This document shows, one piece after another, positions 1-64,000 of a DNA stretch of 64,000 nt. The position numbers and the translations under genes were made by a program. The notes below the pieces were generated by a model. The model made no database searches. It saw only the letters and a program-made list of their open reading frames with translations, and was not told where the DNA came from. The stretch lies in contig NZ_JAEFCA010000007.1 of NCBI RefSeq assembly GCF_016405855.1, positions 1-64,000 on the forward strand. Direction: 5' to 3'. The DNA is from Flavobacterium sp. IB48. GTDB lineage: Bacteria; Bacteroidota; Bacteroidia; Flavobacteriales; Flavobacteriaceae. Within the stretch, counting starts at the first letter, position 1, and every line of letters starts with the position of its first letter.

Positions 1-55
1 ACCCACGACCTGCTGATTACAAATCAGCTGCTCTAGCCAGCTGAGCTACATCGGC
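1..55 (-). tRNA. tRNA-Thr (anticodon TGT), 3' end cut by window edge
   Basis: Read on the minus strand from position 55, the sequence folds as a tRNA. It has a 7-nt 5' acceptor half, TA at positions 8-9, a D stem GCTC/GAGC, and an anticodon stem GCTGA/TCAGC enclosing the loop TTTGTAA. The anticodon is therefore TGT (Thr, codon ACA). The variable loop and the start of the T stem follow, and the gene runs off the left edge, so the T loop and 3' acceptor strand are not visible. Confidence 0.9.
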
Positions 56-131
56 CTCATTACGGGTGCAAATATAAAGCGGTTTTTCAATTTCCCAAAA
101 TAAATTTGCACTTTTTTACACTTTTTTTTTC

Positions 132-398
132 TTATAATGCGTTGATTTTTTCAATCAATTGATTAGCAGCTTGTTCTAATTCAACATTAATTTGTTTGAA
201 ATGTGCTTTTTTATTTTCAACGTTCTTTGCGTTCACTTTTGTAATCAAAGTATCGAATGCAGCGATAGCTTCATCGACCAAAGCATTCGTTTCTGGAGTA
301 GGATTTCCTGTTGTTGACATCTCAAACAAGTAAACTGCCTCAATAATATCTCCTAATACGAAGTTGATGTCTTTCTTTAAATTCTTAACGTTTGCCAT
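132..398 (-). CDS. Small helical protein of unknown function (88 aa)
   Basis: I do not recognise a named domain. The 88-residue protein is charged, rich in Asn, Lys, Glu and Ala, has no signal peptide or membrane segment, and looks fully alpha-helical and cytosolic. It lies downstream of manA on the same strand, and a good TAnnTTTG-type -7 box sits just upstream of its ATG (425-432 on the minus strand). It can therefore be transcribed on its own as well as by read-through. Coding potential is supported by a clean open frame and by a start placed close to that promoter box. Function unknown; probably a conserved flavobacterial hypothetical. Confidence 0.75.
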   Translation of the reverse strand: MANVKNLKKDINFVLGDIIEAVYLFEMSTTGNPTPETNALVDEAIAAFDTLITKVNAKNVENKKAHFKQINVELEQAANQLIEKINAL

Positions 399-424
399 TT
401 TCTTTTTATTTTAATTTGCGTCTG

Positions 425-432
425 CAAAAGTA
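425..432 (-). promoter_or_regulatory. Putative -7 box for the 88-aa gene
   Basis: The minus strand reads TACTTTTG, matching the Bacteroidota -7 consensus TAnnTTTG. It ends about 26 nt before the start codon of the small gene. No clear -33 TTG was found at the usual distance, so this rests on one box only. Confidence 0.35.
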
Positions 433-454
433 CATATTATCTTTAAATTTAATG

Positions 455-1423
455 CTAAGAAATGTAAATTTCTAAAATTGAAGCTTTTCCGCTCAAATTA
501 AATGCATTTATAGCAGCTGGAACCAAAACAGTATCTCCTTTTTTATAAGCTTGCTTGAATCCGTCATATTCAATTTCAAAATCACCTTCGATACACATAT
601 ATACTGTAAATGTTTCTCCATTTTTGGCAACTTCTAATTTATTTTCTAACGGAAGAAAATTCGTTGTAAAATATGGACAGTCTACAACAGTATTTGAGGT
701 ATTAACTTTTGTCTCGTATTTTTTCTGTGTATCTACTTTATTATAGTTAATTGCATCTAGAGCAAGATCTACGTGCAATTCTCTTTTATTTCCTTGCGCA
801 TCTACACGATCAAAATCATATAATCTATATGTAATATCAGAAGTCTGTTGAATTTCGGCAACAACCAAACCAGCTCCAATTGCGTGAACTGTTCCAGTTT
901 CTAAAAAGAAAACATCTCCAGCTTTTGCTTTTACATCATCTAAGATAGACACCAAAGTATTATCGTGTAAATGTTTCAAATATTCTTCTTTACTAGAATC
1001 TTCTTTAAAACCAACAATAATTCTAGCATCTGCATCGGCTTGCATTACATACCACATTTCGGTTTTACCAAATGAGTTGTGACGTTCTTTTGCCAACTTG
1101 TCGTTTGGATGCACTTGAATAGAAAGATCTTCTCTTGCATCTAGATATTTAAAAAGTAACGGAAATTGCTTTCCAAAACGCTCATAAACTTTAGTTCCTA
1201 AAATAGCATCTGGTGTTTCATCAATCAAATCCATTAAAGATTTTCCTTTTAAAACTCCATTTGCAACGACACTTATATCACCTTGTACAGTAGACAATTC
1301 CCAGCTTTCGCCAGTAATTTTAGAAACGATTGGTTTGTTTAGAATAGTTTTTAGTTTTTCTCCTCCCCAGATTCTTTCTTTCAAAATCGGTTCAAATTGC
1401 AAAGGGTATAAATTCTGACTCAT
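455..1423 (-). CDS. manA: Mannose-6-phosphate isomerase, type I
   Basis: Zinc-dependent cupin enzyme converting fructose-6-phosphate and mannose-6-phosphate, the entry to GDP-mannose, GDP-fucose and mannose-derived sugars. Visible metal-site motifs are QVHPND (His about 105), the KTEMW segment (Glu about 122) and TVHAIGAG (His about 180). The 322-residue length fits the short bacterial class I form. It is cytosolic, with no signal peptide. It is the fourth gene of a same-strand row after idi, the PTPS-family gene and bcp, with a 57-bp gap before it. Its product could feed the fucosylated and nonulosonate-containing glycans made by the locus on the right side of the window (inference). Confidence 0.93.
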   Translation of the reverse strand: MSQNLYPLQFEPILKERIWGGEKLKTILNKPIVSKITGESWELSTVQGDISVVANGVLKGKSLMDLIDETPDAILGTKVYERFGKQFPLLFKYLDAREDLSIQVHPNDKLAKERHNSFGKTEMWYVMQADADARIIVGFKEDSSKEEYLKHLHDNTLVSILDDVKAKAGDVFFLETGTVHAIGAGLVVAEIQQTSDITYRLYDFDRVDAQGNKRELHVDLALDAINYNKVDTQKKYETKVNTSNTVVDCPYFTTNFLPLENKLEVAKNGETFTVYMCIEGDFEIEYDGFKQAYKKGDTVLVPAAINAFNLSGKASILEIYIS

Positions 1424-1480
1424 GTTTTTTAGGCTAATATATTTGTTTAATTAATTCTAATTTGATACTATTTTGGTAAT

Positions 1481-1939
1481 CTATGATACTAATTCTTGAA
1501 CAATTTCTAAGGCTTTCGGTATATGTTTGGCAGCATTTGCACTATCAAATATCGAAATTAATAAACCATTCTTATCAATTATATAAGTAACGCGTCCTGG
1601 CAAAAGCCCGAACAAATTATTACGAACACCAAAAAGTTTTCTTAATCTTTTATCTTGATCTGAAAGCAAAATAAAAGGCAATTTATGTTTAGAAGCAAAT
1701 TTATGATGTGACTTTACACTATCGCTGCTAATACCAATTACCTCAGCTCCTAAATCTTTAAAATCTTCGTATTGATCCCGAAAACTGCAAGCTTCGGTTG
1801 TACATCCTGGTGTATTATCTTTTGGGTAAAAATAAATCACCAGTGGCTTTCTTCCTAAAACACTTTGGCTTTCAAAAAGTTCACCATTGTTGTCTTTCGC
1901 AGTAAAATTCGGAACTATATCTCCTATTTTTAATGACAT
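1481..1939 (-). CDS. bcp: Thioredoxin-dependent thiol peroxidase (BCP/PrxQ peroxiredoxin)
   Basis: Reduces hydrogen peroxide and organic hydroperoxides with electrons from thioredoxin. The AhpC/TSA fold is recognisable. The motif TPGCTTEACSFRD carries the peroxidatic Cys46 and a second Cys51 five residues later, the spacing that defines the atypical 2-Cys BCP/PrxQ group. The 152-residue length is standard and there is no export signal, so it is cytosolic. The start lies only 3 bp after the stop of the preceding PTPS-family gene, so the two are co-transcribed. Confidence 0.93.
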   Translation of the reverse strand: MSLKIGDIVPNFTAKDNNGELFESQSVLGRKPLVIYFYPKDNTPGCTTEACSFRDQYEDFKDLGAEVIGISSDSVKSHHKFASKHKLPFILLSDQDKRLRKLFGVRNNLFGLLPGRVTYIIDKNGLLISIFDSANAAKHIPKALEIVQELVS

Positions 1940-1942
1940 TTT

Positions 1943-2353
1943 TTATTCTCCTTTATAAGTTACAAAATTTCGGTCCGTTTCGTTCAGCACAACTTCAAGA
2001 TCAAAGTCGGCATGAATTCGTTGTCTAATTTTATTCCATATCACAACAGCAATATTCTCTGCAGTCGGATTCAAATCTGCAAATTCTGGAACATCCAGAT
2101 TAAGATTTTTGTGATCAAACGGAATTTCTACTTCTTCTCGTATAATGTCCGCTAATACTTTCACATCTAAAACAAAACCAGTTTCCGGGTCAATCTTTCC
2201 TGTAACACTTACTGTTAAACCATAATTATGACCATGAAAGTTCGGATTATTGCATTTTCCAAAAACAGCGTCGTTTTTTTCAAATGACCAATCCTTTCGA
2301 TGCAGTCGATGTGCAGCATTAAAATGTGCTTTTCTTGATATGGTTACTCTCAT
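1943..2353 (-). CDS. 6-pyruvoyl-tetrahydropterin synthase / QueD family enzyme
   Basis: A 136-residue zinc enzyme of the tunnelling fold that acts on dihydroneopterin triphosphate. Zinc ligands are His15 (HFNAAHRL) and the pair His40/His42 (FHGHNYG). The catalytic Cys is Cys34. The spacing from Cys34 to the HGH pair is C-x5-HGH. From memory of the family, that is the form typical of true 6-pyruvoyl-tetrahydropterin synthases (PTPS-II), whereas canonical queuosine QueD has C-x3-HGH. The product could therefore be 6-pyruvoyl-tetrahydropterin rather than 6-carboxy-tetrahydropterin, and I leave the symbol open. It lies between idi (20-bp gap) and bcp (3-bp gap) in a same-strand row. No other queuosine or pterin genes are nearby. 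Confidence 0.88.
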   Translation of the reverse strand: MRVTISRKAHFNAAHRLHRKDWSFEKNDAVFGKCNNPNFHGHNYGLTVSVTGKIDPETGFVLDVKVLADIIREEVEIPFDHKNLNLDVPEFADLNPTAENIAVVIWNKIRQRIHADFDLEVVLNETDRNFVTYKGE

Positions 2354-2373
2354 TTATGTTTCTGGTTAGTTGG

Positions 2374-2901
2374 CTATAATTTATGGTCTTCAAGATAATG
2401 ATCAAATTCATCAAAAATTATCTTAAACCAAACGGTATAAATTTCGGGCTGTTTTTCAATATCTGCTTTCACATCTTCAATACTCATCCATTTCCAATCT
2501 TCGACTTCGTCTGGATTTATATTTGGTTCCTCATTATAATAACCAATCATAACATGATCCAATTCATGCTCTGTCAAACCATTATCAAAAGGCGCTTTAT
2601 AAATAAAATGAAACAGCTCTTTCAATTCAGCCTTAAAACCCATTTCTTCAAATAATCTTCGGCTTCCTGCCTCGATGTTTGATTCTCCTTCTCTCTGATG
2701 ACTGCAACAAGTGTTTGTCCAAAGTAAAGGAGAATGATATTTATGATGAGCACGCTGCTGCAGCATAATTTCGTTTTTACTATTTAGAATAAAAACCGAA
2801 AAGGCACGGTGCAAAAGCGCTTTTTCATGTGCTTCTAATTTTGGCATTAAGCCAATCTGTTCATCGTTCTGATTAACTAGTATTACGTTTTCTTCTGTCA
2901 T
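2374..2901 (-). CDS. idi: Isopentenyl-diphosphate delta-isomerase, type I (Nudix fold)
   Basis: Interconverts isopentenyl and dimethylallyl diphosphate for isoprenoids, including the undecaprenyl carrier used by the glycan locus and carotenoid or menaquinone precursors. The 175-residue protein shows the Nudix-like helix GSRRLFEEMGF and the active-site segment LWTNTCCSHQ, whose second Cys (about Cys66) aligns with the catalytic Cys of the E. coli enzyme. The acidic stretch before WKWM would supply the catalytic Glu. It is the first gene of the idi / PTPS-family / bcp / manA row, with a TAnnTTTG box just upstream. Confidence 0.94.
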   Translation of the reverse strand: MTEENVILVNQNDEQIGLMPKLEAHEKALLHRAFSVFILNSKNEIMLQQRAHHKYHSPLLWTNTCCSHQREGESNIEAGSRRLFEEMGFKAELKELFHFIYKAPFDNGLTEHELDHVMIGYYNEEPNINPDEVEDWKWMSIEDVKADIEKQPEIYTVWFKIIFDEFDHYLEDHKL

Positions 2902-2918
2902 AAGGCTTCTTAAGCAAA

Positions 2919-2926
2919 CAAAAATA
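2919..2926 (-). promoter_or_regulatory. Putative -7 box upstream of idi
   Basis: The minus strand reads TATTTTTG, matching TAnnTTTG, about 18 nt before the idi start codon. No convincing -33 box is visible. It lies in a 293-bp divergent gap between idi and msrB that otherwise shows no gene. Confidence 0.33.
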
Positions 2927-3138
2927 CGAAAAAAGAAATGGCTTAAAAATCCTAATTAAGTTTGTCAAAAGCTTTGCTTTCAAATAAATTTCTATTTCCT
3001 TGATTTACAACTCTATAATTCTGCTAAAAATTAAAAGCTGTTAAAATTAAGACATAAAAACTAGATTGTCTCATTTTACGTAACTAATAAAAAGTTAAAA
3101 CACACTTAAAAAAATCTCAATAATAACCTTGTCTGTAA

Positions 3139-3166
3139 TTTGAAGCTAAATCTCGGCGTATCTTTG
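3139..3166 (+). promoter_or_regulatory. Promoter of msrB-msrA (-33 TTTG, -7 TATCTTTG)
   Basis: The -7 box TATCTTTG at 3159-3166 matches TAnnTTTG, and a TTTG at 3139-3142 lies 16 nt upstream in the -33 position. The predicted transcript would start near 3173, giving a leader of about 22 nt before the msrB ATG. The same spacing occurs at the pssA promoter in this window, which supports both calls. Confidence 0.55.
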
Positions 3167-3194
3167 AAATACAGATTATAGCACCCAAGAACTT

Positions 3195-3749
3195 ATGAAA
3201 TCTAAAAATCTAATTTTCAGCCTTTGTTTTCTACTTCCGCTCTTTATTCTGCAAGCTTGCGGACAAAACACTAAAAAACAAACTACACAAACTGCTGTTA
3301 TGGAAAATAAAATCAGTAAACCCGGAAATCCTTATTATTCGAATACCGATACAACAAAATTAAATGTAAGCAACGCCGAATGGAAAAAGGTTTTGCCTGA
3401 GGATGTTTATGCTGTAATGCGCGAAGCCGACACTGAAAGACCTTTTACTGGAAAGTATTGGAATTCTGATGAAAAAGGAACTTATTACTGCGCTTCTTGC
3501 GGAAACTTACTTTTTAGATCTACAGCTAAGTTTTCAAGCAGTTGCGGATGGCCAAGCTTCTTTGAACAGGAAAACAAAAAAAGCATAGTTTTTAAAGAAG
3601 ACAACTCGCTTGGAATGGAAAGAACCGAAGCGCTTTGCGGGCGTTGCGGTGGACATTTAGGCCACATTTTTGATGACGGTCCTGCTCCTACTGGAAAACG
3701 TTATTGCATGAATTCGATTGCTCTTGATTTTATTCCCGATAATAAATAA
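3195..3749 (+). CDS. msrB: Peptide methionine-R-sulfoxide reductase MsrB, lipoprotein form
   Basis: Reduces the R-epimer of methionine sulfoxide in oxidised proteins. The N-terminus is a lipoprotein signal with lipobox LQAC (Cys about 22), so the enzyme is probably anchored in the periplasm or outer membrane. The SelR domain follows. It has two CxxC zinc pairs (YYCASCG and ALCGRCG), the CGWPSF substrate motif, GGHLGHIFDDGP, and the catalytic Cys in RYCMNS. The 184-residue length is that of a standard domain plus signal and linker. msrA follows after 7 bp, so the pair is a two-gene extracytoplasmic methionine repair operon. Confidence 0.95.
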   Translation: MKSKNLIFSLCFLLPLFILQACGQNTKKQTTQTAVMENKISKPGNPYYSNTDTTKLNVSNAEWKKVLPEDVYAVMREADTERPFTGKYWNSDEKGTYYCASCGNLLFRSTAKFSSSCGWPSFFEQENKKSIVFKEDNSLGMERTEALCGRCGGHLGHIFDDGPAPTGKRYCMNSIALDFIPDNK

Positions 3750-3756
3750 ACTAAAA

Positions 3757-4368
3757 ATGAAAAATATACTTTTAATATGTCTTTTTACGCTTTCGCTAAA
3801 TGGCATTTCTCAAAATAAAAAATCCAATCTCGAAACTATTACGCTTGGCGGAGGTTGCTACTGGTGCGTTGAAGCCGTTTACGAAAATCTGGACGGAGTA
3901 AAATCTGTTGTTTCTGGATTTTCAGGAGGAAATGTTGCTAACCCTACTTACGAAGAAGTTTGCACAGGAGAAACGGGCCACGCCGAAGTGGTTCAGATTA
4001 CTTATGACAAAACTGTAACTGATATTAACGAGATCTTCAAAGTTTTCTTTACCGTTCACGATCCAACTACTTTAAACCGCCAAGGTGCAGATGTTGGCAC
4101 ACAATACCGCTCCGTTATTTTCTATAGAAATGACGAACAGAAAAAAGCGGCTCAAAGTATTATTGCCGAACTAAACAAAGCAAAAGTCTACAATAGTCCG
4201 ATTGTGACCAAGGTGGAACCTTTTAAAGTTTTTTATAAAGCCGAAGATTATCATCAAAACTATTATGCGAACAATAAAAACCAGCCGTATTGCAAAATGG
4301 TGATTCAGCCTAAAATAGAAAAGTTTGAAAAGGTTTTTAAAGATAAACTGAAAAAGAAACAAGGCTAA
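3757..4368 (+). CDS. msrA: Peptide methionine-S-sulfoxide reductase MsrA, exported
   Basis: Reduces the S-epimer of methionine sulfoxide. The active-site motif GGGCYWCVEA is the family GCFWC block with Tyr in place of Phe. Further conserved parts are SGFSGG, GHAEVVQ and the TTLNRQGADVGTQYRS segment. I start the gene at the ATG at 3757, 7 bp after msrB. This puts a cleavable signal peptide (MKNILLICLFTLSLNG, then ISQ) directly at the N-terminus and gives 203 aa. An in-frame ATG at 3718, inside msrB, would bury that signal. It acts with MsrB outside the cytoplasm. A strong terminator follows. Confidence 0.94.
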   Translation: MKNILLICLFTLSLNGISQNKKSNLETITLGGGCYWCVEAVYENLDGVKSVVSGFSGGNVANPTYEEVCTGETGHAEVVQITYDKTVTDINEIFKVFFTVHDPTTLNRQGADVGTQYRSVIFYRNDEQKKAAQSIIAELNKAKVYNSPIVTKVEPFKVFYKAEDYHQNYYANNKNQPYCKMVIQPKIEKFEKVFKDKLKKKQG

Positions 4369-4385
4369 TACAACTTATTATTATC

Positions 4386-4415
4386 AACCGTCCACAAAAA
4401 TGGACGGTTTTTTTT
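4386..4415 (+). terminator. Intrinsic terminator after msrA
   Basis: A perfect 9-bp stem AACCGTCCA / TGGACGGTT with a 6-nt loop is followed by a run of T. It ends the msrB-msrA transcript 18 bp after the msrA stop. Confidence 0.88.
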
Positions 4416-4546
4416 ATTTCACCAAACCTTGTAAACACTGGGTTTTTCTTTTAATTGAAAAAATATTTTAATTTTTTTTCTCTTTTTTGTCCAATCCTGA
4501 AAGTTCGATTGTTATTAGGGTATAAACAATTAAAAAATTATACATC

Positions 4547-4999
4547 ATGGAAACTAGACTTAATTTATTCGAACAAGGTCAAAAAGCAGTTAGCACATTA
4601 TTTGGAATTAGCGGTTATTTGAAAAAAGGAACAATTGAAGCATCTCTTATGGAATTAATAAATTTCAGAATCTCTCAAATCAACAACTGCGGTTATTGTT
4701 TAGACATGCATTCAAAAGAAGCTTTAGCCGCTGGAGAAACAACACAACGTTTATTTGGATTAAGTGTGTGGAGAGAAACTCCGTATTTTACACAAAGAGA
4801 AAGAGTCGCTCTTGCTTTAGCAGAAGCTGTAAATGCTTGTGATGTTCCAGACGAAATTTACGAAATCGCAAAAGCTGAATTTACAGAACAAGAATTAATA
4901 GATCTTACGCTTGCAGTTGCTGCCATCAACGCTTGGAACCGTCTTAACATCACTTTTTCCAATGTGCCTGGAACTTATAGAGTTGGACAGTTCGGATAA
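4547..4999 (+). CDS. AhpD-like / carboxymuconolactone decarboxylase family protein
   Basis: The 150-residue helical protein carries the AhpD-type redox motif CGYCLDMH (CxxCxxxH), preceded by the typical RISQINNC segment. Family members of this fold act as alkylhydroperoxidases or thiol-redox proteins. The true substrate here is unknown. It is cytosolic, with no signal peptide. It is followed at 79 bp by a DGPF/YCII protein and then an ECF sigma factor. CMD-family genes are a known partner type of some ECF groups, so it is a plausible target or effector of that sigma factor. Confidence 0.88.
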   Translation: METRLNLFEQGQKAVSTLFGISGYLKKGTIEASLMELINFRISQINNCGYCLDMHSKEALAAGETTQRLFGLSVWRETPYFTQRERVALALAEAVNACDVPDEIYEIAKAEFTEQELIDLTLAVAAINAWNRLNITFSNVPGTYRVGQFG

Positions 5000-5078
5000 A
5001 CAGTAATTGATTTTATTTTGTAAAAACAATTAACTTTATACAACTCAAAGCAAATTATTCAATTTAAAAACATAAAAA

Positions 5079-5417
5079 ATGAATGAGTTTTTATTGATTT
5101 TCAGAAGAGATTTTAAAACAAAAGAAACACAGCCGTCTCCAGAAGAATTGCAGCAGCATTTACAGCAGTGGCAAAACTGGTTTGGAAGTCTTGCAGCTCA
5201 AGATAAACTGGCAAGACCTTTACAGAAATGGGACGGCGAGGGAAAACTTGTAAATTCAAATAAGGGAATTACCGACGGGCCTTTTGTTGAAATTAAAGAA
5301 TCTATTGGCGGATTGATTATAATTAAAGCCAAAGATTATGACGAAGCAGCCGAAATTGCGCAAGGATGTCCAGTTTTAAATTTTGGCGGAAATGTCGAAA
5401 TTAGAATGGCCGTTTAG
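5079..5417 (+). CDS. DGPF-motif / YCII-related domain protein
   Basis: The 112-residue protein of the dimeric alpha-beta-barrel YCII type carries the sequence DGPFVEIKE, the hallmark of the DGPF proteins that accompany ECF42-group sigma factors. It is cytosolic. The biochemical role of the family is not established. The sigma gene starts 62 bp after its stop, with a terminator-like hairpin between them, so the two genes are linked but their expression may be uncoupled. Confidence 0.9.
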   Translation: MNEFLLIFRRDFKTKETQPSPEELQQHLQQWQNWFGSLAAQDKLARPLQKWDGEGKLVNSNKGITDGPFVEIKESIGGLIIIKAKDYDEAAEIAQGCPVLNFGGNVEIRMAV

Positions 5418-5436
5418 ATTTTAAATCAACTTAAAC

Positions 5437-5469
5437 AAAATGCCTTTGTATCTTTACTAAGGCATTTTT
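5437..5469 (+). terminator. Hairpin with T-run between the DGPF gene and the ECF sigma gene
   Basis: A perfect 10-bp stem AAAATGCCTT / AAGGCATTTT with a 12-nt loop, followed by a short T run. It ends only 11 nt before the sigma-factor ATG. It looks like an intrinsic terminator for the upstream gene, but its position inside the sigma leader also allows attenuation or start-site masking. Confidence 0.65.
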
Positions 5470-5479
5470 CTCTTAAAAC

Positions 5480-6724
5480 ATGGAGCACAAAGAACTTTTA
5501 CCAAACTTATTCAGAACCGAATATCAAAAAATAGTTTCAGTTCTCTGCAGCTTATTCGGAATTCAGCATATCGAAATTGCAGAAGATATTGTAAGTGATA
5601 CTTTTTTGACCGCTTCAGAAACTTGGGCAATTAAAGGCATTCCAGAAAACCCTTCAGCTTGGCTTTATACCGTTGCCAAAAATAAAACCAAAAACTATCT
5701 GAAAAGAAACAACGTTTTTGAGACCAAAATCGTTTCCGAAATAAAACACAATACTCCATTAAACAATCCTGAAATCGACATTGATTTGTCTGATCAAAAT
5801 ATTGCCGATAGCCAACTGGCGATGATATTTACGGTTTGCAATCCGTGTAATTCCGAAGAAGCTCAAATAGCCCTTGCCTTAAATTTATTATGTGGTTTTG
5901 GAGTAAATGAAATTTCAGATGCTTTTTTATCTAACAGGGAAGTCATTTACAAAAGAATTAATCGCGCCAAAGAAAAGCTAAAAGAAGAAAACATAAAAAT
6001 TCAGCATCCGAACAATACTGAAATAAAAGACAGGATACAAACGGTTCTCAAAACCATTTACCTGCTTTATTCTGAAGGCTACTACTCTATTTCGCAAAAC
6101 ACCACTTTACGAAAAGATCTTTGTTCCGAAGCCATGCGTCTGACTTATTTATTGATTGAAAATGAAAGCACAAATTTGCCACAGACAAATGCTCTAATGG
6201 CGTTAATGTGTTTTCATTCTTCAAGATTTGATGCTCGAACTGGCTTAAATGGTGAAATTATTTTATATGAAGATCAGGATCAATCGCTTTGGAATCAGGA
6301 ATTAATTGATAGAGGAACTTATTTTCTTAGTCAGTCTTCGACCGGAAATACACTTTCAAAATATCACTTAGAAGCTGGAATAGCCTATTGGCACACCATA
6401 AAAACAGAAACTTTAGAAAAATGGAAAAATATTCTGGAACTCTATAACAATCTAATCATTTTAGAATATTCGCCAATTGTTGCCTTAAACAGAACTTATG
6501 CTCTATCTAAAGTAAAAGGCAAAGAAGAAGCAATCAAAGAAGCTGAAAAATTGAATTTAACCGATAATCATTTTTATTATTCTCTACTAGGAAATCTCTA
6601 TTCTGGAATTGACACAAAAAAGGCACTACAGAATTTTGAAACAGCTCTTGGTTTAGCTAAAACAGCATCCGACAAAAATATCATCAGCAAAAACATTGAA
6701 CACTTGAAATTAAAGACAAATTAG
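5480..6724 (+). CDS. ECF RNA polymerase sigma factor, ECF42-like, with C-terminal TPR-like domain
   Basis: Residues of about 10-80 form a sigma-70 region 2 (EDIVSDTFLTASETW, then PSAWLYTVAKN). About 120-170 form region 4 (helix-turn-helix near FGVNEISDAFLSNREVIYKR). The remaining 240 residues are helical with repeats resembling TPR (for example SPIVALNRTYALSKVKG). At 414 aa it is more than twice a normal ECF factor and fits the ECF42/DUF6596 group. That group lacks an anti-sigma factor and is thought to be controlled through its C-terminal domain. Genomic linkage to a DGPF protein immediately upstream fits this assignment. No anti-sigma gene is present nearby. Confidence 0.92.
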   Translation: MEHKELLPNLFRTEYQKIVSVLCSLFGIQHIEIAEDIVSDTFLTASETWAIKGIPENPSAWLYTVAKNKTKNYLKRNNVFETKIVSEIKHNTPLNNPEIDIDLSDQNIADSQLAMIFTVCNPCNSEEAQIALALNLLCGFGVNEISDAFLSNREVIYKRINRAKEKLKEENIKIQHPNNTEIKDRIQTVLKTIYLLYSEGYYSISQNTTLRKDLCSEAMRLTYLLIENESTNLPQTNALMALMCFHSSRFDARTGLNGEIILYEDQDQSLWNQELIDRGTYFLSQSSTGNTLSKYHLEAGIAYWHTIKTETLEKWKNILELYNNLIILEYSPIVALNRTYALSKVKGKEEAIKEAEKLNLTDNHFYYSLLGNLYSGIDTKKALQNFETALGLAKTASDKNIISKNIEHLKLKTN

Positions 6725-6733
6725 ATTTAGCAT

Positions 6734-6764
6734 AAAAAAAGTGAAATGATAAATTTCATTTCAC
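6734..6764 (-). terminator. Terminator between convergent ECF sigma and META-domain genes
   Basis: A 9-bp stem GTGAAATGA / TCATTTCAC with a 6-nt loop. On the minus strand it is followed by a run of seven T, so it is best as the terminator of the META-domain gene. The plus-strand side is only moderately T-rich and may also stop the sigma transcript. Confidence 0.7.
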
Positions 6765-6789
6765 CTTTCTTATATATTGATTTTGAGTA

Positions 6790-7227
6790 CTATTGTTTAG
6801 CTACTTTTTTAAATCGCATCACTGGTACATTATCATGAATTAAATTTAGTTTTCCGTCTTTATCAACAGAATAACTCGTAACTAATTTAATTTGTTTTAA
6901 AAACTCCTGTTCTCCACCACCTTCACAAAACATCATTGTAGTTGGCCCTGCTTCTCCAAAAGTCAAAGATTTACCTTTTAAAATATAGGGTGCACTATAA
7001 CCATTACATCCATTATTCCCGTATACTTTTGTTTCTTTTTGATCGAAAGTAAGTTGTGGCTTTTTATGCGGATACAATCCTTCAAAAGCAATTCTTGGTC
7101 CAGAAATATACTCAAGTTCCCAAGTTGTGTCAAATAGATCGCCTGCGCTTTTATCTGTTTTTGATGTCTTACATGAAGCAAATAATAGCGTTAAAACTGA
7201 AAGGACTGCAAATGTGTATTTTTTCAT
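6790..7227 (-). CDS. META-domain lipoprotein (HslJ-like)
   Basis: The 145-residue protein starts with a lipoprotein signal ending in the lipobox FASC (Cys about 19). A META/HslJ-type domain follows, with features such as TTWELEYISG, NNGCNGYSAPY and PTTMMFCEGG. In E. coli HslJ is an outer-membrane or periplasmic protein linked to heat and novobiocin tolerance. The molecular role of the domain is not known. It is convergent with the sigma gene and stands alone. The start is fixed by the signal peptide. Confidence 0.88.
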   Translation of the reverse strand: MKKYTFAVLSVLTLLFASCKTSKTDKSAGDLFDTTWELEYISGPRIAFEGLYPHKKPQLTFDQKETKVYGNNGCNGYSAPYILKGKSLTFGEAGPTTMMFCEGGGEQEFLKQIKLVTSYSVDKDGKLNLIHDNVPVMRFKKVAKQ

Positions 7228-7489
7228 AAAAATGTTTTTTAAAGATTTATAATTTGTTTTCTTTTTTTGAACTAAAATAATTCTATAAAAATCCTATTCT
7301 CAATATTCATGCCCAGTTACAGCTTTTCTTAAGTTTAAATTTAACTCAACGCTGTTATTTTCTGTCTCTAAGTTACTACAAATTATTTAAAGTTTTATCG
7401 CCCAGATGTTTAAAATAAAACAAGTAACACTATTTTTTTTGTAATTTGCATCAATCAAAAAGCCAAATCATCAACAAAAAAACCAAAAA

Positions 7490-8893
7490 ATGAAACAATT
7501 TCTATTTTTGTTTGTATTTGCATTGACAACTCCGTTTGTTCAATCGCAAGAAAACCTTCCAACAGATTACCTAACAAAAGAATTCCATCATGGACGACGT
7601 GAAGCTTTTAGAGCTTTAATGCCTGCTAATTCTGTCGCCGTTGTTTTTTCTTATCCAGAAAAAGTTTTTTCTAAAGACATTAACTACAATTATCATCCAA
7701 ATCCTGATATGTATTACTTAACAGGATACAAAGAACCCGATGCTATTTTAGTGCTTTTTAAAGAACCTCAAGGAACAGAAAAATACAACGAAGTTCTTTT
7801 TGTAAGAGAAAGAAATGCGTCTCGCGAAACATGGACTGGAAGACGTTTAGGAATTGAAGGAGCTAAATCTAAATTAGGTTTCACAACTGTTTACAACGGA
7901 AAAGACTTTAATGCCTTTGCAATTGATTTTGCAAAATTTGACAAAGTTATTTATGACGAAATCCCAACAGATGTTGCAGAAAACAACAGTCCTGATAATT
8001 TATATGCATTACTAAAATCTTTTAAATCTAAAGCAGGAATTACAACAGCAAATGAAACTTCTACAGATTTGTTTGACAAAATCACCAATTCTCTTCGTGA
8101 AATCAAAACTCCTGAAGAGCTTGTTTTAATGCGCAAAACGGTAAAACTTTCTTGCGTTGCACATAATGAGGTTATGAAAGCAGTTGGCCCAGATATGAGC
8201 GAAAATGAAGCAGACGGAATTCATGCTTACATTCACAGACATTACGGTGCAGAAGGCGAAGGTTATCCTCCAATTGTTGGCGCTGGAGCAAACGGATGTA
8301 TTTTGCATTATGGAGACAATAACGCTACAAAAATTGACAATCAATTATTATTAATGGATGTTGGTTCTGAATATCACGGTTATTCTGCAGACGTTACAAG
8401 AACAATTCCTGCAAACGGAAAATTTACTGAAGAGCAAAAAGCAATTTACCAAATTGTTTATGATGCACAGGAAGAAGTTTTTAAAATCTGTAAAGAAGGA
8501 ACTCCTATTCAAGATTTAAATAAAAAAGCAAAAGAAGTTATAACTGCTGGGTTAATTAAATTAGGAATTATTACAGATCCTAAAGATGTCCGAATTTATT
8601 ATCCGCACGGATGTTCGCACTTTCTTGGTTTAGATGTTCATGATAAAGGAAATTATATGGGAACTCTAAAAGAAAACATGATTCTTACTGTTGAACCAGG
8701 AATTTATATTCCTGCAAATAGCAAATGCGATAAAAAATGGTGGAATATTGGCGTTCGTATCGAAGATGATATTTTAATGCTTAAAGATTCTTATGAAAAT
8801 CTTTCTGCAGATTCTCCTAGAAAATGGCAAGACATTGAAGCTTTAGCCAAACAAAAAAGTACTTTTAATGACATGAAATTCCCTAAGATCTAA
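7490..8893 (+). CDS. Exported Xaa-Pro aminopeptidase (peptidase M24, aminopeptidase P type)
   Basis: Cleaves N-terminal residues before proline. A cleavable signal peptide (about residues 1-19, ending in VQSQ) places it in the periplasm. Residues of about 25-160 form the aminopeptidase P N-terminal domain and about 210-440 the pita-bread catalytic domain. All five dinuclear metal ligands are visible: Asp290 (LLMDVGS), Asp301 (YSADVTRT), His377 (CSHFLGLDVH), Glu402 (TVEPGIYIP) and Glu425 (GVRIEDD). The 467-residue length is normal for exported Bacteroidota members. It is monocistronic, with an inverted repeat and a terminator behind it. Confidence 0.94.
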   Translation: MKQFLFLFVFALTTPFVQSQENLPTDYLTKEFHHGRREAFRALMPANSVAVVFSYPEKVFSKDINYNYHPNPDMYYLTGYKEPDAILVLFKEPQGTEKYNEVLFVRERNASRETWTGRRLGIEGAKSKLGFTTVYNGKDFNAFAIDFAKFDKVIYDEIPTDVAENNSPDNLYALLKSFKSKAGITTANETSTDLFDKITNSLREIKTPEELVLMRKTVKLSCVAHNEVMKAVGPDMSENEADGIHAYIHRHYGAEGEGYPPIVGAGANGCILHYGDNNATKIDNQLLLMDVGSEYHGYSADVTRTIPANGKFTEEQKAIYQIVYDAQEEVFKICKEGTPIQDLNKKAKEVITAGLIKLGIITDPKDVRIYYPHGCSHFLGLDVHDKGNYMGTLKENMILTVEPGIYIPANSKCDKKWWNIGVRIEDDILMLKDSYENLSADSPRKWQDIEALAKQKSTFNDMKFPKI

Positions 8894-8904
8894 TTAGTTT
8901 TTTT

Positions 8905-8982
8905 GCCACAGATTAAATGGATTATTAAAATTTTTAAATTAAAAACTTAAAAAAATCTGTGAAAATCCTTTTAATCTGTGGC
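8905..8982. repeat. Intergenic inverted repeat with GCCACAGATTAAATGGATT arms
   Basis: The left arm at 8905-8923 and the right arm at 8964-8982 are inverted copies, 18 of 19 positions complementary, separated by 40 nt. A further single arm of the same family lies at 13709-13727. The element sits behind the aminopeptidase gene, before its terminator, and resembles a dispersed REP-like family. Confidence 0.75.
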
Positions 8983-8993
8983 CAAGAAAAAAT

Positions 8994-9025
8994 AAAAAAA
9001 GCCTCAAAATAATTTGAGGCTTTTT
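8994..9025 (+). terminator. Intrinsic terminator after the M24 aminopeptidase
   Basis: A perfect 8-bp stem GCCTCAAA / TTTGAGGC with a 4-nt loop, flanked by an A run and a T run. It can act in both directions. Confidence 0.85.
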
Positions 9026-9068
9026 CTTTTGAATTTTCCCGAACTTTACATTCTTAAATCAATTAAAA

Positions 9069-10028
9069 ATGAAAGCACTTACCTTTTCTTCTTTTGGAGA
9101 ATCAGATGTTTTAGAATATATAGAAATCCCTAATCCGCAATTAAAAAAAGACGAAATTTTAGTCGAAATGAAAGCCATCGGATTAAATTTTGCAGATGTT
9201 TACCGACGCAAGGGAAATTATCACTTAAAAGGAAATCCGCCTTTTATTGCCGGTTATGAAGGAGCAGGAATTGTTGTTGATGCAAATAATCACTCAGAAT
9301 TTAAAATTGGCGATCGTGTGGCTTTTGCCGATGCTCCGTTTGCCAATGCAGAATTGGTTGCCGTAAATGTAAATCACATTATTCCGTTATCTGAAAATAT
9401 TTCTTTTGAAACCGCAGCTTCTGTTTTGCTTCAAGGTTTAACAGCTCATTATCTTGCAACAGATAGTCATAAAACTGTTAAAGGAGAAACTGTTTTGATA
9501 CATGCCGTTGCAGGTGGAGTTGGTCAAATACTAACTCAGATCAGTAAACTTTTAGGCGCAACTGTCATTGGATTAACTTCATCGGCTGAAAAAGCAAAAA
9601 CTGGATTTGAACAAGGTGCAGATCATGTTTTTCTTTATAATGACGATTGGAAATCACAAGTTCTTAAAGTTACTCCAAATGGTGTCGATGCTGTTTATGA
9701 TAGTATAGGGAGTACTTTGATGGAAAGTTTTGAAGTCACCAAAGAATGTGGACAAGTAGTTTTCTTCGGAATGGCGGGCGGAGATCCAGCACCTGTAGAC
9801 CCAAGAATGCTAATGGATGGTTCTAAAACTTTAACGGGAGGCGATTTGTGGAGTTATTTAAATTCTAAAGAAGAACGAATTAAACGCGCAACTCAATTAT
9901 TTAGTTGGATTACCGAAGGAAAAATCAAACTTTCAGAACCAACATCTTTTAAATTATCAGAAGGAAAACTGGCGCACGATTTTCTAGAAAGCAGAAAAAG
10001 CACTGGGAAAATCATTTTGATTCCTTAA
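9069..10028 (+). CDS. Zinc-free quinone oxidoreductase-like MDR-family dehydrogenase
   Basis: A 319-residue medium-chain dehydrogenase/reductase. An N-terminal GroES-like domain (GLNFADVYRRKGNY, GYEGAG) is followed by a Rossmann domain with the cofactor loop AVAGGVGQILTQ near residue 142. The GDRVAF turn and the absence of the structural-zinc cysteine cluster place it with NADPH:quinone oxidoreductases rather than zinc alcohol dehydrogenases. It is cytosolic. The substrate cannot be told from sequence. It has its own transcription unit between a terminator and a long inverted repeat. Confidence 0.9.
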   Translation: MKALTFSSFGESDVLEYIEIPNPQLKKDEILVEMKAIGLNFADVYRRKGNYHLKGNPPFIAGYEGAGIVVDANNHSEFKIGDRVAFADAPFANAELVAVNVNHIIPLSENISFETAASVLLQGLTAHYLATDSHKTVKGETVLIHAVAGGVGQILTQISKLLGATVIGLTSSAEKAKTGFEQGADHVFLYNDDWKSQVLKVTPNGVDAVYDSIGSTLMESFEVTKECGQVVFFGMAGGDPAPVDPRMLMDGSKTLTGGDLWSYLNSKEERIKRATQLFSWITEGKIKLSEPTSFKLSEGKLAHDFLESRKSTGKIILIP

Positions 10029-10032
10029 TTTT

Positions 10033-10119
10033 TTTTGCCACGAATTACACCAATTTTTACTAATTTTTATTTTTGGTTTTAAATTTAATTCGTGAGAATT
10101 GGTGTAATTCGTGGCAAAA
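10033..10119. repeat. Perfect long inverted repeat between convergent genes
   Basis: Arms at 10033-10055 and 10097-10119 are perfect 23-bp inverted copies, with a core of GCCACGAATTACACCAATT, separated by 41 nt. It fills the gap between two converging genes and ends 2 nt before the stop of the minus-strand gene, so it may serve as a two-way terminator. The architecture matches the repeat at 8905-8982, but the arm sequence is of a different subfamily. Confidence 0.8.
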
Positions 10120-10121
10120 CA

Positions 10122-11195
10122 TCATAATTTAACGACTTCCATTTTTGTCACTTCAGACAATTCTAGAATCCTATTTACTTCATTTTTATTGGCTAGAAAA
10201 AACAAATAACTATCGCCATACGTTTCATACGTCATTAATTCCAAATTCCTTTTTTCTAATTCAGATTGAATGTATGGAAACAAATCATGACTATAGGTTT
10301 CTTCTGGATAATCAAACCTGAAATCTTCACCAAGCATTTCAGAAATAAAATATTCTGCATCTTCTGGATCAAATTTCCAGTCGCTATGCCATGAATTCAT
10401 ACCTTCAAAAAAGTCAAAATCATAATCAAATTCATCATCATTTTGATTTCTCTTATCAAAAATTTCTTGGGATTGACTTTGTAATAGTTCTTCGTCGATT
10501 TCTCCTCTAGAAACTAATTGTAGAAATTCTTTAAATGTTTCTACAGTCGCTTCTTCATTTTGCACTAAATTTTCTTGAGAAGAAAGTTCTACTGTTTTAG
10601 GAATTTCAATATTTAAATATTGGCAGATTCCCTGCAAAACCAATTTAAAATCTCTAATTCCAATTTCTTCACTTTCATTCTTCGGATTATTTACATCTAA
10701 AAGTTCGCTTTCCAGCAATCCTTTTGTATAATCGAAGAAATGTCTTCCTGAATACAATATTTTAAAATCGTTTATTTCTAAACTATTCGTGCAGCAGAAA
10801 AAGATCACGAAGTTTTTTATAGAACGCTTAAAGAACTTTTTTTCTTCTGGGGTTGGCTCCGAATAAAATTGAATGTGTATAAAATCGTACTCTAAACCTT
10901 CTTGAATCTGCTCATCAGAAAGAGTCGAAATATTCATTTTTTTATAAAGTTCATTCAAAACTTCATAAGCATTATTGAAACCTGCTTTTTTAATTTCTTC
11001 ATTTCCTTCTTCATGATCAAATGAACTTGGAAAGAAAAATAAATTCACCATCACATCTTCCTGAATTCCCTTTACTTTAAATTCAAGACTTGACTGCTCA
11101 TTATATAAATAGGAGTAAATAGGATCAATAACATCAAAAGAGATAATCGATTTTGGGTCGTTATTGCGTCCAAATATGTTTGAGAAAAAGCTCAT
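10122..11195 (-). CDS. Acidic protein of unknown function (357 aa)
   Basis: I do not recognise the family. The 357-residue protein is soluble and strongly acidic, especially in residues of about 240-300, where a run of Asp/Glu/Phe/Tyr occurs. It has no signal peptide or membrane segment. The C-terminal part (near YGDSYLFFL) looks like a small alpha/beta domain. It lies 20 bp downstream of a SUKH-like gene on the same strand, so the two form a probable two-gene unit. The pairing with a SUKH protein suggests an immunity or cell-contact-related role, but nothing in this sequence alone proves that. Confidence 0.75.
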   Translation of the reverse strand: MSFFSNIFGRNNDPKSIISFDVIDPIYSYLYNEQSSLEFKVKGIQEDVMVNLFFFPSSFDHEEGNEEIKKAGFNNAYEVLNELYKKMNISTLSDEQIQEGLEYDFIHIQFYSEPTPEEKKFFKRSIKNFVIFFCCTNSLEINDFKILYSGRHFFDYTKGLLESELLDVNNPKNESEEIGIRDFKLVLQGICQYLNIEIPKTVELSSQENLVQNEEATVETFKEFLQLVSRGEIDEELLQSQSQEIFDKRNQNDDEFDYDFDFFEGMNSWHSDWKFDPEDAEYFISEMLGEDFRFDYPEETYSHDLFPYIQSELEKRNLELMTYETYGDSYLFFLANKNEVNRILELSEVTKMEVVKL

Positions 11196-11215
11196 TACAA
11201 TTACTGGTATTAAAA

Positions 11216-11917
11216 CTAATCGTTAGAATATTTAAAACTCTGATTCATTTTATCAAAAGGAATCACTTCATTAACAATCGATTCTAATTCATGATCTGTT
11301 AATAATCCTCTAGCAGATTCAACTATTTTTGGCGAAACATGTATTTCGTAATCAATTATATCTCGTTCTAAAATAGCTGATAGAATTGCGTTTTGCTGCT
11401 CAGTCAGATACTTTTTGTGCGATTTAAATACTGATTCTATATCGTCTCTAAATTCCTCATCAGTAAGTTCATTATAGACATCTTGTTTCGACATATCAAT
11501 CAATAAAACTTTGAAAATAAAATCCTGAAGGTTTTTTGCCAAATAATTAACTTCATTAGAGTCGTGCCAAACAAAAACAATCGGCACATCTCCATTGTTT
11601 TCTTCGTTTAAAAAGAAACAATAATGATCGCCACCGCCACTTTTAGCAAACGGAATAAATTTAAATTCTGGATTTATATTTCGATAATCTTCTGGATCTT
11701 GAAGTTCTTCTATTTCTTCTGCAACAGATTTTAAATTCAGTGATTCAAAATCATAAGAATGTAAAAGCAAAGGTGGATTGTCTTTTAAAGTAGGATAGAC
11801 ATCTGTATACCAATTTGGACCATATTCTCCAACATCTAGCATGCCGTCAGCCTCTAACTGTTTGTATAAGAAAGGGTATTCAAATCTGTATTTTTTTTCG
11901 ATTTCTTGTATTGTCAT
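11216..11917 (-). CDS. SMI1/KNR4 (SUKH-like) family protein
   Basis: The N-terminal about 150 residues fit a SUKH-type fold. An IEKKYRFEYP start helix is followed by YGPNWYTDVY and the typical core block FIPFAKSGGGDHYCFF, then a strand (IVFVWHDSN). SUKH proteins often serve as immunity proteins to contact-dependent or polymorphic toxins, though many are uncharacterised. The C-terminal about 80 residues are helical and not recognised. Total length is 233 aa; cytosolic. It is the first gene of a two-gene unit with the acidic 357-aa protein. No toxin or secretion gene lies adjacent in this window. Confidence 0.75.
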   Translation of the reverse strand: MTIQEIEKKYRFEYPFLYKQLEADGMLDVGEYGPNWYTDVYPTLKDNPPLLLHSYDFESLNLKSVAEEIEELQDPEDYRNINPEFKFIPFAKSGGGDHYCFFLNEENNGDVPIVFVWHDSNEVNYLAKNLQDFIFKVLLIDMSKQDVYNELTDEEFRDDIESVFKSHKKYLTEQQNAILSAILERDIIDYEIHVSPKIVESARGLLTDHELESIVNEVIPFDKMNQSFKYSND

Positions 11918-11990
11918 CTTTGGGGAATATTCTATTAAAATCAGAATACTAAGATAACAATCTTTACTGGACCAAAAAACCTGAAGTCAA

Positions 11991-13550
11991 TTATTTCAAG
12001 GATTCCGCAATCATTAAGGCGCATTTTTCGCCATCAATTGCTGCTGAAATAATTCCGCCAGCATAACCCGCACCTTCTCCGCAAGGATATAAACCTTTAA
12101 TTTGCAAATGCTCCAAAGTCATAGAATCTCTCGGAATTCTAACCGGTGATGAAGTTCTGCTTTCTGGTGCATGCAAAATTGCCTCGTTAGTTAAATAACC
12201 TCGCATTGATTTTCCAAAATCCTGAAATCCCTGACGCATAATTTGAGTTAAAAATCCAGGAAAAACCTGTCCTAACTCAACCGAAGTGGTTCCTGGAACA
12301 TAAGATGTTTTCGGAATATCTGCTGAAACTTTACTTTTGGTAAAATCAATCATTCGCTGAGCCGGAACTTTTTGGGTTTCGCCAGCCAAATACCAAGCTT
12401 TTTGTTCGATGCTTTTTTGAAATTCCATTCCAGCCAAAGCTCCGAATTTTGCAAATGGTTTAAAATCTTCCAATTTCAACTCGACCACAATTCCAGAATT
12501 TGCCGTTGACTGATCACGTTTAGATGGTGACCAACCATTTGTAACTACTTCTCCCGGACTTGTCGCACATGGCGCAATTACTCCGCCCGGACACATACAG
12601 AATGAATACATTCCGCGGCCATTCACTTGTTTTACGATAGAATACGGCGCTGGAGGCAAATGTTCTCCACGGAAATCACAGCTGTACTGAATACTATCAA
12701 TCAGTTCTTGCGAATGCTCTGCACGAACTCCCAAAGCAAAAGGTTTTGCTTCTATAAAAATTTTCTTTTTATCTAATAATTCAAAAATATCACGCGCTGA
12801 ATGTCCTGTTGCTAAGATTAATTTATTGGCATGAATTTTATCTCCGTTTTGCGTTACGATTCCTTCAACTTCATTATTCTTTACCAAAATATCGCTTACA
12901 CGGGTTTCAAACAAAACCTGACCGCCAAACTCCCTAATTTTATTTCTAATATCTTCAATAATTTTTGGAAGTTTATTAGTTCCAATATGCGGATGCGCTT
13001 CTACCAAAATATCTTCAGAAGCTCCAAAAGCAACTAAAAGTTCTAAAATTCTAGTTACATCGCCACGCTTTTTAGAACGAGTATATAATTTTCCATCAGA
13101 ATATGTTCCTGCTCCGCCTTCTCCAAAACAATAATTCGAATCTTCGTTTACAATATGTTCACGATTTATCGCTTTTAAGTCACGGCGACGGCCACGAACG
13201 TCTTTTCCTCTTTCGAGTACAATTGGCTTTAAACCTAATTCAATTAATTGCAATGCCGCAAAAAGTCCAGCTGGACCAGCACCGACAACAATAACTTCTT
13301 GTGCATTCGAAACGTCCTTATATATAGGAAGCTCAATTTTAGTTTCCTGAAAAGGTTCGCCTTTTAAATAAATAAGAACTTTCAAATTAATTTTAATCGC
13401 TTTCTGACGTGCGTCAATAGAGCGTTTTAAAATTGAAACGTGCTGAATTTCTTGAGCAGAAACTTTAATCTGCTTAGACAAATGATCTTTTAGCAATGAT
13501 TCGTTTGCAGCAATTTCGGGTGTAACTTGAAGTAAAAGTTCTTTAGGCAT
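11991..13550 (-). CDS. FAD-dependent oxidoreductase (COG2509-type dehydrogenase)
   Basis: The 519-residue flavoprotein has the dinucleotide-binding motif VGAGPAGLFAAL at about residues 89-100, then VLERG at the end of the second strand. It also has a GEGGAGTYSDGKL segment and a C-terminal GEGAGYAGGI flavin-contact motif. An N-terminal about 85-residue ferredoxin-like region precedes the FAD domain, as is usual in this family. Members are annotated as uncharacterised FAD-dependent dehydrogenases and the substrate is unknown. Cytosolic. Only a -7-like box (13598-13605, minus strand) is visible upstream. Confidence 0.9.
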   Translation of the reverse strand: MPKELLLQVTPEIAANESLLKDHLSKQIKVSAQEIQHVSILKRSIDARQKAIKINLKVLIYLKGEPFQETKIELPIYKDVSNAQEVIVVGAGPAGLFAALQLIELGLKPIVLERGKDVRGRRRDLKAINREHIVNEDSNYCFGEGGAGTYSDGKLYTRSKKRGDVTRILELLVAFGASEDILVEAHPHIGTNKLPKIIEDIRNKIREFGGQVLFETRVSDILVKNNEVEGIVTQNGDKIHANKLILATGHSARDIFELLDKKKIFIEAKPFALGVRAEHSQELIDSIQYSCDFRGEHLPPAPYSIVKQVNGRGMYSFCMCPGGVIAPCATSPGEVVTNGWSPSKRDQSTANSGIVVELKLEDFKPFAKFGALAGMEFQKSIEQKAWYLAGETQKVPAQRMIDFTKSKVSADIPKTSYVPGTTSVELGQVFPGFLTQIMRQGFQDFGKSMRGYLTNEAILHAPESRTSSPVRIPRDSMTLEHLQIKGLYPCGEGAGYAGGIISAAIDGEKCALMIAESLK

Positions 13551-13597
13551 TTTGTTTTATTTATTCTATTAGCTTTTCTTTCTATGAAAAGAACATG

Positions 13598-13605
13598 CAA
13601 AAGTA
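13598..13605 (-). promoter_or_regulatory. Putative -7 box for the FAD-dependent oxidoreductase
   Basis: The minus strand reads TACTTTTG, matching TAnnTTTG, about 48 nt before the start codon. No convincing -33 element was found. Confidence 0.3.
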
Positions 13606-13640
13606 CTATTTTGAAATGAGATTTTATATTTACTCTAAAT

Positions 13641-13866
13641 TTTCACGCAGATTTACGCAGATTTTATCCTTAATTTATTTTTCATAAAATCTTTGCAATT
13701 TATTTCTAGCCACAGATTATTTGGATTAAAAAGATTTCTCTTAAGAGCAGTTAGACACACTGCAGTATATCTCTACAGAAAAAAACTTAGAACCTTAGCA
13801 CCTCAGAATCTTAGAACCTTTGAGAAAGACTTTGTACCTTTGCTACTCTGAACCTTTGCACCTTTA
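13641..13866. repeat. Repeat-rich intergenic tract (gap 13551-13872)
   Basis: The 322-bp gap has no gene. It holds a tandem 10-mer pair (TTTCACGCAG / ATTTACGCAG at 13641-13660). A single copy of the GCCACAGATT-type arm lies at 13709-13727. Between 13786 and 13866 there are about four degenerate direct repeats of the form TTAGAACCTTTGCACCT. The last block abuts the start of the following 79-aa gene. Confidence 0.65.
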
Positions 13867-13872
13867 AATAAA

Positions 13873-14112
13873 ATGTCACGAAAAATAAAACTAATCTGGG
13901 ATTTCCGTGGGCCAGCTTCTGCTAAAACTGCAGAACATCACGAAATTCATCTTAAAGAATATATTACAATAGAAAAACTGCCTTTAAATATTACTGGATT
14001 TAAAATCATAGACGAAATGTACGCCATAGCATTTATGGTCGTAACCGATGAGAATATGATTCAGGTAAGAGATGCTTTGAAACCGCATCGTGGGGAATTA
14101 TATACTGAATAA
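13873..14112 (+). CDS. Small conserved hypothetical protein (79 aa)
   Basis: The family is not recognised by name. The 79-residue soluble protein starts MSRKIKLIWDFRGP and has a mixed alpha/beta pattern suggestive of a small ferredoxin-like fold, with no signal peptide. It stands alone between two repeat-rich gaps, and the ATG follows directly on a degenerate direct-repeat tract. A clean open frame with good codon use supports it being a gene. Function unknown. Confidence 0.7.
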   Translation: MSRKIKLIWDFRGPASAKTAEHHEIHLKEYITIEKLPLNITGFKIIDEMYAIAFMVVTDENMIQVRDALKPHRGELYTE

Positions 14113-14267
14113 AATTCCAATATTTTAAATTCCAAATTCCAAAACTGAAATACTTAAAAAAATGAAATCCCAAATTCCAATGCTATAGAAAACTTGGAAT
14201 TTGGAATTTTTATTTTGAATATTCCCAAAAAGGGTTGGAATTTGGAATTTAAAAACTTTGGAATTTA
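14111..14267. repeat. Multi-copy AATTCCAA / TTGGAATT repeat tract
   Basis: Between the 79-aa gene and recQ the 16-mer AAATTCCAAATTCCAA at 14127-14142 recurs as its exact inverse at 14194-14209 and again at 14235-14250. Partial copies occur at about 14111, 14171 and 14257. The region can form alternative stem-loops and sits between convergent genes. Confidence 0.8.
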
Positions 14268-14271
14268 TTTT

Positions 14272-16467
14272 TTAGTTCGCTACTTCACTAATAAACTTAA
14301 TACGCATTAAACGAAGTTCATCAATATCATAGTCGCCATCAAACTCTTTCAGCGCATCTTCGATTTTATCAGATTCAGATTCCATGAAATAATCGTGAAT
14401 TTCTTCCTGCTGATCGTCATCTAAAATATCATCTAACCAATATTTGATATTTAATTTTGTGCCAGAATAAACAATTTGTTCCATTTCTTTGATTAATGCA
14501 TCCATCGTAAGTCCTTTCGCGGAAGCAATATCATTTAATGAAAGCTTTCTATCAATATTTTGGATAATATATAATTTGTTGGCAGAATTTACTCCTGTAG
14601 ATTTAACCACTAAATCGTCTGGGCGAATAATATCGTTGTCTTCTACATAACGACTGATTAAAGCAACAAATTCACTACCATATTTTTTAGCTTTTCCTTC
14701 ACCAACACCATGAATATTATATAATTCTTGAATTGTTATCGGATATTTTAAAGCCATATCTTCAATTGAAGGATCTTGGAAAACTACAAATGGAGGCACT
14801 CCAAGTTTTTTGGCTACTTTTTTACGAAGTTCACGAAGCATTCCTGTCAAAACCTCATCGGCAGTTCCAGAAGATTTTGATGATGTTACTATTGCTTCAT
14901 CATCCGCTTCGCTGTATTCATGATCTTCAGACATCATGAATGAAACTGGTTTTTTAATGAAGTCTAAACCAGCTTTTGTGATTTTGATTACTCCATAAGT
15001 TTCAATGTCTTTAGACAAATAACCAGAAACTAGAACTTGCCTCAATAATGCCATCCAGTATTTTTCGTCGTGGTCTGAACCTACGCCAAAATAAGGCTGA
15101 GTATCTGTTTTATGTGCTTTAATTACGGCATTAATACGCCCTATTAAAGTAAACACAATTTCTTTTGATTTATAAATATGTTTGGTATCACGAACAATTT
15201 CAAGCAATTTAACCACTTGTTCTTTGGCTTCTACTTTATGTTTAGGATTACGAACATTGTCATCCATATCGGCACCTTCACCATTTTCGCTATCAAATTC
15301 TTCTCCGAAATAATGCAACAGGAATTTTCTGCGTGACATTGAGGTTTCGGCATAAGCCACAACTTCCTGTAAAAGTGCAAAACCAATTTCCTGTTCCGCA
15401 ACTGGTTTTCCAGACATAAATTTCTCTAGCTTTTCTACATCTTTATAAGAGTAGTAAGCCAAACAATGTCCTTCTCCGCCGTCACGTCCTGCACGACCAG
15501 TTTCTTGGTAATAACTTTCAAGTGATTTTGGAATGTCGTGGTGAATTACAAAACGAACGTCTGGTTTATCAATTCCCATTCCAAATGCGATTGTTGCTAC
15601 AACAACATCGACATCTTCCATCAAGAACATATCCTGATGTTTAGCCCGCGTTTTGGCATCTAGACCTGCATGGTAAGGAACAGCGCTGATTCCGTTAACT
15701 TGTAAAACTTCGGCAATCGACTCTACTTTTTTACGGCTTAAGCAGTAAATAATTCCAGATTTACCTTTATGTTGTTTGATAAATCGAATAATATCCGACT
15801 CAATGTTTTTCGTTTTTGTGCGAACTTCATAATACAAGTTCGGTCTGTTGAATGATGCTTTAAAAGTATTAGCATCAGCCATGTCAAGGTTTTTCAGGAT
15901 ATCTTCCTGAACTTTTGGGGTTGCCGTTGCGGTAAGACCAATAATTGGCACTTTACCCAATTGCTTGATTATATTTCTCAGATTTCTGTACTCTGGCCTA
16001 AAATCATGTCCCCATTCTGAGATACAGTGTGCCTCATCAATAGCAACAAAAGAAATTGGAACACTTTGTAAAAAAGCCACATATTCTTCTTTTGTTAATG
16101 ATTCGGGGGCGACATACAAAAGTTTGGTCAATCCAGATGTAATATCTTTTTTAACCTGAGCAATTTCTGTTTTAGTTAGAGAGGAATTTAATACATGTGC
16201 AATTCCATTTTCAGACGAAAGACTTCGAATTGCGTCTACCTGATTTTTCATCAAAGCAATTAAAGGAGAAACAACAATTGCTGTTCCTTCTTGAATTAAA
16301 GCCGGTAATTGGTAGCAAAGAGACTTTCCTCCACCGGTCGGCATAATTACGAATGTATTTTTTCCGTCTAAAATGCTCGTAATGACTTGCTCCTGCAAGC
16401 CTTTAAATTGGCTAAAGCCGAAATACTTCTTTAATTCTTTATGTATTTCAATTTCATTTGAATTCAT
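14272..16467 (-). CDS. recQ: ATP-dependent DNA helicase RecQ
   Basis: A 3'-5' helicase for recombination and replication-fork repair. Walker A TGGGKS (44-49), DEAH box (144-147) followed by CISEWGHDFRPEY, and motif VI GRAGRDG (324-330) are intact. A winged-helix RQC region and an HRDC domain (about 530-605) follow, giving a full-length 731 aa. The region that in E. coli RecQ binds zinc through four cysteines (after SRRKFLLHYFGEEF, about 377-390) contains no cysteine here. In fact there is none after Cys335. It is divergent from kdsD. Confidence 0.95.
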   Translation of the reverse strand: MNSNEIEIHKELKKYFGFSQFKGLQEQVITSILDGKNTFVIMPTGGGKSLCYQLPALIQEGTAIVVSPLIALMKNQVDAIRSLSSENGIAHVLNSSLTKTEIAQVKKDITSGLTKLLYVAPESLTKEEYVAFLQSVPISFVAIDEAHCISEWGHDFRPEYRNLRNIIKQLGKVPIIGLTATATPKVQEDILKNLDMADANTFKASFNRPNLYYEVRTKTKNIESDIIRFIKQHKGKSGIIYCLSRKKVESIAEVLQVNGISAVPYHAGLDAKTRAKHQDMFLMEDVDVVVATIAFGMGIDKPDVRFVIHHDIPKSLESYYQETGRAGRDGGEGHCLAYYSYKDVEKLEKFMSGKPVAEQEIGFALLQEVVAYAETSMSRRKFLLHYFGEEFDSENGEGADMDDNVRNPKHKVEAKEQVVKLLEIVRDTKHIYKSKEIVFTLIGRINAVIKAHKTDTQPYFGVGSDHDEKYWMALLRQVLVSGYLSKDIETYGVIKITKAGLDFIKKPVSFMMSEDHEYSEADDEAIVTSSKSSGTADEVLTGMLRELRKKVAKKLGVPPFVVFQDPSIEDMALKYPITIQELYNIHGVGEGKAKKYGSEFVALISRYVEDNDIIRPDDLVVKSTGVNSANKLYIIQNIDRKLSLNDIASAKGLTMDALIKEMEQIVYSGTKLNIKYWLDDILDDDQQEEIHDYFMESESDKIEDALKEFDGDYDIDELRLMRIKFISEVAN

Positions 16468-16553
16468 TCTCTATATTAATGGTATTTTGTATAAATTTGC
16501 AACACATAAAGATACAACTTTCTTTTATACATACAAATTTTAAATATTCTGTT

Positions 16554-17519
16554 TTGATCACAAAAGAAAATATATTGGCGATCGCCAAGAAAACAATACT
16601 CTCTGAAAGTGAAGCAATTACAAAACTAATTGATTTTTTGGACGAAAATTTTTACGAAGCCGTCCAACGCATATACGAAACCAAAGGTCGTCTGATCGTT
16701 ACAGGAATTGGAAAAAGCGCGATCATTGCTCAAAAAATGGTAGCTACTTTTAACTCAACCGGAACTCCTTCTATGTTTTTACACGCAGCAGAAGCAATTC
16801 ACGGTGATTTAGGAATGGTACAAAACGACGATATCATTATCTGCATTTCTAAAAGCGGAAATAGTCCAGAAATTAAAGTTCTTGTTCCTTTATTAAAAAG
16901 GTTTGGAAACACTTTAATTGCCATTACAGGAAATACAACTTCATTTTTGGCAAAAGGCTCCGATTTGGTTTTAAATACAACTGTTGATACAGAAGCCTGC
17001 CCTATCAATTTAGCTCCTACAAATAGTACAACAGCACAGCTTGTAATGGGAGATGCATTGGCTGTTTGCTTAATGGAAATGCGTGATTTTAAACCCGAAG
17101 ATTTTGCAGTTTATCATCCAGGAGGAGCTTTAGGAAAAAAATTACTGCTTAGAGTAAAAGATATGATTGAGCATTCATTAAAACCTGCAGTTACACCAGA
17201 AACTTCTATTAAAAAAGCAATTTTTGAAATTTCTGAAAAAAGATTAGGAGTTACAGCAGTAATTGAAGACAATAAAATTGTTGGAATTATTACTGATGGA
17301 GACATCCGAAGAATGCTAAACGACGTAGATACTATAGCAGACTTAACAGCAAAAGATATTATGTCTAAAAATCCAAAAGTAGTTTCCTCGGAAACTATGG
17401 CGGTTGACGCTTTAAATATTTTAGAAGATTTCTCGATTACACAATTAATCGTAGCCGACAATGGCGAATATAAAGGAGTATTACATTTACATGACATTTT
17501 AAAAGAAGGAATCGTATAA
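16554..17519 (+). CDS. kdsD: KpsF/GutQ-type sugar-phosphate isomerase (arabinose-5-phosphate isomerase)
   Basis: Converts ribulose-5-phosphate to arabinose-5-phosphate, the first step to Kdo for lipopolysaccharide. A SIS domain (VTGIGKSAIIAQKM, SKSGNSPE, HPGGALGKKL) is followed by two CBS domains (about 205-320). I choose the TTG at 16554 as start, giving 321 aa, the normal family length. The upstream ATG at 16458 would add a 32-residue, Ile/Lys/Phe-rich tail and would overlap the recQ start. The stop overlaps the tatC ATG by one base, so the two are translationally linked. Confidence 0.9.
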   Translation: MITKENILAIAKKTILSESEAITKLIDFLDENFYEAVQRIYETKGRLIVTGIGKSAIIAQKMVATFNSTGTPSMFLHAAEAIHGDLGMVQNDDIIICISKSGNSPEIKVLVPLLKRFGNTLIAITGNTTSFLAKGSDLVLNTTVDTEACPINLAPTNSTTAQLVMGDALAVCLMEMRDFKPEDFAVYHPGGALGKKLLLRVKDMIEHSLKPAVTPETSIKKAIFEISEKRLGVTAVIEDNKIVGIITDGDIRRMLNDVDTIADLTAKDIMSKNPKVVSSETMAVDALNILEDFSITQLIVADNGEYKGVLHLHDILKEGIV

Positions 17520-18334
17520 TGGCAAAGAAAAACCTTGGCGAGATGTCATTTTTGGACCATCTTGAAGAACTTAGATGGTTATTAGTTAGAAGTACAATTG
17601 CAATATGTATTATGGCATTTGTCACTTATTTTATCAGTGATTATTTATTTGATCAGATTATTTTAGGGCCGATTAGGCCAACATTTTTTACCTACGTTTG
17701 GTTCTGTGATTTATCGCATTCATTAGGATTTGCAGACAGCATTTGTATTACTGAATTGAATTTTATCATTCAGAATACAGAAATGGAAGGGCAAGTAAAT
17801 ATTTTTGTATGGATGTGCCTTCTGGCAGGTTTTATCTTGAGTTTTCCCTATATTTTATGGGAAATCTGGAAGTTTATCAGTCCTGCTTTATATGAGAAAG
17901 AACGCAAAAATGCAAAAGTATTCATCTTTGTTTCTTCAATGCTTTTCTTCTTAGGCGTATTATTTGGCTATTTTGTAGTTATTCCGATGTCGGTTAATTT
18001 CGTTGCTACTTTCTCTGTGAGTGATGTTGTAAAAAATCAGTTTACACTAGAATCTTACATGGGAATGGTAAAAACAAGTATTTTGGGAAGTGCGATCTTT
18101 TTTGAGCTTCCAATTGCAATTTACTTCTTAACAAAATTAGGCTTAGTAACTCCTTCTTTTTTAAGAAAATATTGGAAATACGCCGTTGTAATTATTTTAA
18201 TTATTGCTGCAATTGTAACTCCGCCAGACGTTGTGAGTCAAACTATTGTTGCAATTCCGATGCTAATCATTTACGAATTAAGTATCTGGATTTCGAAGAT
18301 TGTGTATAAAAATAAAATGAAAGAAAATGTCTGA
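17519..18334 (+). CDS. tatC: Sec-independent protein translocase TatC
   Basis: Receptor subunit of the twin-arginine export system in the inner membrane. The N-terminal signature MSFLDHLEELRWLLVRS is present, with six membrane spans. A somewhat long first periplasmic loop (about 55-95), also common in Bacteroidota TatC, accounts for the 271-residue length. The start codon overlaps the kdsD stop, and the following AhpD-like gene overlaps tatC by 8 bp. tatA is not in this window. Confidence 0.95.
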   Translation: MAKKNLGEMSFLDHLEELRWLLVRSTIAICIMAFVTYFISDYLFDQIILGPIRPTFFTYVWFCDLSHSLGFADSICITELNFIIQNTEMEGQVNIFVWMCLLAGFILSFPYILWEIWKFISPALYEKERKNAKVFIFVSSMLFFLGVLFGYFVVIPMSVNFVATFSVSDVVKNQFTLESYMGMVKTSILGSAIFFELPIAIYFLTKLGLVTPSFLRKYWKYAVVIILIIAAIVTPPDVVSQTIVAIPMLIIYELSIWISKIVYKNKMKENV

Positions 18335-18677
18335 TATAATTCAAGAATTTAATGACTATCGTTCTAAAATGAACGAAAAACTGCTTGCTGACAATAACAA
18401 AATTGTAAAGCGAATTTTTAATCTTGACACCAATGCTTATGCTGAAGGCGCTCTTGATGTAAAAACAAAAGAACTTTTAGGTTTAGTTGCATCAACTGTT
18501 TTGAGATGTGACGACTGTGTAAAATACCATTTAGAAACAAGTTATAAAGAAGGTGTTTCTAAAGAAGAAATGATGGAAGCAATGGGAATCGCAACTCTTG
18601 TTGGAGGAACAATTGTAATTCCACATTTAAGAAGAGCTTACGAATTTTGGGAAGCACTTGAAGAAGCTGGAAAATAA
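18327..18677 (+). CDS. AhpD-like carboxymuconolactone decarboxylase family protein
   Basis: The 116-residue protein has the CxxCxxxH redox motif (CDDCVKYH), flanked by the expected helices and the GIATLVGGTIVIPHLRRA C-terminal segment. Probable thiol peroxidase or disulfide-redox helper of unknown substrate, cytosolic. It overlaps tatC by 8 bp and lies upstream of lptB. It is a second, independent AhpD-type gene in this window (the other is at 4547-4999). Confidence 0.9.
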   Translation: MSDIIQEFNDYRSKMNEKLLADNNKIVKRIFNLDTNAYAEGALDVKTKELLGLVASTVLRCDDCVKYHLETSYKEGVSKEEMMEAMGIATLVGGTIVIPHLRRAYEFWEALEEAGK

Positions 18678-18703
18678 ATAATTGTTAATACGTTTAACTG
18701 TTG

Positions 18704-18740
18704 AATCGTTTATTTGTTAATTTGCAACGAATAAACGATT
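18704..18740. repeat. Inverted repeat in the gap before lptB
   Basis: Arms AATCGTTTATTTGTT and AACGAATAAACGATT form a 15-bp stem (one G-T wobble) around a 7-nt loop in the 90-bp gap between the AhpD-like gene and lptB. Further ATCGATTAAACGATTAAAC sequence follows up to the lptB start. No T-run follows, so it is not a typical terminator. It may be a processing or insulation hairpin, or one of the repeat-family elements. Confidence 0.7.
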
Positions 18741-18767
18741 TATCGATTAAACGATTAAACTTAAAAA

Positions 18768-19508
18768 ATGAAATTAAGAGCCGATAATTTAATCAAAACC
18801 TATAAAGGACGTAGTGTTGTAAAAGGAATTTCTGTTGAAGTAAATCAAGGAGAAATCGTAGGGCTTTTGGGGCCAAATGGAGCTGGAAAAACAACGTCTT
18901 TTTACATGATTGTGGGATTAGTAAAACCAAATCAAGGAAACATTTATCTTGATGATTTGAATATTACCGATTACCCAATGTACAAACGTGCACAACAAGG
19001 AATTGGTTATTTGGCACAAGAAGCTTCTGTATTTAGAAAACTTAGCATTGAGGATAATATTCTTAGTGTACTGCAATTGACTAAACTTTCTAAAGAAGAG
19101 CAAATTGCTAAAATGGAAAGCTTAATTGAAGAATTCAGCTTAGAGCACATTCGTACTAACCGAGGAGATTTACTTTCTGGAGGTGAGCGCCGCCGTACCG
19201 AAATTGCACGCGCATTGGCAACCGATCCAAAGTTTATTTTATTGGATGAGCCTTTTGCGGGAGTTGACCCTGTTGCGGTTGAGGATATTCAGCGAATTGT
19301 TGCGCAATTAAAAAACAAAAATATCGGAATTTTAATTACCGATCACAACGTTCAGGAAACATTAGCAATTACTGATAAAACATACTTAATGTTTGAAGGA
19401 GGAATTCTAAAAGCAGGAATTCCAGAAGAATTGGTAGAAGACGAAATGGTTCGTCGTGTTTATCTTGGACAAAACTTCGAGCTACGTAAAAAGAAACTTG
19501 AATTTTAA
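18768..19508 (+). CDS. lptB: LPS export ABC transporter ATP-binding protein LptB
   Basis: ATPase of the LptB2FG complex that extracts lipopolysaccharide from the inner membrane for delivery to the outer membrane. Walker A GPNGAGKTT (about 34-42), Q-loop YLAQEASVFRKL, signature LLSGGERRRTEIARA and Walker B FILLDEPFAGVDP are intact. The DPVAVEDIQ and H-loop (ITDHNVQET) match LptB. The 246-residue length is normal. Its location in a row with kdsD links two steps of LPS biogenesis. A strong terminator follows. Confidence 0.94.
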   Translation: MKLRADNLIKTYKGRSVVKGISVEVNQGEIVGLLGPNGAGKTTSFYMIVGLVKPNQGNIYLDDLNITDYPMYKRAQQGIGYLAQEASVFRKLSIEDNILSVLQLTKLSKEEQIAKMESLIEEFSLEHIRTNRGDLLSGGERRRTEIARALATDPKFILLDEPFAGVDPVAVEDIQRIVAQLKNKNIGILITDHNVQETLAITDKTYLMFEGGILKAGIPEELVEDEMVRRVYLGQNFELRKKKLEF

Positions 19509-19522
19509 GACAGTTATATATC

Positions 19523-19560
19523 AATGGTAAAAAGTAAAATTCTTTTTACCATTTTTTTTT
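19523..19560 (+). terminator. Intrinsic terminator after lptB
   Basis: A perfect 12-bp stem AATGGTAAAAAG / CTTTTTACCATT with a 7-nt loop followed by a long T run. Confidence 0.88.
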
Positions 19561-19586
19561 AATCTAAGATTCTTAAAAAGTTGCAA

Positions 19587-19808
19587 ATGAAATCAGAAAA
19601 ACCAACTCAGGAAGATTACGACAACTGGCACAAAGACCCAAAAAATTGGTATTTCTTCAATAGCTTTTATTATAACCCAAAAGACAAAAGATTACTTCCT
19701 CCGAAAAAGATTCAATGGATGGGCTATACCGTAAATTTTGCCAATCCATATTCTGTAATGCTTTTATTGCCTTTTGTAATAATTGTTATTTTGGTTTTAT
19801 GGAAATAG
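19587..19808 (+). CDS. Small DUF5808-like membrane protein (73 aa)
   Basis: The protein resembles DUF5808 proteins: the WYFFNSFYYNPKDKRLLPPK block followed by GYTVNFANP is typical. A single C-terminal membrane span (about 50-72) follows. I use the ATG at 19587; a TTG at 19581 would add only two residues. The role of DUF5808 proteins is unknown. It lies between the lptB terminator and a convergent GH25 gene, with its own short leader of about 25 nt. Confidence 0.78.
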   Translation: MKSEKPTQEDYDNWHKDPKNWYFFNSFYYNPKDKRLLPPKKIQWMGYTVNFANPYSVMLLLPFVIIVILVLWK

Positions 19809-19827
19809 TTCTCGACAGAAACTAAAA

Positions 19828-20682
19828 CTACTCAACAGTAATAAAATGCAATTGCTCTAAATCTCCATTGTAAATATTAACATCAACACGATGTTTTATT
19901 CCTGGCAGAGAAGCTTTTTCTGTAAATTGCCAGAACAACCAATCATCTTCAATTTTTTCTCTGTAGAAATTATAATTCGCAATCCAGAAAAGATATTCAC
20001 TAAATTCTTCTTTTAAAAAATCAGAATAATATCGTTCTCCTGAATAAATTATTGGGCGAACTTGATAATGTTTTTCGACTTTATTCAACCAACGTTTCAA
20101 TCCTTTTTTTAAACTATCTAAAGGCTGATTTTTAGGCAATTTTTCAATATCTAAAACTGGCGGAAGATCTCCTTTTTGCAATTTTACTGTTTTGATAAAA
20201 AGATCTGCCTGTTCAATAGAATTTTCGTTTGGACGATAATAATGATAAGCGCCGCGGATGATTTTATTCTCTTTTGCACCTTCCCAATTTCTTTTAAACT
20301 GTCTGTCTACGCGGTCGTTTCCTGCTGTTGCACGAATAAACACGAATTGAACAGGATATTTTTCATCCAAGATTTCGACTTCTTCCCAATCGACTTTTCC
20401 TTGAAATTCAGAAACGTCAATTCCAATTACTTTTCCTTTATGGTTTTCGAGAACACGAATGTTTCGAACATCAGAAAGATGTTTGTCTACCTCATCTTCA
20501 TCTAAAACTCTTTCTGTTTTAAAACCTAAATAATAAGCAAGTCCTTTGCGATAATGATAAATTATCCCAATGAATAAAAGTCCGAAAAGAATCAATAAAA
20601 ATGAACGAAAAAGCCTGCTTAGAAATGATCTTCCAGCGGGCTTTCTTGCATATGTTTTACGATAAGTCGTTTTTCTTGCCAT
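19828..20682 (-). CDS. GH25 family lysozyme (muramidase)
   Basis: Cleaves beta-1,4 links between MurNAc and GlcNAc in peptidoglycan. A basic N-terminus and one membrane span (about 24-44) anchor it in the inner membrane with the catalytic domain outside. GH25 motifs are GIDVSEFQGKVDW (Asp89), FVFIRATAG, GAYHYYRP and the catalytic PVLDIEK (Asp178, Glu180), then RPIIYSG and WLFWQFT near the end. Length is 284 aa. Uncleaved membrane-anchored forms suggest a role in wall remodelling. It lies 9 bp behind pssA on the same strand. Confidence 0.92.
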   Translation of the reverse strand: MARKTTYRKTYARKPAGRSFLSRLFRSFLLILFGLLFIGIIYHYRKGLAYYLGFKTERVLDEDEVDKHLSDVRNIRVLENHKGKVIGIDVSEFQGKVDWEEVEILDEKYPVQFVFIRATAGNDRVDRQFKRNWEGAKENKIIRGAYHYYRPNENSIEQADLFIKTVKLQKGDLPPVLDIEKLPKNQPLDSLKKGLKRWLNKVEKHYQVRPIIYSGERYYSDFLKEEFSEYLFWIANYNFYREKIEDDWLFWQFTEKASLPGIKHRVDVNIYNGDLEQLHFITVE

Positions 20683-20691
20683 TAAACAGAT

Positions 20692-21408
20692 TTACTTTTT
20701 CAAGAAAAGATTATTGATAACTGACAACAATACATAAAAAGCAATAATTAGTGGAATTGCGATGTAATGAAGTAAAATAATCATCAATACCGAAATAACA
20801 AGAAACACAATTTGAAGGGCATTTTCTTTCAAACTGAATTTTTTAATTTTTAAAGCAAACAACGGAATCTCAGCATTCAAAATATAAGCACTACATAATG
20901 TTATAATCAACAAAACCCATTGATTGGTTAACAATTCAAGAATAAACAGTGACGATTCTGCATACATATCTAGAACAATTTGCAAACTAATAATAAAAAG
21001 AGCATTTGCTGGAGTTGGCAATCCGATGAAAGAATCTGTCTGACGAGTATCAATATTAAAATTAGCCAAACGATAACAAGATCCTAAAGTGATAATAAAT
21101 CCTAAAAACGGAATTGCAGGGTGAGTTCCTAATTCATGACCGCTATGTACAAACATACTGTACATCACATATCCTGGAGCAACTCCGCTTGTTACCATAT
21201 CTGCAAGAGAATCTAATTGCAATCCAAGCGGACTTGAAACTTTAAATAATCTAGCAAAAAAGCCGTCGAAGAAATCAAAAAAGATTCCTAAGCAAACCAT
21301 GAAAAAAGCCATTAAATAATTGTTTTCGGAAATAAAGACAATTGCGACACAACCGCAGAAAAGATTAATTAATGTAATTAGATTTGGAATGTGTTTTTTA
21401 ATATTCAT
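20692..21408 (-). CDS. pssA: CDP-diacylglycerol-serine O-phosphatidyltransferase
   Basis: Makes phosphatidylserine, the precursor of phosphatidylethanolamine, from CDP-diacylglycerol and serine. The CDP-alcohol phosphatidyltransferase motif (FDFFDGFFAR, then G-x3-D-x3-D in PLGLQLDSLAD) is complete at about residues 43-70. It is an inner-membrane protein with several spans, 238 aa, the normal size of the PssA type found outside enterobacteria. It has a good promoter upstream and the GH25 gene behind it. Confidence 0.94.
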   Translation of the reverse strand: MNIKKHIPNLITLINLFCGCVAIVFISENNYLMAFFMVCLGIFFDFFDGFFARLFKVSSPLGLQLDSLADMVTSGVAPGYVMYSMFVHSGHELGTHPAIPFLGFIITLGSCYRLANFNIDTRQTDSFIGLPTPANALFIISLQIVLDMYAESSLFILELLTNQWVLLIITLCSAYILNAEIPLFALKIKKFSLKENALQIVFLVISVLMIILLHYIAIPLIIAFYVLLSVINNLFLKK

Positions 21409-21436
21409 AGCTTTAAATTTTGATAATGGCAGAGAA

Positions 21437-21465
21437 CAAATTTAGTATAATAACTCGATGCAAAA
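21437..21465 (-). promoter_or_regulatory. Promoter of pssA (-33 TTTTG, -7 TAAATTTG)
   Basis: On the minus strand TAAATTTG (21437-21444) fits TAnnTTTG, and TTTTG (21461-21465) lies 16 nt upstream. The predicted start is near 21430, about 22 nt before the pssA ATG. Box spacing and leader length match the msrB promoter. Confidence 0.55.
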
Positions 21466-21600
21466 CGAGTTTTTTAGAGAGTTTTTTAATTCGAAGTATG
21501 ACTTTGGGAATATTTAACTAAAGGAACTTATTAGATGAGTAAAATATTATATTTTTGATAAAAATTTTAAAACAGGCCTCGATCTGCAAAAACATATACG

Positions 21601-22668
21601 TTGAAGAAATATTTAGTGTTTTTATTATTTTGCAGCTGTACTTTTCAGTATGCACAAACCGTTCGAAAATACTCGAATGAATTTATGAATATTGGGGTCG
21701 ATGCCGCAGCTCTTGGAATGGCAAGTGCTGTGACTGCCGCAACAAATGATGTAACGGCAGGTTACTGGAATCCGGCAGGTTTAACTCATCTTGAAGATCA
21801 TCAAATTGCTTTAATGCATGCCAGCTACTTCGCCAATATTGCACAGTACGACTACATAGGTTACGCAAGTCCAATTGATGACAGAAGTGCTTGGGGAATT
21901 TCGATGATTCGTTTTGGAGTAGACGATATTATGGACACCACGCAGTTAATCGATAATCAAGGAAATATTGATTATAACAGAATCAGCTTGTTCTCTACGG
22001 CAGATTATGGCTTTACTTTTTCTTATGCTCGAAAATTGCCTGTTGATGGATTTCAATATGGTGTAAATGCAAAAGTAATTCGAAGAATAATTGGGAAATT
22101 TGCCAATTCTTGGGGATTTGGATTTGATATCGGACTTCAGTTTGAAAGAAATGACTGGAAATTTGGTTTAATGCTTCGCGATATTACCACAACTTACAAT
22201 GTTTGGAATATTGATGAAGAAGAATATGCTAAAATTGCAAATGCAATTCCGGGAGAAAACAACGAATTGCCGGAAAGTACAGAAATAACATTGCCAAAAG
22301 CTCAATTAGGAGTTTCAAAAAGATTTGATTTCCATAACGAATGTAGTCTTGTCACTTCTGCAAATTTAAATATGCGCTTTGAGCAGACAAATGATATTAT
22401 TTCATCAAAAGCTGTAAGTATAGACCCAGCTCTAGGGTTTGAATTTGGTTATACCGATTTAGTTTTCGTAAGAGCTGGAGCAGGAAATTTTCAGAATGTA
22501 ACACAATTAGATAATACCGAAAAAATAAACTTTCAGCCTAATATTGGCTTAGGGTTTAGATATAAAGGCATACAGATTGATTATGCTTTAACCGATTTAG
22601 GAAATCAAAGTACCGCTTTGTATTCTAATATTTTTTCGTTAAAAGTAGATTTGGGTATCTTTAGATAA
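21601..22668 (+). CDS. PorV/PorQ-family outer-membrane beta-barrel protein
   Basis: The 355-residue protein has a cleavable signal peptide (MKKYLVFLLFCSCTFQYAQ). A FadL-like barrel follows with the PorV-family N-terminal pattern VDAAALGMASAVTAATNDVTAGYWNPAGL. PorV itself shuttles type IX secretion substrates, and PorQ and PorV2-like paralogues have related but less clear roles. The start is a TTG; the next in-frame ATG would remove the signal. It is co-oriented with lnb 34 bp downstream. I cannot say which paralogue this is from the sequence alone. Confidence 0.82.
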   Translation: MKKYLVFLLFCSCTFQYAQTVRKYSNEFMNIGVDAAALGMASAVTAATNDVTAGYWNPAGLTHLEDHQIALMHASYFANIAQYDYIGYASPIDDRSAWGISMIRFGVDDIMDTTQLIDNQGNIDYNRISLFSTADYGFTFSYARKLPVDGFQYGVNAKVIRRIIGKFANSWGFGFDIGLQFERNDWKFGLMLRDITTTYNVWNIDEEEYAKIANAIPGENNELPESTEITLPKAQLGVSKRFDFHNECSLVTSANLNMRFEQTNDIISSKAVSIDPALGFEFGYTDLVFVRAGAGNFQNVTQLDNTEKINFQPNIGLGFRYKGIQIDYALTDLGNQSTALYSNIFSLKVDLGIFR

Positions 22669-22702
22669 TTTCGAAACCACAAAACATTTAAAATTTTAAA
22701 TC

Positions 22703-23839
22703 ATGAAAACTCTCATGTCCAAAAAAGCACTTTTAATTTTATTATTCTTATCAAGTTTTATTGGTGTCAGCCAAAGTTTAGCTTTATCGAAAGATGCCAA
22801 AATAAGTATTTTGACCTGCGGACTTGGAAACGAAACTTATTCTTATTTCGGACATACGGGAATTAGAGTTTTAGATCCCGTAAACAATTTTGATGTTGTT
22901 TACAATTATGGAACTTTTGATTTTAGAACTCCAAATTTTGTTTTAAAGTTTGCTAAAGGAGATTTGCAATATTTTGCAACTGTACATTCATTTGCTGATT
23001 TTTTTAATGAATACACTTACGAAAAAAGAAGTATTTATGAGCAGGAATTACTGATCTCTCAAGATTTAAAACAAAAACTTTTTGACCAGTTAAATGCCGT
23101 TTTAGATTCTGAAGAACGTTATTATACTTATAAATTCATCGATAAAAACTGTACTTCGATGGTTGTAGATGTAGTGAATAAAACTTTAGGCAGAGATGTT
23201 ATTGTAAAAACACAAGACACAGACAAAACATATCGTTCTATCCTATTTCCTTATTTTGATGGCCATTTCTACGATCAGTTGGGAACAAGTATTATTTTTG
23301 GAACGAAAGTCGATCAAATGGGAACAAGAATTTTTCTTCCTTTTGAATTGAAAAATAGTTTAGACAAAACAAGTTTTCAAAATAAACCCTTAGCGGCAAA
23401 AAGCAAAACACTATTAGAGTTTGCAAAAGAAACACCAAAATCTTGGTGGAATAACATTTACACTTATCTCTTTATCTTGCTTTTTGTAATCTTTGCAAGA
23501 AACAAAACGGTAGATAAAATCTACTTTGTGATTTTATCTCTTATTGGGATATTCTTCGTTATTATGGGATTTTATTCTTTTCACCAAGAATTGGCGATGA
23601 ATTACAATGTTCTATTATTTAGTCCATTTTTATTGGTTTTGGTTTTGTTTTCTATTTTCAAAAACAAATTATGGACTTATAGATTTTCGCTAATCAATTT
23701 TGTGTTTTTAGTGATTTACTTTCTATTTTTGATTAACAAGGCGCATTTCTTTATCACTTTACCATTAATCATTACGAGCGGGGTGGTTTTAGTGCGAACA
23801 GCAATTCGTAACAAAAAACCTATTCCAATTATAATCTAA
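22703..23839 (+). CDS. lnb: Lnb-type lipoprotein N-acyltransferase (DUF4105 domain)
   Basis: A signal peptide (about 1-27) is followed by a periplasmic DUF4105 domain (about 30-230) and five C-terminal membrane spans (about 250-370). The candidate catalytic residues are His51 in SYFGHTGIR and Cys150 in FIDKNCTSM, the NlpC/P60-like pair of this family. DUF4105 proteins were recently assigned as Lnb, the Bacteroidota lipoprotein N-acyltransferase that replaces Lnt. It would add the third acyl chain to lipoproteins such as MsrB here. The 378-residue length is standard. An alternative ATG four codons in is possible. Confidence 0.85.
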   Translation: MKTLMSKKALLILLFLSSFIGVSQSLALSKDAKISILTCGLGNETYSYFGHTGIRVLDPVNNFDVVYNYGTFDFRTPNFVLKFAKGDLQYFATVHSFADFFNEYTYEKRSIYEQELLISQDLKQKLFDQLNAVLDSEERYYTYKFIDKNCTSMVVDVVNKTLGRDVIVKTQDTDKTYRSILFPYFDGHFYDQLGTSIIFGTKVDQMGTRIFLPFELKNSLDKTSFQNKPLAAKSKTLLEFAKETPKSWWNNIYTYLFILLFVIFARNKTVDKIYFVILSLIGIFFVIMGFYSFHQELAMNYNVLLFSPFLLVLVLFSIFKNKLWTYRFSLINFVFLVIYFLFLINKAHFFITLPLIITSGVVLVRTAIRNKKPIPIII

Positions 23840-23844
23840 AAAAA

Positions 23845-25239
23845 TTATTGCCCTCTGTAGAATAAAACCGTTGTAATGGTTTTGAAAGTGATGCTTAAAT
23901 CAAGAAAAACACTTCTGTGCTTGATGTAGTATAGATCGTATTGAAGCTTAATCAAACTTTCGTCTATAGATTCTCCATAAGAATAATTTACCTGCGCCCA
24001 GCCCGTAAGTCCAGGTTTAATTACATGGCGTGTTTCATAAAAAGGCATTACTGCGGCGATTTCTTCGACAAAAAATGGTCGCTCAGGTCTTGGCCCTATT
24101 ACTCCCATATCTCCTTTTAAAACATTAATAAATTGAGGCAATTCATCAATTCTTGACTTTCGCATGAATTTACCAAACGGAGTAATTCTTTTATCATTAT
24201 GACTAGCGAAAACAGCTCCATTGGCTTCTGAATTCTCTGTCATGGTTCTAAACTTATAAATCTCAAAAATGATTCCATTCTTCCCTACTCTTTCTTGAGT
24301 ATAAAAAAGACTCCCTTTATTTGCGAAGATGTTACAAAGAAAAATTATTGGGATAAAAAATAGGGAAATTAATAGCCCTAAAATAGAAAACATGATTTCT
24401 ATAAGTCGAACAAAAGACAAATAAAGCTTATTACTATTGCTTCTGCTGAAAGGAAAAAATCTATAAAAATCTCTTTCTATATGATGAACGGGGATTCTTT
24501 GCGTTTTACTTTCGTAAACTTGAGTGTATTCTCGTATAATAATTCCTTTTTCTAATAAATGAAGCAATTGCTGATATAAATCTGGAGTAATACCATCTGT
24601 ATTCTGAGAAGCAATAATAATTTCTGAAATATGGTTCGTTGATACAAAATGTTCTAAATCGTCCTTTTTTATTTCTTTTACGTAATGAAAATCTAAATTT
24701 TCATCTGCAATAGAATCGGAGTTTACAAAACCAATAATTTTATAATGCGGATCGACATTCTCCAATCCTAAAACCAGTTTTTCAACTTCATTTTGATCAC
24801 AAATCAAAACGACATTTTGAGAAAATCTATGAGAAGCTAAAAAGTAGCAGTAAAACAAACGCCATAATAGTAATGTAATTAATATTGTGAAATAAAATAT
24901 TAATATTACAACTCTTTGTTTCGGAAGTAAGGGAGAAAGAACTGGCGTAAATAAATAGGCCAAAACAGTAGCGGTAGCAGTAAAAATAACATTTTGAAGA
25001 ATCTGAAGATGATTACTTGCTATCTGTAAATTATATATTTCGAATATTACGCCAAAAATGTAAAGATACACTATTAATAAAACAATACTTAAAGAACTAT
25101 TTATTCCAAAATCAAAATAATGATACTCAAATATTGAACTTAATAGATATAAAGCGGATAAAACAAATACAGCATCAAAAGAAAGAAGTAATATTCTCCT
25201 TTCCGAAATTTCGAAATGCATTTTCTTTTTTGACAACAT
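23845..25239 (-). CDS. WcaJ-type polyprenyl-phosphate sugar-1-phosphate transferase
   Basis: Transfers a sugar-1-phosphate to undecaprenyl phosphate to start a glycan repeat unit. Four N-terminal membrane spans (about 12-125) and a CoA-binding-like Rossmann region (about 140-245) precede a fifth span near 275. The bacterial sugar transferase domain follows, with GSLFYTQERVGKNG, YKFRTM and VIGPRPERP. The 464-residue length is normal for the PHPT1 large form. It marks the end of the minus-strand locus, converging with lnb across only 5 bp. Sugar specificity cannot be read directly. Confidence 0.92.
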   Translation of the reverse strand: MLSKKKMHFEISERRILLLSFDAVFVLSALYLLSSIFEYHYFDFGINSSLSIVLLIVYLYIFGVIFEIYNLQIASNHLQILQNVIFTATATVLAYLFTPVLSPLLPKQRVVILIFYFTILITLLLWRLFYCYFLASHRFSQNVVLICDQNEVEKLVLGLENVDPHYKIIGFVNSDSIADENLDFHYVKEIKKDDLEHFVSTNHISEIIIASQNTDGITPDLYQQLLHLLEKGIIIREYTQVYESKTQRIPVHHIERDFYRFFPFSRSNSNKLYLSFVRLIEIMFSILGLLISLFFIPIIFLCNIFANKGSLFYTQERVGKNGIIFEIYKFRTMTENSEANGAVFASHNDKRITPFGKFMRKSRIDELPQFINVLKGDMGVIGPRPERPFFVEEIAAVMPFYETRHVIKPGLTGWAQVNYSYGESIDESLIKLQYDLYYIKHRSVFLDLSITFKTITTVLFYRGQ

Positions 25240-25300
25240 TATTTTTCAGTTTGTTAGGGGCTTAAACTTGAGGCAAATGTATTATAAAAATTGAATTTAG

Positions 25301-26647
25301 CTAATTTGCTTCTCCTGTTTTTTCAGGAATTTTTATTTGTACTGAAAGAAGACTTAATGCATATATAAATGCAGGAGCTGCGGTTCGCATAGCAGCGTGA
25401 TTTATCGTAAGAAACCAAAAAACAAAAAATGAGAAAAAATATATATGTTGTTTATTATTAATATATAATGTGAAGGGTGTGATAAGAAGAATCAAGAATG
25501 CAAAAATTCCGAACAAACCATGTTCACTAAACATTCTGGTTATTTCATTGTGTGATGCAACTTCTTCATGTGTAATTAGAGCTCTCTCATACTTACTCAT
25601 TCCAGCACCTACGCCAAAGATTGGATTATCAATAAAAATATCTGTCTCTTGATTCATAATCTCTTCTCTACCTCCTAAACGATCTTTTTTCTCACGTCCT
25701 CTCGCATCTTTATTAGCATAACGTTTTTCAATAAGACCGTGAGTTTGAAACGAACTATAAAACCATATTCCTGTGCCAATTAAAATCGTCAGAACAAATA
25801 CGAAACTAAATTTTCTTTTTCCTTCAGCATTAGAAAAATAATATAAAACGGCAAAAAGACATGCAATCATAGCGGCTGCTGTAATAATTCCTCCTCTCGA
25901 AAAAGTAACAATTCCTCGATAACTGATAAAAATAAATAGCCCTCCGTTAATTAACAATTGTAATCTAGACTTAGAAAAAAGCACTAATTGTGTAAAAAAA
26001 ACGAACATTCCAAGACCTAAAATTGTAGAAACCTGATTTGGACCAAAACCTCCTGAAGTTTCAAAATTTGATTGAGTCCCCGTTACAACATCCTTAATAT
26101 TCGGTGTATATAAAAACAAATAAACTGTAGTAGTAACTATTGGCAATCCTAATGAAATTAAAATATTCTGAAGTTTATCAAATGTAATTCTTCTTTTAAA
26201 CATATAAACAGCACAAATAGCCAAACACAAGGGACCAGACAAATTAAAAACTAAAACTTTTTTAACATCTACATTAAAAGTAGCTTCGCTAGTGGTTACA
26301 AAAATTGCCGGAATTAAAAAAATTATGTAAATAAAATATATAAATGCATTTTTAGAAAAATTGCTATAAATCATTCCATAAAGCATAAAAGCCATTACGG
26401 AAAACTTTACATATTCATTATTAAAATTACCTGCTGTCATACGAAGAAAAACCTCAGCACCTACTAGGTATGCACTAACAAACAGTGCTTCGTTATTTCT
26501 GTTTTCGTTTCTAGTGATTACAATAAACCCTATTAAAACAATCAATAAAGCATATATTTTTGATAAAAAAGGAATAACAAAAATAATTAATGCTATTAAT
26601 GCATGAAAAACGATTATGGCTAAATAACTAAGTTTTTTATTTTTCAT
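25301..26647 (-). CDS. O-antigen polymerase / ligase family membrane protein (Wzy/WaaL-like)
   Basis: A 448-residue polytopic membrane protein with about 11-12 spans and one large periplasmic loop (about 290-365) containing RGREKKDRLGGREEIMNQ. The segment NPIFGVGAGMSKYERAL and a His in the EVASHNEI stretch fit the Wzy_C/O-antigen ligase pattern. It could polymerise repeat units or ligate finished chains to lipid A-core or protein; the sequence does not separate these. Another glycan pathway gene (WcaJ-type) follows it, and a GT4 gene precedes it by 10 bp. Confidence 0.85.
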   Translation of the reverse strand: MKNKKLSYLAIIVFHALIALIIFVIPFLSKIYALLIVLIGFIVITRNENRNNEALFVSAYLVGAEVFLRMTAGNFNNEYVKFSVMAFMLYGMIYSNFSKNAFIYFIYIIFLIPAIFVTTSEATFNVDVKKVLVFNLSGPLCLAICAVYMFKRRITFDKLQNILISLGLPIVTTTVYLFLYTPNIKDVVTGTQSNFETSGGFGPNQVSTILGLGMFVFFTQLVLFSKSRLQLLINGGLFIFISYRGIVTFSRGGIITAAAMIACLFAVLYYFSNAEGKRKFSFVFVLTILIGTGIWFYSSFQTHGLIEKRYANKDARGREKKDRLGGREEIMNQETDIFIDNPIFGVGAGMSKYERALITHEEVASHNEITRMFSEHGLFGIFAFLILLITPFTLYINNKQHIYFFSFFVFWFLTINHAAMRTAAPAFIYALSLLSVQIKIPEKTGEAN

Positions 26648-26657
26648 TATAAAATAT

Positions 26658-27746
26658 TTACTTCGTAATGGTCGTTAAAGGTTTCAACCATGTCATGTAT
26701 TCTTTTAAAATTGATTTTTCACCGAAATTTCTTTTTACATAAAAATTCAGCTGTTTTCCTAATGATTTACGAATATGTTGATTCTCAATCAATATTTGAA
26801 CTGAATTTATAAATTGCCCTAAATTATTAGAATCAATTATCAAGCCCTCTTTAGATGAGGGAATGACTTTTGAAATTTCGCCAACATTGGTTGCCACAAC
26901 TGGTAAATTAGCTAGTCCGTATTCTAAAACAGCCAAAGGTAGTCCTTCTGAAAGAGAAGTTAAAACTGCTATTTCGCTCTGCTTTAACAATTCCTGAACG
27001 TTATTCACTGCTCCGTAAAAAAATACCGTTTCAGAAAGCCCTTTTTTTCTAACCAATTCTAATAGATTAGCGCTGTAGGAATCATTAAAGTCTTTGCCTA
27101 TTAAATGAAAAGTCCACTCTGGAAATTTTTCATTAATTTCCTTTGCACCATTAATCAATAATTCATGGTTTTTTTGGGGGCGCAAATTTGCAACACAAAT
27201 TATTCTTTGGCCATCATTTCCTTTTAACTGAAAATCATCAAAAAAAACAGCTGATTTGATTATAAAGTTTGGAAAATAAATAAGGTTTTTACAATTCAAA
27301 TAATTTCGAGCCCATTTTTGTAAAGAATCGTTTACAGAAATAATTCCTGAAAAAAGAAAAGATGAAAATTTTAATGTCAAGTTTTTTCGTAATGCAAGAT
27401 TTTGTGAAATCCCATAGTGATCATGCCAGATTATTTTAATCCATGGCATTGTTATTTTTACTAAAACTGCAATAAAAAATGAAGAGCTGTGTGCATGAAT
27501 AAAATCTACTTTATTTTTTTTCAGATAATTTCTTAATCTAAAGATTGCAATTAAATCTATAGTAGATTTTCTCTTCAAGAATAAATATGTGACTTTTTGA
27601 TCTATATGATCTAAAAGTAAACCCTCATTTCTTGTAGAGACTAATCCTGAAAATTCAATTTTGTTAGCAAGTGAATTTGCATAATTTATAGCCATACGTT
27701 CTGCACCACCAACCTCTAAAGAATCTATAATTTGTACAATTCTCAT
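26658..27746 (-). CDS. GT4-family glycosyltransferase
   Basis: A 362-residue GT-B retaining enzyme. The N-terminal VGGAERMAINYANSL is the common acceptor-side glycine loop. The C-terminal EGLPLAVLEYGLANLPVVA segment is the EX7E donor motif of Glycos_transf_1. Cytosolic or peripheral to the membrane. It overlaps the upstream GT4 gene by 4 bp. The sugar transferred is unknown. Confidence 0.9.
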   Translation of the reverse strand: MRIVQIIDSLEVGGAERMAINYANSLANKIEFSGLVSTRNEGLLLDHIDQKVTYLFLKRKSTIDLIAIFRLRNYLKKNKVDFIHAHSSSFFIAVLVKITMPWIKIIWHDHYGISQNLALRKNLTLKFSSFLFSGIISVNDSLQKWARNYLNCKNLIYFPNFIIKSAVFFDDFQLKGNDGQRIICVANLRPQKNHELLINGAKEINEKFPEWTFHLIGKDFNDSYSANLLELVRKKGLSETVFFYGAVNNVQELLKQSEIAVLTSLSEGLPLAVLEYGLANLPVVATNVGEISKVIPSSKEGLIIDSNNLGQFINSVQILIENQHIRKSLGKQLNFYVKRNFGEKSILKEYMTWLKPLTTITK

Positions 27747-28870
27747 TTTATCAGCAATTTTTCGATTTCTTTTTCAAAAACATCTGTAGTAAAATTGCGT
27801 GACCACTCCATCGCTATTTTACTTTTCTCTATATACGCCCTTTGGTTCATTATTAAATCTCCTATCTGCTCAGTATCTTTATCCAAATTCAGATCAAGGA
27901 GAGTTCCACGTTTACCAAAATCTAACATATAAGGAACACATGACACTTTTGTTGCTATTGGGATACATCCCCAAAACATCCCTTCTGCTATGGCTTTGGG
28001 CCACCCTTCGCTTTTTGAAGGCAGAATGACAAAATGACTTTTTTGATAAGCTGCTTTTAAAGCTTCTCTATTCTGATTTCCTTTTATAATGATATATTCA
28101 TGTAATTTATACATTTTAATATAACCTTCTAGAGAATCTCTCTCTACACCATCTCCATACAAATCTAGAGTCACATTATACCCCGCTGTTACTAATCTCT
28201 CAATTAATTTGATAGCATATAAAGGATTTTTACCTGACACTAAACTTCCAACAAAAACAACTTTAGTTCCGTTCGTAAAATCAGCTTTTTCAACATTGGT
28301 CTTTTCTAATTCTGAGTAAGTTGCTGTAAAAAATGATTTTGTATTCTTTGATTGATTTTCCCAATATCCATATACTAAAACCTTCATGTTTCTTGTTAGA
28401 AATGTATTATTAAGAATCCATTTTTGCATCTGGTAGCTCCAAGGTTGTTTATTTTTAGAATCCCAATTTCCAGCATATTTTGCTGTCTTAATTTTATTTG
28501 GAAAAAGAATCTGAACAAAGCAGCCTATTAGCCCCATGTTTCCTGGGCATCTTAAATGAATATGATCTGCCTCTTTCATTGCCCAAAATATCTTCCAAAA
28601 AATAACAGGTAATTTAAAAATTGATGTGATAATATTTTTTAGATTAATAAAACTAAAATCAGGAACTACTTTAAAATTTATTCTATCGTGTTGATACGAA
28701 ATGTCTATTGGAGTTATTTCCCGATTTCTTAATGGAGCTACAATAATAACCTCATCAACATATTTCAGCCAAATATTCATTTCTTGAACATACGGCGAGT
28801 ATCCCAAATATTCATTGTTTTTGTATACATGAGATACATGAGTTATAATAACAAATTTAACTGAGTTCAA
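27743..28870 (-). CDS. GT4-family glycosyltransferase
   Basis: A 375-residue GT-B protein with the Glycos_transf_1 donor site SEGWPKAIAEGMFWG (an EX7E-type motif) and the phosphate-binding strand VVFVGSLVSGKNP. It begins within the end of the upstream 339-aa gene (14-bp overlap) and overlaps the next GT4 by 4 bp, showing tight translational coupling. Sugar specificity unknown. Confidence 0.9.
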   Translation of the reverse strand: MNSVKFVIITHVSHVYKNNEYLGYSPYVQEMNIWLKYVDEVIIVAPLRNREITPIDISYQHDRINFKVVPDFSFINLKNIITSIFKLPVIFWKIFWAMKEADHIHLRCPGNMGLIGCFVQILFPNKIKTAKYAGNWDSKNKQPWSYQMQKWILNNTFLTRNMKVLVYGYWENQSKNTKSFFTATYSELEKTNVEKADFTNGTKVVFVGSLVSGKNPLYAIKLIERLVTAGYNVTLDLYGDGVERDSLEGYIKMYKLHEYIIIKGNQNREALKAAYQKSHFVILPSKSEGWPKAIAEGMFWGCIPIATKVSCVPYMLDFGKRGTLLDLNLDKDTEQIGDLIMNQRAYIEKSKIAMEWSRNFTTDVFEKEIEKLLIK

Positions 28871-29876
28871 TCTTGGTATTTTTTTCTACTATTGTTAGAA
28901 TTCTTTTAATATAATTTTTAGGATGCAAATAACTCTCACTCCAAAGTAAATTATTTTGACCCATTTCTAGATATTTCTTTCCAGAAAGCAAATATTCTAT
29001 CTTTTCTGGCAATTCTTGATAAGCGCTTCGGTTACTAAGCTTTTCGTAATTAACGTGCTCGTGAAAATCATCGACAGCAATGTTGAGAGGAGTTGAAATT
29101 ACAGCCTTTCCAAACAATAAATATTCTCCAATTTTCCAGCCTGGAGTATCTTTAAGTCCATCATCTGCTACACAAACATTAAATTTACTCAACATGTTAA
29201 AATAATTATTTTTATTTGAATGTTTCGCGTCTAATAGTAAATCAGGTGCTAGTTCTGCTGCTAATTGATCTGCAAGCAGCCCAACCGAAGCATTTTTAAA
29301 TTCTTTCTTTAACAAACGACAAGCGTTAATTCTAAATTCGTTTTGAAATTTTCTACGTTCTTTTTCATCAGTATCCGCATGATTGTTTGGGTTCCATAAT
29401 CGCGTATGAAAAATTATATTACCTCCAAAATCTTCTACTTTCTTCGGATATCTTTTAAAATCTAAAATAGCATGGGAAGAGTTTGTGAATAATGAAAACA
29501 AATCCATCGCCCTAATTATTTCTGTTCTACTATTTTTATTAAATAGTATATCCAAACTTAAATTCATTACCAATAAATGGCTCTTATACGACAATGAAAG
29601 ATTAAAATTTAAAGGATAAATATTCTTCTCATGATTTTCCTCTCGAAGTGATCTCTTAAAATAATAGTCGTACAAATTAGCCGAGTCTATAAACTCTGGG
29701 GCATCAGAATAATCGAAAAAAATACGTTTATTATCAATATTCAATATTGCGCCACTATGAGCTACTCGTTCATTTCTAACTATATTAACTGTTGTTCTTT
29801 CGTTTTTACAATAATAAAAATAGGAATATATCAGCTGATTTAAATGAGGTACCCAAGATGATATTTCTAATTTCAT
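28857..29876 (-). CDS. Putative GT-B-like glycosyltransferase, family not recognised
   Basis: The 339-residue soluble protein has no membrane span. The C-terminal third (DTPGWKIGEYLLFGKAVISTP) resembles the donor-binding half of GT-B enzymes, including a conserved Glu. The N-terminal two-thirds are not recognised. Its position between glycosyltransferases and a 14-bp overlap with the next one suggest a glycan assembly role. It could be a distant glycosyltransferase, or a protein that binds glycans without catalysis. Confidence 0.6.
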   Translation of the reverse strand: MKLEISSWVPHLNQLIYSYFYYCKNERTTVNIVRNERVAHSGAILNIDNKRIFFDYSDAPEFIDSANLYDYYFKRSLREENHEKNIYPLNFNLSLSYKSHLLVMNLSLDILFNKNSRTEIIRAMDLFSLFTNSSHAILDFKRYPKKVEDFGGNIIFHTRLWNPNNHADTDEKERRKFQNEFRINACRLLKKEFKNASVGLLADQLAAELAPDLLLDAKHSNKNNYFNMLSKFNVCVADDGLKDTPGWKIGEYLLFGKAVISTPLNIAVDDFHEHVNYEKLSNRSAYQELPEKIEYLLSGKKYLEMGQNNLLWSESYLHPKNYIKRILTIVEKNTKIELS

Positions 29877-29911
29877 ATGTATTTTTTCTTTAAATAAATT
29901 GCTTATTTTTT

Positions 29912-30904
29912 TTATAATGGTCTATCAAAAAACAAACTAAACCATCCAATTGTTCTGCCAATAGCTTCAGTAAAAGGAGTTTTTTTATTTTTTTCGGTCA
30001 AGGCATTTGTAAATCGAATCAAAGTCAATAAAATTGTAATTGCATTCCATTTCAATCGATCTTTAATTTTTGGATTTGGATTTTTTATTCTCCACACATA
30101 CCAGCCATTTCGAACAACCATTTTGCCATATTTATATTGATTTGGTCTTCCGGCTACGTCATGAAAATGACTTAATTTTGCATTTGTATTAATTACATTT
30201 TTACCAAATTGCTGTGCTCTCAAACTAAAATCGGCATCTTCATATAAGCCATATCCCTCAAAGAATTTAGAGAATTTTATTTCATTAAAAACCTTTTTCC
30301 TAAAAGACATTGACATCCCAATCAATAAATCAACTTCATAAATTTTACCCGTCATAGGAAATCCACAAGTTCTTCCGTGTGAATATAGTGGCATTCGCCC
30401 AGGCTCTAAATTAGACGCAAGTCTAAAATAATTTCTAGCAATATTTCTCAGACCTTCTGGATAAAAATATCCTTCAAACAAATAATACTTTTTAGTGTTA
30501 TAAACGCTACTTTCTTTTTGTACTTGCCATTTATTTTCATTAATAGCTACTCCACCAACACCAACAATTTCATTATTATCTTGAAATGTTTTTACAATTT
30601 CGGCAAAATAATCAGGTTCTAAAATGGTATCGTCATCAAGAAAACATACTATTTCAGATTCAAGATTTACTTTAGAAATTCCAAAATTGCGTTGTTTAGT
30701 TAATCCTCTGTCATCATCTTTAACTTTAAAATATTTTAGTTTTTCAAAAGTATTTTTTTGAAAAAAAGTATTAGTTTCATCATTTGTTGAACCATCGACA
30801 ATTAAGATTTCATCAGGATATAAAGTCTGATGTTTTACTGACTGAAGCAATTTACAGAGTGCCTCTGCGCGCATGTATGTACATATTATTAATGAAAAAC
30901 GCAT
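29912..30904 (-). CDS. GT2-family glycosyltransferase
   Basis: A 330-residue GT-A inverting enzyme. SLIICTYMRAEALCKLL opens the nucleotide-binding fold. The metal motif is FLDDDTILEPDYF (about 91-103), and a C-terminal EGYGLYEDADFSLRAQQFG carries the ED base motif. The gene lies 7 bp behind the methyltransferase gene. Substrate unknown. Confidence 0.92.
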   Translation of the reverse strand: MRFSLIICTYMRAEALCKLLQSVKHQTLYPDEILIVDGSTNDETNTFFQKNTFEKLKYFKVKDDDRGLTKQRNFGISKVNLESEIVCFLDDDTILEPDYFAEIVKTFQDNNEIVGVGGVAINENKWQVQKESSVYNTKKYYLFEGYFYPEGLRNIARNYFRLASNLEPGRMPLYSHGRTCGFPMTGKIYEVDLLIGMSMSFRKKVFNEIKFSKFFEGYGLYEDADFSLRAQQFGKNVINTNAKLSHFHDVAGRPNQYKYGKMVVRNGWYVWRIKNPNPKIKDRLKWNAITILLTLIRFTNALTEKNKKTPFTEAIGRTIGWFSLFFDRPL

Positions 30905-30911
30905 CTTCGAA

Positions 30912-31781
30912 TTATACTTTTAAGACAAGCAGAATATTTCCCGCAGTCAGTTCTTCATCAGAATATTTACTAAAATCTTCATGAAGTTTTACCTTTTTAA
31001 ACAAATCATATTTTTCAGTTCCTTTCTGTAAACTTTCGTAATCCAGATACAAAATTTCATAATCATATTTCTTAAATATCTCTATAAATTGAGGTAATCT
31101 TAATCTGTTATGATAATCAAATTTAGTTCTAATTTTATCCCAATCTGTTTCACTATATTGCAAAAAATCTTGTAGTGCCAAAGAACTATCTCCATGCTGT
31201 CTTAAATCGCTTGGGGAAATAAAATGAACTATCAACGAATCTTTTTTAAGTTGCGTTTTCATTTTTTTATGTAAAATATCAACATCGTTTTCCTTCATAT
31301 GTGACAATACATATCTTGAAAAAACAAAATCAACTTCTGGAAAATCTTGGTTTATAATATTATAATTCGGAAAATATTCTACATCAACAGGAAGTCCGTA
31401 TTTATTATGCAATTCGGGAATTACAGTAACATCATAATTTTTCGAAAAAAGACCATTCAATTCTAAAACAGTTTCTTTTTTAAAATGTTTATTAATATCA
31501 ATTGTTATTACTTTTTCGGCTTCAAATTTATATTTAAAAAAATATGGCATTGTAGGAAACCATCCTGAACCAATTTCAAAAACTGTTTTGTTTTTTAAAT
31601 CAATATTTAAATCTTTTAAAACTTTAAAAAGTCTTAAATAAGTTGGCTCAACACTCTTGAAACGATTCTCTAAAGTAGATTTATCAAAAAAACTCTGAAT
31701 TTTATGATAGCAATAATCGTCTATTTTATTGGGCAGTAAGGCTATTGTCTTAAACAAAAATGTCTTTATTTTATGATTCAT
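30912..31781 (-). CDS. Class I SAM-dependent methyltransferase-like protein
   Basis: The 289-residue protein has motif I TVFEIGSGWFPTMPYF (about 67) and the acidic loop VITIDIN. A PEVDFVFSRYVLSHM segment at the motif IV/post-II position is also present. It probably methylates a sugar in the glycan, but a non-sugar substrate is not excluded. It is flanked at 7 and 6 bp by a GT2 and a deacetylase-like gene, in the same transcript. Confidence 0.8.
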   Translation of the reverse strand: MNHKIKTFLFKTIALLPNKIDDYCYHKIQSFFDKSTLENRFKSVEPTYLRLFKVLKDLNIDLKNKTVFEIGSGWFPTMPYFFKYKFEAEKVITIDINKHFKKETVLELNGLFSKNYDVTVIPELHNKYGLPVDVEYFPNYNIINQDFPEVDFVFSRYVLSHMKENDVDILHKKMKTQLKKDSLIVHFISPSDLRQHGDSSLALQDFLQYSETDWDKIRTKFDYHNRLRLPQFIEIFKKYDYEILYLDYESLQKGTEKYDLFKKVKLHEDFSKYSDEELTAGNILLVLKV

Positions 31782-31787
31782 TTATTC

Positions 31788-33407
31788 TTAGTTTAATTTT
31801 CTCATGTCTAAAATCGAATTCATTTCTGCAAATAGATCACCATTTTGATCAATATTTAAAACAATTGTTTCGAAGTTTTTCCAATATTCAATAAGTTCTG
31901 TTAATGTCGGATTCCAAATTTCTTTGTTTCTGATTTTTTCTCCTAAAAATTTAAAATTATCAGATACCTTAATATCAATGGTTTTAGGATCCGAAAATAA
32001 TCGTCCTTTATGATATTCCATTGGTACAGAAAAATAAGTATGCGCTATAAAAATACCTTTTTCATTAATAAGCGTTTCAAGATTATTTTTAGATAAAGAT
32101 TTTTGAAAATCAAGCATTTCTAAAGTTTGAAAAATATAAAACTCTTTTTCTGCAATTTTATGTTTAAAAACAATAGGCGAATATTTTGCCAACTTATAAG
32201 GTTTGTTTTTAGAGGTATTCCAAGATAAAAGTATTGAAAAAATAGACAATCCAAGATCAAAAGAATTTTTAAGAAAAGGTAAAACAAACTTTATCTTTTT
32301 TTGAAAAACAATCTTCTTAAAATTACCCGCAACACTTTTATATTTTATAATCATATCTTCATCATTGTAATAATGAAAGACAATGTTTTTAATCATCATC
32401 TGGATTTTTTTTACAAAATCCAAATTTTTATTTCCTTTTAAAAAACCTCCTAATGTAAAATGTCGAGAATTTAATTGATTAATAACTCCACTCGTGGAAG
32501 TTCCTGAATCTATATAATTCCAAAGCGTATTGATATTTTTATCGCTTAACGTTTTTTCAAACTCTTTATCGCTCAGCCTATTTTGCTTTAAAAGAGAAAA
32601 ATTATACGGCTGATATCCATGATCAATCCATACTTTTATATCCTTTAAGGGTGGAACAAATGCCGCAAAATCTTCAAAACTCCCAGCTTCGTTTTTTATG
32701 GATTGCGAAAGGGAATGATAACACAATTCATGTCCATCGTTTTCCCATTTCAAAAGTTCTTCTTTATCATTTTGAAATGAAGCATTATCAGCACGTTTCG
32801 AAAAATGATTTAAGAAAAAACCTTTTGTAATTTTTATTCGATTTTCTTTGAAAAACATTCTTTGTAACGAAAGATTTTCTGCAGTATCAAAATCACAATG
32901 ATCCGTAAAACAAGCTATAGCAGTAAACGGATATTTAGATCTGCTGAACTCCAAAGCGAGATATTTAGGAAATAAAAGAGCTGGATGTTCTGGGAAATCA
33001 AAATTCTTTTTAGACGATTCCAAAACTTTTCTATTAGAATTTCCTGAATAAACAGTGATCGGTTGCGAAAAATCAGGATTGAAACGCCAAAGTAAAACAT
33101 TATTTCTTTTTTTACTTATTTCCCAAATTCCAAAATGAATATTACTTTGAACCAATTGTCCGTTTTGAAGTTTTATTATTTTAGGACAAAATTGGTTTGC
33201 AATTCTATCTTCGTCACATTTTACCCATTTATAATCATGATTTCTAAATTCGAGAATAGGCTGTTCAAATACAATTTCAATATCAAAAGAGTAATGTTCA
33301 GAAAGATTTATTTTGGTAAGGTCAATGCTCAATTTATGTTTTTGATTTTCATCAAAAGCATAAATCTGTTTTATTGCATTACTATTTATTGAAATCGATT
33401 TTATCAA
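31788..33407 (-). CDS. Polysaccharide deacetylase-like protein (NodB-related fold, putative)
   Basis: The 539-residue protein has no signal peptide. A beta-rich N-terminal part (about 1-150) precedes a central region with CFTDHCDFDT (166-175) and GHELCYHSL (225-233). These resemble the TDD and HxxxH metal-binding blocks of NodB-type carbohydrate deacetylases and related seven-stranded barrels. A downstream FIAHTYFSVP stretch could supply another site. The match is partial, and the length is larger than a lone NodB domain. It may de-N-acetylate a lipid-linked precursor in the cytosol, but a GH-like role is possible. Confidence 0.6.
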   Translation of the reverse strand: MIKSISINSNAIKQIYAFDENQKHKLSIDLTKINLSEHYSFDIEIVFEQPILEFRNHDYKWVKCDEDRIANQFCPKIIKLQNGQLVQSNIHFGIWEISKKRNNVLLWRFNPDFSQPITVYSGNSNRKVLESSKKNFDFPEHPALLFPKYLALEFSRSKYPFTAIACFTDHCDFDTAENLSLQRMFFKENRIKITKGFFLNHFSKRADNASFQNDKEELLKWENDGHELCYHSLSQSIKNEAGSFEDFAAFVPPLKDIKVWIDHGYQPYNFSLLKQNRLSDKEFEKTLSDKNINTLWNYIDSGTSTSGVINQLNSRHFTLGGFLKGNKNLDFVKKIQMMIKNIVFHYYNDEDMIIKYKSVAGNFKKIVFQKKIKFVLPFLKNSFDLGLSIFSILLSWNTSKNKPYKLAKYSPIVFKHKIAEKEFYIFQTLEMLDFQKSLSKNNLETLINEKGIFIAHTYFSVPMEYHKGRLFSDPKTIDIKVSDNFKFLGEKIRNKEIWNPTLTELIEYWKNFETIVLNIDQNGDLFAEMNSILDMRKLN

Positions 33408-33422
33408 TTTATTTGAATAAAA

Positions 33423-34961
33423 TTATTGTTTTAATTTCTTTGCCCAAAACAAACTTACCTTCCATTGTTTGCGAAAGTTTAAAAAGTACTTTATTGGATT
33501 TTTAATATTTTGCTCTTTATAAAATTTAAAAAACAAAACCGTTTGATAACCGTTAAGTTGTTGTTGTTTTAAATTTAGAATTTTGTAAAGCATTACTGTT
33601 GGTGAAGGTTTTGGCTGAATTTTATCTTGTTGCCAAGCTAAAATCGGTTTTGTCCTAAATCCTCCAATTGGTGCTTTAAGATGAATAATTTCTGGTTTAG
33701 GCGCATAAATAATATCAAACCCAGAATTTCTTAACTGAGCTCCAAAATCACTGTCTTCACCGTAACCAAATTCAAAACTGGTATTGTAAAAAATAGCTTT
33801 AATATTGTTTGCTTTTACCACACTGCAACCTGAACCGAAATTGTCCCATTGAATTTTTTGTTTTTCCTTTTTATACTCAGGATAATTAAGTTCATAACAC
33901 CCAAAAGTTATCTGTTCTGCACCTTCGTTTTCAATTAAACCTAATGCTTTTTCTAAAAAATCATTTGCAATTCGAATATCATCGTCTGCCATAAAAATCC
34001 ATTCACTTTCAACTTCTTTTAAAGCTAAATTTCGCGCATTACAGGCTCCAGTCTGCTTCGTAAACGTATGTTTTATATTGAAAAGCCAATTTTCATTTAC
34101 TAAATAGTCTAACTCTGAACTACTATTTAAATCTGAATTTTGTTCCACTATAATAACATTTTCGGGCAAAAGAGTCTGATTCGATAAATCTTTCAAGATA
34201 TCGTAAAGATATTTTTTTCTTCCAATTGTTGGAATAATGATATCGATTGTCTTCTTATCAATAGTTTTCTTGGTAGATTGTACTTTTATTTTGTCTAATA
34301 AATCTCCATCTAACTTTCGTTTTTTAAACCAAATACTGTACAAAAATGGTAGAAAAAATATTTTTTTTTCATAGAGTAATACGTTTAAAAATAATAAAAA
34401 AGTCCAACGTGTTTTGTAATGTTGTTTAACAAAACGAAATGTCAAAAAGTTATTCCTTTTATGTTTTCCTTTATTTTTGAGAACATCCTTAATTAACAAT
34501 GGTTCCGAATAACAAAAAAGCCCTGCTAATGATGCTAATTTTGCCATTGAATGCAAAAAAAAGTCAAAATTTACATCAACTTTAATTTTATTATTTAATG
34601 TATTTAGAACTTCTGCATGAATTCCACCAACATCTCCGCTCATCATCCAAGTCGGATAATTAATGTCTTTTTTAATATTTAAAAATAGTGATTCGTCTAC
34701 ATATCCTATTATTTCTGACATTAACGAATCTACTGATACATTATAAGAGGCTGTAATTTTCTTATGATGAAAAATTTCATCAAATTTATTTGTATTTAAA
34801 TTTGACTTTAAATCTAAGCGGCACCAAATAATAAGCTCTTGAGGATATTTCTCAGCTATCTGAAATAAATTACAAGCTATACTCTTTTCAGAAAACAAAA
34901 TATTTTCTTCACAAAAGTCAACCTCAACAATTTTATTATTTTGATGATAAACTATTATCAC
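33423..34961 (-). CDS. GT2-family glycosyltransferase with large N-terminal extension
   Basis: The 512-residue protein has a C-terminal GT2 domain from about residue 235 (IDIIIPTIGRKKYLYDIL). It contains the metal site FMADDDIRIANDF and GYGEDSDFGAQLRNSG near the base position. The first about 230 residues are not a standard GT2 part and may form a second domain or membrane-association surface. It lies 4 bp behind the GT4 gene at 34966. Confidence 0.85.
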   Translation of the reverse strand: MIIVYHQNNKIVEVDFCEENILFSEKSIACNLFQIAEKYPQELIIWCRLDLKSNLNTNKFDEIFHHKKITASYNVSVDSLMSEIIGYVDESLFLNIKKDINYPTWMMSGDVGGIHAEVLNTLNNKIKVDVNFDFFLHSMAKLASLAGLFCYSEPLLIKDVLKNKGKHKRNNFLTFRFVKQHYKTRWTFLLFLNVLLYEKKIFFLPFLYSIWFKKRKLDGDLLDKIKVQSTKKTIDKKTIDIIIPTIGRKKYLYDILKDLSNQTLLPENVIIVEQNSDLNSSSELDYLVNENWLFNIKHTFTKQTGACNARNLALKEVESEWIFMADDDIRIANDFLEKALGLIENEGAEQITFGCYELNYPEYKKEKQKIQWDNFGSGCSVVKANNIKAIFYNTSFEFGYGEDSDFGAQLRNSGFDIIYAPKPEIIHLKAPIGGFRTKPILAWQQDKIQPKPSPTVMLYKILNLKQQQLNGYQTVLFFKFYKEQNIKNPIKYFLNFRKQWKVSLFWAKKLKQ

Positions 34962-34965
34962 ACTC

Positions 34966-36132
34966 TTACTTCTTTTGATTTAAAATATTTCTGTAAAATT
35001 CGATGTTTTTAAGTACAAGCTTATCAATGTCAAATTTTTCTTCTACTTGCGCTCTCGCAATTTTACCTGTTTTTTGTGCTAAAAGAGTGTTCCCTAAAAT
35101 CTGTTTAATTCTTTCTGCGTATAAATCATGATTTGAAGGATGAACCAAAAAACCACTTTCTCCATCTATAATTAATTCCTGAGACCAGCCAATATTACTA
35201 TTTACAACTGCTTTTTGCATTGCCATAGATTCTATAGTTACCATTCCTAAAGTTTCTGCAAAAGTTGGAAAAACACACACATTTGCATTTTTTATATAGT
35301 TTTGAATTTCGTCATACGGGATTCTTCCTAAATAATTTACGCTTTTCAAGTCATCTTCGGTAAATAAATTCTTCATTAATTCCCAAGTTGATTTTGAATT
35401 TGTTTTCAAATCAGGAGCATCACCACCTATTAAAACTAATTTAGCATTCGGAAAAACCTTTCGTACTTTATTAAAAATTTCTGGAAGTTCTAAAACTCCT
35501 TTTTTTCTAATTAAAGTACCAGCATATAGAATCAGGTCTTTTTCAAATATTTCAGATGTTTCGTTTTCAAAATTCTTAAGATCCAAACCATAATGAATGG
35601 TCTTGATTTCTTTTCCTTTTATATTAAAAAGATTCTTGGAAACTTCTCCCGCAAATTTGGTCGGAGCTATGAATGCTTTTGCTCCATTAATGGCAAGCTT
35701 TTCGAACCAAAAATTTTTAAGCTTTTGTTTTCTATTATCTAAATGACAGAAATAAGCATCACTTCCATGAAAACGAATTATTAAAGGAATATTAAAAGAC
35801 ATCAAAGCTGTAATCCCGGTCCAATCTGGAGCCTCAATGATGTCAATTTTTTTTTCTAAAATAGTCTTATGCATAAATTTTTCTATTTTTTTTCTATTCC
35901 AGTAAAAATTAAAATATTTCCCCTTACTATTACTTAAACTATAAATTGTAACATTTTCTTCTTCAATAACAAATTCTTCTTGTTGGCCATACACAAATAC
36001 AGAAACTTGCACATTGGATTTTCTTAGTCTTTCGACCAAAGTAAAAACACTAGTTCCAATTCCTCCATCATGTCCGAAAGCCTTATGAGGATAATGTGAT
36101 ACTATATAAGCAACGTGTAGGTTTGGTTTCAT
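34966..36132 (-). CDS. GT4-family glycosyltransferase
   Basis: A 388-residue GT-B enzyme. The acceptor-side segment GHDGGIGTSVFTLVERL and a donor-side AETLGMVTIESMAMQ motif with the EX7E pattern are clear, and LILYAGTLIRKKG begins the second Rossmann domain. It overlaps the fucosyltransferase-like gene by 4 bp, consistent with consecutive steps. Sugar unknown. Confidence 0.91.
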   Translation of the reverse strand: MKPNLHVAYIVSHYPHKAFGHDGGIGTSVFTLVERLRKSNVQVSVFVYGQQEEFVIEEENVTIYSLSNSKGKYFNFYWNRKKIEKFMHKTILEKKIDIIEAPDWTGITALMSFNIPLIIRFHGSDAYFCHLDNRKQKLKNFWFEKLAINGAKAFIAPTKFAGEVSKNLFNIKGKEIKTIHYGLDLKNFENETSEIFEKDLILYAGTLIRKKGVLELPEIFNKVRKVFPNAKLVLIGGDAPDLKTNSKSTWELMKNLFTEDDLKSVNYLGRIPYDEIQNYIKNANVCVFPTFAETLGMVTIESMAMQKAVVNSNIGWSQELIIDGESGFLVHPSNHDLYAERIKQILGNTLLAQKTGKIARAQVEEKFDIDKLVLKNIEFYRNILNQKK

Positions 36133-37448
36133 TTTTTTATTTTATACAATTTTTTCTTTATGCTACGCTTCAAATCATTTTCCTTTCTTTTCAAAAATCT
36201 CTTAAAACTGAATTTATAACCCGCGACATTAAGAAATCTACCTGCAGAAAAATCTATTAAAATTTCATTTTGATTTATGCTTTCTTGCTTTAAATCCTTT
36301 TTTAAATAAACCTCCCTATTATCATTTTTCTTTCCTTTATTTTTATTGGGGAATGAAAATATCTTAGAGAAAAAACCAAAGTCATTTTGCGGTGTAAATT
36401 CATTATAATTCAAATATTTAGAAACTTCAAATATTTGAATCACATTATTAATTATCAAATTAAAATTTGATTTTTCAAGTTTTAGCCAAGAAAAATATAT
36501 TAAAACTGGAGGTATGAAGTAATCCTTATTAATGAAATAAACATTTTTTTGAGTTTCTGAATTATTTTCACTCAAAACAAAATCGGCTTTAAAATAATCA
36601 GATATATATGTTTTTATTTCTTCCTTGTTTTTTTGAGTATTTATAGCAAACGACACATCGGTCAGCTCAATTTTTTGATCTATATGGTTATATTCTGTCC
36701 ATCTTTCAGGATAATAATCTTTGTCATCAAATTCTTTGCTTTTTTGTCCGTCAAAATTTTTTAATGGTCTTATAATCTTCGAATCCTTCTTTTCTCCCAA
36801 CCAAGCGGTCCACCAAGAAAAAGTAGAATTACTTATTATAAAATCATTACACATTGCTCCTAAACAAAGTTGTTCTGGCTCATTTAAACCATCTCCAAAA
36901 AAGGCATTCTCTAAAAATGAAAAATGATACTTGCAATAGTTAATATCATCGCTCAAAATAACAAGATTGCAGGACTCCCAATTCGGAAAAAAAGTTGCTA
37001 AACTATTTAAATAATAATGTATTGGAAGCTGAAAATAGTCTTTATGGTTTACAAAATCTCCTCTTCTTATAGATATCAGTATGGTTCTTTTTTCAAATGT
37101 TTTCCTGTATAATTTACTTATTTTTTCTTTCAAAGAATCTGAAAAATCAAAATAGTGCTTGGTTAACTCTGTATCAAAATATTTTTCTGTTTGAAGCCAA
37201 CCATTGACATCATAATTTTGAGTTTCAAAATTCCATTTATGAAAATGATACTCTTTTTCTTCGATGTTTACAAAATCTTCTAGATTTGCTGATAGAAAAG
37301 GCAATTTATTTTTAAACGCGTCTTGATATTTCCATAGTAAAAAAACGAATTCACGATCATTTTTGGTCGCCAATCCTATTGTAGAGGCTATTTGAAAAAG
37401 CTGATTTCCCAAATTTCCTTTTTTACCTATTTTACTGTATGTAATCAT
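36129..37448 (-). CDS. GT11 alpha-1,2-fucosyltransferase-like protein with C-terminal extension
   Basis: Residues 1-255 match the GT11 family that uses GDP-fucose: GNLGNQLFQ (11-19), ISIRRGDFV (donor-binding, Arg about 128), then NSTFSWWTAWLG (207-218). GT11 proteins are usually about 290-300 aa, but this one has 439. The last about 185 residues are charged and not recognised, and end in a Lys/Arg-rich tail. The extension may bind membrane or another enzyme, or be a second domain. The GDP-fucose genes gmd and fcl are not in the window. Confidence 0.86.
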   Translation of the reverse strand: MITYSKIGKKGNLGNQLFQIASTIGLATKNDREFVFLLWKYQDAFKNKLPFLSANLEDFVNIEEKEYHFHKWNFETQNYDVNGWLQTEKYFDTELTKHYFDFSDSLKEKISKLYRKTFEKRTILISIRRGDFVNHKDYFQLPIHYYLNSLATFFPNWESCNLVILSDDINYCKYHFSFLENAFFGDGLNEPEQLCLGAMCNDFIISNSTFSWWTAWLGEKKDSKIIRPLKNFDGQKSKEFDDKDYYPERWTEYNHIDQKIELTDVSFAINTQKNKEEIKTYISDYFKADFVLSENNSETQKNVYFINKDYFIPPVLIYFSWLKLEKSNFNLIINNVIQIFEVSKYLNYNEFTPQNDFGFFSKIFSFPNKNKGKKNDNREVYLKKDLKQESINQNEILIDFSAGRFLNVAGYKFSFKRFLKRKENDLKRSIKKKLYKIKK

Positions 37449-37471
37449 ATGAAAAATACTCTCGAGAAAGT

Positions 37472-38353
37472 TTATTTAGGAAAAAAGTCTTCTAAAATTA
37501 TTTCTGTAAATTTTTTAGCTCCTGCATCGTTCATGTGCGCACAAGAAGAAAAATTTTTATCATCATCAACTCTGTCTTCATAATTATAAATTTCTGGATA
37601 TAATAAATTTACTTTTTGAAAATAATCTTTTCCTATTAATTTGCTACATATTGGTGTCATGACAGGAATTAATCTGATATTATTTAATTTACAAATCCTT
37701 TTAATTTCCTCATAATATTTATTCTTTTGGGGAGGAAAAGTAAAATCTTCAAAATGTAGTTCTTCATTTTCAAATTTTGGTTCGTATCCTCCATATTGAA
37801 CATCTTTTGCTTTTTTATCCAATATGTAAAAAAACATCTGTCTAAACCCGATCTTTGCATCATATTTTAAATATCTATAAAATGGAATATAATATAGGCT
37901 ATTAAAATTCTCTAAGCTTTCATAGTGTTTTTTTATTGCAGGCGAACGATGTAAAAATGGTAAAAATTTCAGAATTGTACCTTCTGATTTTTTTTCTTCT
38001 GATCTTAATGTAATATCAACATCAATTATAACATTTTTGATTTTGTTTTTTTTCTCTAATAATAATTTCAAAACCAAATCTGATTCGAATAATTTAGATC
38101 CCGGCATTCCAAAGTTATATGTTTTCAACCCCCTCTCTTCAAACATCTGAGTTACGAAATGATTATTTGCTCTAGAAGAACCTAATATTACGACGTCATA
38201 TTCTTTTGGCTTGGAATTATATATCAACCCTATTTTATCCCTTTTGTTAGATTGAAGAAAAATAAACGAGTATGCTTGATCCAATATAAAGGCCAAAACG
38301 AAAACCAGAACTAAGATCTTTAATAAATAAAGCAGAAATTGTCGTTTTTTCAT
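37472..38353 (-). CDS. SGNH-like membrane-anchored protein, paralogue 2
   Basis: The 293-residue protein has one N-terminal membrane span (about 9-31) and a periplasmic SGNH-like domain. Block I is VILGSSRANNH (Ser59/60). The expected block V position reads SCAHMNDAGAKKFT. The His (273) is kept, but the Asp of DxxH is replaced by Ser (270). It is closely related to the neighbouring gene at 38375. With the MBOAT gene it suggests an AlgI/AlgX- or DltB/DltD-like O-acylation module on glycans in the periplasm. It could be a helper rather than an esterase. Confidence 0.8.
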   Translation of the reverse strand: MKKRQFLLYLLKILVLVFVLAFILDQAYSFIFLQSNKRDKIGLIYNSKPKEYDVVILGSSRANNHFVTQMFEERGLKTYNFGMPGSKLFESDLVLKLLLEKKNKIKNVIIDVDITLRSEEKKSEGTILKFLPFLHRSPAIKKHYESLENFNSLYYIPFYRYLKYDAKIGFRQMFFYILDKKAKDVQYGGYEPKFENEELHFEDFTFPPQKNKYYEEIKRICKLNNIRLIPVMTPICSKLIGKDYFQKVNLLYPEIYNYEDRVDDDKNFSSCAHMNDAGAKKFTEIILEDFFPK

Positions 38354-38374
38354 AAAATAATTTAGCCTTTAATT

Positions 38375-39256
38375 TTATTTATTAAAAAAATCATAAATAA
38401 TTCTTGCTGTAAATAATTTTGCACCTTGATCTGTCATATGCCCGCAAGAAGAAAAATATTTATTTTCTATAACAACATTTTCATAATTATGAATTTCAGG
38501 ATACGCCTTTTTTAACTTATCAAAGTAATTCATTCCAACAACATTCTCGCACATTGGCGTCATAACAGCAATAAAATTGATGTCGTTCTTTTTGCAAATA
38601 TTTTTAATCTCTTCATAATATTTATTGTGTGGCAATGGCTTCAAATTGGCAATGTTATTTTTCATATTGCCGTTCTTATGCTTTTCCAAAGGGTAATATC
38701 CTAAATTATCTAGAGCATTAGTTTTTTCATTTTTAGCTATTTTATAAATCTCACGAAAACCAATTTTAGAATCAAATTTTATATATCTATAAAAAGGGAT
38801 GTAATACAATTCATTAAAGTATTTTTCTGTCGAAAATTGATCTTTTATGACTTTTGAACAATGAATATATGGCAGAAATTTTGCAGCAACTCCTTCAGAT
38901 TCCTGATCATTAGAAAGATTTAAATCGGCTTCGAGAATTAAATTTTTTATTTCATATTTTCTTTCTATCATTAATTTTAACATTAATGAAGCTTCAAATA
39001 AATGTCCGCCACTCATTCCGTAGTTAAACGTTTTTAATCCTTTATCTTCGAACATTTGAGAAACAAAATGGTTATTAGCTCTTGAAGAGCCTAAAATAAC
39101 CACATCATACTTTTTTGCTGTAGAATTGAAAACGGTTTCTATTTTTCCACGATTTTTGGACTGTATAAAAGCATAAGTATACAATCCGTCCAAAAGAACT
39201 GCTATCACAGCTGTTAAAAGAAAAATTCCTAATATGTACAATAAAAACTTCTTCAT
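38375..39256 (-). CDS. SGNH-like membrane-anchored protein, paralogue 1
   Basis: It is 293 residues long, identical in length and similar throughout to the next gene (37472-38353). Both have VILGSSRANNHFV after a single N-terminal span and a CxHMxDxGAK block near the end. Here it is SSCGHMTDQGAKLFT, again with Ser in place of the Asp of DxxH. It overlaps the MBOAT gene by one base, so it is the direct partner of that O-acyltransferase. The paralogue pair looks like a tandem duplication that has diverged. Confidence 0.82.
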   Translation of the reverse strand: MKKFLLYILGIFLLTAVIAVLLDGLYTYAFIQSKNRGKIETVFNSTAKKYDVVILGSSRANNHFVSQMFEDKGLKTFNYGMSGGHLFEASLMLKLMIERKYEIKNLILEADLNLSNDQESEGVAAKFLPYIHCSKVIKDQFSTEKYFNELYYIPFYRYIKFDSKIGFREIYKIAKNEKTNALDNLGYYPLEKHKNGNMKNNIANLKPLPHNKYYEEIKNICKKNDINFIAVMTPMCENVVGMNYFDKLKKAYPEIHNYENVVIENKYFSSCGHMTDQGAKLFTARIIYDFFNK

Positions 39257-40689
39257 TAAAACTGGAAATAAATAAATTCTTTATAATCCGAATAAGTTCC
39301 AAGAGCTAGTATTGCCAAAATAGCCAATGCCATTTTCAAAAAACTTCTTTTTCCAGAAATTGGTTCTACTTTAGTTTTATTATTCCATTCTACTAAAACA
39401 AACAGACCAATCATCAATAGTAATTCATAATTATATCGTTCGTTATCTAAATATTGAGGGCTAAACTCGCCGTTAGTAAATATTCTTTTTAGATACAAAA
39501 CAGCATCTGTAATGGTTTTTGCTCTAAAAAACACCCAAGCAATACAAGTCAATAAAAATGTTGTTAGAATACTAAACAATACTTTGACAGAACCTAGATT
39601 CCATTTTAGAATTATAGAATCCATATTATTTCTATTACTATTTGAAATCAATAGTGGAAGGAAATAAACAGCATTTATAAATCCCCAAACAATATATGTC
39701 CAGTTGGCTCCATGCCAGAATCCACTAACAACAAAAATGATAAATGTATTTCGGATTTTCATCCAAAGTCCACCTTTGCTTCCACCTAGAGGAATATATA
39801 AATAATCTCTAAACCAAGAAGAAAGTGAGATATGCCAACGACGCCAAAACTCTGCTATATCTCTTGAAAAATATGGATAATTAAAGTTTCGTAATAAGTC
39901 TAAACCAAATAATTTAGAAACCCCTAGTGCGATATCTGAATATCCTGAGAAATCTCCGTAAATCTGAAACGCAAAATAAATTGCCCCCATAATTAATGAA
40001 AAAGAATTCATTGACTGATAATGATCAAAAATAGCATTAGCATAAACTGCACAAGTATCTGCAATAACCACTTTTTTAACAAGTCCCCAAACAATTTGGT
40101 AAATTCCTTCTTTTGCTTTTTCTAAATTAAACTCGCGCTTTTCTTTTAACTCTGGAAGTAAATGCGTTGCTCTTTCAATTGGTCCAGCAACTAAAAGAGG
40201 AAAGTAACTTACAAATAAAGAATAATCTATAAAATTATATTCTGCTTTAATTCTTTTATAATAAATATCAATTACATAAGATAATCCATGGAAAGTGTAA
40301 AATGAAATTCCAACAGGTAAAATTACATTCAATAACATTGGACTTACTTTAAAGCCTAAAGACGTAAACATTTCTGCAAATGAGCTTGCAAAGAAATTAT
40401 AATATTTAAAAATTCCTAAAAATCCTAAATTGATTATAATACTCAACCAAAACCAAAATTTTCGACTTTTTCCCGAATTACTTTTCTCGATTTGAATTCC
40501 TGTGAAATAATCTAAAAATGTTGAAAAAACTAGCAGAAATAGAAATCTCCAATCCCAACAAGAATAGAAATAATAGCTTGCAACAATTAATAAAGCATTT
40601 TGGGTACTTTTGGTTTTATTGAAAATAAACCAATATAGAAAAAAAACAATTGGCAAAAAGATGGCAAATGCCAGCGAGTTAAAGAACAT
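39256..40689 (-). CDS. MBOAT-family membrane O-acyltransferase (AlgI/DltB-like)
   Basis: Passes acyl groups, most often acetyl, across the inner membrane for attachment to polysaccharide. It has about 10-11 spans over 477 residues. Family hallmarks are FWRRWHISLSSWFRDYLYIP (about 281-300) and the catalytic SGFWHGANWTY with His326. Length and the C-terminal part fit AlgI/PatA more than eukaryotic MBOATs. The two SGNH-like genes follow directly with a one-base overlap, so they are the likely acyl-transfer partners. Confidence 0.93.
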   Translation of the reverse strand: MFFNSLAFAIFLPIVFFLYWFIFNKTKSTQNALLIVASYYFYSCWDWRFLFLLVFSTFLDYFTGIQIEKSNSGKSRKFWFWLSIIINLGFLGIFKYYNFFASSFAEMFTSLGFKVSPMLLNVILPVGISFYTFHGLSYVIDIYYKRIKAEYNFIDYSLFVSYFPLLVAGPIERATHLLPELKEKREFNLEKAKEGIYQIVWGLVKKVVIADTCAVYANAIFDHYQSMNSFSLIMGAIYFAFQIYGDFSGYSDIALGVSKLFGLDLLRNFNYPYFSRDIAEFWRRWHISLSSWFRDYLYIPLGGSKGGLWMKIRNTFIIFVVSGFWHGANWTYIVWGFINAVYFLPLLISNSNRNNMDSIILKWNLGSVKVLFSILTTFLLTCIAWVFFRAKTITDAVLYLKRIFTNGEFSPQYLDNERYNYELLLMIGLFVLVEWNNKTKVEPISGKRSFLKMALAILAILALGTYSDYKEFIYFQF

Positions 40690-40695
40690 AAATAT

Positions 40696-42093
40696 CTACT
40701 TTTTTAAAATGCAGTTTAAACTTTTCCAAATTTTTTCAGATGCTTGAGTAGGATTTGGTCCAACAATAATCTCAAACCACTTTTTACTGTCTTTAACACT
40801 TGAAATTTTTCCGTCAATAATATCTTTAACCATATTGGTTAGATCTTTTTTATCTCTTATCCATAAAGCAGCCTCCTCTGAGGGTTTTGATCTAAAATGA
40901 ATGTATTTATAATTTTGCCCAATATCACGAATTCCCTTTCTAAGTTGTGGCTGTTCATAGTCAAAAAACAAGCAAGATTTATCGTGCGCAGAAAAATCAA
41001 ATACCATTGATGAAGCTATATTACCAACAAATTCTGTGTATTCACAAATATTTGCCTGCAATGCAAAATCTTCTTTTGTCGGCATAATTTCATTCCAACT
41101 TTCCCCAACTGGACTCCATAACGGATCAATGCTTACAATAACATCTTGATATTTCTTCAAAACCTCATCATAACGATCTGTAAAGTCTACTGGGCATTTT
41201 CGGTAAATGACACCTAAAGAATATCCGTTTTGGTTTAATTCTCTAACTGATAATGCTAAATCTTCTAAATAGTATTGATCTAAAGGAGATGTAACTATAT
41301 CATCACCAGAATAACAAATATATTTTTTGTTTAAGTCGAGATCATGTGAATTATAAAATTCTTCTTTTGATTGTAAAATTGTTTTATCAAAATGACTTTC
41401 GAATTGAGGCGTTCCTGTTACAAAAATCTGGTTTTCTTTCACATAAGGACAATACATTAAAACCTCTTTTTTCATGTGTTCGCTCCACACAAAATAATAA
41501 TCAGTTTCGACTAGCGTCGTTGCTTTAGGAAGATTATCCCAAGAAAAGATAAAAGTTCCTGTTGGAATTCCTAAGTCTTGTGCTGCTAAAATAGAAGCAA
41601 TTGCCTGCGTTGGACGCTGATTGGTGCAAAAAACAAAATCTGGTTTGTATTTTTCTAATTGTCTTTTACTTTCTTTGTATTTACTTGTAGTTCGCTCGCC
41701 TTTTTTTATTTGCTTTCTAACAAATTTGATTCCTTTTTCGTTAGATCCAAAAGTTGTCAAGGCATCAACCATTAAACTTTTAGCAAGGTTAGCAACTCCT
41801 TTATAAGATTGCGGAAAATTATAGGTATTGTAAACCACCTCTTTAAATTTCTTATCAAAGAAATTTAATTCCATTCTTTTACGCGCACGGCTATAAACTG
41901 TTGTTAACGGATGTAGTGATTTTTCTTGAATTTTTAATTCTTCAAAACCTAGTTTCTCCTTAATCGAAAATGGAGTGTTGTTCCAATATGTAATATCGAA
42001 ATCATTTTGTTCTCCAATTTCTTTAAAAGAGGTTAAGGCAAAATTTCGAAGTCCAACACCATCAGGCAAAAAAATAAATATGTTTTTTTTCAT
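40696..42093 (-). CDS. Putative GT-B glycosyltransferase, nonulosonate region
   Basis: A 465-residue soluble protein. The fold suggested by ATP/UDP-type strand patterns (KPDFVFCTNQRP, GTFIFSWDNLPK, IFVTGTPQFESHF) resembles UDP-glycosyltransferase/GT-B proteins of LPS and capsule loci. I cannot assign a CAZy family. It lies 95 bp downstream of the neuB-like gene and 6 bp upstream of MBOAT. One plausible role is transferring the nonulosonic acid, but that is inference from position. Confidence 0.6.
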   Translation of the reverse strand: MKKNIFIFLPDGVGLRNFALTSFKEIGEQNDFDITYWNNTPFSIKEKLGFEELKIQEKSLHPLTTVYSRARKRMELNFFDKKFKEVVYNTYNFPQSYKGVANLAKSLMVDALTTFGSNEKGIKFVRKQIKKGERTTSKYKESKRQLEKYKPDFVFCTNQRPTQAIASILAAQDLGIPTGTFIFSWDNLPKATTLVETDYYFVWSEHMKKEVLMYCPYVKENQIFVTGTPQFESHFDKTILQSKEEFYNSHDLDLNKKYICYSGDDIVTSPLDQYYLEDLALSVRELNQNGYSLGVIYRKCPVDFTDRYDEVLKKYQDVIVSIDPLWSPVGESWNEIMPTKEDFALQANICEYTEFVGNIASSMVFDFSAHDKSCLFFDYEQPQLRKGIRDIGQNYKYIHFRSKPSEEAALWIRDKKDLTNMVKDIIDGKISSVKDSKKWFEIIVGPNPTQASEKIWKSLNCILKK

Positions 42094-42188
42094 TTTAATT
42101 TAAATAGAATCTAATAGGAAAATTTTACATCTTCATTTTTAGCCTCTGTTACAAGTTAAGATATTTAAATGGCTTTAATTGAATTCCT

Positions 42189-43070
42189 TTAAGCTTGTAC
42201 TTTTTTGTTTTTTAGTTTGTCTCTTTGAATTTGTTCGATTGGCAAAATATCGGTAGACTTAAAATTCAACGCTTGATAAACCGCCTCAAGATCACGAGTA
42301 AGTTTGCGTAAACCCATTGGTTCTAATGAAGCAGCATGATCTGTACCTTTCCAAGTTCTGTCTAGGGTATAATGCCTTTCGATAATATTAGCTCCTAAAG
42401 TATAAGCCGCTATATCTACAGCAATTCCTAAATGATGACCAGAAAAACCTATATGCTTTACCAAATGCCCATACTTTTGCTGTAGGATAGTAATATCTAA
42501 AAGGCAAACATCCTCAAAAGGAACTGGATAACCTGATGTACAATTATATAAAACTAAATCTTGGTTTCTTTCTTTTTTAGTAAAAAATTCAACCAAAGTA
42601 TCTGTCTCATCTTTAGTTGTCATTCCTGTAGAAATATGAATTTCTCCTGAATAATTTTCGCTAAGCCATTCCAACATTTCAAAATTGTTGTTGCAAGCAG
42701 ATGGTATTTTAATAAAATCTGGATTTAATGATGCGATTTCTTTTGCTGAAGTTGTATCCCAAACCGATGTAGAATATATAATTCCGATTTCTTCGCAATA
42801 TGATTTTAACTCTCTATGCTGTTCAACATCAAATTCTAAGAACTCCCTATGTGCACCATAAGTTTCTCCATAAGAATTAGAAGCATTTGGATGCGGAGCA
42901 TAATATTGTTCCTCTGTTAGAAGTTCTTTATTATTACGCTTTTGGAATTTTACTGCATCTGCGTTTCCGAAGATTTTTGCAATTTTAATTAATTCCTTTG
43001 CTATTTCCATTTCGCCTTTATGATTACATCCAATTTCTGCAATCACATAAGGTTTTTTAAATTCCTTCAT
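42189..43070 (-). CDS. NeuB-family nonulosonic acid synthase, lacking the SAF domain
   Basis: Condenses phosphoenolpyruvate with a six-carbon aldose to a nine-carbon acid. The TIM-barrel core is clear: VIAEIGCNHKGEMEIAKEL, AVKFQKRNN, the FIKIPSACNNN region, HISTGMT and GFSGHHLG. Typical bacterial NeuB proteins are about 345-350 aa with a C-terminal SAF (antifreeze-like) domain that covers the active site of the partner subunit. This one stops at 293, just after the RDKLK element, and has no SAF part. The stop is natural, and the gene overlaps the fused cytidylyltransferase gene by 14 bp. Substrate may be mannose-6-phosphate (KDN route) or ManNAc-6-phosphate. Confidence 0.86.
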   Translation of the reverse strand: MKEFKKPYVIAEIGCNHKGEMEIAKELIKIAKIFGNADAVKFQKRNNKELLTEEQYYAPHPNASNSYGETYGAHREFLEFDVEQHRELKSYCEEIGIIYSTSVWDTTSAKEIASLNPDFIKIPSACNNNFEMLEWLSENYSGEIHISTGMTTKDETDTLVEFFTKKERNQDLVLYNCTSGYPVPFEDVCLLDITILQQKYGHLVKHIGFSGHHLGIAVDIAAYTLGANIIERHYTLDRTWKGTDHAASLEPMGLRKLTRDLEAVYQALNFKSTDILPIEQIQRDKLKNKKVQA

Positions 43071-44223
43071 AACGTTTATTGTACTTTAATAAAATTTCAC
43101 AAGTTTCTCGTATTGCTCCACCTCCAGATTGGTGTGTTAAAACATAATCTGCATTTGCTTTTACAATATCTGTTGCATCAGCTGGTGCGAAAGACCATCC
43201 AACACTGCAAATATTAGTCAAATCATTTACGTCATCACCCACGTAGGAAACGGCGCCAAAACTACTATTTCTCTCTGAAAGAAAATGTGTTAAAAAGGAA
43301 AATTTATCTTTTACTCCTAAAAATATATGTTTAATCTGCAATTTCTTCATTCTCTGCGCAACTAATTCAGAATTTTCTGAAGTCATAACTACAACTTCAA
43401 CATTATTCTGTCTTAAAATTTCCAAGCCCATTCCGTCGCGCATGTCAAACTTTTTAGCCATTTCGCCATTGGCATCATAATAGACGCATCCATCTGTAAA
43501 AACGCCATCGACATCTAAAACTAAATAATCTATTCTTTGGTGCAATTTTTGTTTTTTCTGACGATCTCCTAAAAGTTTTTCAATAATATCCCAATCAGAT
43601 AAACTATCAATTTCTACAAGAGATTCTTCTGCCATTTTTACCAAGCCAATAGAACCGCTTACTCTATTTTTCGAATTTAAGAAAGCGTCTTTTGTGGTAA
43701 CATAAACAGCTCCATTTTCAATCAATAATCCATCAAAATCTTGGCGTCTTGGTCTTTTAAAAACATCATAATTACTTGGAGTTCCATTTGAATTCCAAAT
43801 AAAACGGTGTGTATTGACAACAGTCAAAGCCGATTCTTTTTTATTGATAAGGATTTCGTTTAATGCAGTATTAATATCTTGGGCTTTTGTCATTGGAGAA
43901 GTTGCCTGCAATAAGCACAGCACATCAAAATCGTTTTTTACCAATGTTGCAAATTCCAGCATGGCGCTTTCTGTAGATGCGGTGTCAGAAGCATTTTCGT
44001 CATTCCTTAAGAGCGTCTTTACTTTTGGAGTCCAAAAATATTCTCTCTTGATATAATCAATAATATCTTGATCGTCTGTAAAAACATAAACCTCATCTAA
44101 TTCTGAGAAAATAGCTTCTGTTAAAACCCATGAAAAAAGTGGTCTTCCAAGCATTTTCTTTTTATTTTTCCCAGGAATTCCTTTTGAATTTTTACGAAGT
44201 GGAATTATAGCGGTTTTTTTCAT
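43057..44223 (-). CDS. Fused CMP-nonulosonate cytidylyltransferase and HAD (KdsC-like) phosphatase
   Basis: Residues 1-225 are a NeuA-type cytidylyltransferase (IIPLRKNSKGIPGKNKKK, then LCLLQATSPMTKAQD) that activates the acid with CTP. From about 229 a KdsC-like HAD domain follows: YLVLDVDGVFTDGC (nucleophile Asp in DVD), MTSENS, GVKDKFSF with Lys, and YVGDDVNDL. The fusion suggests a product that is made as a 9-phosphate and must be dephosphorylated before activation. In Bacteroides thetaiotaomicron the KDN route uses separate enzymes for these steps. The gene is first in the nonulosonate pair. Confidence 0.9.
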   Translation of the reverse strand: MKKTAIIPLRKNSKGIPGKNKKKMLGRPLFSWVLTEAIFSELDEVYVFTDDQDIIDYIKREYFWTPKVKTLLRNDENASDTASTESAMLEFATLVKNDFDVLCLLQATSPMTKAQDINTALNEILINKKESALTVVNTHRFIWNSNGTPSNYDVFKRPRRQDFDGLLIENGAVYVTTKDAFLNSKNRVSGSIGLVKMAEESLVEIDSLSDWDIIEKLLGDRQKKQKLHQRIDYLVLDVDGVFTDGCVYYDANGEMAKKFDMRDGMGLEILRQNNVEVVVMTSENSELVAQRMKKLQIKHIFLGVKDKFSFLTHFLSERNSSFGAVSYVGDDVNDLTNICSVGWSFAPADATDIVKANADYVLTHQSGGGAIRETCEILLKYNKRYEGI

Positions 44224-44288
44224 AAAATTTACCTTTTTAATTTGTCTCTTTAAATAAGATTATGAATTCATTTATTAACTATTCAGTT

Positions 44289-45068
44289 TTAGAATTTATT
44301 AGGCCTTTTCAATATAAATTTAATTTTAAACCAAAATCGTAAAAATGTATAATAGATATCAACTGCAAAATTTTTCAATAATATCAAAAGCGACTTAATG
44401 AGCCCTTTAAAGGCTGAAAAGAATGAGATGTCCTCATGCCAAAGTTGGTAGTTACCAATTATATCATTTTTGAATCTAAAAAAAACTTGCTTCTTTGTTC
44501 TTTTAATTTCATAATGAAAAATTGATTCTACAAACTCGATATCGTATCCCTCTTTCAATACTCTTTTTGTCCATTCTTTATCTTCAAAAGTCGCGACATC
44601 ACTTCTAAAATTATGTTTCTTCCATACTTCTCTATTAAAAGCAGATCCCGAAAAAATTAATCCCGATTTATTCGGATCCTCTTTTGCCAAAACATTATTT
44701 ATAAAATTCTTATAATCATTTGAACTATGAAGACACCTCAAACCTGCTAGATTTTCATTGTTTCGAAATTTCTCTTTTATTAGTTTAAAGAAATCATGAC
44801 TTACCGGATATGAATGTGCACTAAAAATAACCACTATTTTTTGACTAGCCTGAGCTGCTGCAAGATTTGCACTTTCTCCGTAACTAAAATCTACAATAGA
44901 CACAAATCTGGCTCCATATTTCTCAACAATTACTTCACTTTCATCTATAGACAAGTTATCAATTACAATAATTTCATGAATGTCATCATTATATCTTTGC
45001 CTAAGATTTCTTAGTAAAAACTCTAATGCTTTTGCTTGATTTTTATTTCTGATTACAACTGAAATCAT
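44289..45068 (-). CDS. GT2-family glycosyltransferase
   Basis: A 259-residue GT-A domain: MISVVIRNKNQAKALEFLL start, IVIDNLSIDESEVI, then a VIFSAHSYPVSHDF segment where the usual DxD lies. The last is atypical, with His in place of the expected acidic pair, so metal dependence is uncertain. C-terminal helices are hydrophobic but not clear spans. It lies in a block of four GT2 genes with a decayed copy nearby. Confidence 0.85.
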   Translation of the reverse strand: MISVVIRNKNQAKALEFLLRNLRQRYNDDIHEIIVIDNLSIDESEVIVEKYGARFVSIVDFSYGESANLAAAQASQKIVVIFSAHSYPVSHDFFKLIKEKFRNNENLAGLRCLHSSNDYKNFINNVLAKEDPNKSGLIFSGSAFNREVWKKHNFRSDVATFEDKEWTKRVLKEGYDIEFVESIFHYEIKRTKKQVFFRFKNDIIGNYQLWHEDISFFSAFKGLIKSLLILLKNFAVDIYYTFLRFWFKIKFILKRPNKF

Positions 45069-45099
45069 TCTTAATTATTTATTACGTATTCAAAAGTAT

Positions 45100-45966
45100 T
45101 TACTTCAAATATTTTAAAAAATTTATTTTTTGTAAAATTCTAAAAGGCTTCATTATTATTTTAGCTATTTTATATTCTAGTGAATTCTTAATTTTTTTTT
45201 CACTCTGACTATATCTTTTTAATAGAAAAATAAAATAGGATAAGGTCATGTCAAAATTTTCAACATAAATTTCCTTATGTTTCATATATATATATTCTAC
45301 ATTATTCTGCGCATGATTTTGTAAAGTGTCAATCAACATCGATTTTTTAGCTTTTCTATAATAAAACAATGATTCCTCTACAAATTTGAATTTCCAGGAT
45401 CTTTTTGTTATGTTAATCCAAAACTCCCAATCCTCAAATCCATTTTTCATATTTTCATCATATCCTCCAACTTGCTCCCAACATTCCTTTCTATATAATG
45501 AAGATGCCATCATTATGTTTTCATACATGAGGTCACGATAATTAGAGCCAGAAACTTTAGTTTCAAAAATGATATTACTTTTTTTGTCTCTAAAAAAATA
45601 ACTTTGACATGAAACAATCCCTAGACTTAGATCCTTATTAAGTTCCGGAATTAATCTTGACAAATAATTTTCGTGCAAAAAATCATCTGAATCTAAAGGA
45701 AGGATGAACTCTCCTTTAGAAATTTTAATTCCAGCATTTCTCGCACTTGAAAGCCCTCCATTTTCTTTAAAAAGATACTTGAATCTATCATCTTTAGCAC
45801 ACCATTTTGATGCTACAAGCTCTGTATCGTCTGGACTTCCATCATTAACAATTATACATTCCCAATTATTATAATTTTGATTTAAAACAGACTGCAATGT
45901 CTCATCTAAAAAATGTGCTTGTTTATAACAAGGGACAATTATAGATACTAAAATTTTAACCTCCAT
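45100..45966 (-). CDS. GT2-family glycosyltransferase
   Basis: The 288-residue GT-A enzyme opens with VSIIVPCYKQAHFLDETLQ and has the metal motif LPLDSDDFLHENYL at about 93-106. A GFEDWEFWINITKR segment carries the catalytic ED pair. It is adjacent (1 bp) to the GT2 at 45968 and close in sequence layout to it. Sugar unknown. Confidence 0.92.
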   Translation of the reverse strand: MEVKILVSIIVPCYKQAHFLDETLQSVLNQNYNNWECIIVNDGSPDDTELVASKWCAKDDRFKYLFKENGGLSSARNAGIKISKGEFILPLDSDDFLHENYLSRLIPELNKDLSLGIVSCQSYFFRDKKSNIIFETKVSGSNYRDLMYENIMMASSLYRKECWEQVGGYDENMKNGFEDWEFWINITKRSWKFKFVEESLFYYRKAKKSMLIDTLQNHAQNNVEYIYMKHKEIYVENFDMTLSYFIFLLKRYSQSEKKIKNSLEYKIAKIIMKPFRILQKINFLKYLK

Positions 45967-45967
45967 T

Positions 45968-46954
45968 TTATTTATTTATGACTTTTTTTAGATGAACTCG
46001 GAATTTATTCATTCCAACACCTTTAATACTGAAAAGTCTAGTATTTAATAATAACATTAAATTTAACAAACAAGTCTTTTGCTTAAATGAATACAAATCT
46101 GATCTTAAAAACCATTTGAAAAGTAAATTAACCTCTTTTTTATTTTTATCAAAATGCGGAATAGCAAATTCTAGAATAATTTTACAGCTAAATTTTCTAA
46201 AATCAGCAAGGTAATTCTGTTTCGTTAACAAATCTGAGTGTATATCGTAAAATATAACTAAGGATTCAAGTACATTAGAAATGAAATTATTATTTAAAAC
46301 TTTAGATTCATCTACTCTATAATAAGTATCAATCTTAAAATCTCTATATAATTTTAATTGATTTGTTTGCGAAAGCACTTTTACATTGAAACTTACATCT
46401 TGAAATCGTTTTAGATTTTCATCAAACTTACAATTTCTAATGCAACTTTTTTTATACAAACCTGCGGTAGTCTGCCAAGGAATTGTATAACTTAAGAACA
46501 TCCTTAAATAATTTGTACTTTCCTTTAATTCTGGATCTTTGTTAAAAGAAAATGATAGTTTTACATCATCAAGAAGAAAAGCTCCATCTCTAATTAATAA
46601 ATCTATCGAAAGGTCACTAGTAACTATCTTTACCCTTTCTTCTAAGCAAAAAGACTCACAAATATCATCTGAATCTAAAAACATTATATATGCCCCACAA
46701 CTATTTTCAATCCCATAATTTCTGCAAGCATTCGCTCCCTTTAAACGATCAGCTGGGCGACGGTAAAATTTGAAGCGATTATCATGCTTTAAATATTTGT
46801 TTATTATGTTTTCTGTTTCATCATTTGAACCATCATCTACAATAATACATTCCCAATTTTGATAGATTTGGTTTAGTATACTATCTAGCGTCTCACTAAT
46901 AATGTGTGCACGATTATAGGTTGGAATTATTACAGAAACTTTAGGTGAATTCAT
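45968..46954 (-). CDS. GT2-family glycosyltransferase, parent-like copy of a decayed neighbour
   Basis: The 328-residue enzyme opens with VSVIIPTYNRAHIISETL and has FLDSDDICESFCLE at the metal site. The stretch from about residue 10 to 195 is clearly related at DNA level to the broken sequence at 48970-49540, so one arose from the other or both from a common source. The C-terminal half is helical and less conserved. It is followed after 1 bp by another GT2. Confidence 0.92.
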   Translation of the reverse strand: MNSPKVSVIIPTYNRAHIISETLDSILNQIYQNWECIIVDDGSNDETENIINKYLKHDNRFKFYRRPADRLKGANACRNYGIENSCGAYIMFLDSDDICESFCLEERVKIVTSDLSIDLLIRDGAFLLDDVKLSFSFNKDPELKESTNYLRMFLSYTIPWQTTAGLYKKSCIRNCKFDENLKRFQDVSFNVKVLSQTNQLKLYRDFKIDTYYRVDESKVLNNNFISNVLESLVIFYDIHSDLLTKQNYLADFRKFSCKIILEFAIPHFDKNKKEVNLLFKWFLRSDLYSFKQKTCLLNLMLLLNTRLFSIKGVGMNKFRVHLKKVINK

Positions 46955-47007
46955 GAAATTATATTTTCGAAACTGCTCAATTCTTTTGAGAATGCTCTTC
47001 TAATCAC

Positions 47008-48084
47008 TTATTTTTTTATTTTGAATCTGATACTATTTAATTCGTCACTTACCTCGTACAAGTAAGGAAAAACATGATAAAAAGAAATAATATGAAGCAA
47101 CAGTAAATCATTAATTTCTTTTAAAGTATAATATTTAGGTACTTTCTTGCCTAAAACTTTCTTTAGTTTATATTTCAGAGAATTCTGAAAAGGATCTTCC
47201 ATAAAACTAATGTTTAAAATATCGCCTTCAAAATTCGGTAATTCACAAAACAGAAAGTGGCTGACAACCTCTTTTTTGTTAAGCATTATTTTTTCTTGCC
47301 TGTCCTTTTTTAAAATCTCAAAATCATTTTTACAAATACCAGTTCCCCAGTTTATACTATTAACTTGTACTCCCTTATTTTTGGTATTTGCTAACAGTTT
47401 TTGATTATTTATTTTTATAATATCTGTCAGTTGCAGATCTTTTGTAAGCACTTTTTTTTCTTCTTTTCTATAGCTAATATGCCATTGATGAAGCATTAAA
47501 ATATCTTGTGAATAAAAAATACTTTCAACCCCATTTTTTTCTAATCGATTATGAATATCGATATCTTCTGCTCCCCAAAAATGCAAAAACTCATCATATC
47601 CTCTTACTTCTTTCAAACCATTAAGATGAAATAATGATAATCCTTGCGCGCCAACTCCACTGCTAAAATCAATTTCAAAATCTTGAAATTTCTTATCAGA
47701 TTCTGATTCTTTTTCATTCAAGAAACCAACTTTAAAATAATAGCCTTTAAGTGGATTTTTTAATTCATGAAGTTTACAAACAAAATTTGGACTAAAAATC
47801 ATATCAACATCAGCTGTAAATATGTACTCTGTGGTAGCATTTTTTAGTCCGATGTTAATTGCTTTAGCTCTTGACCAAGGCTGAAATTCTGAATAATTAT
47901 AAATGTATTTTACAAATTTATAATTAGCCATCAAGTCTTTAATATTGGATGCTGAAACTGAATTTGAGCCATAGTCTACAAAAACAACTTCAAAATCAGA
48001 ATTTGTCTGTTCTTTCAGCGAATCTAAAGAGCGTTTAACCCGGACGGATTCTCTATTGCGATAAGGAAAAATTATTGTTATCAT
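47008..48084 (-). CDS. GT2-family glycosyltransferase (galactosyltransferase C-terminal type)
   Basis: A 358-residue protein opening with MITIIFPYRNRESVRVKRSLD, with the metal motif FTADVDMIFSPNF at about 90. The HFWGAEDIDIHNRLEKNG block at about 168-185 is the WGxED motif of chondroitin-polymerase and beta-galactosyltransferase-like GT2/GT7 C-domains. It overlaps the following gene's upstream partner by 4 bp. Likely adds a hexose or HexNAc. Confidence 0.88.
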   Translation of the reverse strand: MITIIFPYRNRESVRVKRSLDSLKEQTNSDFEVVFVDYGSNSVSASNIKDLMANYKFVKYIYNYSEFQPWSRAKAINIGLKNATTEYIFTADVDMIFSPNFVCKLHELKNPLKGYYFKVGFLNEKESESDKKFQDFEIDFSSGVGAQGLSLFHLNGLKEVRGYDEFLHFWGAEDIDIHNRLEKNGVESIFYSQDILMLHQWHISYRKEEKKVLTKDLQLTDIIKINNQKLLANTKNKGVQVNSINWGTGICKNDFEILKKDRQEKIMLNKKEVVSHFLFCELPNFEGDILNISFMEDPFQNSLKYKLKKVLGKKVPKYYTLKEINDLLLLHIISFYHVFPYLYEVSDELNSIRFKIKK

Positions 48085-48887
48085 TTTCCTATATATTTTT
48101 TTATACTTTTTTTAAGTCTTTTCTTAAAATTAAAAAATCTCCTTTTAAAAATTTGGACGTCTTTTAAATTGATTGATGCTTCTTCAATCTTAAATTCTTT
48201 TATATAATGATCAATTCTTTTGGTTTGTTTTTCATGGACTTTATAGGCTCGAGCATACCAACTGTGAAAAGCTATTTTATTTCCATTTACATCAAGAACT
48301 ATATTTCCCGTTTTGTCATTATTAACTGGATTTATTGTATCGAGATATAAAATTTTAAAGCCTTTTAGAATAGCCCAAAAATAAAAACAGTAATATGGTT
48401 CATCAAGGCTTTTTATATCATAATCGTATTTTAAAAAAGAATAGTCTTTATTCTCAAAAATTTCTGGGATAAATATTTGGTGTTCTTTGACTAACTTAAA
48501 ATCGTATATTTCTGATAATTTCTTGAAATTTATTACAGAGAAAAAAGTGTTAATTACTTCTGGATTATTAATTCTGTGTTTAATTAATCCACCATCTCTA
48601 ACTCCGGATATTTGATAATCATTTTTGTCCATGTACGTAATCAAATCGAAAACAAGATTAGAATCATAGAAAAAAATGTCTTCATCTGCCATTATAATCC
48701 ACTCATACTTTTTACTGTTGAGTTTCTTAAACATATAGTTTATACTCTCTAAACCATACATACCATTAGTTCCATCAATAACGATTTTATCAATCTCCTC
48801 TGGAAAAATTGTAGCTGTTCTTTTATACAACTCAAAATTTGCAACAGTGGTAAGAATGGCAATTTTAGATTTATCAATCGTATGCAT
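48081..48887 (-). CDS. Putative GT-A-like glycosyltransferase, family not recognised
   Basis: The 268-residue soluble protein has WIIMADEDIFFYDSN as a DxD-like site (ADED) at about 65-79 and a PYYCFYFWAILKGFKILY stretch. A C-terminal basic helix follows. The N-terminus (IAILTTVANFELYKRT) is not the standard GT2 opening. It overlaps the GT2 at 47008 by 4 bp, so a glycan role is likely. The fold assignment is tentative. Confidence 0.6.
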   Translation of the reverse strand: MHTIDKSKIAILTTVANFELYKRTATIFPEEIDKIVIDGTNGMYGLESINYMFKKLNSKKYEWIIMADEDIFFYDSNLVFDLITYMDKNDYQISGVRDGGLIKHRINNPEVINTFFSVINFKKLSEIYDFKLVKEHQIFIPEIFENKDYSFLKYDYDIKSLDEPYYCFYFWAILKGFKILYLDTINPVNNDKTGNIVLDVNGNKIAFHSWYARAYKVHEKQTKRIDHYIKEFKIEEASINLKDVQIFKRRFFNFKKRLKKSIKKYIGK

Positions 48888-48969
48888 ATTTTTTAAGTAT
48901 TTTTTGATTACAACCGTTCTATCATACTAACGATAACAATTAATCAATTTTAAAATTCCAATGTATCTT

Positions 48970-49540
48970 TTTAAATTGCGAAATAATTTTATATTAAAAT
49001 TTAAATTCTGAAAACTCTTTAAATTTTCATCAAACCTACAATTCGCAATACTATTCTTTTTATATAGCATGCCATTATCATCCAAGAAATTTTAAAGCTC
49101 AAGAACATACTTAATTATTCTTCACTCTTTTGTTTCCAAATCTTTATTAATAGAAAATAATCGCTTAACATGATTAACAAGAAAAGCCGTGGAACTAATT
49201 TATAGATCTATTGATAGGTCATTCATAAATATACTCGCCCTTTCTTCTAAACAAAAAGGTTCGCAAATATCATCTGAATCTAAAACATTACATATTCGCT
49301 ATTACTCTTCTCAAATCCAAAATTTCTACAAACATTTACTCTTTTTTTTGAGTATCTAAATGATGATAAATTTAAAGCAACATTTTTTTATAATTTTATC
49401 TGCTTTTCTTTACCGTCTCTTATGGGGCACTATTTATAATTATATAATCCTTATTTTTATAAGATTGTGCACAAATACCTTCTAAAGTTTCATGTATAAT
49501 AATATACTCTATTATAAACTAGAATTATGATATAAATTAA
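48970..49540 (-). pseudogene. Decayed GT2 glycosyltransferase copy
   Basis: The 668-bp gap 48888-49555 has no open gene. Instead its minus strand shows a broken GT2 sequence collinear with 46366-46935 of the intact GT2 gene. The conserved block around CTTTCTTCTAA-CAAAAAG and AAATATCATCTGAATCTAAA is nearly identical. In the copy, the A run after that block has lost one base (4 instead of 5 in AAAAACATTA), which breaks the frame at FLDSDD. Other indels and stops occur throughout. The 3' third of the intact gene has no counterpart. Confidence 0.85.
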
Positions 49541-49555
49541 AGGACTACATATGTG

Positions 49556-50752
49556 TTATGCCTGATAAATCTTTATTAATTTCTGAGTAAGCTTATTTTT
49601 ATCATAATTAAGAATTATATTATCTTTCGCATTAGATCCATAAATATCCCACTTGTCTTTATTTCTAAACATTTTTTCTAAAGATTCAATAACAGCCTCT
49701 TCAGAAACATCAGATAAAAAGCCCGTTTTATTATCAATTACCAAATCTTTAATAGATCCCACATTGGTTGCAAGAACAGGAAGTTCACACGCTTGAGCTT
49801 CTAAAATGACTGTTGGAATTGCTTCTTGCAAACTAGTAAGAAAAAGAAAGTCAGAGTTTTGAATTTTTCTTCTTACAAATTCAGAATTTTGCGACAAATG
49901 AAAAGTAATCAAAGACTCAATATTTAAATCTTCAGATTTTTGTTTTAATATTTTTTCGAGATGTCCTGCTCCGACAATATCATAATGAAACTTTATTTCC
50001 GGATATTTTTTAGCAAAACCAGAAATTGCACTTAAAGCCAAATCATATCCTTTTTCTTCAACCAATCTTCCAACTGATATTATTCGTACTTCTCCATTTT
50101 TATTTTCTTTGTGTTTTGTTTTCGAAGAAACAGAAACACCGTTGTTGAGATCTTCAATTTTTTTTGGATTCAAACCAAAAGACAGTAATTTTTCTCTATT
50201 GTAATTTGATATTGAAAGTATTGAATCTGCGTAATGGAACAAATCACTGTAAAAAGTTTTTCCTTTTTTTATTCCTAAACGAATATCATATCCGTGAAAT
50301 GTACAGATTAATTTTACGGGTACATCAATTTTTTTTACAAATACGGCATCTTTTCCTATTGGCCCAAAATGACAATGAATAACATTTATTTTTTGAGCTA
50401 AAATAAAATTGAGGATAAAAAAAGAACTAAAAGAATAACTCTTTCTTTCGATAAGTAAAAGCTTTGATAATTTAATAAAATACCAAAAATTACGAGTCAG
50501 AAAATGATTTAGCAGAACTTTTAAAAGGCTTTCTATTTTCTTACGGTTTGATTGAGGCAGAATATCTTTAAAATCTATCGTCTTGCTTAACAAATTGTAT
50601 TTTTCAAATCCTTCTAATCCTTGTACATTTTCATTTTTGTTGTTGCAAAAAATCTGTACATCTATTCCACTATCAATCAAATCAACTATCTGATTTCTGA
50701 TAAACGTTTCCGAAACGGTTGGAAAAGAACTTAGCCAAAACAAAACTTTCAT
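49556..50752 (-). CDS. GT4-family glycosyltransferase
   Basis: A 398-residue GT-B enzyme of the WcaL/exopolysaccharide type. It has the acceptor segment FPTVSETFIRNQIVDL, a CTFHGYDIR strand, and VRIISVGRLVEEKGYDLAL at the start of the second Rossmann domain. QEAIPTVILEAQACELPVLA carries the EX7E motif. Followed by the decayed GT2 and preceded by a methyltransferase (12-bp gap). Sugar unknown. Confidence 0.92.
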   Translation of the reverse strand: MKVLFWLSSFPTVSETFIRNQIVDLIDSGIDVQIFCNNKNENVQGLEGFEKYNLLSKTIDFKDILPQSNRKKIESLLKVLLNHFLTRNFWYFIKLSKLLLIERKSYSFSSFFILNFILAQKINVIHCHFGPIGKDAVFVKKIDVPVKLICTFHGYDIRLGIKKGKTFYSDLFHYADSILSISNYNREKLLSFGLNPKKIEDLNNGVSVSSKTKHKENKNGEVRIISVGRLVEEKGYDLALSAISGFAKKYPEIKFHYDIVGAGHLEKILKQKSEDLNIESLITFHLSQNSEFVRRKIQNSDFLFLTSLQEAIPTVILEAQACELPVLATNVGSIKDLVIDNKTGFLSDVSEEAVIESLEKMFRNKDKWDIYGSNAKDNIILNYDKNKLTQKLIKIYQA

Positions 50753-50764
50753 TTATATTGTCCT

Positions 50765-51703
50765 CTATTTTTTTTCAAAAACGAAAATTACATTCTCTCC
50801 TATAATCTTTTTTTGATTGTATTTTTTATGAAGTCTCAATTTAGAAACTATAAAATCTGTCCATTTTTTAACTTTGTTTAGCCTATCAGGATCTATTACA
50901 ATTTTATTCTGAGGATAAATGATATTTACAACCTTTTTTAACATAACAGCCTTAAGGTATTGGCTTGTTGTAATGTTCTCAGAAATTGGTATAACTTTAT
51001 AATCTATTAATTTCAGGTCAAAGAGATCTATCAATTTTGTAAGCGAGCTAATTTTCCATCTTGTTATATGATGTGGAGGAAGATTAAGTATATGGTTATG
51101 ATTACTTGTTAAGGCCGAATCGTTACAAGGAACTGCTATAATAAGTTTGCCTTTAGAATTTAGTTTACTCATGCAAGCCTCTAAAAATTCTCTCGGATTT
51201 TTCACATGTTCTAAAACATGGAAAGAACAAACTACATCAAATTTTTTTGTAGTACTCTTAGCATAATCTTCAATATTCTGTTTAATCAATTCTATTCCTT
51301 TTTCCCTCGCTTTTTTAATAGCTTCATCATTAAATTCTAAACCAACATAATTATTGTTTTTTATTTTTTGGGCAAAAAAACCTGACCCTGAACCAATTTC
51401 TAAAACCGATTCATTTTCTTTTATAAATTCTGATGCAGACTCAAATTCTTTTCTATCTGGACTATAATAAACTTTTCTTTTAAGCTGTAATTCTTCATAA
51501 AAAAAAGCATTTCCTGCAAATTTGGGTTCAAAAAAATCTAAACTGCAATTTTCACAATGATAAAATTTTATATCAGCATCACTTTCTAACCCTTTTGAGA
51601 TATCGATATTCAGAGAATTTTCATAAATTTTTTTCAATAATTTGAAATTAACATTTTGATAAATGCTGATCTTTTTAGATTCGCATAAAATACAATTCTT
51701 CAT
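50765..51703 (-). CDS. Class I SAM methyltransferase with N-terminal Cys pairs
   Basis: The first about 60 residues hold two CxxC pairs (NCILCES and FYHCENCS), a zinc-ribbon-like arrangement. A methyltransferase core follows: SVLEIGSGSGFFAQKI, VGLEFNDEAI and FDVVCSFHVLEHVKNP. Length is 312 aa. It lies 13 bp downstream of the ABC ATPase gene. In ABC-dependent glycans, terminal methylation can stop chain growth and be read by Wzt, so a capping role is possible but unproven here. Confidence 0.85.
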   Translation of the reverse strand: MKNCILCESKKISIYQNVNFKLLKKIYENSLNIDISKGLESDADIKFYHCENCSLDFFEPKFAGNAFFYEELQLKRKVYYSPDRKEFESASEFIKENESVLEIGSGSGFFAQKIKNNNYVGLEFNDEAIKKAREKGIELIKQNIEDYAKSTTKKFDVVCSFHVLEHVKNPREFLEACMSKLNSKGKLIIAVPCNDSALTSNHNHILNLPPHHITRWKISSLTKLIDLFDLKLIDYKVIPISENITTSQYLKAVMLKKVVNIIYPQNKIVIDPDRLNKVKKWTDFIVSKLRLHKKYNQKKIIGENVIFVFEKK

Positions 51704-51716
51704 TTAAAATATATTT

Positions 51717-52943
51717 TTAATAAATCCATTCTGTTTTTGCATAAGTTGAGCCCCATCCCTTTTTCGGACCGATTACATTTTCATCATCCCAAAAAACATT
51801 AAATAGTACTGCATCTTCGAGAATATCCAAGTCAAATGCTCCATTACTCAAATATAATGATAGCGAATAATTTCCTGGATTAAGTGGCAAATGATCAATT
51901 TGAACGCCAATTTTGTTCTGGCCTTGATTAATTGTTAAATTTTGTCCATACTGATGCATATTGGCTGCCATAACAGCCTGACCACTTTCATTTTTAATTA
52001 AATATCCTAACGAGGCACGAGTCAATTCACTATTGTTAAAATATATTGAAAAGCTAAATTGTCTACCTGAAAAAATTTGAGTTTTCTCTGGCATTTCAAT
52101 ATTAGTAATTACCTTACCTTCATTTTTTTTAATCACTAATTCTTCAGAAGCGCTAGAATCTAAATAACTATTTATCACGGTGTCTGTGTCAGAAATCATT
52201 TGAATTGTACCATTGTTAAGCAATATTGTTTTCAAACATAATGCTCGAATAGCAGCTAAATCATGGCTCACAAACAAAACCGTTCTTCCTTCGCCACTTG
52301 CAATATCTTTCATTTTTCCAATAGCTTTTTTTTGAAATTCTGCGTCTCCCACGGCAAGTACTTCGTCCACAATAAGAATCTCAGGCTCTAAAAATGCAGC
52401 GACTGCAAAAGCCAAACGAACAGTCATACCCGAGCTGTATCTTTTTACAGGAGTATCTATATAACGTTCGCAACCAGAAAACTCAATGATTTCATCAAGC
52501 TTTGAAGTAATTTCCTTTTTGGTCATTCCTAAAATAGCTCCATTAAGAAAAATATTTTCTCTTCCTGTCATCTCTCCGTTAAACCCTGTTCCAACTTCTA
52601 GCAAAGAAGCGATACGCCCTCGTGATTTTATATTACCTGTTGTTGGAGCCGTAACTTTTGAAAGTATTTTTAAAAGCGTAGATTTTCCTGCTCCATTTTT
52701 TCCAATAATTCCTAAAACTTCTCCTCTTTCAACCTCAAAGTTTATATCCTGTAAAGCCCAAACGTAATCTGAAGTTCCTTTTGTAGAGCGATCGTTGGTA
52801 TCACCAATTTTTAGATATGGATTTTCTTTTCCTCTAATTTTATGCCACCATCGATTCAAATCATGGCTTAAAGTACCTGTACCGACTTGACCTAAGCGGT
52901 ATTGTTTAGAAATATTTTCGGCCTTTAATATTATATCTTTCAT
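51717..52943 (-). CDS. wzt: Polysaccharide ABC exporter ATP-binding protein (Wzt-like) with C-terminal domain
   Basis: The ATPase domain has Walker A GIIGKNGAGKSTLLKIL, signature RYSSGMTVRLAFAVAAFL and Walker B EILIVDEVLAVGD. It is longer than a plain ATPase (408 aa): residues of about 265-408 form a Wzt_C-like carbohydrate-binding beta-sandwich. Such a domain selects finished chains with a defined non-reducing end. The gene abuts the permease gene without a gap. Confidence 0.93.
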   Translation of the reverse strand: MKDIILKAENISKQYRLGQVGTGTLSHDLNRWWHKIRGKENPYLKIGDTNDRSTKGTSDYVWALQDINFEVERGEVLGIIGKNGAGKSTLLKILSKVTAPTTGNIKSRGRIASLLEVGTGFNGEMTGRENIFLNGAILGMTKKEITSKLDEIIEFSGCERYIDTPVKRYSSGMTVRLAFAVAAFLEPEILIVDEVLAVGDAEFQKKAIGKMKDIASGEGRTVLFVSHDLAAIRALCLKTILLNNGTIQMISDTDTVINSYLDSSASEELVIKKNEGKVITNIEMPEKTQIFSGRQFSFSIYFNNSELTRASLGYLIKNESGQAVMAANMHQYGQNLTINQGQNKIGVQIDHLPLNPGNYSLSLYLSNGAFDLDILEDAVLFNVFWDDENVIGPKKGWGSTYAKTEWIY

Positions 52944-53807
52944 TTATACGGTATCTATAAAGCTTTTTTCTGTTCTATTAAAAACTAATAATCCAGTAAA
53001 GAAAACAACAATTGTAACTACCATTGTATATATTAAACCTAAAATTGATATATTCCCAATATTTAATAACATATAACGTGAAGTTTCTATCACATAAGCT
53101 AATGGATTGTATTCTACAATCCATCCGAATTTTGGGAGTTTTTCTTTTATTAATTCCATCGGGTACATTACGGCAGATATATACATTAAAAGCTGTACGC
53201 CAAAACCAACTAAATTATTTAGATCCCTATATTTTGTAACCATTGAAGAAATCATCATTCCTAAACCTAGTCCTAAAATTCCCATAAACGAGATTAAGAT
53301 TGGGAAAAATAATATAGATATATTAAGTTGTAAATCTACTCCTTGAAAATAAAAGAAAATGTAAAAGAAAATAAATATACCTAATTGAATCCCAAATTTA
53401 ATTAAGTTCGAAATCACTATAGACAAAGGAGTAATAATTCTTGGGAAATATACTTTTCCAAATATATTGGCATTAGATTTAAATGTATCAGAAGTCCCAT
53501 TTAAACAAGCAGTAAAATAATTCCAAACCATTATTCCTGCTAAATTGAATAAAAATGGAGGAATCGTTCCTGTCTTAATTCCTGCAACGTTATTAAAAAT
53601 AATAGTAAAAGTAATAGAAGTAAACAAAGGCTGTATTAAATACCATAGAGGCCCCAAAACAGTTTGTTTATAAACTGTTATAATATCTCTCTTAACAAAA
53701 AGCATTAATAAATCTCTATATTGCCAAATTTCCTTAAAATTGAGCGTAAGAAATTTATTTTTTGGTGTTATCTCAAACAACCAATCGTTTGTATTTTTAG
53801 AATCCAT
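52944..53807 (-). CDS. wzm: Polysaccharide ABC exporter permease (Wzm-like)
   Basis: A 287-residue ABC-2-type permease with six membrane spans. The first soluble part has YRDLLMLFVKRDIITVYKQTVLGPLWYLIQP, split here as LMLFVKRDI and LGPLWYLIQP for clarity. The conserved MVTKYRDLNNLVGFG loop and the late EYNPLAYVIETSRY element are typical of lipo- and O-polysaccharide exporters. It moves undecaprenyl-linked glycan across the inner membrane together with Wzt. Confidence 0.92.
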   Translation of the reverse strand: MDSKNTNDWLFEITPKNKFLTLNFKEIWQYRDLLMLFVKRDIITVYKQTVLGPLWYLIQPLFTSITFTIIFNNVAGIKTGTIPPFLFNLAGIMVWNYFTACLNGTSDTFKSNANIFGKVYFPRIITPLSIVISNLIKFGIQLGIFIFFYIFFYFQGVDLQLNISILFFPILISFMGILGLGLGMMISSMVTKYRDLNNLVGFGVQLLMYISAVMYPMELIKEKLPKFGWIVEYNPLAYVIETSRYMLLNIGNISILGLIYTMVVTIVVFFTGLLVFNRTEKSFIDTV

Positions 53808-53880
53808 TTAAGAGCGTAAAAACCTTATTGTGAAAAATTAACAAGATTTTTAATATTTTAGAATTTGTTTAAAAATGTCA

Positions 53881-53902
53881 AAAGGCGTTTAAAAAAACAC
53901 CT
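53881..53902 (-). terminator. Weak hairpin between the WbpM-like gene and wzm
   Basis: On the minus strand an 8-bp stem (AGGTGTTT / AAACGCCT, one G-T) with a 4-nt loop is followed by only four T. It sits in the 128-bp gap and may reduce read-through from the nucleotide-sugar genes into the exporter genes. Confidence 0.4.
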
Positions 53903-53935
53903 CTTGATTATATTTGATTTTATTTTTGTTTAATA

Positions 53936-55903
53936 TTATTTATCTAAAACTTCAAAAGTCGAATTCATACTTTTAAATTCTGGAACTATTTTTTTCATTT
54001 TAGCAACAATATCATCATTTTCGTAAAAATCAGCAATTCCAATTAACTCATCAACATCAATATGAAGATTCTCATACTCGTCTTGAATTTCTTGCGCAAT
54101 CATAATTTTATTATGATATGTTGGAAGAGTCTTTGAAGTATCATTTAATAATTCTTCATAAAGCTTTTCTCCAGGTCTTAATCCGACAATTTTAATTTTG
54201 ATTTCTTTATCTGGTATAAAACCAGCCAGCTTAATCATTTTCCGAGCTAAATCGATAATTCTAACTGGTTTACCCATATCAAAAATATAGATTTCTCCTC
54301 CATTCCCCATAGCTCCAGCTTCCAATACAAGTTGACAAGCTTCTGGAATTGTCATAAAATAACGTATAATGTCTTGATGTGTGATTGTTACAGGTCCACC
54401 TTCTGCAATTTGTTTAGTAAACAACGGAACGACTGACCCATTTGAACCCAGAACATTTCCAAAACGAGTCGTTATAAATTTTGTCCCTCCTTGAATGTTC
54501 TCTCTTTGATTTTTTAAGAATAAAGACTGTACATATTTTTCTGCGATTCGTTTACTGGCTCCCATTACATTGCTTGGGTTAACCGCTTTATCTGTAGAAA
54601 CCATTACAAATTTCTTCACATGATATTTACAAGCCAAATCAGCAAGATTTTTAGTTCCTTTGATATTAGTTTGAATTGCCTGAGAAGGATTTTCTTCCAT
54701 CAAAGGTACATGCTTATAGGCTGCAGCATGAAAAACTACATGTGGATTATAATTTTTAAAAACCTTATCTAAAGCTTTTTTACTTCTTACATCTGCAATT
54801 ACCGCAACTATTTTAGTGCTTACATTCATTGCTTGAGTTTCCAAACACAAATTATGCAATGGTGTTTCTGCATGATCTAAGACAATAACATTTTTTGGAT
54901 TAAAATTCAAAACTTGTCTTACAATCTCACTTCCTATTGATCCTGCTGCTCCTGTAATTAAAATTGTTTTATCTTTTAACTGCTTAGAAATAGATCTACT
55001 ATCTAGAACTATAGGTTTTCTCTCTAACAAGTCTTCGATTTGGATATTCTTAACTTTTTGCGAAATTTCTTTTTGATTTTCCCAATCTGAAATAAGAGGT
55101 ACTGTATATACTCTGTAATTAAACTCCAAACATTGATCAACTATAATAAGCTGTTCGTCTTTGCTTAAACTTTTATCTGCAATAATTACACCTTCTGCAG
55201 CTACAGAACGCATTAAAGCAGGCAACTTCTTTCTTAAAATAAGGATAGGAAGATCTAGCATACGTTTAGACGCATTCTGATTATTCTTATCAACAAAACC
55301 AACTATTTTAAAACGAGAAGGGCTTTCAAATTTCAATGCGTTTGCAACAGAAATTGCATTAGCATCTGTACCATAAATTACAGTTCGAATTAATTTAGTC
55401 GTAGCTTTTTCAGAAAAATACATTTCAAATGTCTGCTTTACTACAACACGATATAAGAAAAGTCCACAAAAAGACAATACTAAATTAATAAAAAGGGCAG
55501 TATTTAAAAATGCTTTATGGCCCGTATATAATTCAAATATTAAATTTATAAACAAGAAAAATACAAGAACAGACATTTGAGAAAACAACAATTTTATTGC
55601 ATCTATATAGGAAGAATGCCTAATAATTCCTGAGTATGTTCTAAAAAGCCAGAAAAAAAACACATTGGCAATAATTAATCCTGCAACAAAGAAAAAATTA
55701 TGAGACGTAATAAGATACCCTATTGCCGTACCTTCAAAAAGCAAATAGGTAAGACAAAAAGAAAAAACCAAAACCATAACATCTATAGCAACAATAATCC
55801 ATCTAGGCAAATAACTTAGATTATTAATATTTGCCCGAAGATTTCTTGGCGAAAAGGTATTATATAACAAAGAGGTTATATTATTTGGTTTTTCTGTGTT
55901 CAA
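53936..55903 (-). CDS. WbpM/CapD-like UDP-GlcNAc 4,6-dehydratase
   Basis: Makes the UDP-4-keto-6-deoxy sugar that leads to QuiNAc, FucNAc or 4-amino-4,6-dideoxy sugars. Four N-terminal membrane spans (about 35-155) and a CoA-binding-like region precede the dehydratase domain. The latter has NAD-binding GAAGSIGSE (318-326), VSTDKAV (435-441) and Met447-x3-Lys451. The Met in place of the usual Tyr is the SMK triad form of the large membrane WbpM class, not the SYK form. At 655 aa it is of normal size. Confidence 0.92.
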   Translation of the reverse strand: MNTEKPNNITSLLYNTFSPRNLRANINNLSYLPRWIIVAIDVMVLVFSFCLTYLLFEGTAIGYLITSHNFFFVAGLIIANVFFFWLFRTYSGIIRHSSYIDAIKLLFSQMSVLVFFLFINLIFELYTGHKAFLNTALFINLVLSFCGLFLYRVVVKQTFEMYFSEKATTKLIRTVIYGTDANAISVANALKFESPSRFKIVGFVDKNNQNASKRMLDLPILILRKKLPALMRSVAAEGVIIADKSLSKDEQLIIVDQCLEFNYRVYTVPLISDWENQKEISQKVKNIQIEDLLERKPIVLDSRSISKQLKDKTILITGAAGSIGSEIVRQVLNFNPKNVIVLDHAETPLHNLCLETQAMNVSTKIVAVIADVRSKKALDKVFKNYNPHVVFHAAAYKHVPLMEENPSQAIQTNIKGTKNLADLACKYHVKKFVMVSTDKAVNPSNVMGASKRIAEKYVQSLFLKNQRENIQGGTKFITTRFGNVLGSNGSVVPLFTKQIAEGGPVTITHQDIIRYFMTIPEACQLVLEAGAMGNGGEIYIFDMGKPVRIIDLARKMIKLAGFIPDKEIKIKIVGLRPGEKLYEELLNDTSKTLPTYHNKIMIAQEIQDEYENLHIDVDELIGIADFYENDDIVAKMKKIVPEFKSMNSTFEVLDK

Positions 55904-55942
55904 TTGTTCTCTTTTTTAAGTGCCTTTAATCCGACATTTATA

Positions 55943-55950
55943 CAAAAATA
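55943..55950 (-). promoter_or_regulatory. Putative -7 box upstream of the WbpM-like gene
   Basis: The minus strand reads TATTTTTG, a TAnnTTTG match, about 40 nt before the start codon in the 85-bp gap after rfbA. No good -33 box. Possible internal promoter. Confidence 0.3.
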
Positions 55951-55988
55951 CAAATTAAAGATTTTAAATAATTAGTTAAAGATACAAA

Positions 55989-56873
55989 TTAAATTTTAAC
56001 ACTTTTTTTCTTTTGTTTTAGAAAATCTATTAAATATGATCCATATCCTGATTTTAACAGTGGTTGTGCTAACTTTTCAAGTTGTTGATCATCAATAAAA
56101 CCTTGTCTCCAAGCAATTTCTTCAATGCAACCAATTTTTAGTCCTTGTCTTTCCTCAATTACTTGAACAAATTGTCCTGCTTGCATCAAACTATTAAATG
56201 TTCCTGTATCTAACCAAGCCGTTCCTCTACTTAATATTCCAACCTTCAATTTTCCTTTTTCTAGGTAAACTTTATTGACATCTGTAATCTCATATTCACC
56301 ACGGGCACTTGGTTTTATATTTTTAGCAATTTCTACAACAGAATTATCATAGAAATATAGTCCTGGAACTGCATAATTTGACTTAGGTACGATAGGTTTT
56401 TCTTCTATAGAAATGGCCTTTTTATTTTCATCAAATTCAACGACGCCATATCTTTCGGGATCCGCAACGTGATAAGCAAAAACTACACCTCCATCTGGAT
56501 TAGCATTATCCTTTAAAAGTTGCTGCATATTTGTTCCAAAAAAGATATTGTCTCCTAACACTAAAGCCACTTTGTCTTTGCCTATAAACTCTTCTCCAAT
56601 AACAAAAGCCTGAGCCAAACCATTTGGATCTGGTTGTTCTGCGTAACTAAACTTACAACCAATCGCGCTTCCATCACCTAGAAGTTTTCTAAAATGAGGC
56701 AAATCATGAGGTGTGGAGATTATCAAAATTTCACTAATTCCTGCCATCATCAAAGTTGATAATGGGTAGTATATCATGGGTTTATCATATACGGGCATTA
56801 ACTGCTTACTAACCGCTAAAGTTAATGGGTGTAATCTTGTGCCAGAACCTCCAGCTAATATAATCCCTTTCAT
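55989..56873 (-). CDS. rfbA: Glucose-1-phosphate thymidylyltransferase
   Basis: First enzyme of dTDP-sugar synthesis, joining glucose-1-phosphate and d[21 protein letters not shown] opens the nucleotide-binding fold. The VLGDNIFFG metal/base segment, then [19 protein letters not shown] and GTAWLDTGT, follow in order. At 294 aa it has the usual length. It supplies dTDP-glucose for rfbC and rfbD products. The 4,6-dehydratase gene rfbB is not in this window. Confidence 0.95.
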
Positions 56874-56941
56874 AAATTTTAATTTTAGTATTTTAAACTT
56901 TGACTTTAATCAGAATATAAAAATCAAACTCAATATTTATA

Positions 56942-57787
56942 TTATAGAAATATCTTTTTTAAACTTTCTTTATAATATGGAATTTCTAAATTATAGATTG
57001 ATTTTATTTTATTTTTATCTAATAATGAAAAACTCGGTCTTTTTGCAGGTGTTGGATATGAAGAAGATGGAATACCGTTTACTTGGCAATTATAATTCCC
57101 TAACTCTTTAATGCTCAAAGCAAATTCATACCAGCTTATTTCTCCTTCGTTAGAATAATTATATGTTCCTGAAATCCAATTTGGTGAATTAACAATATTG
57201 ATCATTGTCCGCGCTAGATCAGCTGCATAAGTTGGTGAACCAACTTGATCATTCACAACACTTATCTCTTCTTTCTCTTGCATTAAGCGTTGCATGGTTT
57301 TTACAAAGTTATTTCCAAATTTACTGTAAACCCAAGAAGTTCTAATAACAATTGAATCTGGATTTTGCTTCATGCATGCAATTTCTCCTGCTAATTTACT
57401 TTCCCCATAGGCATTAATAGGATTTGTAAATGCTTCTTCGTTTAAAGCAACTGATGAAGTACCATCGAAAACATAATCTGTGGACACATGAATTAACTTC
57501 ACATTATTCTCTGAAGCATATTTGGCAATTATTTCTACTGCCGAAGAATTTACTGTAAAAGCGAGTTCTTTTTCTGTTTCAGCTTTATCAACCGCGGTAT
57601 AAGCACCACAATTCAAAATCACATCTGCCTTAATTTCATTTAACTGAATAGGCAAAAGATCTAGATTGTCTAATGTAATTTTTGTTCTATCGGCAAAAAC
57701 CCATTCATATTCTGGATATTTTGATGATAAAACTGAAAGTTCTGATCCTAATTGACCATTTGCACCCGTTACAAGAATTTTTTTCAT
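56942..57787 (-). CDS. rfbD: dTDP-4-dehydrorhamnose reductase
   Basis: Last step to dTDP-L-rhamnose. SDR fold: ILVTGANGQLGSEL (Rossmann motif), STDYVFDGTS and the catalytic NAYGESKLAGE (Y-x3-K). Then VIRTSWVYSKFGNNFVKTM. Length 281 aa. Overlaps the rfbC gene by one base, so they form a rhamnose pair. Confidence 0.95.
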   Translation of the reverse strand: MKKILVTGANGQLGSELSVLSSKYPEYEWVFADRTKITLDNLDLLPIQLNEIKADVILNCGAYTAVDKAETEKELAFTVNSSAVEIIAKYASENNVKLIHVSTDYVFDGTSSVALNEEAFTNPINAYGESKLAGEIACMKQNPDSIVIRTSWVYSKFGNNFVKTMQRLMQEKEEISVVNDQVGSPTYAADLARTMINIVNSPNWISGTYNYSNEGEISWYEFALSIKELGNYNCQVNGIPSSSYPTPAKRPSFSLLDKNKIKSIYNLEIPYYKESLKKIFL

Positions 57788-58335
57788 TAAAATAAGCTAT
57801 TACAGTTTTCAATAAACGGCAAAATCTGATCTTTATCAGAAACGATTGCATTGTTCAAATCCATTCCCCAATCAATATTTAAAGATGGATCATCATATTT
57901 GATTCCTCCTTCAGAAGCTTTATTATAAAATTGATCACATTTATACATTACTGATGCGGTTTCGCTAATAACCGAAAATCCATGGGCAAATCCTTGAGGA
58001 ACTAACAATTGCTTTTTATTTTCAGATGAAAGTAAAATACTAAAAGATTTTCCGTAAGTAGGTGAATCTTTTCTTAAATCTACAGCAACATCAATAATTT
58101 CACCTTCTAAAACACGCACTAATTTCGTTTGTGCAAAAGGCGGATTTTGATAATGTAAGCCTCTTAATGTACCATATTTTGAAAATGACTGGTTATCTTG
58201 AACAAAATCAATATTAATACCTAAATCTTCAAATTTCGTTTTACTGTAAGATTCAAAAAAATAACCTCTTTCGTCTCCGAAAACAGTTGGTTCAATAATA
58301 ACTAAATCTTTAATATAGGTTTCTTCAACTTTCAT
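57787..58335 (-). CDS. rfbC: dTDP-4-dehydrorhamnose 3,5-epimerase
   Basis: Cupin enzyme that epimerises the keto-sugar at C3 and C5. Diagnostic segments: DERGYFFESYS, LRGLHYQNPP (catalytic His), VAVDLRKDSPTYG and VPQGFAHGFSV. At 182 aa it has the usual length. It is the upstream partner of rfbD (one-base overlap) and lies 22 bp behind the DegT aminotransferase gene. Confidence 0.95.
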   Translation of the reverse strand: MKVEETYIKDLVIIEPTVFGDERGYFFESYSKTKFEDLGINIDFVQDNQSFSKYGTLRGLHYQNPPFAQTKLVRVLEGEIIDVAVDLRKDSPTYGKSFSILLSSENKKQLLVPQGFAHGFSVISETASVMYKCDQFYNKASEGGIKYDDPSLNIDWGMDLNNAIVSDKDQILPFIENCNSLF

Positions 58336-58357
58336 ATAAATTGGGTAAATGTTTTTT

Positions 58358-59482
58358 TTAATTATGAAAAAAAGCGTTGATTACTTCTTTTATTCTTTGT
58401 TTATTTTTAATTGTTAAATCTGCTCCAGATGGAAGACATAATCCATTTTCAAATATCTTTTCTGATATTTTATTGCCGTAATAAGGATAGCTTTCAAAAA
58501 TTGGTTGCAAATGCATTGGTTTCCAAATAGGACGTGTCTCAATGTTTGCTTCCTCAAAGGCTTGCAATAAATCATTCTTAACTTCGCTTGATTTTAGCAA
58601 AATCGTGTTCAGCCAATAATTTGAAAAATAATCTTCATTTTTTACCTCAAAAAGCTCTACCTCTTCAATACTTGAAAAAAGCTCTTGATAAAACATATGA
58701 TTATTCCTTCTTGAATCTATTTTTTTCTGAAAAATTTTCATTTGTCCTAAACCAATCCCAGCGCAAATATTGCTCATTCTGTAATTATATCCAATTTCGC
58801 TATGTTGATAATGAATCGCATTATCTTTTGACTGAGTGGCATAAAAAATGGCTTTTTCCTTTACTTCTTTTGAATTAGATATTAGGGCACCGCCACTCGA
58901 GGTCGTAATTATTTTATTGCCATTAAATGATAATACTCCAAATTCACCAAAAGTACCGCATTTTTTTTCCTTATAACAACTTCCTAATGCTTCGGCGCTA
59001 TCTTCGATAATAGGAATTCTATAGCGATCAGCTATAGCATGAATATCATCTACTTTATATGGCATACCATACAAATGAACTGCAATTATTGCTTTAGGTT
59101 TATTACCTCTTTTAATTCGGTCTTTTATCGCTATTTCAAGATTATCAGGGCATATATTCCAAGTTTCAGGTTCACTATCAACAAAAATAGGAGTAGCGCC
59201 TTGATATAAAATCGGATTCGCAGATGCTGAAAATGTCAAACTTTGACAAATAACCTCATCTCCTGGTTTTACTCCTAATAAAATTAATGACAAATGAATT
59301 GCAGATGTTCCTGAATTTAACGCTGCAACGAATGAATCTTCTCCGAAATAATTCTGAAGTTCAATTTCAAAATCATTTACATTTGGTCCTCCCGAGGTAA
59401 TCCAGTTAGATTGTAATGCTTTCTCAATATATTCTATTTCAAAACCACTTTGTTGCGATAAGGATAAATAAATTCTACCCAT
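58358..59482 (-). CDS. DegT/DnrJ/EryC1/StrS-family sugar aminotransferase
   Basis: A PLP enzyme that aminates a keto-deoxy sugar nucleotide. Fold markers: SGTSAIHLSLILLGV, GDEVICQSLTF, ILYQGATPIFVDSEPETWN, EDSAEALGS, and the PLP Lys190 in FNGNKIITT. The sequence pattern is closest to PglE/4-aminotransferases for UDP-4-keto-6-deoxy-GlcNAc (WbpM-type product). At 374 aa it is of normal size. No acetyltransferase of PglD type is beside it. It overlaps the cupin gene by 8 bp. Confidence 0.9.
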   Translation of the reverse strand: MGRIYLSLSQQSGFEIEYIEKALQSNWITSGGPNVNDFEIELQNYFGEDSFVAALNSGTSAIHLSLILLGVKPGDEVICQSLTFSASANPILYQGATPIFVDSEPETWNICPDNLEIAIKDRIKRGNKPKAIIAVHLYGMPYKVDDIHAIADRYRIPIIEDSAEALGSCYKEKKCGTFGEFGVLSFNGNKIITTSSGGALISNSKEVKEKAIFYATQSKDNAIHYQHSEIGYNYRMSNICAGIGLGQMKIFQKKIDSRRNNHMFYQELFSSIEEVELFEVKNEDYFSNYWLNTILLKSSEVKNDLLQAFEEANIETRPIWKPMHLQPIFESYPYYGNKISEKIFENGLCLPSGADLTIKNKQRIKEVINAFFHN

Positions 59483-59900
59483 TTAAATTCCAATAATCAG
59501 CAGGATATCGTGCATCATCTTCTTTTACATTTGATAATGGCAAAGTAGAAAATGATATTAATTTTGAATCTTTTTCTAAGGATTCTACTGCATTTGCATA
59601 ACCTGCAGGAACATGAACAATTTTACTGTCAAACTCAGAAACTTCAACTGTTTCAATCGTCAAATCTTTAGAAGGATTCTCCCAATTATCAATTTTTACA
59701 AAATGAATTTTAAAAGATCCGCTTACGCAATAAAAATTCTTTGAATCTAATTTATGTCCCTGCCAAGCACGAATAGGGTTTTCTTCCGAATTAGTTATGA
59801 TATAAAATCTTTCAATATCATTAAAACTAAAATCATTAACATATGAAATAGTACCTCGATGATCTGAAAAATTTCCTCCCTGAATTACTTCTGGACTCAT
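59475..59900 (-). CDS. WxcM-like cupin (possible sugar-nucleotide isomerase)
   Basis: A 141-residue cupin protein with DHRGTISYVNDF, ERFYIITN and RAWQGHKLDSKNF near the predicted active site, and a DDARYP ending segment that recalls dTDP-4-dehydrorhamnose epimerases. Family members such as FdtA and WxcM isomerise dTDP-4-keto-6-deoxy sugars at C3/C4. Whether it acts on a dTDP or UDP sugar cannot be told. It overlaps both neighbours (8 and 4 bp). Confidence 0.75.
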   Translation of the reverse strand: MSPEVIQGGNFSDHRGTISYVNDFSFNDIERFYIITNSEENPIRAWQGHKLDSKNFYCVSGSFKIHFVKIDNWENPSKDLTIETVEVSEFDSKIVHVPAGYANAVESLEKDSKLISFSTLPLSNVKEDDARYPADYWNLNG

Positions 59901-60862
59901 ACTTGTAATTTTAAGTTGCTTTTATTTATTAAATAAAATTTTAAAGAATATACTAAAAGCAATGGAACAATTATAATCGCAAATAATATATAATCGCTTA
60001 TTTTTTGATAAAGTGATACTACTAAAATAGAAACTCCAATTTGTGCCAATGCATAATATAACGAAACTAATCTATGCTGTATTTTGTATTCATTGCTAAG
60101 AATTTGATACAAATGTAAACGATGTGCTTCGAATATATTTTGTTTTAAATAAAGCCTATGCAAAATGGTACAAACTGCATCAACACCATAAACAGCTAAA
60201 AACAAAAGCCAAATAACCGAGTTTGTACTTAAAATTAATTTTAAAACTAAATAAATAATCCAAAATGCAATTGCAATACTACCAACATCGCCTGCAAAAC
60301 ATTTTGCTTTTTTTCTATAATTAAAAAACAAAAAGACAAGACTTGCAATCATTCCATATTTTATGAAACTGCCATCTGTAAATAGTTGAATTTTGGCATT
60401 AACATATAATAAAGATCCAAGTACAGCCAAAGTATAGAGTCCTGTTATTCCGTTAATACCGTCCATGAAATTGTAAGCGTTTATTAATCCAATTGCAAGC
60501 ACATAAGATATAACAACTCCCCAAATTGGCATAAGAGTAAACAAGTTGAGATCTAAGAAGATCAATGTGATAGCAAGAAAATGAATTGAAATTCTAATCT
60601 TATTTGAAAGACTTTGAATATCATCCCAAAAGCTTACTAAACTTACCAATGTAATTCCTGCAAAGAAAAAATAATTGCTTTCGATATGCTGAAAAAAATA
60701 AAGCAAAGCTGAAAACCAAAAAATTATACCACCTCCTCGAAGTGTTATTTCTGTATGTGAACTTCGCTGATTTGGTTTATCGATAATATTAAAACGATCC
60801 GCAACTTTGAAATAAAGAAGCATTAAGATCATTAAAATGAAACCTAATATTGTGTATTGCAT
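59897..60862 (-). CDS. WecA/WbpL-type undecaprenyl-phosphate HexNAc-1-phosphate transferase
   Basis: A 321-residue polytopic membrane protein. Early DKPNQRSSHTEITLRGGG and central NFMDGINGITGLY are the MraY/WecA family blocks, with DGIN in place of the more common DGID. Ten or so spans. It starts a glycan on undecaprenyl phosphate, probably with a GlcNAc- or 6-deoxy-HexNAc-1-phosphate. The WbpV-like gene directly upstream (one-base overlap) suggests QuiNAc or FucNAc as the sugar. It is the second initiator of the locus. Confidence 0.92.
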   Translation of the reverse strand: MQYTILGFILMILMLLYFKVADRFNIIDKPNQRSSHTEITLRGGGIIFWFSALLYFFQHIESNYFFFAGITLVSLVSFWDDIQSLSNKIRISIHFLAITLIFLDLNLFTLMPIWGVVISYVLAIGLINAYNFMDGINGITGLYTLAVLGSLLYVNAKIQLFTDGSFIKYGMIASLVFLFFNYRKKAKCFAGDVGSIAIAFWIIYLVLKLILSTNSVIWLLFLAVYGVDAVCTILHRLYLKQNIFEAHRLHLYQILSNEYKIQHRLVSLYYALAQIGVSILVVSLYQKISDYILFAIIIVPLLLVYSLKFYLINKSNLKLQV

Positions 60863-61758
60863 TATTTTATAAAACTTTTTATTGTTTTTTCCAATCCTTC
60901 TTTTGTCGTATTTGGTAATTTTTCAATTCCAATTGCTTTTTTTATCTTCTCATTTGAAACTCTATAATTTTCCGTTAGTTTTTGAATTGTTTCAGAATTT
61001 AGTGGGAATTTAATAACATCCCCTACTCTAGCTATGCCGTTTATAACAGGCTTAGGAACAGAAATATTTAAATTAGTTTTATCTAAAACGGTAGATATAA
61101 TCTTCACGAGTTCATTTGTAGAAAGTACATCATCGTCTGAAAAATTATACACTCCTGATTTTATCTTTTTATTTTGAAGAATTTCCTTAATCATAAAATT
61201 AAGATTATCAATTCCTAAAAAAGATCTTTCATTATGAAATGCTCCTAATGGATAAGGAACTCTTTTTTTTACGACATTATAAAGCAAATTTAAGTTTCCT
61301 TTATTCCCTGGACCATGAATCATACAAGGTCTAATAATAAACACTCGTTTTCCTTCAGGAATTTTCTTTGATAAAATATATTCTTCTGCTTTTAATTTTG
61401 ATTGTCCATAAGGAGTCTTTGGATTCGCTATAACATCTTCATTTAAAATATCATCAACCATGTCTGCAACAGCCTTTACACTACTAAAATAGATAAAATC
61501 GTTAATCTCACTTTCTAAAAAAGCATCAAATAATTCTTTTGTTAAATCAGTATTAATTTTAAAATACTCAGATGCGTTGCTTATATTTTTTGTGTCATGA
61601 GCTTTTCCTGCAAGATGAATAATTGCATCTCCATTCAAATTTGTTTTCCAAGCTGAATTACGTAATGTTAAGCTAAAAGGATCAAAAGAATTAAATACCA
61701 AATAATCTAACAAATTTTTACCAACAAAACCTGAAGCACCAGTTATGAGAAGTTTCAT
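60862..61758 (-). CDS. NAD-dependent sugar epimerase/reductase (WbpV-like)
   Basis: A short-chain dehydrogenase-type protein of 298 residues: KLLITGASGFVGKNLL, IHLAGKAHD, YFSSVKAVAD and PYGQSKLKAEEY (Y-x3-K). Such enzymes next to WecA/WbpL-type genes reduce UDP-4-keto-6-deoxy-HexNAc, the product of WbpM, to UDP-QuiNAc or UDP-FucNAc. The WbpM-like gene lies 5 kb downstream, so the pathway can be complete. It overlaps the WecA-like gene by one base. Confidence 0.88.
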   Translation of the reverse strand: MKLLITGASGFVGKNLLDYLVFNSFDPFSLTLRNSAWKTNLNGDAIIHLAGKAHDTKNISNASEYFKINTDLTKELFDAFLESEINDFIYFSSVKAVADMVDDILNEDVIANPKTPYGQSKLKAEEYILSKKIPEGKRVFIIRPCMIHGPGNKGNLNLLYNVVKKRVPYPLGAFHNERSFLGIDNLNFMIKEILQNKKIKSGVYNFSDDDVLSTNELVKIISTVLDKTNLNISVPKPVINGIARVGDVIKFPLNSETIQKLTENYRVSNEKIKKAIGIEKLPNTTKEGLEKTIKSFIK

Positions 61759-61760
61759 AA

Positions 61761-62594
61761 TTAATTATTATTTCTTAAAACTTTAAAATAAATTAATTTA
61801 TATAAGCTAAATGGTAAAACTCGCAAAGGAATCTTAAAACAAACAACTTTAAAAAATTCAAAATAACTGAAAAATCCTAAATTTAGAAACTTCCTGTACA
61901 ATTTCATTTCATTCTTGGCATAATCAAGCCCCCACCTTCTTCTAATTGCTTTTGAACGATCAGCACCTAATCTAAACCACAAAAGATTGTCATCCACATT
62001 TCCAAATTTAAACCCTTCTAAATATGCACGAACAAAAAAATCATAATCCTCTGGAAAAATTTGACTGTCATAACCATTTAAAACAGAATAAACCTCTTTA
62101 CGGAATAAAATAGTAGGATGCGAGAATGGGCTTCTTACTTTCATAAACTTGACCATTTCATTATGCTCAAGAGGAACTTTTCGTACAGAAACTATATCGT
62201 TTATGTCATTTCCAAATTCAATTATTTGAGCTCCTATTATATCTAAATTTTCTTTTACAATAAATTCAATTTGTTTCTCAAACCTGTTTTTAAAACAGAT
62301 ATCATCAGAATCCATTCTTGCCACAAACTCATAAGAAGCTTTGGAAATACCAATATTTAAAGCATTTGCTAACCCCTTATTTTGTTCTAATCTAATAATC
62401 TTAAAAATTTCATTATTTTCATATTGACTCAATAAGTTTTCAATCTCTAAACTAACAACTCCATCAACAACGATTATAATTTCAGATGGAAGATAACTTT
62501 GTTGCAAAAGACTGTCGATCGCATCTTCAAAAAATGAAATACTATCATTTTTATAAACAGACATTACAACGCTAATTTTATGTTCTTTTATCAC
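61761..62594 (-). CDS. GT2-family glycosyltransferase
   Basis: A 277-residue GT-A enzyme: KISVVMSVYKNDSISFF, IIVVDGV, metal site ARMDSDDICFKNRFE (about 92-106) and EDYDFFVRAYLEGFKF with the ED base. C-terminal hydrophobic helix (about 230-260). It is 2 bp from the WbpV-like gene. Sugar unknown. Confidence 0.92.
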   Translation of the reverse strand: MIKEHKISVVMSVYKNDSISFFEDAIDSLLQQSYLPSEIIIVVDGVVSLEIENLLSQYENNEIFKIIRLEQNKGLANALNIGISKASYEFVARMDSDDICFKNRFEKQIEFIVKENLDIIGAQIIEFGNDINDIVSVRKVPLEHNEMVKFMKVRSPFSHPTILFRKEVYSVLNGYDSQIFPEDYDFFVRAYLEGFKFGNVDDNLLWFRLGADRSKAIRRRWGLDYAKNEMKLYRKFLNLGFFSYFEFFKVVCFKIPLRVLPFSLYKLIYFKVLRNNN

Positions 62595-62643
62595 TATTTA
62601 GCTTTATTTATTAGTACAATTAATCTGTATAGACTAATAATAC

Positions 62644-63390
62644 TCATTTTTTTATTTTCTTTGAAATTATTCTTTTTGATACTTGAAAAAAAAGTTCCAT
62701 TCTATATTGAATTCTAAATAGCAATGAATTAGTACTCTTGCCTTCAGCAAAAGACGAGTTTTTAAGATGCCTACGATACTGAACTAATTTGTCGTCAATA
62801 AATTTAACATTCCCAAAGCTTTCTGCTAGTACACCTATCCAAGTATCATGAAGTATCATCTGAGTTGGAAAAGGCAAAGCGATATTTAATACATCTCTAT
62901 TAAAAGCCATACAACAACCATGATAAACTGGTTTACTAATATTTTGAAATAATCCTCTAGGTAATTTTATTGGTTTAAAAAATGAATTTGAAACCATTTC
63001 GTCCATTTCATTTATAACACTGCAATTGCTCATAACAGCAGAATGTTTATTCATATATGGCATCATTATCTCAATTTTATTATTCTCCCATATATCATCC
63101 TGATCAGCTAAAAAAATAAACTGTCCTTTACTATGTTTTAATGCATTTTCATAATTTGCTGATACAAGATAGTGTGGATAGGTTTTTTTTCTTCTGCTTT
63201 CATTTTTTTGATGTCTTAGAAGAACAATTCTTACATCTTTAAAAGATTCTATTATTTCAATAGTATCATCAATTGAGCCATCGTCTGAAATAATTAGCTC
63301 ATCATTTTCTCCCAATTGCTTCAAAATTGAAGAAATTTGTCTTTTTATATATTTACCTCCATTATAAGAAGCCATACATACAGAAATCAT
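62644..63390 (-). CDS. GT2-family glycosyltransferase, rhamnosyltransferase-like
   Basis: A 248-residue enzyme: ISVCMASYNGGKYIKRQI, DELIISDDGSIDDTIEI and FLADQDDIWENNK are the signature of the GT2 subgroup that includes many dTDP-rhamnosyl- and galactofuranosyltransferases. YHGCCMAFNRDVL and HDTWIGVLAE follow. This fits the rfb genes in the locus, but the sugar remains a guess. Confidence 0.9.
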   Translation of the reverse strand: MISVCMASYNGGKYIKRQISSILKQLGENDELIISDDGSIDDTIEIIESFKDVRIVLLRHQKNESRRKKTYPHYLVSANYENALKHSKGQFIFLADQDDIWENNKIEIMMPYMNKHSAVMSNCSVINEMDEMVSNSFFKPIKLPRGLFQNISKPVYHGCCMAFNRDVLNIALPFPTQMILHDTWIGVLAESFGNVKFIDDKLVQYRRHLKNSSFAEGKSTNSLLFRIQYRMELFFQVSKRIISKKIKK

Positions 63391-63422
63391 CCTACTATCG
63401 TTTAGTTTAATATTTACAATGA

Positions 63423-64000
63423 CTATTTTCTCAAAATTTTTCGAGCTACGCTAATCAACTTTAATTTTTTTAATGACATTTTTATAAATTCACGCACTTT
63501 ACGTTTCTTCATGAAAAATTCATATTGTTTTATCTCAGAATCGTATTTTACTGGGTTTTCATACAATATTTTCTTTAACACTCTATAAAATTCGTCACTA
63601 TATGATAATGATTCTGTTTCATTATCAAGCAAACTCCTCCCGTGAACTCTAATAAGTCCGTAAGCCCTATCATCATCTAGATACTGAAATTTGGCATCTT
63701 CTAATATGCATCTCATCCAGAAATTCCAATCTTCTTTTTGTTTCAAATTTTCGTTAAAAAACCCAACTTTTTCAATTAAACTCGATCTCACAATCGGAGC
63801 CAAAACGGTAATCCTATTATCATTTAAAAAAATCGGAAACATTTTTTTAAGTCCCCCATTTAATGTAAATACCGTTCCGTTATTATTTAATTTCCGTGAT
63901 AAATATCTTTTATTGGTATTTCCATCTAAAAAGAAAAAACATTTAGAATAAGAAATTTGAATATCTGGAGTATTAGTAAAATGCTCTAAATGCAGATTCA
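63423..64000 (-). CDS. GT2-family glycosyltransferase, N-terminus beyond window edge
   Basis: The frame stays open from the right edge to the stop at 63423, so the ATG at 63842 is internal. The visible part (192 codons) shows VRSSLIEKVGFFNENL and the KEDWNFWMRCILED block, typical of the second half of GT2 proteins that have YxED/EDW as a catalytic base. The nucleotide-binding N-terminus lies outside the window. A hydrophobic SYSKCFFFLDGNTN stretch is near the edge. Confidence 0.85.
   Translation of the reverse strand, partial: NLHLEHFTNTPDIQISYSKCFFFLDGNTNKRYLSRKLNNNGTVFTLNGGLKKMFPIFLNDNRITVLAPIVRSSLIEKVGFFNENLKQKEDWNFWMRCILEDAKFQYLDDDRAYGLIRVHGRSLLDNETESLSYSDEFYRVLKKILYENPVKYDSEIKQYEFFMKKRKVREFIKMSLKKLKLISVARKILRK

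Follow-up and report, generated by a model that had tools for sequence, protein, structure and literature searches.

We conclude, with a probability of roughly 0.8, that two overlapping genes of Flavobacterium sp. IB48 encode a compact two-protein KDN pathway leading from mannose-6-phosphate to CMP-KDN, KDN being a sialic acid that lacks the customary nitrogen group. Domain composition, conservation, placement in trees and patterns of specificity residues are what the analysis establishes; the reactions, the use of mannose-6-phosphate and the transferase are inferred. The genes lie in the window, by which we mean the whole stretch of 64,000 nucleotides that was analysed (bases 1-64000 of its contig in a 5.6-Mb genome), and are listed with their neighbours in Table 1. 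In the proposed scheme a NeuB-family synthase would condense mannose-6-phosphate and phosphoenolpyruvate into KDN-9-phosphate, the C-terminal half of a fused protein would dephosphorylate this to KDN and its N-terminal half would couple KDN to CMP, after which CMP-KDN may go into a surface polysaccharide, perhaps by way of a 465-aa neighbour acting as putative transferase. The first-pass annotation had proposed the same succession of steps in two genes, and the synthase clade, AU tests and residues of the fusion all argue for it. The 9-phosphate route to KDN is favoured because the clade of the synthase is accompanied by a PpNeuA-like synthetase half with Arg187 and by a phosphatase half that possesses its aspartates and a Glu/Lys pair.

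Table 1. Features of the window discussed in the text
Feature	Coordinates	Strand	Basis
SAF-less NeuB-family synthase, predicted KDN-9-phosphate synthase, 293 aa	42189..43070	(-)	ORF, Pfam, fold model, tree
Fused CMP-nonulosonate (predicted CMP-Kdn) synthetase / nonulosonate-9-phosphate phosphatase, 388 aa	43057..44223	(-)	ORF, domain matches, fold model
Synthetase half of the fusion, residues about 1-222, Arg187 at N-acetyl-pocket position	43558..44223	(-)	PDB matches, alignment
KdsC-like HAD phosphatase half of the fusion, residues about 230-384; catalytic D237/D239, specificity pair E283/K294	43072..43536	(-)	profile matches, alignment
465-aa protein, candidate KDN transferase	40696..42093	(-)	weak likeness to glycosyltransferases only
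MBOAT O-acyltransferase, DltB-like; possible glycan acylation	39256..40689	(-)	PF03062
ABC transporter ATPase with Wzt C-terminal domain; polysaccharide export context	51717..52943	(-)	PF00005, PF14524
manA, mannose-6-phosphate isomerase	455..1423	(-)	TIGR00218 178.7 bits, cut-off 116.2

The reading frames of the pair overlap by 14 bases on the same strand, and chance is no issue for their domain matches, since the E-values are 3.5e-17, 2.5e-40 and 1.4e-68. The Pfam NeuB domain covers residues 27-269 of the synthase (231 bits), and no SAF domain was detected in this 293-aa protein by a Pfam scan at E<=10 that did find SAF in all four SAF-bearing controls (the PseI of the same genome, two synthases of the BT1714 type defined below and a canonical NeuB), in agreement with the first-pass annotation. 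NeuB measures 289-319 aa in all 80 named relatives, these being the best 80 of at least 567 in a scan of a genome collection; the closest of them belong to Flavobacterium (95% for NeuB), and the fusion is found beside NeuB in 79 of the 80 (in one of them cut by the contig start), the remaining one being that of F. covae, where it is split. Among 100 related genomes a full-length fusion occurs in 16, our own included (13 of 61 from the same genus and three others), and a NeuB of 290-293 aa is readable at 15 of these 16 loci (14 besides our own), the contig ending at the last. The notion that NeuB is a truncated or broken gene was rejected, because the next gene starts 95 bases downstream of its 3' end, because the short length is constant among these relatives and because the SAF controls work. 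The AlphaFold2 model of NeuB (pLDDT 93.7, pTM 0.90) has its best fold matches in Leptospira 6ncs (TM 0.81, 28% identity) and N. meningitidis NeuB. On the family models for N-acetylneuraminate synthase (TIGR03569, which furthermore requires the absent C-terminal SAF) and pseudaminate synthase PseI (TIGR03586) the protein scores 203 and 143.9 bits, under the respective cut-offs of 399.65 and 340.25. As side observations, the fusion of Flavobacterium covae is split into two reading frames (L071:4914-5968) next to a NeuB of normal length and that of F. columnare (L073) is whole, and a collection of viral contigs holds 287 relatives of the synthase; in the 80 viral loci examined (L121-L200) a fusion is found in two, and of the 84 frames that match, 80 measure 274-302 aa, which judged by length is the SAF-less size.

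The synthase tree comprises 52 rows, with a NeuB-SpsF protein omitted and three PDB rows being partial sequences, and compares PseI, canonical NeuB and phosphatase-linked synthases, no set in it being labelled as legionaminate synthases. Its human NANS row is a provisional sequence, and its 11 BT1714-type rows are synthases encoded near a phosphatase that scores above the NF058599 cut-off, the sequence of BT1714 itself, named as the B. thetaiotaomicron synthase (PMC6200933), not being among them. The SAF-less synthases, 14 rows including that of the window, form one clade (100/100), and a larger clade (99/93) unites them with human NANS (provisional sequence), the synthases of the BT1714 type and a second family linked to a phosphatase, leaving canonical NeuB, PseI, N. 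meningitidis NeuB and the long-branched Leptospira 6ncs outside. Within it the BT1714-type and the SAF-less synthases are separate clades, each at 100/100, and the NeuB of the window is not a member of the former; the nearest row outside the SAF-less clade is human NANS (provisional sequence), by a moderate link (93/87) with long branches. Grouping with pseudaminate synthases, which the first-pass annotation had named as the outcome speaking against its proposal, was not what this phylogeny returned, as the AU test rejects a union of the SAF-less group with PseI (p 0.002) and likewise with the set of canonical NeuB synthases and the N. meningitidis enzyme (p 0.028). NeuB is predicted to be a KDN-9-phosphate synthase that takes mannose-6-phosphate and phosphoenolpyruvate. 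A SAF-less NeuB together with the fusion had at first been read as the signature of a KDN type, and the clade and the residues bear this out; loss of SAF by itself was rejected as a marker of KDN, however, since both BT1714-type synthases scanned keep the domain and since SAF-less NeuB proteins exist elsewhere, namely in Leptospira 6ncs and in a second NeuB family (L300-L310, L312-L314). The latter, from the same phylum, is of SAF-less length (289-313 aa), SAF having been scanned for in L300 and found absent.

The tree also bears on the possibility that the pair serves an unphosphorylated route of legionaminate or pseudaminate type, with a phosphatase domain that is non-catalytic as in vertebrate CMAS. 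On the same contig beyond the window, about 27-36 kb from the pair, are found a SAF-bearing PseI and PseB- and PseC-like genes (the latter two identified by eye), so that a nonulosonate is probably made, and the C-domain of vertebrate CMAS is described as devoid of phosphatase activity (PMC8636478). The AU test nevertheless rejects a union of the synthase with PseI, a separate PseI is already present, and all 100 readable fusions retain the two catalytic aspartates, the nucleophile being missing from mouse CMAS, and we regard this route as the least probable of those considered. Because the PseI, PseB- and PseC-like genes share the contig with the pair, a second nonulosonate pathway is indeed likely to exist in the genome. 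Adjoining these genes is a 588-aa protein (L024:12835-14601, about 75.8-77.6 kb) in which a cytidylyltransferase half is combined with a divergent half that resembles NeuB (56.9 bits on the Pfam NeuB model).

The neighbour of NeuB joins a cytidylyltransferase, with CTP_transf_3 (Pfam) at residues 5-171, to a KdsC-like phosphatase, just as the first-pass annotation had it, and the AlphaFold2 model of the 388-aa fusion has a pLDDT of 87.5 and a pTM of 0.85. The top PDB match of the synthetase half is PpNeuA (9t4z), which we take to be the CMP-Kdn synthetase of the Prymnesium parvum study cited below, both by sequence (148 bits, compared with 88 for mouse CMAS and 46 for N. meningitidis) and by fold (40% identity, TM to target 0.88), and the two share 42% identity over 210 aligned positions. 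The P. parvum synthetase turned over Kdn and not Neu5Ac (PMC6200933). The pocket receiving the N-acetyl methyl group is described as hydrophobic and is formed by Tyr179, Phe192 and Phe193 in N. meningitidis and by Ile124, Tyr227 and Leu228 in mouse (PMC2901514). At or beside this pocket the fusions carry Arg187, which is present in all 102 readable fusions (of 103 aligned rows, a fragment from F. covae has no letter there) and in PpNeuA; an arginine is found there in none of five other synthetases (mouse, N. meningitidis, Vibrio, Aeromonas and the canonical enzyme of G098), the alignment being clear between fusions and PpNeuA and possibly shifted by one or two positions in the more remote ones. 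A CMP-Kdn synthetase was to be recognised by PpNeuA as its closest solved relative and by an arginine at the N-acetyl pocket, and the fusion has both. In a synthetase tree of 26 rows, a 99/99 branch divides two sets, one holding the fusions together with PpNeuA, mouse CMAS and four rows from viral contigs, the other N. meningitidis, Vibrio, Aeromonas, the G098 canonical enzyme and G339; next to the fusions, PpNeuA and mouse CMAS form a pair (90/87). The synthetase half is predicted to activate KDN rather than Neu5Ac.

A related possibility is a 9-phosphate route to Neu5Ac, in which NeuB would take ManNAc-6-phosphate, as human NANS can, and the fusion would make CMP-Neu5Ac. The absence of SAF from NeuB speaks against it; the SAF of N. 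meningitidis NeuB carries Arg314, which contacts the N-acetyl group. Models for substrate supply were scanned in 22 fusion-bearing genomes, and counting matches over cut-off, NanE is found in none, NeuC in four and an AGE-family epimerase in eight, leaving ten with none of the three (G031, G051, G012, G029, G025, G002, G059, G070, G093 and G166), five of which have matches below cut-off (NanE in G012 with 19 of 27 bits, AGE in G002 and G059 with about 19 of 23.4 bits, and NeuC in G025 and G166 with 97 and 101 of 235.9 bits). Two AGE-family epimerases are found in our own genome, so that ManNAc is possible there, and the absence of NeuC from the window, noted at first pass, held and extends to the whole genome (best match 89.5 bits, cut-off 235.9). 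For the human enzyme, Table 2 of PMC6200933 gives Km values with Man-6-P and with ManNAc-6-P, and human NANS (provisional sequence) is also the nearest row outside the SAF-less clade, which lends the Neu5Ac route some credit, but with Arg187 placed at the N-acetyl pocket just like the arginine of PpNeuA, Neu5Ac not being converted by the P. parvum synthetase (PMC6200933), and with the scarcity of epimerases just described, we consider it unlikely. As for mannose-6-phosphate, manA does lie at the left end of the window, as had been pointed out, but its membership of the KDN unit is not supported: it is an ordinary gene 41 kb away, and the manA model was matched in 16 of the 22 fusion genomes and not in the other six, where other isomerases may serve.

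The phosphatase half of the fusion apparently still works, as judged from its residues. All 100 readable fusions have the two catalytic aspartates as well as the motif lysine, and all but G098, which has GND, show the GDD motif; the aspartates are likewise found in 12 of 12 standalone relatives. The reference here is BT1713, presumably the phosphatase of the B. thetaiotaomicron KDN pathway and the protein of PDB 3e81, whose Glu56/Lys67 we take to be the specificity pair of this KDN-9-phosphate phosphatase; the PDB variants 4hgq and 4hgr depart from 3e81 at these very places. The pair occurs in all 100 readable fusions and all 12 standalone relatives and in none of 22 Bacteroidota KdsC proteins; L020 and L021 were set apart from these controls because they score 62 and 84 bits against the genome's own KdsC (the others 185-370) and both carry the Glu/Lys pair, and counting them would give 2 of 24. 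The alignment held 101 fusion rows, and L107, which starts at a contig edge and lost its HAD part in trimming, shows aspartates and Glu/Lys pair when read by eye. Fusion rows are not to be equated with independent genomes, since 7 of the 15 rows outside the named relatives duplicate a named row and the 101 rows amount to 94 distinct C-terminal ends.

It counts against the KDN reading that the half scores about equally on the profile models for KDN-9-phosphate phosphatase and KdsC. It reaches 136.1 bits on the former (NF058599, curated cut-off 180) and 138.1 on the latter (NF007019, KDO-8-P phosphatase, cut-off 208), in both cases below, and passes the broader KdsC-type C0 subfamily model TIGR01670 with 136.4 bits (cut-off 106.95). 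A separate KdsC-like phosphatase on another contig of the genome, 31% identical to the fused half, scores 99.7 bits on NF058599 and, likewise below cut-off, 148.8 on NF007019. Of other proteins scored on NF058599, the fused one from G369 (190.4 and 192.7 in two scans) and a standalone one from G339 (185.4) pass and a fused one from G166 (174.5) fails. G369, a genome of the same family, has the same two genes, with PpNeuA and 3e81 as best PDB matches of the synthetase and phosphatase halves; in G339, which is of the same class, the passing phosphatase lies 2.5 kb from a SAF-less synthase, and the synthetase, long-branched, is without the arginine and falls among the canonical enzymes. As a side observation, a standalone KdsC-like phosphatase is found near the NeuB of the second family in 10 of 14 loci, and the Glu/Lys pair is present in all 12 phosphatases examined from these ten loci and from L241 and L242; in L241 (4811-6238, G211) HAD and then NeuB form one 475-aa protein, the phosphatase being fused to the synthase and not to the synthetase.

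In the HAD tree the fusions are parted from Bacteroidota KdsC (100/100), and those of Flavobacterium have no secure grouping with BT1713; three proteobacterial KdsC proteins lie on the fusions' side, and the HAD half of the G098 fusion groups with them (87/96). A single origin of the fusions is unsupported, as their HAD halves are not one clade and that of the synthetase halves reaches only 80/82. The idea that vertebrate CMAS descended from these fusions was likewise dropped, since the C-domain of mouse CMAS, on a long branch and according to the alignment without the catalytic nucleophile, groups (99/99) with phosphatases of the second NeuB family and not with the fusions. That synthase and phosphatase stand apart from characterised types in the trees could also suggest a 9-phosphate route from another hexose-6-phosphate to a nonulosonate other than KDN or Neu5Ac, but the phosphorylated substrates listed for characterised relatives are mannose-6-P and ManNAc-6-P (Table 2, PMC6200933) and the synthetase half is nearest to a Kdn-specific enzyme, which makes such a product very unlikely.

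The surroundings of the pair encode several glycosyltransferases and an MBOAT protein, and also the ATPase of an ABC exporter, which carries a C-terminal Wzt domain. The 465-aa protein scores 40.2 bits on the NCBIfam BFO_1060 glycosyltransferase model (cut-off 200) and matches Pfam MGDG_synth below cut-off (E 0.0035), and a profile search gave no PDB relative of it. In 69 of the 80 named loci a relative of this protein follows NeuB within 4.5 kb on its downstream side, and 44 of the 80 have a relative of the MBOAT protein, which scores 152 bits on TIGR04091 (cut-off 375), both counts referring to the best 80 of at least 567. After the MBOAT gene, at 37472-39256, are two similar tandem 293-aa proteins with no Pfam match and, by eye, an SGNH-like motif, which may be an acyl-transfer partner. 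In 29 of the same best 80 of at least 567 loci a polysaccharide pyruvyltransferase-like gene is found (PF04230; L027:3055-3876 and relatives), and in L034-L036 a sulfotransferase-like gene adjoins the fusion (PF00685 in L034).

Two-domain bacterial synthetases and KDN pathways have already been published, but in the open-licence literature we found neither a description of the SAF-less synthase class with a fused phosphatase having intact catalytic residues nor a paper on these flavobacterial genes. A wider proposal, on which we are evenly divided, is that Flavobacteriia widely make KDN, that their synthase class lost SAF because its substrate has no N-acetyl group and became the partner of a bifunctional phosphatase/synthetase, between whose halves KDN is passed, and that a layout like that of vertebrate CMAS arose separately, possibly more than once, with both halves working. 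If true, Flavobacteriia, including the fish-associated F. columnare and F. covae, would commonly carry KDN as a surface sugar, made from mannose-6-phosphate with two proteins instead of three, and the pair would offer a two-protein bench route to CMP-KDN. It would also allow a clean test of the role of the SAF domain in sialic acid synthases. Vertebrate CMP-sialic acid synthetase has a phosphatase-like domain whose significance is described as unknown (PMC8636478), and the fusion furthermore provides a bacterial counterpart of this domain with catalytic residues intact.

Compared with known systems, NeuB resembles Leptospira NeuB 6ncs, its best fold match, in being a SAF-less barrel, there in a 290-aa chain, but 6ncs is only 28% identical and falls on a long branch outside the phosphatase-linked clade. 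Vertebrate NANS provides the nearest synthase row outside the SAF-less clade (provisional sequence); it is longer, with a C-terminal SAF region. The B. thetaiotaomicron KDN pathway shares the 9-phosphate logic, the catalytic aspartates of the phosphatase and its Glu/Lys pair, but its phosphatase is a separate gene and BT1714-type synthases keep SAF (2 of 2 scanned) and form a clade of their own. The Kdn pathway of P. parvum has in 9t4z the nearest solved relative of the synthetase half, with the same arginine, but in this eukaryote the synthetase has a putative C-terminal transmembrane domain and no phosphatase was found in the transcriptome (PMC6200933). Vertebrate CMAS, finally, has the identical order of two domains, but the C-domain of the mouse enzyme has, unlike the fusions, lost the nucleophile and groups with another phosphatase family.
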